Part shown: positions 1-19,162 of the stretch, in pieces | Numbering within the stretch: the stretch's first letter is position 1 | Layout of the letters: each line of letters starts with the position of its first letter | From: Candidatus Hydrogenedentota bacterium | GTDB lineage: Bacteria; Hydrogenedentota; Hydrogenedentia; Hydrogenedentales; JAGMZX01 | Assembly: GCA_029556545.1 (NCBI GenBank) | Contig: JAKQEQ010000087.1 | Coordinates: 1 to 19,162 of the forward strand | Length of the DNA: 19,162 nucleotides | Direction of reading: 5' to 3' | Position numbers and translations under genes: made by a program | Notes under the pieces: generated by a model | The model's input: only the letters and a program-made list of their open reading frames with translations | Told to the model about the DNA's origin: nothing | Databases searched by the model: none

Positions 1-650
1 CCGCCGCCGCCGCCGCCCCCCGCCAGATCGAGGGAGATCAGCACCAGCCCGACGCTCCCCGGTTTGCCTTCGGTACCCACAGCGCCGGCCTTGCCTGTCG
101 GCGCGGCTCCGGGCGGCACCGTCGAACCGCCGCTCGCCCCTGTCGAGCCGCTCGTGCCGCCCGTGCCCTGACTACCAACAACCCCGCCCGCACCGCCAGC
201 ACCACCGACGCCGCCCGCGCCGTTCGGTCCGACACGTCCGCCTTGCCCGCCCTGGCCGGGGTTGCCGCCGCGGCCACTGCCCAGCGTACCGGACGGCACG
301 ACAAGATCCGCGTCGAGAATGATGTCCGTATTCGAGGTGATGGCCAGCGGGCGATTCCCACGTATCACGACATTGACGCCACTACCGATATTGACCGACG
401 TAAAGCGAAACACACACACACCGTCCACGTCCACGCCGTAACGCGTCGGCGAGATCGGTCCTGAAATCGTCATGGCGTCGGTATCGATCGTTATCGTGCC
501 GGATCGCCCCGCGAGATTCAGCGCCTGACCCGAGTCCCCCGCGCCCGCACCCGCATCGTAGATATCAGCCAATTCCGCGGACGCCCCTAGTGCGGCGCAC
601 AGCCCCACGAAAACCATCACAATCCGCCGGCCCATCTGATGTTGTGTCAT
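1..650 (-). CDS. Secreted Gly-rich protein, 5' part only (cut by left window edge)
   Basis: The reading frame is open from an ATG at 648-650 down to base 1, so about 216 residues are present and the C-terminus lies outside the window. Residues 1-25 form a signal peptide: a basic start (MTQHQMGRR), a hydrophobic core (IVMVFVGLCAALG) and a likely cut after ASA. Residues 26-120 read as short alternating beta strands (TITIDTDAMTISG, VNVVIRGNRPLAITS, DIILDADLVV), as in repetitive beta-helix surface proteins. From about residue 123 the sequence becomes Gly/Ala/Ser-rich and low-complexity, ending at the edge in a poly-Gly run encoded by GGC repeats. I see no enzymatic motif. A second ATG at 633-635 would also give a signal peptide, but has no ribosome-binding site; the first has GGGGGT upstream. 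Probable role: exported surface or matrix protein. Function is otherwise unknown. Confidence 0.72.
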   Translation of the reverse strand, partial: MTQHQMGRRIVMVFVGLCAALGASAELADIYDAGAGAGDSGQALNLAGRSGTITIDTDAMTISGPISPTRYGVDVDGVCVFRFTSVNIGSGVNVVIRGNRPLAITSNTDIILDADLVVPSGTLGSGRGGNPGQGGQGGRVGPNGAGGVGGAGGAGGVVGSQGTGGTSGSTGASGGSTVPPGAAPTGKAGAVGTEGKPGSVGLVLISLDLAGGGGGG

Positions 651-909
651 GCAATGACCCCCGCGGCGTTTTCGACTCTATTCCACATCGCGTACTTTCG
701 CTGGGCGATTCACTTGATACCGGACTGAACGTGCGCGCGCCGCGCTCATACGGCATCCAAGCCCGCCTCCAGTTCCTGACCCGCCATTCGTAGCGTTCGC
801 GGTTCGCCGCGCAGAACGCGGCAAGATGCTCGTAGCCCCGGCTTGCTCGCCTGCCTGACCGAGCCTGCAAGCCCACACCGCCACCTCGTAAGCATACGGG
901 AATCCGCCC

Positions 910-933
910 ACGGTGTCAAGATGTTGACACCGT
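910..933. promoter_or_regulatory. Perfect palindrome, 10-bp arms with 4-base centre (candidate operator)
   Basis: The left arm is ACGGTGTCAA, the centre GATG and the right arm TTGACACCGT; all ten pairs match. It lies in a divergent spacer, 108 bases upstream of mutL and 259 bases upstream of the Gly-rich gene. That placement suits a dimeric repressor or activator site better than a terminator, because no gene ends here. The inner core TGTCAA-N4-TTGACA does not match an operator I can name with confidence. A hairpin in a long 5' leader, or the end of a dispersed repeat, are alternatives. Confidence 0.45.
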
Positions 934-1012
934 TTCTGCAACTACGCCAGGACTCAAATCCCGGCGCCGCGCCGCGGTTCCCGGGGCAGTTTAATTTCCC
1001 CGTAGGGTGCAT

Positions 1013-1018
1013 TACAAT
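1013..1018 (+). promoter_or_regulatory. Candidate -10 element for mutL-miaA
   Basis: TACAAT matches the sigma-70 -10 consensus at five of six positions and ends 23 bases before the mutL ATG. The hexamer 17 bases upstream (TTTAAT, 990-995) is only a weak -35. If used, the transcript would have a very short leader, which fits the absence of a Shine-Dalgarno sequence before mutL. Confidence 0.3.
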
Positions 1019-1041
1019 AGGCCCGTTCCGGTGCGTTACCC

Positions 1042-2964
1042 ATGAAGACCAGGACCGACTCCATAGCGGCTGTCCGCATTCTACCCGAGGACGTGGCCAA
1101 CAAGATCGCCGCGGGCGAGGTCGTCGAGCGCCCCGCGTCGGTGGTGAAGGAATTGCTCGAAAACGCCCTCGACGCCGGGGCGACGCGCATTTCCGTCAGG
1201 CTGGTGGGGGCGGGCCGCCGCCTGATCGAGGTCATCGACAACGGCCACGGCATGTCCGAGCAGAACGCCCTCCTCGCCATCGAGCGCCACGCCACCAGCA
1301 AGATTCGCAAGGCCGAAGACCTCGATGCCGTGGCCACGATGGGCTTTCGCGGCGAGGCGCTCCCGAGCATCGCGGCGGTCAGCCAGTTTGAACTGGTAAC
1401 CCGCCGCGCCAAAGACGACCACGCGACCCGTATCCGCATCGACGGCGGCGTCCTGCGCGACGTCGGAAAGGTCGGCGCGCCGCCGGGCACGCGCGTGAGC
1501 GTCAATCGCCTCTATTTCAATACCCCCGTGCGCGCGAAGTTTCTTAAGGGCGTGACGACGGAATTAAGCCACGCGATCGACGCGGTCCAGCGGCACGCAC
1601 TGGCGCGGACCGGCGTAGGGTTTCAACTCTACCACAATGAGAAATTGCTGTTGGATGTGCCGGAGCAGGCGACCTTGCGGGAACGCGCCGCCCTCATCTG
1701 GGGCCTCAGTTTCGTGCGCGACATGATCGATCTCGAGGGCGATCAGGCGGGCTTCGCTGTGCGCGGCCTTATCGGCCTGCCGGGGCTCACGCGCGCCGCG
1801 CGCTCGCACCAGTTCTTCTTCATCAATACGCGCCCCATCGTCAACCGGTCGCTCCAATACGGTTTCGAGGACGCCTACCGCGGCCTGGTCACCGTCGGAC
1901 GTCATCCCATCGGCATCGTCCTGTTCGAGACGCACCCGCGCATGGTGGACGTCAACATTCACCCGAGCAAGCGCGAGGTCCGATTCCGCGACGACCGCGT
2001 CGTCCGCGGCCTCGTGCGCGACATCGTGCGCGCGCAATTGGCGTCGGTCCAACCCATCGAGGAAGTCCAGGACGAACCCGCCGACGTATCGCCGCAACGG
2101 GACTTCGTCGTGGATTTCGAGACCACTTCGCACGAGCGCCCCGTTCAAGTCCCGGAAACGATCCCGGTACTCCCCCAGGAGAAAGTCCGCGGACAAGACG
2201 CCCCAACCGCAACAATCTCGCGCGGGACGCCTGTGCAGCCCGCGCCCCCGACGACGGACGCGGCGGCGCATCGCGAGGCTATCCGCGAATGGGCCGGCGA
2301 CGTACAACAGGACCTGCCCGACGGCGATGATGACGCCGCCAAGGCCGTCGCCCCGGACGCCGTCTACCGGCCCCTTGTCGAGAGCCTCCCGGACGCGCCG
2401 CTCCAGTTGTTTGACACCTACCTGCTGGTGCCGACGCGCGACAGGCTGCTCATCATCGATCAACACGCGCTGCACGAACGCCTGAACTACGATAATCTGG
2501 TCGCGGAACTCTCGGACCGCGACTACGAGTCGCAGCAACTGGTGGTGCCGCTGGTCTTCGACGTCGCGCCCGCCCAGGTCAAACTCCTCGAAACGCATCT
2601 CGACCTCTTCCGCGGCATCGGCGTCGAAATCGAGCCCTTCGGAGGCAACTCCTTCCAAATCACCGCCGTCTGCCATCTCTACGAAGAATCGAAGGTCCCG
2701 GACCTCGTTTTTCGCGTATTGGACGAAATCGGGCAGGGGGACCTGTTCGAGCGGCACGACGTCCTCTCCGACATGTTGCGCTTGGCGACCCAGGCGTGCA
2801 GACAATCCGTGCGGGCCGGTGAACGCCTGACCGCGCGGGAGCGCCAGGCGCTGCTCGAGGGCTTCCGCCGGCTGCGCCCGCCGTACACCTGCCCCCACGG
2901 ACGGCCCATCATCACAGAACTCACCCAACGCCAGATGGAAAAGAGTTTCCGGAGAATCCAGTGA
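1042..2964 (+). CDS. mutL: DNA mismatch repair protein MutL (endonuclease type)
   Basis: MutL links mismatch recognition by MutS to strand removal. The 640-residue protein has the full family layout. An N-terminal GHKL ATPase spans about 1-335, with the KELLENALDAGA helix (likely catalytic Glu37, Mg-binding Asn41), DNGHG at 67-71 and GFRGEAL at 101-107. A Pro/Asp-rich linker runs to about 450, followed by a C-terminal dimerisation domain. That domain carries the nuclease metal-site motifs DQHALHERLNYD (from Asp473), ACR (585-587) and CPHGRP (617-622). These are typical of MutL that nicks DNA itself and absent from the MutH-dependent E. coli type. The last acid of the DQHA motif is Asp where Glu is usual. 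The ATG at 1042 has no clear ribosome-binding site but starts 12 residues before the conserved RILPEDVANKIAAGEVVERP region, as expected. miaA overlaps its end, a common bacterial arrangement. Confidence 0.97.
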   Translation: MKTRTDSIAAVRILPEDVANKIAAGEVVERPASVVKELLENALDAGATRISVRLVGAGRRLIEVIDNGHGMSEQNALLAIERHATSKIRKAEDLDAVATMGFRGEALPSIAAVSQFELVTRRAKDDHATRIRIDGGVLRDVGKVGAPPGTRVSVNRLYFNTPVRAKFLKGVTTELSHAIDAVQRHALARTGVGFQLYHNEKLLLDVPEQATLRERAALIWGLSFVRDMIDLEGDQAGFAVRGLIGLPGLTRAARSHQFFFINTRPIVNRSLQYGFEDAYRGLVTVGRHPIGIVLFETHPRMVDVNIHPSKREVRFRDDRVVRGLVRDIVRAQLASVQPIEEVQDEPADVSPQRDFVVDFETTSHERPVQVPETIPVLPQEKVRGQDAPTATISRGTPVQPAPPTTDAAAHREAIREWAGDVQQDLPDGDDDAAKAVAPDAVYRPLVESLPDAPLQLFDTYLLVPTRDRLLIIDQHALHERLNYDNLVAELSDRDYESQQLVVPLVFDVAPAQVKLLETHLDLFRGIGVEIEPFGGNSFQITAVCHLYEESKVPDLVFRVLDEIGQGDLFERHDVLSDMLRLATQACRQSVRAGERLTARERQALLEGFRRLRPPYTCPHGRPIITELTQRQMEKSFRRIQ

Positions 2965-3890
2965 TTCAAGTCCTCGCCGTCGTCGGCCCGACGGCCACGG
3001 GCAAGACCGCGCTCGCCATCGAGTTAGCCAATCGACTCGCTACGGAAATCGTCTCCGCCGACTCCCAGCAGTTTTACCGCGGCATGGAAATCGGCACCGC
3101 CGCGCCCACGCCCGCCGAACGCGCCCGGGTTCCGCACCACTTCGTCTGCTTCCTCGACCCGAGCGAAAGCATGGCCGCCGGCGACTACGAGCGTATCGCG
3201 CGCCCCATTGTTGATCGCCTCAACCGAGCGGGGAAACCCGCCGTTGTCGTGGGCGGTTCGGGACTCTACGTCCAGGCGCTGATCCGAGGACTCTTCGAGG
3301 GCCCCCCGCGAGACCAAGTCATCCGCGATCGGCTCCGCGCCGAAGCGCGCGATCACGGCAATGCCCGCCTCTTCGCGCGGCTGCAAGCGGTGGACCCCGA
3401 GTACGCCGCCATCCTCACGAGCCCCAACGACCTCGTCCGCGTCATACGCGCGCTCGAAGTCCACGAGATCACCGGCAAGCCCATCTCGCAACTACACCGC
3501 GAATTCCGCGAACGCAAACCGCCTCTGCGCGCTTTTCAGGCGGCGCTCGATATGCCCCGCGACGTCCTCTATCAGCGCATCGACCGTCGCGTCGACGTGA
3601 TGATCGCCGCGGGCTGGATCGAGGAAACCCGCGCGCTCGTCGCTGCCGGCCATGCCGCAAACCTCGAACGCCTCAAGAGCCACGGCTACCGCGAACTGAC
3701 CGCCTATCTGCGCGGCGAAATAACCCTCGAAACCGCGCTCGACACCACCCGCCGCAACGTCCGCCACTACGCCAAGCGCCAGATCACCTGGTTCCGCGCC
3801 GACAAAACCGTCCGCTGGCTGCCGGCGACCCCCGAAACACCGGTAAGCGCCCTCGCCGACGAAGTGCTCCGCGAAATGCCCCGTGAATAG
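2961..3890 (+). CDS. miaA: tRNA dimethylallyltransferase MiaA
   Basis: MiaA transfers dimethylallyl from DMAPP to N6 of A37 in tRNAs reading UNN codons, the first step towards ms2i6A. The 309-residue length is normal. The P-loop GPTATGKT is at 9-16, followed by SADSQQFYRGMEIGTAAP, the nucleotide and tRNA-contact region of the family. VVVGGSGLYVQAL, the NDLVRVIRALEV segment and the C-terminal RRNVRHYAKRQITWFR signature are all present. The start is GTG at 2961, overlapping the mutL stop by four bases (GTGA), so translation is probably coupled to mutL. In E. coli mutL-miaA is followed by hfq; here the next gene is on the other strand and hfq is absent. Confidence 0.96.
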   Translation: MIQVLAVVGPTATGKTALAIELANRLATEIVSADSQQFYRGMEIGTAAPTPAERARVPHHFVCFLDPSESMAAGDYERIARPIVDRLNRAGKPAVVVGGSGLYVQALIRGLFEGPPRDQVIRDRLRAEARDHGNARLFARLQAVDPEYAAILTSPNDLVRVIRALEVHEITGKPISQLHREFRERKPPLRAFQAALDMPRDVLYQRIDRRVDVMIAAGWIEETRALVAAGHAANLERLKSHGYRELTAYLRGEITLETALDTTRRNVRHYAKRQITWFRADKTVRWLPATPETPVSALADEVLREMPRE

Positions 3891-3939
3891 GACCTGCCCG
3901 ACGTATACGGCGCGCGCGATCGCTCCCGTTTATCCCTTC

Positions 3940-4011
3940 GATCCGTCCGATCCGTCCGATCCGTCCGATCCGTCCGATCCGTCCGATCAATCCGATCAGT
4001 CCGATCAAAAG
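3940..4011. repeat. 9-bp tandem repeat array, eight units, one GATC per unit
   Basis: Five exact copies of GATCCGTCC (3940-3984) are followed by three diverging copies: GATCAATCC, GATCAGTCC and GATCAAAAG. This gives eight GATC sites at exact 9-bp spacing. The array lies between the stop of miaA (3890) and the convergent gene whose TGA stop (complement of 4005-4007) sits inside the last degenerate unit. The perfect units do not code for part of either gene. Such arrays change length by slippage. Confidence 0.9.
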
Positions 4012-4823
4012 AACCGCTTCCACCCTATCGTGAAGGCCGGCCCCGAAAAATCGTGCTCCTGTTCCCAGAAGAAGGCGTACCCCGCGTTACAGAAGAGCAG
4101 ATTGCGCTCGTTCAAGGGAATGTCCATGCCGATGTTCAGATTGACGCTCGGCAGAAACCACGAATCGCTGAGCTTGATCCCGATGTTCGGCAAGGGCTCG
4201 AAGCCCACCTTCACCTTCGCGTCATAGGTCGCGTAAGTATACGTGTAGCGCGCCCCGAGCGTCGGCCGCGCGTCCCGAAGCCGCGCCCGCAGCCCGTCCC
4301 GCTTCTTCATTTCCACGGTCCCAAGCGGGTAGAAATCGACGCCCACGCCGAAATAGGCCGCCCCGCGCTGAATTTCGAAGTCCGTGTGCAACGGCAACAA
4401 CAGAATGCTCGGATCCGTGGCCTTCGTCCGCACCTTCCCGACCGAGTACCCGCCCTGGAAAAATACGGCCCACTTCGGCGACAACACGTAGCCGACTCCG
4501 AAATGCGGCGGCCAGAGCAGGCCCTTGTCGCGCAGGTCGCTAATCTTGAATACGTCGTCATAGTCCGGTGCGAAGAAGCGCATGGTCGGGTCGAAATACT
4601 TATCGATGAGTTTCTCGCTCTCGAGTTTCGGATGGACGTTCACCCACGCCAGGAGCAGAAACCACCGGCTTGGCGCCGCGCCCGTCTCCCCCGTTTCCGC
4701 GATCGGGGCAACTTCCGTAGGCAGTTCTTCGGCCGCGCACAGGCAGCAGGCCGCCACCGCGCCGAGAGCAAGCACGGCCACGTAACGCTTGTCGATTCGC
4801 ATGGTACAGAGTATGACGGTCAT
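4005..4823 (-). CDS. Exported protein, probable outer-membrane beta-barrel, function unknown
   Basis: The protein has 272 residues from the ATG at 4821-4823. That start has AAAGG eight bases upstream; an ATG at 4800-4802 (265 residues) gives a more usual signal peptide but has no ribosome-binding site. Near the N-terminus RIDKRYVAVLALGAVAACCLCAAEE is an export signal, split here as RIDKRYVAVLALG then AVAACCLCAAEE. It could be cut after CAA, or lipidated at VAAC. The mature part has repeated amphipathic strands with aromatic ends (HFGVGYVLSPKWAVFFQGGYS, AAYFGVGVDFYPLG, PTLGARYTYTYATYDAKV) and ends FTIGWKRFF. A C-terminal Phe after an alternating strand is typical of BamA-dependent outer-membrane barrels. 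I do not recognise a named family. The gene is divergent from the phosphoesterase gene and convergent with miaA. Extending the frame upstream would run into the divergent gene and is not believable. Confidence 0.75.
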   Translation of the reverse strand: MTVILCTMRIDKRYVAVLALGAVAACCLCAAEELPTEVAPIAETGETGAAPSRWFLLLAWVNVHPKLESEKLIDKYFDPTMRFFAPDYDDVFKISDLRDKGLLWPPHFGVGYVLSPKWAVFFQGGYSVGKVRTKATDPSILLLPLHTDFEIQRGAAYFGVGVDFYPLGTVEMKKRDGLRARLRDARPTLGARYTYTYATYDAKVKVGFEPLPNIGIKLSDSWFLPSVNLNIGMDIPLNERNLLFCNAGYAFFWEQEHDFSGPAFTIGWKRFF

Positions 4824-4983
4824 TACGTAAACCTTTGCGAGACCCACGCGACAGCCTCGCGCGGCCCGCCGCGAAGCGCGTGAGTCTAACACACGCGCGC
4901 GGCCGCGTGACACATTTCGCCGCGCGCCGGGGTCGAATCGGCGGTTCCCTGAGGCGGTTATACAAGGTATCTCGAAAGGAAGC

Positions 4984-6729
4984 ATGCATTCGCTCAGGAC
5001 AATAACGGCGTTGCTGGCCCTGATTGCGGCGGACCTTCCCGCGGCGGCGCAGGACATCCCGCTGCGGGACTGGCGGCAAATCGACACCGGTGGCCCCCGC
5101 GACAACCGCGTCGTCTGGCGCGCCGACGCCCGCGCCGTGCGCGTCCTCGGCGCTCCGGGTAGCGGCGAGATCGGCGCGGGATTTCGAAGCTTCTGCGTCG
5201 CCGGCGGCGTCGATCTTACGGAAGCCGCTTTTCGTTGTTCCTTCACGCGAGAGGCCCTGTACGATCATGAGGGACTGGCCCGTGCGCCGTTCGGCGTCGT
5301 ATTCCGCTGGCGGGACACGGACAACTACTACGCCTTGCGTTTCACCGGGGACGATGAACTGCGCCTCGAACGACGCCTGAAAGGCGTCGCCACTGACCTC
5401 GCCGCCATTCCCGGCTATGCGCCCATCGGGATCGAGACCTACATCGATATCCAACTTCTCGGCGCGCAAATCCGGGTGCGCCTGAACGGCCGGCTTATCA
5501 TCGCGGCAACGGACGACGCACTCGCGGGGGATCACGTGGGCTTCTTCGTGGATCGGGGTACAAGGATTCGTTTCGAGCGGATTGCGCTCTACCCCAGCGC
5601 CACAGCGCCCTTCCTGTACGTACCGCTCCTCATGGTCAAGCTCCCATACGTCCTGCACACCGGCGCCAACGAGGCCACGGTCCTCTGGGAGACCAACCGC
5701 CCCGTATCCGCCGACATTACCTACGGCCCGCCCGGCAATGAGGAGCAATTCACCGTTGCCGCCTCCGCCAACGGCTGTCTGCGGCAGATCACGCTCACCG
5801 GGCTCGCGCCGGACACGCAGTACGTCTATCGCGTCAAGGCGGAGGGACGGACCCGCGGCGGCGGCGAGTTCCACACGCAGGCGTTATCCGACGAACCGTT
5901 CGTCGTCGGTTTCATCGGCGACACCAAGACCTACCCGGAACGCTTCAAGGACTTCGCGGGCATGTTGCTCCGCCGCCGCCCCAACTTCGTCGTGCATCTC
6001 GGCGACATCGTGAACCGCGCGACGCGCCTCGACGAGTGGGACGAGTTCTACTTCAAACCCGGCGAGGCCCTGCTCGGGCGCGTACCCACCTACGTGGCGG
6101 CGGGCAACCACGATCAACACCCGGACCGGCACTGGTTCAACACATATCTGCCGTATCCGGGCACGGGACGCGAACGGGACGATCGCGGCGAAAGCGCCTA
6201 TTACGCTTTCACCTACGGAAACGCCGCGTTCGCTATTCTCGATAATTACTTCCCGTTGACGCCCGATTCCGCGCAGTACACGTGGCTTGAGGAGACCTTG
6301 CGGTCGCCCGAGTTTCAGGACGCGCTCTGGCGCATCGTGTGTTGTCACGAGCCCCCCTACGGCATAGGCCGCGGCCACTGGCTGCCCGGCAACGCCGCCG
6401 TTCGCGACCATGTCTTGCCGCTCTGCCGCGACTACGGCGTCCAACTGCTCGTCGCCGGACACGAGCATACCTACAAGCGGGCGCTGATCGACGGCGTCAT
6501 TCTCGTGGTCAACGGGGGCGGCGGCTGCGGATACGGCTTCAACGTCGCGCAACGGAATCGCATCGCCCAATTCGCGGCGCAACTGCTCGGGTACGCCACG
6601 CTCCAGTACAGCGTCATGCGCGTCGAAGGCACGCGCCTCGAATGGACCTGCTACAACAGCGACAACAAGCGCATCGACCGCTTCATCCTCGACGAAGGCG
6701 CTACATGGCCGGTCACGGTCGTGCGGTAG
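4984..6729 (+). CDS. Exported calcineurin-type metallophosphoesterase with N-terminal LamG-like and FnIII-like domains
   Basis: A dinuclear-metal phosphoesterase, 581 residues, exported by a signal peptide (residues 1-23, cut after AAA). Residues 25-205 look like a jelly-roll (LamG/DUF1080-like) domain: VVFRWRDTDNYYALRF, then VRLNGRLIIAATDDALAGDHVGFF. Residues about 218-302 are an FnIII-like module (EATVLWETN, LTGLAPDTQYVYRVKAEG) as in purple acid phosphatases. The catalytic domain follows with GDTK (Asp313), LGDIV (Asp341), GNHD (375-377), CHEPPY (His455) and GHEH (His493, His495). Motif I lacks the usual His after Asp, as in purple phosphatases. The Tyr that ligates Fe(III) in those enzymes is Asn344 here, so a purple iron site is unlikely. 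A ribosome-binding site (AAAGGA) precedes the ATG. The substrate cannot be read from the sequence. The 3' end overlaps the convergent membrane-protein gene by 17 bases. Confidence 0.88.
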   Translation: MHSLRTITALLALIAADLPAAAQDIPLRDWRQIDTGGPRDNRVVWRADARAVRVLGAPGSGEIGAGFRSFCVAGGVDLTEAAFRCSFTREALYDHEGLARAPFGVVFRWRDTDNYYALRFTGDDELRLERRLKGVATDLAAIPGYAPIGIETYIDIQLLGAQIRVRLNGRLIIAATDDALAGDHVGFFVDRGTRIRFERIALYPSATAPFLYVPLLMVKLPYVLHTGANEATVLWETNRPVSADITYGPPGNEEQFTVAASANGCLRQITLTGLAPDTQYVYRVKAEGRTRGGGEFHTQALSDEPFVVGFIGDTKTYPERFKDFAGMLLRRRPNFVVHLGDIVNRATRLDEWDEFYFKPGEALLGRVPTYVAAGNHDQHPDRHWFNTYLPYPGTGRERDDRGESAYYAFTYGNAAFAILDNYFPLTPDSAQYTWLEETLRSPEFQDALWRIVCCHEPPYGIGRGHWLPGNAAVRDHVLPLCRDYGVQLLVAGHEHTYKRALIDGVILVVNGGGGCGYGFNVAQRNRIAQFAAQLLGYATLQYSVMRVEGTRLEWTCYNSDNKRIDRFILDEGATWPVTVVR

Positions 6730-7393
6730 AAAGTCTTCCGCGCCGTCGTAACTGCGCTGCCCGCCAGACCAGGAAGCCCGTCGCGATCACAACGAAGCCC
6801 AGGAATCCGTAAGTCCACAGGTCCATTGCGCGGCTGTAGGAATTCGGGTATTCGATAGGGTCGAATACAGGCCGCCCGACACGCGCCCGCCAGAGAAAAA
6901 GACGCGCCAGACCGTTCGCGAAGAAACCCACCAGTAACGTTTCGACGCAGAAACGCGCATGCCGGGTCAGCCGGAAACCGCTCATATCGGGGCCGCCCCC
7001 GGCTCTACGGTTCCGCAGCCGCCTGGAAATGCGCGCCGTCGCGCAACTCAGCGCGCCCAACAGCCCGGAAACGCCGGCGAATCCCGCGATTGCATAAGCG
7101 TCAATCACCGCGGCATGCCCGCGCGCGCCTTCCGCGAAAAGCCCGACAAACACCGCGGTGACCGCCGCGGCGCGGATGAATGCGCCAAACAGCCCGCGGC
7201 AACCCAGTCCTTGGCTGAGCCCCCACACCGCCGGCCCCGCGATCAGGACCGCCAGCGCCGCGCGGTCCGCCTCGGGCCGATACCGCAGCAATCCGCCCAA
7301 GGACCATCCCAGCAGTCCCGTCCAGGCGAGCGTCAGCACCCAGAAGCCAAGAAGCGCCGCGCGCGCCCCGCGTGATGTCGGTTCCTCTCCCAT
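6713..7393 (-). CDS. Integral membrane protein, about six helices, unknown function
   Basis: The 226-residue protein has a good ribosome-binding site (AAGGG, seven bases before the ATG). Hydrophobic segments lie near residues 13-35 (ALLGFWVLTLAWTGLLGW), 44-64, 70-89, 95-117, 147-166 (ETLLVGFFANGLARLFLW) and 192-212 (GFLGFVVIATGFLVW). Arg-rich loops at 120-132 and at the C-terminus (RAAQLRRRGRLSTARP) suggest cytoplasmic sides. I see no catalytic motif and do not recognise the family. It begins 27 bases after the stop of the CBM9-like gene on the same strand, so the two are probably co-transcribed. Confidence 0.78.
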   Translation of the reverse strand: MGEEPTSRGARAALLGFWVLTLAWTGLLGWSLGGLLRYRPEADRAALAVLIAGPAVWGLSQGLGCRGLFGAFIRAAAVTAVFVGLFAEGARGHAAVIDAYAIAGFAGVSGLLGALSCATARISRRLRNRRAGGGPDMSGFRLTRHARFCVETLLVGFFANGLARLFLWRARVGRPVFDPIEYPNSYSRAMDLWTYGFLGFVVIATGFLVWRAAQLRRRGRLSTARP

Positions 7394-7420
7394 TCAGAAT
7401 CCCTTGCTTGAGTACGGCGC

Positions 7421-8095
7421 TCACACAAAACAAAGCGCGCCGAAACATTCGGGCTGATGAAAGTTCAGTTGCTCGCCTATCGACGCCCACGCGCCCCAGT
7501 GCGGATGGCTCGATCCGTCCGCGCATTTGTAGAAATTCGCGGCCCACTCTTGCCCGCTCGGGTCGCCCAGCGCGCCCACATACGCTTCGAGAACGGTGAT
7601 CGGTATACGGAACGTCAGCGTCCACACCACCGGTTCCGCGATCTCCTCCGCATTCGGCCCGTCAAACGTCCCGCGCACCCCCACCTGTCCGCCCACGTCC
7701 GCGGGAACTTTGGTGAACTTCGCGAAGCCGTCGGGCGTTCGCGTCGGGTCCTCGATATAGTACAGCAACAGCGCGCCGCAACAGTTCATCTCGAAGTTCA
7801 TGTAGCCCTTGTCCGGACGCGGCCGCACGAAGAACTCGACACACGAGTCCCGGCACACCGGGCTCTGGTACGCCGTGTGCGCGCAAACCACGTAGCGGTC
7901 CTCGACACGGAACATGCCGTACAGCCCCGCCGCGTCGTAAACCAGCTTCGCCTCGGTGCGCGGACGGTGCGCGCTGCTCTCCGGATGGAAATGGGCCACG
8001 TTCAGGGATGCCACCTCCCGCCACTCGGGACCCTCCCACGCCGCATCAAGCGGCGGCGGCGTCACCGCCCTGCGCACCGTATAGACTGGTTTCAT
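7421..8095 (-). CDS. CBM9-like (carbohydrate-binding family 9-like) protein
   Basis: The 224-residue protein is almost entirely one beta-sandwich of the CBM9/DOMON-like type. Features seen are the opening PPPLDAAWEGPEWREV, the core AKLVYDAAGLYGMFRVEDRYV, then RDSCVEFFVRPRPDKGYMNFEMNC, and the closing region with WTLTFRIPITVL and FYKCADGSSHPHWGAWAS. This layout is common in proteins of sugar-degrading bacteria, alone or attached to glycosidases. No signal peptide is visible at this start, so it may act inside the cell, or the family member may not be a simple sugar binder. GAGG lies seven bases before the ATG. It heads a two-gene unit with the membrane protein and is divergent from the methyltransferase gene at 8279. 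Ligand unknown. Confidence 0.82.
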   Translation of the reverse strand: MKPVYTVRRAVTPPPLDAAWEGPEWREVASLNVAHFHPESSAHRPRTEAKLVYDAAGLYGMFRVEDRYVVCAHTAYQSPVCRDSCVEFFVRPRPDKGYMNFEMNCCGALLLYYIEDPTRTPDGFAKFTKVPADVGGQVGVRGTFDGPNAEEIAEPVVWTLTFRIPITVLEAYVGALGDPSGQEWAANFYKCADGSSHPHWGAWASIGEQLNFHQPECFGALCFV

Positions 8096-8143
8096 GTGTG
8101 TACCTCGCGTCTCGTTGGACCCGCGCCCGGCGCTTGCAGTTCC

Positions 8144-8160
8144 ACGATGCGGCCCATCGT
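8144..8160. promoter_or_regulatory. Short dyad in divergent spacer (weak operator candidate)
   Basis: ACGATG and CATCGT flank a five-base centre (CGGCC), giving perfect 6-bp arms. It lies in the 183-base spacer between the CBM9-like gene and the UroD-type gene, about 50 bases upstream of the former. Arms this short arise easily by chance in GC-rich DNA. Confidence 0.2.
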
Positions 8161-8214
8161 TTCACAAGACCGTCCGCCTTTTCACCTCCGCGTCGACCGG
8201 GCTGCGCGCCGCTC

Positions 8215-8243
8215 TGGAAAAAGGCGCGCGCAAACGGCATAAT
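8215..8243 (+). promoter_or_regulatory. Candidate sigma-70 promoter for the methyltransferase operon
   Basis: TGGAAA (8215-8220, four of six matches to the -35 consensus) and CATAAT (8238-8243, five of six to the -10) are separated by exactly 17 bases. Transcription would start near 8250, about 29 bases before the ATG at 8279. I see no cobalamin or SAM riboswitch elements; the leader would be too short to hold one. Confidence 0.42.
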
Positions 8244-8278
8244 CCCGCGCGACGACAAGCCAGCAAGGCCAACGCTCA

Positions 8279-9379
8279 ATGCGCAAAACCATGACGAGTC
8301 GCGAACGAATTGGCCGCATTCTGCGGCGGCAGCCCGTCGATCGGATCGGCGTCTTCGAGCATTTCTGGGGCGACACGATCAAGCTCTGGACCGACCAGGG
8401 CCACATCCGCGAAGGGGAAAGCCTCGAAGACCACTTCGGATTCGACTTCATGATGCACTGGCCCTTCAACATGGTGGCCCAACTCGATTTCGAGCCCGTC
8501 GTCGTCGAGGAAACCGAGGAGACGGTCCTTACCCGCGACGGCAACGGCGCGCTCCTCCGGCGGCACAAGCTGCACGACGCCACGCCCGAGCACGTGGACT
8601 TCCTCGTCAAGGACCGCGCCGGATGGGAAGAGCACGTCAAGCCGTTTCTCGCGCCGGACCGGCGCCGCATCGACTTTCAGGGCTACCGCGATCGAAAACG
8701 CCTCGCCGCCGAGAATAACCGATTCTTCTGCTGGGCGGGCGTGAACGTCTTTGAACTGATGCACCCCGTCTGCGGCCACGAATACATGCTCATGGGCATG
8801 GCGATGGACCCGGATTGGGTCAAGGACATGGTCAACACCCTCTGCGGCCTCACCCTCGACCTGATGGACATCCTCTTCGCGGAGGAAGGGCCGCCCGACG
8901 GCATCTGGTTCTATGAGGACATGGGCCTCAAGGGCCGCCCCTTCATGTCCCCCGCCATGTACCGCGAAATCATTCAGCCCGCCCACGCGCGCACCGTGGA
9001 CTACGCCCACGCGCGCGGCATGCCGGTGGTCATGCACTCGTGCGGCTACGTCGCCCCCCTCGTCCCCGGCATGGTCGAGGCGGGTATCGACGCCTTGCAA
9101 GTCATCGAGGTGAAGGCGGGCATGGACCTCGTGCAACTGTTCCGCGACTTCGGGGATCGCCTGTCCTTTATCGGCGGCATCGACGTGCGCACGCTGTACT
9201 CGAACGACCGGGCGGTCATCGACGCGGAACTGGAGAAGAAGATCCCGGTGGTCAAGGGCCGCTACGGATACGTGCTCCACTCGGACCACTCGATCCCGGA
9301 CCAAGTCCGCTACGAGAGCTACCGGTATTTTGTTGACAGAGGAATCGCGTTGGGACATTATATGGGGCCAAACGACTGA
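8279..9379 (+). CDS. UroD-fold methyltransferase-like protein (probable methyl-donor:corrinoid methyltransferase)
   Basis: The 366-residue protein belongs to the uroporphyrinogen decarboxylase/MtaA-CmuA superfamily. Signs are the start TSRERIGRILRRQPVDRIGVFE, DGIWFYEDMGLKGRPFMSPAMYREIIQP (206-234), VVMHSCGYVAPLVPGMVEAGIDALQVIE (250-277) and FIGGIDVRTL. His253 and Cys255 correspond to the HxC pair of the zinc site in CoM methyltransferases. The third zinc Cys of those enzymes is missing: the matching region reads HSDHSIP (334-340). That argues against a thiol methyltransferase and for a donor-side (demethylating) enzyme. True haem UroD is unlikely: the context is a corrinoid protein 15 bases downstream and a homocysteine methyltransferase after it. 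An ATG at 8291 is an alternative start. The methyl donor is unknown; methoxylated aromatics or O-methyl sugars are possibilities by inference only. Confidence 0.85.
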   Translation: MRKTMTSRERIGRILRRQPVDRIGVFEHFWGDTIKLWTDQGHIREGESLEDHFGFDFMMHWPFNMVAQLDFEPVVVEETEETVLTRDGNGALLRRHKLHDATPEHVDFLVKDRAGWEEHVKPFLAPDRRRIDFQGYRDRKRLAAENNRFFCWAGVNVFELMHPVCGHEYMLMGMAMDPDWVKDMVNTLCGLTLDLMDILFAEEGPPDGIWFYEDMGLKGRPFMSPAMYREIIQPAHARTVDYAHARGMPVVMHSCGYVAPLVPGMVEAGIDALQVIEVKAGMDLVQLFRDFGDRLSFIGGIDVRTLYSNDRAVIDAELEKKIPVVKGRYGYVLHSDHSIPDQVRYESYRYFVDRGIALGHYMGPND

Positions 9380-9394
9380 GAGGAGAGCGGAGTC

Positions 9395-10063
9395 ATGTCG
9401 GAACTACTTGCGCAACTGGCCGTGTGCATCGAACGGGGGAAAGTCAACAAGGCGTCGCCATATCCGCCGGACCTGCGCGGTCAGGACGGAGCCGAGGAGT
9501 TGACGAAACAGGCGCTGGACAGCGGCGTGGCCCCCAGCGACATCCTCGAACAGGGACTGATCATCGGCATGGGGACCATCGGACACAAGTTCAGCCGCAA
9601 TGAAGTGTTCGTGCCCGACCTGCTCATGGCCGCCAAGGCCATGTCCTCCGCCATGGTGCAGCTCAAGCCGTTCTTCGAGTCGGGACAGGCCCGGCACAAG
9701 GGCACCATTGTGATTGGCACGGTCAAGGGCGACCTCCACGATATCGGCAAGAAACTGGTCGCCATGGTGCTCGAGGGCGGCGGCTGGAACGTCATCGACC
9801 TCAACGTCGACGTGGCCCCCGAGAAATTCGTCGAGACCCTCAAGCAGCATCCCGGCGCGGCCCTCGGCATGAGCGCGCTCCTCACCACGACCATGGTCAA
9901 CATGGAAGAAACCGTCAAGCGCGTGCGCCAGGAAGCGCCCAGCACGAAGATCATTATCGGCGGCGCGCCGGTGACCGACGAGTTCCGCGCGAAAATCGGC
10001 GCCGACGCCTATTCGCCGGACCCGCAGGGCGCGCTGGACTGGCTCAACGCGCAAGTGGCGTGA
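9395..10063 (+). CDS. Corrinoid (B12-binding) methyltransferase subunit, MtbC/MtaC-like
   Basis: This carries the methyl group on cobalt between two methyltransferases. The 222-residue length is typical. Residues about 1-97 form the four-helix cap domain seen next to B12 modules (IIGMGTIGHKFSRNEVFVPDLLMAAKAM). Residues 102-220 form the Rossmann B12 domain, with the base-off ligand motif GDLHDIG (His115), GMSALLTTTM and the IIIGGAPVT loop. A strong ribosome-binding site (GAGGAG) lies eight bases before the ATG. It is 15 bases downstream of the UroD-type gene, and its stop overlaps the next start (TGATG), so the three genes form one transcription unit with translational coupling. No reductive activator (RamA/RACo type) is encoded in the window. 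Confidence 0.95.
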   Translation: MSELLAQLAVCIERGKVNKASPYPPDLRGQDGAEELTKQALDSGVAPSDILEQGLIIGMGTIGHKFSRNEVFVPDLLMAAKAMSSAMVQLKPFFESGQARHKGTIVIGTVKGDLHDIGKKLVAMVLEGGGWNVIDLNVDVAPEKFVETLKQHPGAALGMSALLTTTMVNMEETVKRVRQEAPSTKIIIGGAPVTDEFRAKIGADAYSPDPQGALDWLNAQVA

Positions 10064-10956
10064 TGAAGCGCATCGTCGACGAGGTCCGGGAAAAAGGCAC
10101 GCTCCTTTCCGACGGCGGGTGGGGCTCCTTCCTCATTGCGAAGGGCCTCAAGACGGGGGAATGCCCCGAGCGCTGGAACCTCGAACGCCGCGATGCCGTG
10201 CTCGAGGCGGCGCGCAGCTACGCCGACTGCGGCTGCGATCTCATCACAACGAACACGTTTGGCGGTAACCGCATCACCCTCGCGAAGCACGGCCTGGCCG
10301 ATCAGGCTGCGGCCATCAACGAGACCGGCGCGGCCATCTCCCGCGAAGCCGTCGGTCCGAACCGGCACGTGAACGCTTCCATCGGCCCCACGGGCGAACT
10401 GCTCATGATGGGCGCGGTCAGCAGAGACCAGATGTACGAGGCGTTCCGAGAACAGGCCGTCGCGCTCGAACGCGGCGGCGCCGACGCCTGCCTCGTCGAG
10501 ACTATGATGGACCTCGAGGAAGCCTGTGTCGCCATTCAGGCGGCCAGGGAAAACACCAAGCTCGAAATCGTCTGCACGATGACCTTCTCGCGCGGCCCCG
10601 ACGGCGCCTATCACACGATGATGGGCGTGACGCCCGAGGCGATGGCCGCACCCGTTCTGGAAGCCGGCGCGCACGTGATCGGCGCGAATTGCACGCTCGG
10701 CCCCGCCGACATGGTGGAACTCGCGCGCGCCCTCCGCGCCGCCGCGCCGGGTGTCCCGGTAATGGTCCAACCCAACGCGGGGCAGCCCGAAGCGGTCGAG
10801 GGCGGCCTCCGTTACCCCGAGACGCCCGAGAGCATGGCGTCCTACGTTCCCGCGTTCGTTGAAGCCGGCGCGAACATCCTCGGCGGTTGCTGCGGCACCG
10901 GCCCCGCGCATATTCTGGCGATCAAGGAAGCCCTGTCGCGAATGCCCCAACGGTAG
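10063..10956 (+). CDS. Homocysteine S-methyltransferase (MetH N-terminal-type domain)
   Basis: The stand-alone zinc-dependent Hcy-binding domain has 297 residues. Zinc ligands of the family are present: Cys210 in GANCT, and Cys276-Cys277 in GGCCGTGP. Other family features are DLITTNTFGGNR, NASIGPTGELL, ACLVETMMDLEEA and VQPNAGQPE. The usual DGAMGT loop near the start reads DGGWGS. The protein has no pterin or B12 domain. With the corrinoid protein upstream it would supply the acceptor side: methyl-cobalt to homocysteine, giving methionine. The start is taken at ATG 10063, overlapping the stop of the corrinoid gene by one base; GTG at 10060 is possible. An acceptor other than homocysteine cannot be excluded. 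Confidence 0.9.
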   Translation: MKRIVDEVREKGTLLSDGGWGSFLIAKGLKTGECPERWNLERRDAVLEAARSYADCGCDLITTNTFGGNRITLAKHGLADQAAAINETGAAISREAVGPNRHVNASIGPTGELLMMGAVSRDQMYEAFREQAVALERGGADACLVETMMDLEEACVAIQAARENTKLEIVCTMTFSRGPDGAYHTMMGVTPEAMAAPVLEAGAHVIGANCTLGPADMVELARALRAAAPGVPVMVQPNAGQPEAVEGGLRYPETPESMASYVPAFVEAGANILGGCCGTGPAHILAIKEALSRMPQR

Positions 10957-11007
10957 ACGACACGGGAAAACCGACTAATCCAGCGACATAGACGACGGCG
11001 CGTAGAC

Positions 11008-11013
11008 TACAAT
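11008..11013 (+). promoter_or_regulatory. Candidate -10 element before the UroD-thioredoxin gene
   Basis: TACAAT (five of six to consensus) ends 22 bases before the ATG at 11036. The placement and hexamer are almost the same as before mutL. No good -35 is visible. It lies in a 79-base gap, so the genes from 11036 onward could be a separate unit or have an internal promoter. Confidence 0.25.
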
Positions 11014-11035
11014 CGGGCAGATAGGAACCCGACCC

Positions 11036-12403
11036 ATGCCAGATAAGGATCTCTTGTTCGCCGCCTTGAGGCGCGAAAGCACGCCACGCCCGCCGTGGGT
11101 CCCCTTCGTCGGGGTACACGGCGGCTGTCTGATCGGCGTCAGCGCCCCCGAGTACCTGCGTTCGAGCCAGCGAATCGTCCAAGGACTGCGCCGCGCCCAT
11201 GAACTGTATCGGCCCGACGGTCTTCCCGTGATATTCGACCTCCAGATGGAGGCGGAAGTCCTCGGCTGCGAACTGCGCTGGGCCGAGGAAGTACCGCCGT
11301 CCGTCGCGTCGCATCCCCTGATCGCGGGCGGTCTGGGCGACCTGCCGCCCTTCGATACAGGCGCGGGCCGGTTTCCCGTGGCGGCGGCGGTGCTTCGCGA
11401 ATTGAAGAAGGACGTCGGCCACAAGACGGCTTTGTATGGACTGATCACCGGTCCGTTCACACTTACGGCGCACCTCCGAGGACACGAACTTTTTCTCGAC
11501 ATGATCATGCACCCCGAGCAGGTGCATGAGACCATGAACTATTGCGCGTCCATCGCCTGCGCGACCGCCCGGTTCTATCGCGAGCACGGCGCGGACGTCG
11601 TTGCCATCGTCGATCCCATGACAAGCCAGATATCTCCGGAGCATTTCCGAGAATTCGTGGCGCCGTATGTGAACCGTGTCTTCGACTGCGTCCGCGACCT
11701 AGGCGCGTTCTCGTCGCTTTTCGTCTGCGGCGACGCGACGCGCAACCTCGAAGCTATGTGCCGGACCACCTGCGACAACCTTCAGATAGACGAGAACATC
11801 TCCCTGCCCGAATTGCGCTCGCTCGCGCAACAAAACAACAAGTCTTTCGGCGGAAACATGCGCCTCACGACCGTCCTGCTCTTGGGCACGGAAAACGATG
11901 CGAAACTCGACGCCATTCGATGCATAGACCAGGGCGGAGACACCGGCTTCGTGCTCGCCCCGGGCTGCGACCTGCCTTACGGAACGCCGCCGGCAAACCT
12001 GATCGCGGTCGCGCAGATGGTTCACGACGAATACCAGCGCGACGTCGCCCGCACGCTGACCGCGTCGAGTCTCGACCGCTTCGACGACATCACGCTGCCC
12101 GACTACGACGCGCTGGATGCCGTGACACTCGACGTGGTGACCCTCGATTCCGCGGCATGTCCTCCCTGTCTCTACATGGTGCAGGCCGTGCGCGGCGCCA
12201 TCGAGAAAGTCGCCGTTGACGTCGTGTTCCGCGAGCACAAAATCCGACATCGGGACGGCATCGGCCACATGTTGCGCCTCGGCGTGCGCCATATCCCGAC
12301 CATCTGCATCGACGGCAAGCCAACCTACGAATCCGTTATTCCGGACGTGGAAACGCTCGCGCGCGCCATCGAGGCGCGCCACCGGGAGAAACGAGGGCAA
12401 TGA
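11036..12403 (+). CDS. UroD-fold methyltransferase-like protein fused to a C-terminal thioredoxin-like domain
   Basis: The 455-residue protein has two parts. Residues 1 to about 340 are UroD/MtaA-like: ELYRPDGLPVIFDLQMEAEVLGCE, TALYGLITGPFTLTAHLRG, DPMTSQISPEHFREFVAPY, LFVCGDATRNLEAM and GFVLAPGCDLPYGTPPANL. It keeps the two Cys positions of the methyltransferase zinc site (Cys231, Cys311), but the His two residues before the first Cys is Phe229. Residues about 366-450 are thioredoxin-like, with CPPC at 375-378 and the cis-Pro loop HIPTICIDGKP (Pro421). The fusion suggests thiol redox control of its own Cys site, or delivery of electrons or a thiol to a corrinoid or zinc partner; this is inference. 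A single continuous frame covers both parts. It overlaps the CobW-type gene by four bases. Confidence 0.86.
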   Translation: MPDKDLLFAALRRESTPRPPWVPFVGVHGGCLIGVSAPEYLRSSQRIVQGLRRAHELYRPDGLPVIFDLQMEAEVLGCELRWAEEVPPSVASHPLIAGGLGDLPPFDTGAGRFPVAAAVLRELKKDVGHKTALYGLITGPFTLTAHLRGHELFLDMIMHPEQVHETMNYCASIACATARFYREHGADVVAIVDPMTSQISPEHFREFVAPYVNRVFDCVRDLGAFSSLFVCGDATRNLEAMCRTTCDNLQIDENISLPELRSLAQQNNKSFGGNMRLTTVLLLGTENDAKLDAIRCIDQGGDTGFVLAPGCDLPYGTPPANLIAVAQMVHDEYQRDVARTLTASSLDRFDDITLPDYDALDAVTLDVVTLDSAACPPCLYMVQAVRGAIEKVAVDVVFREHKIRHRDGIGHMLRLGVRHIPTICIDGKPTYESVIPDVETLARAIEARHREKRGQ

Positions 12404-13323
12404 TTCCGCTCGCCCTGGTTACCGGCTTTCTCGGCAGCGGCAAGACCACGCTGTTGCGCCGCCTTGTCGACCGGTATCGCGACCGTAGAGTGGCGTACCT
12501 CGTGAACGAATTCTCCCATGTCGACGTCGACGGACGCCGCCTCGCGGAGACCGCCGAGAACGTCCAGATTCTACCGGGGGGCAGTATCTTCTGCTCCTGC
12601 CTCGTCCACGAGTTCATCGGGACTCTGGACGCGTTTCCCAAACGCATGGCGGGCCCCCTGGACGGCGTTGTCATTGAGGCCAGCGGCGTGGCTAGTCCCG
12701 CCGTCATCAGCAAACTACTCCACGATACACGGCTGGACCAGGTTTATGCGCTGAATGCGGTCGTCAGCATCGTCGATCCCGGCTCGTTCCCCGTGCTGCT
12801 GCAATCCCTGCCGAATATCGCGACGCAGGTCGCGGCGAGCACATTGATACTCGTCAACAAGCGCGATCTCTACGACGCGGCGACCGTCGCCGCGGCGGAA
12901 GCGCAGGCCCGCGCCATCAACAATAACGCGCCCATCGTCCGTACATGCCATTGCGAGATTGACGCGGACATCCTTGCGCCCGCGCTTGCGTGTCCTGCGT
13001 GCGCGGGGTCCCTGGCCCCCTGCCGCGATCCCAACTACGCGCAATTCGATCTCGCGCTCGCGCGTCCCGTCGATTTGCCGCGCTTCGAACAAGCCGTCCG
13101 CGACGCCGGCCCCGAACTTTACCGCATGAAGGGCCACGTTCCCACGACATCGGGGCTGGCGTACGTCGATTACACAGCCGGGCAATTCTCGACCGAAGCC
13201 TCAGCCGCGAAGCAAGCGGCGCCCGAACTCGTGTTCATCGCGAACGGTCACGATCACAAGAAGGTCGATGCGCTCATCGAGGCCCTGAAACAGGGCCAAT
13301 TCAATATCGGAAAGACCAAGTAA
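12400..13323 (+). CDS. COG0523/CobW-family G3E GTPase (metallochaperone-like) with Cys-rich segment
   Basis: G3E GTPases insert metals into enzymes. The 307-residue protein has Walker A GFLGSGKTT (9-17), the metal motif GGSIFCSCL (Cys65, Cys67; a CxC in place of the usual CxCC), IEASGVASP (switch II/Walker B region, 92-100), VDPG and the guanine-specificity motif NKRD (153-156). The C-terminal domain (about 215-307) has the CobW_C shape. Between the two lies a segment with five Cys and one His: CHC (183-185), CPAC (198-201) and Cys208. This looks like an extra metal site and replaces the His-rich loops often seen in the family. The start overlaps the previous stop by four bases (ATGA), so it is coupled to the UroD-thioredoxin gene. 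A role in loading zinc or cobalt/corrinoid into the neighbouring methyltransferases is inference from context. Confidence 0.9.
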   Translation: MIPLALVTGFLGSGKTTLLRRLVDRYRDRRVAYLVNEFSHVDVDGRRLAETAENVQILPGGSIFCSCLVHEFIGTLDAFPKRMAGPLDGVVIEASGVASPAVISKLLHDTRLDQVYALNAVVSIVDPGSFPVLLQSLPNIATQVAASTLILVNKRDLYDAATVAAAEAQARAINNNAPIVRTCHCEIDADILAPALACPACAGSLAPCRDPNYAQFDLALARPVDLPRFEQAVRDAGPELYRMKGHVPTTSGLAYVDYTAGQFSTEASAAKQAAPELVFIANGHDHKKVDALIEALKQGQFNIGKTK

Positions 13324-13384
13324 AGCCCATGTGTGCCACCGGAGACGCATCGCGCCTCGAAGCACGCGGGAGAGGACCAACGTC

Positions 13385-15241
13385 ATGACTTCATGCCTCG
13401 GACCGTTGATCTGCTTCGCCTGCTGCGCCGTCGCGGAGTCGCCCGTCTATCTCTACGATATCTCCAGCCTCAACGATGCCGATCTCAAGGACCCCGCGGC
13501 GGCGACACATGCGTGGGACACCGCGCACGCCGTGGCCTCACTTCAAGGCATCGTGAATCGCGATGCGCCGCGCCTCTTTGTCCGGTTCATGCCCCATCCC
13601 GACGACTTCTGGTTCGATCATCTCACCGGCAAGGGGCAATGGCTGGCGGGACGCACGATCGTCCGCCTCGAATCACTCGATGATCTGGTGCGCGCCTTCG
13701 CGGATCGTGTGCGCGGCGTGGTCGTCTACGACGAGCGCGTCCCCGCGACTTCGAACGTGGCCGGCACGATTGCGGGCGTCGAGGACCGCCTGTGCCTGCG
13801 CTTCGACGAGATGCCCCGGTCGGTTTACCGTCAGATCATGGAGAGCGGCTTGCCTTTCACGCGCGACGTGTTTCGCCTCATGAATGACGACGGCTCGCCC
13901 CTCTTCACCGGCCAAGGGACCATCCCCGGCACGGAATTGCCAAGCACAGGCAGCGCGAAATGCGACGCCTATCTGTGGGCGAAGGCGCGTTACCTCGATA
14001 CGGCCCAGTGCGGCAACGAGTACATGGCCTACTACATCGACGCCTTCTGGCTGCAACGCCCGACCGAGGCGAGCTTCAGCAACGCCACGTTGACGAATCA
14101 CGACTTCTTCATCGCGCAACGCGCGTTCTTCTTCGACCTGCACGTCTGGGAGGAAGAGCCCCCCGTCGATGACCCGGGACAACCTCCGGGAACGGACCTG
14201 AAGACCCTGCGCGCCTTGCTCCGCGCGATGTATGACCGCGCTGAAGGCCGGATCATCCACATTGGCGGGTTCACGCCCTGGGCGTGGAAATACACCGACC
14301 ACGGCAAGGCGGGCAGCACGCATCACCCCGTCGATACCGAATGGAAGTACGCCAAGGAAATCTCGGCGTACAACGGCATCATGGACGCCGACGCGCTTGG
14401 TATTTCCGGCATGGCGAACGCCTCCTTCTACCAACATTATCCGCTCAAGGACCGTTATCCGCAGAACCCCCGCCCGACGCTCGAAAGCCTCCGACAACGC
14501 GGTCTTATCTACGGCGAAGGCCGCGTCGCCCGGCGCGTATACGTGTGTTTCTACATGGGCGACTACGATTCCGCCGCCTGGCTGCATTACCACGTGCCGC
14601 AGTGGTGGCGGGACCCGGCCCACGGGAATACGCTCTGCACGTGGGCCTTCAACCCGAACCTGGACCGCCGCGCGCCGCACGCGATGGACTATGTGCGCAC
14701 GCGCCAGAGCGCGAACGACTGGTTCATGTTCGGCGACTCGGGCGCGGGCTACTTGAATCCCGGCATGCTCGTGGCGCCGCGCGAGTCGGGGCTGCCGGAC
14801 GGACTCGACGCGTGGGTTGATCATAATCTGCCCTACGCCGAACGCTACGACCTCTCGATCACGGGCTTCATCATCGACGGGCACGCGCCCGGCATGGGCG
14901 AAAAAGGCATGGATGCCTATATGCGCTTCTCCCCCGACGGCATCGTGGGACAGAAGATTCCAGCATGGGGCGTCCACCGCGGCGTCATGCCCTATATCCG
15001 CATGAAGCTGGACCTCTGCGGTTCGCCCGAAGAGGCGGGCGCGCGCATTGCCGGCCTCGCCGAGAACCGCCTGCCGCGGTTCCTGTTCATCCGCACAATC
15101 CTGCAATCCCCCTCGTGGCACCGAGAGACCATGCGGCACGCGCGCGATCACAATCCACAGATCGAATTTGTGGACCCCTATGCGTTTTTTCTGCTGTTGA
15201 AGACCCACGAGAAGACACACCGCACCCCCGCCGGCGAGTAG
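13385..15241 (+). CDS. Exported GxGYxYP-family protein (putative glycoside hydrolase)
   Basis: The 618-residue protein matches the GxGYxYP family, named after the motif that appears here as GDSGAGYLNP (450-459). The N-terminal part (ESPVYLYDISSLND, then AVASLQGIVNRDAPRLFVRF) is the family's N-terminal domain. Aromatic and acidic clusters follow, such as IIHIGGFTPWAWKYTDHGK, YVCFYMGDYDSAAWLHYHVPQWW and ISAYNGIMDADALGIS. The family is annotated as a putative glycoside hydrolase from its fold and gene context; to my knowledge its substrate is not established. The chosen ATG at 13385 has AGAGGA eight bases upstream and gives a short signal peptide (MTSCLGPLICFACCAVA). An upstream in-frame start (13331) would add an Arg-rich stretch that spoils the signal. 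It is 61 bases after the CobW-type gene, probably the last gene of the unit. Confidence 0.85.
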   Translation: MTSCLGPLICFACCAVAESPVYLYDISSLNDADLKDPAAATHAWDTAHAVASLQGIVNRDAPRLFVRFMPHPDDFWFDHLTGKGQWLAGRTIVRLESLDDLVRAFADRVRGVVVYDERVPATSNVAGTIAGVEDRLCLRFDEMPRSVYRQIMESGLPFTRDVFRLMNDDGSPLFTGQGTIPGTELPSTGSAKCDAYLWAKARYLDTAQCGNEYMAYYIDAFWLQRPTEASFSNATLTNHDFFIAQRAFFFDLHVWEEEPPVDDPGQPPGTDLKTLRALLRAMYDRAEGRIIHIGGFTPWAWKYTDHGKAGSTHHPVDTEWKYAKEISAYNGIMDADALGISGMANASFYQHYPLKDRYPQNPRPTLESLRQRGLIYGEGRVARRVYVCFYMGDYDSAAWLHYHVPQWWRDPAHGNTLCTWAFNPNLDRRAPHAMDYVRTRQSANDWFMFGDSGAGYLNPGMLVAPRESGLPDGLDAWVDHNLPYAERYDLSITGFIIDGHAPGMGEKGMDAYMRFSPDGIVGQKIPAWGVHRGVMPYIRMKLDLCGSPEEAGARIAGLAENRLPRFLFIRTILQSPSWHRETMRHARDHNPQIEFVDPYAFFLLLKTHEKTHRTPAGE

Positions 15242-15259
15242 CGCAGGCGTCGCCCGCGC
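15241..15259. terminator. GC-rich dyad between two convergent stops (candidate bidirectional terminator)
   Basis: GCGCAGGCGTCGCCCGCGC can fold with its outer seven bases on each side, with one A-C mismatch. It exactly fills the gap between the TAG of the GxGYxYP gene and the TGA of the convergent gene. There is no U-tract, so intrinsic termination is uncertain. Confidence 0.3.
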
Positions 15260-16408
15260 TCACGGAAAGGACAGTCGCATTTCATTGCCTACGACGCGCA
15301 TCACCTTGAGTGGCGCCCCGTCGAAGGAGCGATCCCGCACTTCGTCCACCAGCCACGACATGGGACCCGTATACTGAAAAACGTAACGCGCGAGGCGGTC
15401 GGAGTAGAACCGCTCCTCCATCCCGGCCACGCCGGGGACCCCCCGGATCGCGCCAAGCACCTTTTCCAGGCGCGCCCGAGTCCCGGGCCGCTCCAACGTC
15501 AGTTGAACGCCTTCCTCCGCGCGCGTGCCCAGCACCGTAATTACCGCCGACACCCGCGCATCCTCCGCCAGCCGCAGCGCGGCGTCGCGCAGCGCCTGCC
15601 TGCCGCCCGCGCGCGGATCCGCCGCATGCACTACGTGACGCGAGGAAAGCGCGTCGGTCATCTTGCCGTCGAAGGCACGAAACACCCGCAGCGTAATGGC
15701 CGCCTCATTGCGCAAGAGGTTCGACCCCGCCGCGATGGCCGTCGTCCGCGCCACCGCCGTGCCCAGCACAACCACGTCCGCCGTCATCGCCCGGGCAAAC
15801 AGGCCGCCGGTCTCGACGTCGCCCCCCACCGCACCGAGCAGTTCCGGGTGCGAAAAGTCGTCCGGCACGGCGTCCACGCCGCGCGCCGCGACCCCCTTCT
15901 TGCCCAACGCTTCGATCAGCGCCTGTTCCGCGATCCCCCCCTCGATCACGGCGGGCACTTCGTCTTGAATGAACTGCTCCCCGATAACCAGCAACACTTC
16001 CGGCGCCGCGCCGAGGCGCGGCAGCATCAGTTCGGCCACGTCGCGTTGGATCGAACGCTCCGCGACATAGACATCCACCTCGACAAAGGTCGAATCCCCC
16101 CGGTCCTCCTGCCGCAGCAGGTCCGCATGATCGACGTACCGCCCCGGATCCCCCAGGAGCGGTTCGAGCGCCGCCGCGTCCTCCCGCGCCACCAGCGACT
16201 GCACGAACTGGGCTACGGCGTCGCGCGTGGCCGCCTCGACCGCCCGACGCCGCGCGGCGAAGCCGATGCCGTCGGCGTACCCTTCCGCGCGCACCTGCAC
16301 GAGCCCGTCGTCGCCCCGCGGAAACGCAGACGACGACAGACAACAAATGAGGGCCAGGAATCCGGCCCTCATCACCGTGTCGCGTATGTGTCCCCCGGTC
16401 ACCGCCAC
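15260..16408 (-). CDS. Exported protein with FlgT/LPP20-like N-terminal domain, function unknown
   Basis: The protein has 382 residues from GTG at 16406-16408, which has AGGGA nine bases upstream; an ATG at 16370-16372 lacks one. An export signal (RAGFLALICCLSSSAFP) lies at about 14-30. Residues 36-118 (LVQVRAEGYADGIGFAARRRAVEAATRDAV, then STFVEVDVYVAERSIQRDV) match the small domain seen in FlgT and LPP20-type envelope proteins. There the opening strand is followed by an Ala/Arg helix of the AREQAL-type. Residues 125-270 look like an alpha/beta domain (EVLLVIGEQFIQDEVPAVIEGGIAEQALIEAL, then ADVVVLGTAVARTT), as in CsgG/TolB-like proteins that bind nothing obvious. The C-terminal 100 residues carry another short alpha/beta unit. 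It is the last gene of the four-gene minus-strand run. Role probably in the periplasm or at the outer membrane; the name is by domain resemblance only. Confidence 0.7.
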   Translation of the reverse strand: MAVTGGHIRDTVMRAGFLALICCLSSSAFPRGDDGLVQVRAEGYADGIGFAARRRAVEAATRDAVAQFVQSLVAREDAAALEPLLGDPGRYVDHADLLRQEDRGDSTFVEVDVYVAERSIQRDVAELMLPRLGAAPEVLLVIGEQFIQDEVPAVIEGGIAEQALIEALGKKGVAARGVDAVPDDFSHPELLGAVGGDVETGGLFARAMTADVVVLGTAVARTTAIAAGSNLLRNEAAITLRVFRAFDGKMTDALSSRHVVHAADPRAGGRQALRDAALRLAEDARVSAVITVLGTRAEEGVQLTLERPGTRARLEKVLGAIRGVPGVAGMEERFYSDRLARYVFQYTGPMSWLVDEVRDRSFDGAPLKVMRVVGNEMRLSFP

Positions 16409-16420
16409 ATGTCGGCGTCC

Positions 16421-17125
16421 CTAGCGTCTGCTGTTCGCGATGGCCAGCAGTCGCAGCAGTTGCAGCACCGCCATCGCCGCCGCCGCGACGTAGGTCATCG
16501 CCGCCGCGCCGAGCACCTTGCGCACGCCCGGCAGTTCATCCTCCGCCACGTAGCCGCCGTTCGCCAACGCGCGGAGCGCGCGCCGGCTCGCGTTGAACTC
16601 GACCGGCAGCGTCACCACCGTGAAGGCCACCGCCGCCGTGAACAGCCAGATACCGGCGGTCATCAGGAACTGCCCGCCGCCGCCGCCCCAGGACAAAATC
16701 ATCCCGAGGAAAAACAGCGGGATGGCCAGCTTCGATCCAATACCGGCCGCCGGGTACATGAGCGTGCGCAGTTGCAGGAAGGCGTACCCGCGCGCGTGCT
16801 GGATGGCGTGGCCCACTTCATGGGCCGCGATGCCCAGCGCCGCCACACTGTTGCCGTGGTACACACCTTCGGACAAGCGCAACCTCTTCTTGATTGGGTC
16901 GTAATGGTCCGTGAGGTTTCCAGCGACCATCTCGATTTCCACGTCGCGACCCACATTCTCGTCGCGCATAATCAATTGCGCCACCTGCGCGCCCGTCAGC
17001 CCCGACCGGGCCACCACCTTCGAGAACCGCCTGTAGGCGGAACTCACCTTCGCCTGCGCCCAGACCGCCAGGATCAGCGCCGGAATCAGCAGCAGATCAT
17101 ACGGCGTGAAAAAGAACATGGGCAT
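16421..17125 (-). CDS. YugP-type membrane zinc metallopeptidase
   Basis: The 234-residue length is usual for the family (Zn_peptidase_2). The zinc-binding HEVGH (102-106) sits in GIAAHEVGHAIQHARGYAFLQLR. The preceding DHYDPIKKRLRLSEGVYHGNSVAALGIAAHEVGHA block is the family signature, seen here from about 73 on (DHYDPIKKRLRLSEGVY). Hydrophobic segments lie at 9-24, 120-145, 150-175 and 205-230, so the active site faces the membrane surface between helices. A ribosome-binding site (AAAGGAG) lies 11 bases before the ATG at 17125; a second ATG at 17119 is an alternative. The gene starts six bases after the bactofilin stop. Substrates of these proteases are not known; a housekeeping role on membrane proteins is inferred. 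Confidence 0.93.
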   Translation of the reverse strand: MPMFFFTPYDLLLIPALILAVWAQAKVSSAYRRFSKVVARSGLTGAQVAQLIMRDENVGRDVEIEMVAGNLTDHYDPIKKRLRLSEGVYHGNSVAALGIAAHEVGHAIQHARGYAFLQLRTLMYPAAGIGSKLAIPLFFLGMILSWGGGGGQFLMTAGIWLFTAAVAFTVVTLPVEFNASRRALRALANGGYVAEDELPGVRKVLGAAAMTYVAAAAMAVLQLLRLLAIANSRR

Positions 17126-17131
17126 TCGGAA

Positions 17132-17833
17132 TCACACTCCTTTCTGTATGGCGTTTCGCTGTTGCGTCGGAGCGCGCATCATGCAGGCGCCGTTGAGTGT
17201 GGCGCCCTCCTCCATCACCAAATTTCGCACCTTGATGTCGCCATGCACCTTACCGCTCGCCGCCAGATGCAGCAGCCCCGGCGTCGTCACATTACCATAC
17301 ACCTGGCCCGCCAGATTTATTCGCTTGCCCGCCGTCACGTCCGCGTTCAATCGCCCCGTCTCGCCCAGTTCCAGGTACTCCCCGCACTCGACCCGGCCCT
17401 CGACCAATCCCTCGACCTTGCACGAATGCGCCCGCACGTTGCCCGAAACCAGCGCGCTCGCCCCGAGGTAAAGCCGTCCGTCCACCGTCACATTGCCGTC
17501 CACACGGCCCGAAATCTCCGTGTCCGTCCCCCCGCTCACCGACCCCTCGATGATCACCCCTTCCGGAATCACCATGCGGCCCGGCTTCACGCTCCGCGCC
17601 CGCCGGATCGCCAGGTCGTCCGCCGTGGCGTCCGGCTGACGGGCCGTTTCCGCGACCGCGTCCCGCGCGCGCTCCGTACCGCGGCTGCTCTGGATCGCGT
17701 CGTTCATGCGCGCGCCCCACCGGCCGAACAGGCCGCGCTTGCCGGCCTGCTCCATCGCCGCATACTTCTCTTTCGCCTCGGCGGACAGGTTGACCTGTCC
17801 CCGCACATCCGGAATCTTTTTTTCGTCCGCCAC
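17132..17833 (-). CDS. Bactofilin (polymer-forming cytoskeletal protein)
   Basis: Bactofilins polymerise without nucleotide into filaments on the membrane that place other proteins. The protein has 233 residues. A charged N-terminal tail (1 to about 85) precedes a right-handed beta-helix core of repeated short strands: MVIPEGVIIEGSVSGGTDTEISG, RVDGNVTVDGRLYLGASALVSG, NVRAHSCKVEGLVEGRVECG, KRINLAGQVYGNVTTPGLLHL and SGKVHGDIKVRNLVMEEGATL. The start is taken at GTG 17833, two bases after the stop of the ParA-like gene and preceded by GGGGT. A TTG at 17875 would make it overlap that gene by 40 bases and is less likely. Tight linkage to a ParA/MinD-like ATPase suggests that the two work together. 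The tail is longer than in minimal bactofilins. Confidence 0.93.
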   Translation of the reverse strand: MADEKKIPDVRGQVNLSAEAKEKYAAMEQAGKRGLFGRWGARMNDAIQSSRGTERARDAVAETARQPDATADDLAIRRARSVKPGRMVIPEGVIIEGSVSGGTDTEISGRVDGNVTVDGRLYLGASALVSGNVRAHSCKVEGLVEGRVECGEYLELGETGRLNADVTAGKRINLAGQVYGNVTTPGLLHLAASGKVHGDIKVRNLVMEEGATLNGACMMRAPTQQRNAIQKGV

Positions 17834-17835
17834 GA

Positions 17836-18798
17836 TCAGAAATACCCCAGTCGGTTCGCCATATCCACTACGCAACCGGACACCCGGAGCCGGGGCCGGC
17901 CGATCACGAAGGGCACGCCCGAGTTTACCGCCTCGGAAACGGCATGGTCAAAATAAATGAAGCCCAGGCTCTCCGGACGCGACAGGAGATGGTCCCGCGC
18001 GTGTTTCGCCATGATCTGCGCCGCGACCTGCGCCTCGTAGGCGTTCTGGACCTTATTCACCACGATCCGCGGGCGAAACGCCCGCGCCAGCGCGAGCAGC
18101 TCCCGCTCGATCACCTTGCGAGTGGCCCGATCGAAGCAATCCGCCGTCTTCATGAATTCCAGGAACCCGCGCAGCGACTCGTGACGCTTCAGCAGCACGC
18201 CCACCTCGGGGACCCCGTAGAACCGCTCGATGTGGCGGTAAACCGCCGCCCGAAGGAATTTGAATGCATTGTCGATGCTCGTGCGCTCCGGCGTGATGAT
18301 CAGCACCCCGTGCGTCAGCGTCTGCAAATACAGATCGAGACTGTTCAGCCGCGCACCGGCGTCCAGGTCGATAATCACGAGGTCCGCATCCAGTGCGCGA
18401 ATCCCCTGCACCAGCGCGTCCCGCTGCCGATACCGCGGATTCGCCGCGTCCAGCAGCCCCGATGCCCCCGGAATCAGCCGCAGGTTCTCGTAAGGCGTCT
18501 CGCACGCGATTTCCTGAAGGCAAACCCCGCGCTTCCGCTCGAAAAAATCGTCCAGCCGCCGATCCGCCCGCATCCCCAGCATCGTCTCGGCGTTCGAGCA
18601 CGTCAGATCCGCGTCCAGGATGACAACCCGCCAGCCCCGCCGCGCGATCTCCACCCCCACATTCACGGCGAAACACGTCTTCCCCACGCCGCCTTTCCCC
18701 CCGCCGACCACCAACAGGTGCGGCAAGGCCCCGCCGCTCGGCGACTCCGGCACGGAGAAGCCCACAGTCTCAACGACTTGTCGCGTCGTAGTGCTCAT
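17836..18798 (-). CDS. ParA/MinD-superfamily ATPase (FlhG-like)
   Basis: The 320-residue P-loop ATPase belongs to the deviant Walker A class. GGGKGGVGKT (32-41) carries the signature Lys35 and the P-loop Lys40. DADL follows at 62-65, in VVILDADLTCSNAETMLG. The Walker B/switch II region reads IIDLDAGARLNSLD, where many ParA proteins have DTGAG. The segments SGLLDAANPRYRQ and GVLIITPERTSIDNAFKFLRAAVYR follow the FlhG/MinD-like pattern. I see no MinD-type amphipathic membrane helix at the C-terminus and no partner ParB gene. The ATG at 18798 is chosen because the best promoter places the transcript start downstream of the alternative ATG at 18819. It heads the four-gene minus-strand unit and probably positions the bactofilin or its clients (inference). 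Confidence 0.88.
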   Translation of the reverse strand: MSTTTRQVVETVGFSVPESPSGGALPHLLVVGGGKGGVGKTCFAVNVGVEIARRGWRVVILDADLTCSNAETMLGMRADRRLDDFFERKRGVCLQEIACETPYENLRLIPGASGLLDAANPRYRQRDALVQGIRALDADLVIIDLDAGARLNSLDLYLQTLTHGVLIITPERTSIDNAFKFLRAAVYRHIERFYGVPEVGVLLKRHESLRGFLEFMKTADCFDRATRKVIERELLALARAFRPRIVVNKVQNAYEAQVAAQIMAKHARDHLLSRPESLGFIYFDHAVSEAVNSGVPFVIGRPRLRVSGCVVDMANRLGYF

Positions 18799-18820
18799 GA
18801 GAAATGCACCCAGACTCATA

Positions 18821-18850
18821 AAATTAGCACATAACGCATGATTCCGTCAA
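18821..18850 (-). promoter_or_regulatory. Candidate promoter of the ParA-bactofilin operon
   Basis: On the minus strand TTGACG (18850-18845, five of six to the -35 consensus) is followed after 18 bases by TAATTT (18826-18821), a weak -10 in the only AT-rich stretch here. Transcription would begin near 18814, which favours the ATG at 18798 as the start of the ATPase. Confidence 0.35.
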
Positions 18851-18943
18851 CAATAAAATCCGCCCGCCGATGCGAGACGCCGGGCTCTCGCGTGCGCGGG
18901 TATAGACGAAGAAACGAAGGGCCGGGTCGCTCAGCGCGGGAAG

Positions 18944-18954
18944 GGGTCAGACCC
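18944..18954. repeat. Short perfect dyad GGGTC-A-GACCC
   Basis: Five-base arms flank a single A, within GGGAAGGGGTCAGACCC. Similar GGGGTCAGACC motifs are familiar near REP-associated (IS200-like) transposase genes in many genomes; that link is from memory and not shown by anything in the window. Confidence 0.4.
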
Positions 18955-19081
18955 AGGGCAATCGCACTAAGAAGTACGAGCATTCCGCTTCCATGCGCAT
19001 AACTACTCCGGCACATATGCGAACTCGACGTGTGGGTGTCTTGCCCTAGGTCCGCGTCGCGCGCTGGAGTTCCCGCATTTA

Positions 19082-19162
19082 GGGCCGAAGGCCCATGACA
19101 TAGTAGCCCAGGGCAACGCCCTGGGAAAATGTGCGCGCCTCAATGTGAAGCCCTGCAAGGGC
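19082..19162. repeat. Cluster of three perfect hairpins (REP-like palindromic element)
   Basis: Three hairpins with three-base loops follow one another: GGGCC-GAA-GGCCC (19082-19094), CCCAGGGC-AAC-GCCCTGGG (19107-19125) and GCCCT-GCA-AGGGC (19150-19162). The last is cut off by, or ends exactly at, the window edge. All are built on GGGC/GCCC, as in dispersed extragenic palindromic repeats. No transposase gene is visible. Confidence 0.65.

Follow-up and report, generated by a model that had tools for sequence, protein, structure and literature searches.

A UroD-family protein, a stand-alone corrinoid protein and a homocysteine methyltransferase as a possible folate-free route to methionine in Hydrogenedentota

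Three adjacent genes in a genome of the little-studied phylum Candidatus Hydrogenedentota (GCA_029556545.1, contig JAKQEQ010000087.1) raise the question of whether a methyl group can be passed from a donor to cobalt and on to homocysteine, giving methionine without methyl-folate, as an earlier note on this DNA had proposed. The window, i.e., the whole stretch of DNA analysed, comprises 19,162 nucleotides. Gene calls and Pfam matches confirmed the trio of a UroD-fold protein, a corrinoid protein and a homocysteine methyltransferase at positions 8279–10956, and the features of the locus were as follows.

8215..8243, plus strand: possible promoter upstream of the module (TGGAAA-17-CATAAT, 9/12; a consensus match only)
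8279..9379, plus strand: UroD1, a UroD-fold putative MT1 methyltransferase of 366 aa (Pfam URO-D, 61 bits)
9395..10063, plus strand: stand-alone corrinoid (B12-binding) protein of 222 aa, MtgC/MtbC-like (PF02310, PF02607)
10060..10956, plus strand: stand-alone homocysteine S-methyltransferase (Hcy-MT), resembling the N-terminal part of MetH (PF02574, 223 bits)
11036..12403, plus strand: MtaA/CmuA-like UroD protein fused to a thioredoxin domain (MtaA-Trx; URO-D 200 bits, TIGR01463 160 bits)
12400..13323, plus strand: CobW/COG0523 GTPase, a probable metal or cobalamin chaperone (cobW 121 bits, CobW_C 37 bits)

The gap of 15 bases between the UroD1 and corrinoid genes was as previously described, whereas the one-base overlap between the corrinoid and Hcy-MT genes holds only with an ATG start at 10063; with the GTG start at 10060 it is 4 bases. 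The description of a module of three genes only was not borne out, as the genes at 11036–12403 and 12400–13323 continue on the same strand. MtaA-Trx follows Hcy-MT after 79 bases and overlaps the CobW gene by 4 bases, and the operon likely extends into both. No riboswitch was detected in the window or in 20 related loci, nor did any other regulatory feature connect the module with methionine. Elsewhere in the window, an Acido-Lenti-1 RNA (RF01687) scored above the gathering threshold at 19081–19125 on the minus strand, and a 9-base tandem repeat (CGATCCGTC, 7.6 copies) occupied positions 3939–4006, just 3′ of a gene ending at 3890.

The corrinoid protein and Hcy-MT both carried the residues expected of a methyl relay. 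The corrinoid protein combined a MetH-type B12 cap with a B12-binding domain (B12-binding_2, 62 bits; B12-binding, 89 bits), and its proposed cobalt ligand, His115, lies within D-L-H-D-I-G (DxHxxG) and was invariant in 27 sequences. Its best NCBIfam match, MtgC_2, reached 193 bits against a cut-off of 370, and by this model it is a relative rather than a member of MtgC. The three zinc cysteines previously noticed in Hcy-MT (Cys211, Cys277 and Cys278) were likewise invariant, in 34 sequences, and the best solved relative was the MetH of T. maritima (1q7m, E 2.7e-46). Hcy-MT scored 162 bits against this MetH homocysteine domain, 63 against BHMT and 38 against the S-methylmethionine enzyme HMT (5dml), which makes an enzyme working only with S-methylmethionine or AdoMet unlikely. 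The NCBIfam matches were PRK07534 ‘bmt’ (233 bits, below the cut-off of 338) and PRK09485 HMT (78 bits, below 215). In a tree, Hcy-MT belonged to a well supported clade (100/99) comprising 37 stand-alone proteins from the order. This clade lay far from the homocysteine domain of MetH, although the latter sits on a long branch, and an origin of Hcy-MT as a detached piece of MetH was not supported.

UroD1 was assigned to the UroD/MtaA TIM-barrel fold by model comparison. Its predicted model (pLDDT 91) matched uroporphyrinogen decarboxylase (1r3y; Z 28.1 over 313 residues) and MtaA (4ay8; Z 26.4 over 311 residues) at 11%–17% identity, and a profile search with UroD1 found no solved structure close to it by sequence. 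Membership of the MtaA/CmuA family was not supported (TIGR01463, 35 bits against a cut-off of 235). The earlier observation that the protein keeps H-x-C and lacks the third zinc cysteine was upheld in 22 aligned sequences, in which His253 and Cys255 were invariant and S335-D336-H337 nearly so. When the profiles of UroD1 and the MtaA-thioredoxin family were aligned, H337, rather than a gap, fell opposite the third zinc cysteine of MtaA-type enzymes, a placement that is weak (hhalign probability 72%). According to a preprint, S-methyltransferases of the UroD superfamily use His-Cys-Cys and O-methyltransferases have other residues there (PMC10418091). With a ligand other than cysteine in the third position, this rule makes it more likely that UroD1 is a donor-side enzyme acting on a non-thiol compound. 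The source genome contains 19 URO-D family loci, most of which score too low for uroporphyrinogen decarboxylase; this sizeable group is uncharacterised and may comprise corrinoid methyltransferases.

The gene order was conserved beyond the source genome. UroD1 orthologues were detected in the order (29 among 68 genomes) at 63%–77% identity; the value then fell abruptly, to 39% for the next paralogue. A corrinoid gene lay beside UroD1 in 24 of the 30 loci of the order, across several families, and Hcy-MT in 12. Six loci had no adjoining corrinoid gene. In four loci of a single family (L077, L078, L079 and L081 in G008, G018, G010 and G009, respectively), UroD1 stood beside hisC, hisD, murA and secG, and none of these had a corrinoid gene next to it. 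A second UroD protein, UroD2 (ca. 27% identical to UroD1), often preceded UroD1. The methanol:corrinoid methyltransferase MtaB, called by NF040651 (E 1e-124, although the score stayed under the equivalog cut-off), was present in six UroD1 clusters of the order. In these six, its gene directly followed Hcy-MT in L064, L066, L070 and L073, and followed a corrinoid gene in the absence of Hcy-MT in L059 and L060. The latter arrangement suggests that Hcy-MT may not be the only acceptor-side partner of the corrinoid protein. MtaB also directly followed Hcy-MT in L120 and L125, two loci without UroD1.

A survey of the loci around stand-alone Hcy-MT genes showed that the pairing of corrinoid and Hcy-MT genes is not restricted to UroD1 clusters. 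Without UroD1, the corrinoid/Hcy-MT pair was accompanied by MtaB (L120, L125), by a RACo-type activase (L107, L108) or by a protein resembling the MetH activation domain (L120, L126, L139). A small stand-alone protein of this last type (PF02965-like) was found in the module in L053, L064, L066, L113, L126 and L139. In Anaerolinea thermolimosa (L267), the Hcy-MT, RACo and corrinoid genes were consecutive and uninterrupted. RACo also directly adjoined stand-alone Hcy-MT genes in Hydrogenedentota lacking UroD1 (L107–L109), and many relatives carried a stand-alone Hcy-MT without a corrinoid neighbour. Judged from these neighbourhoods, the corrinoid protein with Hcy-MT is the more general unit, around which the genes vary (UroD1/UroD2, MtaB, the activation-domain protein, RACo) and the donor genes are interchangeable among relatives. 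B12 reactivators and methyl-donor enzymes are the expected company of a B12-dependent methionine synthase with a variable donor side, and the presence of MtaB in such clusters makes methanol a concrete candidate donor in some relatives.

The two downstream genes also recurred with corrinoid genes. MtaA-Trx has FxC..C instead of HxC..C, the zinc histidine being replaced by phenylalanine, and additionally the CxxC of thioredoxin. Its orthologues adjoined corrinoid or Hcy-MT genes in other genomes, including corrinoid genes without Hcy-MT in Clostridia, Spirochaetes and Lentisphaerota-type genomes. MtaA-Trx adjoins corrinoid genes in Caldicoprobacter oshimai and elsewhere too, which suggests that the corrinoid protein may pass its methyl group to more than a single acceptor. 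The CobW gene also followed MtaA-Trx in G042 and lay beside a corrinoid gene in Caldicoprobacter. In several phyla, MtaA-Trx (L072, L143, L263, L265, L280, L294) was often found beside both CobW and stand-alone corrinoid genes. A selenocysteine considered for the thioredoxin domain of the Caldicoprobacter protein was rejected, as the stop is the terminal one.

Outside the order, UroD1 occurred in Chloroflexi, Clostridia, Armatimonadota, Spirochaetes, Lentisphaeria, Planctomycetes and other groups (64%–75% identity), where neither a corrinoid gene nor Hcy-MT adjoined it. No common neighbour emerged there, the commonest being URO-D (8 of 86 neighbours). Among the 42 UroD1-bearing genomes of other phyla, the only ones considered in this count, 38 encoded a stand-alone corrinoid protein of the module type elsewhere. 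By these gene neighbourhoods, UroD1 is not tied to the corrinoid/Hcy-MT module. Across L147–L226, the family was 64%–77% conserved over many anaerobic phyla, conserved neighbours were mostly absent, and the immediate neighbours included assorted carbohydrate-metabolism genes.

The source genome encodes a complete full-length MetH, and MetE was not found in it. The module is thus not its sole methionine synthase and not obviously needed for methionine, and a role in replacing a missing MetH, for which a search had been suggested, was rejected. The proposed search for a RamA/RACo-type activator returned one RACo activase. The PF02965 activation domain occurred only inside MetH, with none attached to or near the module. 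The part that binds methyl-folate (PF00809) is absent from the module, and no stand-alone PF00809 protein was found in the source genome, where this domain occurred only in FolP and MetH. Most module-bearing relatives checked had no such stand-alone protein either. A further pterin-binding protein or fragment was present in G043, G045, G058, G059, G061, G003 and G041, in which a link to folate is possible. Seven genomes of the order had no detected MetH activation domain, and six of them carried UroD1 (Fisher p 0.04), an enrichment that is only suggestive, since the test ignores phylogeny and completeness and several of the seven genomes are incomplete and related. In one genome, G043 (95% complete, 7% contaminated), both MetH and MetE were undetected. 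It carried UroD1, the corrinoid gene and Hcy-MT, but its genes also included one for a pterin-binding protein and one for an Hcy-MT of bifunctional length.

The closest known systems place the module in context. It resembles MetH in its homocysteine, B12 cap and B12-binding domains and, in some relatives, in the activation-domain-like protein, but consists of separate proteins, has no folate-binding part and contains an Hcy-MT that branches apart from the MetH domain. As in the methanol:CoM system MtaABC of methanogens, MtaB and an MtaC-like corrinoid protein occur in some relatives, and an MtaA-like protein in the source operon; here, however, the neighbouring gene on the acceptor side encodes a homocysteine methyltransferase, the MtaA-like protein carries a thioredoxin domain and has no zinc histidine, and no CoM system is evident. 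In UroD-family demethylase systems of acetogens, the second methyltransferase passes the methyl group to tetrahydrofolate, whereas the acceptor here would be homocysteine. The combination of a UroD-fold MT1 with a corrinoid protein is shared with such demethylases (aromatic O-demethylases; chloromethane CdmBCA, PMC13222342). Folate-independent methionine formation is known from Core-MetE and MesA–D, most families of which use methyl-corrinoid (PMC7857596); these have the MetE C-terminal fold, and the module instead uses a MetH-type (PF02574) homocysteine enzyme. The earlier remark that corrinoid demethylases usually pass the methyl group to folate or CoM overlooks a precedent from 2025: in Ruegeria pomeroyi, a single corrinoid protein (MtgC) takes part both in the demethylation of glycine betaine and, together with MtgD and MtgE, in the synthesis of methionine (PMC12478193). 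In Phaeobacter inhibens, methionine synthase consists of three parts and is accompanied by a RamA-like activase (PMC5764234). The likeness to these two systems covers the stand-alone MtgC-like corrinoid protein, the stand-alone MetH-like, BHMT-annotated Hcy-MT (MtgE there), a separate donor methyltransferase and RamA/RACo-type reactivation. Unlike MtgBCDE, in which the donor enzyme is of the MttB family (PF06253) and the pterin-binding MtgD is essential, the gene at the donor position here is URO-D, or MtaB in relatives, and a stand-alone pterin protein was not detected in the source genome. Given this close precedent of a corrinoid hub for demethylation and methionine synthesis, the module is not wholly new. 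In the open-access literature searched, no publication was found that describes such a gene set in Hydrogenedentota or the transfer of methyl groups from methanol to homocysteine.

In the mechanism that we propose, a donor-side enzyme would methylate the stand-alone corrinoid protein at its Co(I); the candidate in the source genome is UroD1, which might act on a methylated, probably O-methyl, compound. Hcy-MT would then pass the methyl group to zinc-bound homocysteine to give methionine. Co(II) formed in side reactions would be rescued by the RACo-type activase of the genome or, in some relatives, by the separate PF02965-like protein. MtaA-Trx and CobW would have accessory roles, the former perhaps in methyl transfer to a second acceptor, a thiol, and the latter perhaps in supplying cofactor or metal. 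The route from donor through cobalt to homocysteine without methyl-folate is supported in part, by the recurrent pairing of the corrinoid protein and Hcy-MT, by neighbours that are donor enzymes or reactivators and by the lack of a stand-alone pterin protein; against it stand the presence of MetH, the loose association of UroD1, the stand-alone Hcy-MT genes that lack a corrinoid neighbour, the MtaB–corrinoid clusters without Hcy-MT and the failure to find a regulatory tie to methionine. That the corrinoid protein and Hcy-MT form methionine is quite probable. Methylation of this corrinoid protein by UroD1 seems fairly probable, and both together, as a modular folate-free methionine-forming system, appear to have slightly better than even chances.

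The Ruegeria precedent itself (PMC12478193) gives rise to a competing explanation, in which the corrinoid protein is mainly a hub for catabolic demethylation and Hcy-MT is one outlet among several, another being MtaA-Trx, acting on a thiol, or a distinct pterin-binding protein in those relatives that encode one. The presence of MtaA-Trx in the source operon, its orthologues beside corrinoid genes without Hcy-MT in the three groups mentioned above, MtaB next to such corrinoid genes in L059 and L060 and the stand-alone pterin proteins in G043, G045, G059, G061, G003 and G041 are all consistent with a hub. We nevertheless regard it as a real but minority possibility, as a stand-alone pterin-binding protein is absent from the source genome and from most complete module-bearing relatives, and MtaA-Trx lacks its zinc histidine.

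The remaining alternatives concern UroD1. It might be functionally unrelated and merely co-transcribed, with the corrinoid/Hcy-MT pair fed by an enzyme encoded elsewhere. Strong conservation across phyla without a shared neighbour, the many UroD-family loci of the source genome and the lack of a solved relative by sequence would fit this explanation, which is unlikely in view of the linkage to a corrinoid gene at 24 of 30 loci in several families of the order and the co-occurrence with a stand-alone corrinoid protein in 38 of the 42 UroD1-bearing genomes outside it. It is very unlikely that UroD1 is an acceptor-side enzyme methylating a thiol, with Hcy-MT acting independently of it. MtaA-type thiol methyltransferases do belong to the UroD superfamily, and His-x-Cys is kept; however, the third ligand is His or Asp instead of Cys, which the ligand rule ties to O- rather than S-substrates (PMC10418091), and the score for the MtaA-like family is far below the cut-off.

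Returning to the folate-free route, a broader version can be put forward tentatively, at somewhat less than even chances: a plug-in methionine synthase with a fixed core of corrinoid protein and MetH-type enzyme and swappable donor enzymes, with MtaB acting on methanol and UroD1/UroD2 on O-methyl compounds that might be methylated sugars, in Hydrogenedentota and perhaps in many other anaerobic phyla. If so, these bacteria would make methionine, and hence AdoMet, straight from environmental methyl groups without folate, and UroD1 would represent a new and very widespread demethylase family. The folate-free route itself, if true, would change the genome-based prediction of methionine synthesis, as illustrated by the near-complete G043 without detectable MetH and MetE, and would open an outlet to homocysteine for MtaB-type methanol metabolism. 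It would also suggest a first function that can be tested for UroD1, which is strongly conserved in many anaerobic phyla and has cultured carriers in Caldicoprobacter oshimai and Anaerolinea thermolimosa. The methyl groups of methanol and other methylated compounds would then enter methionine and AdoMet directly, bypassing folate.
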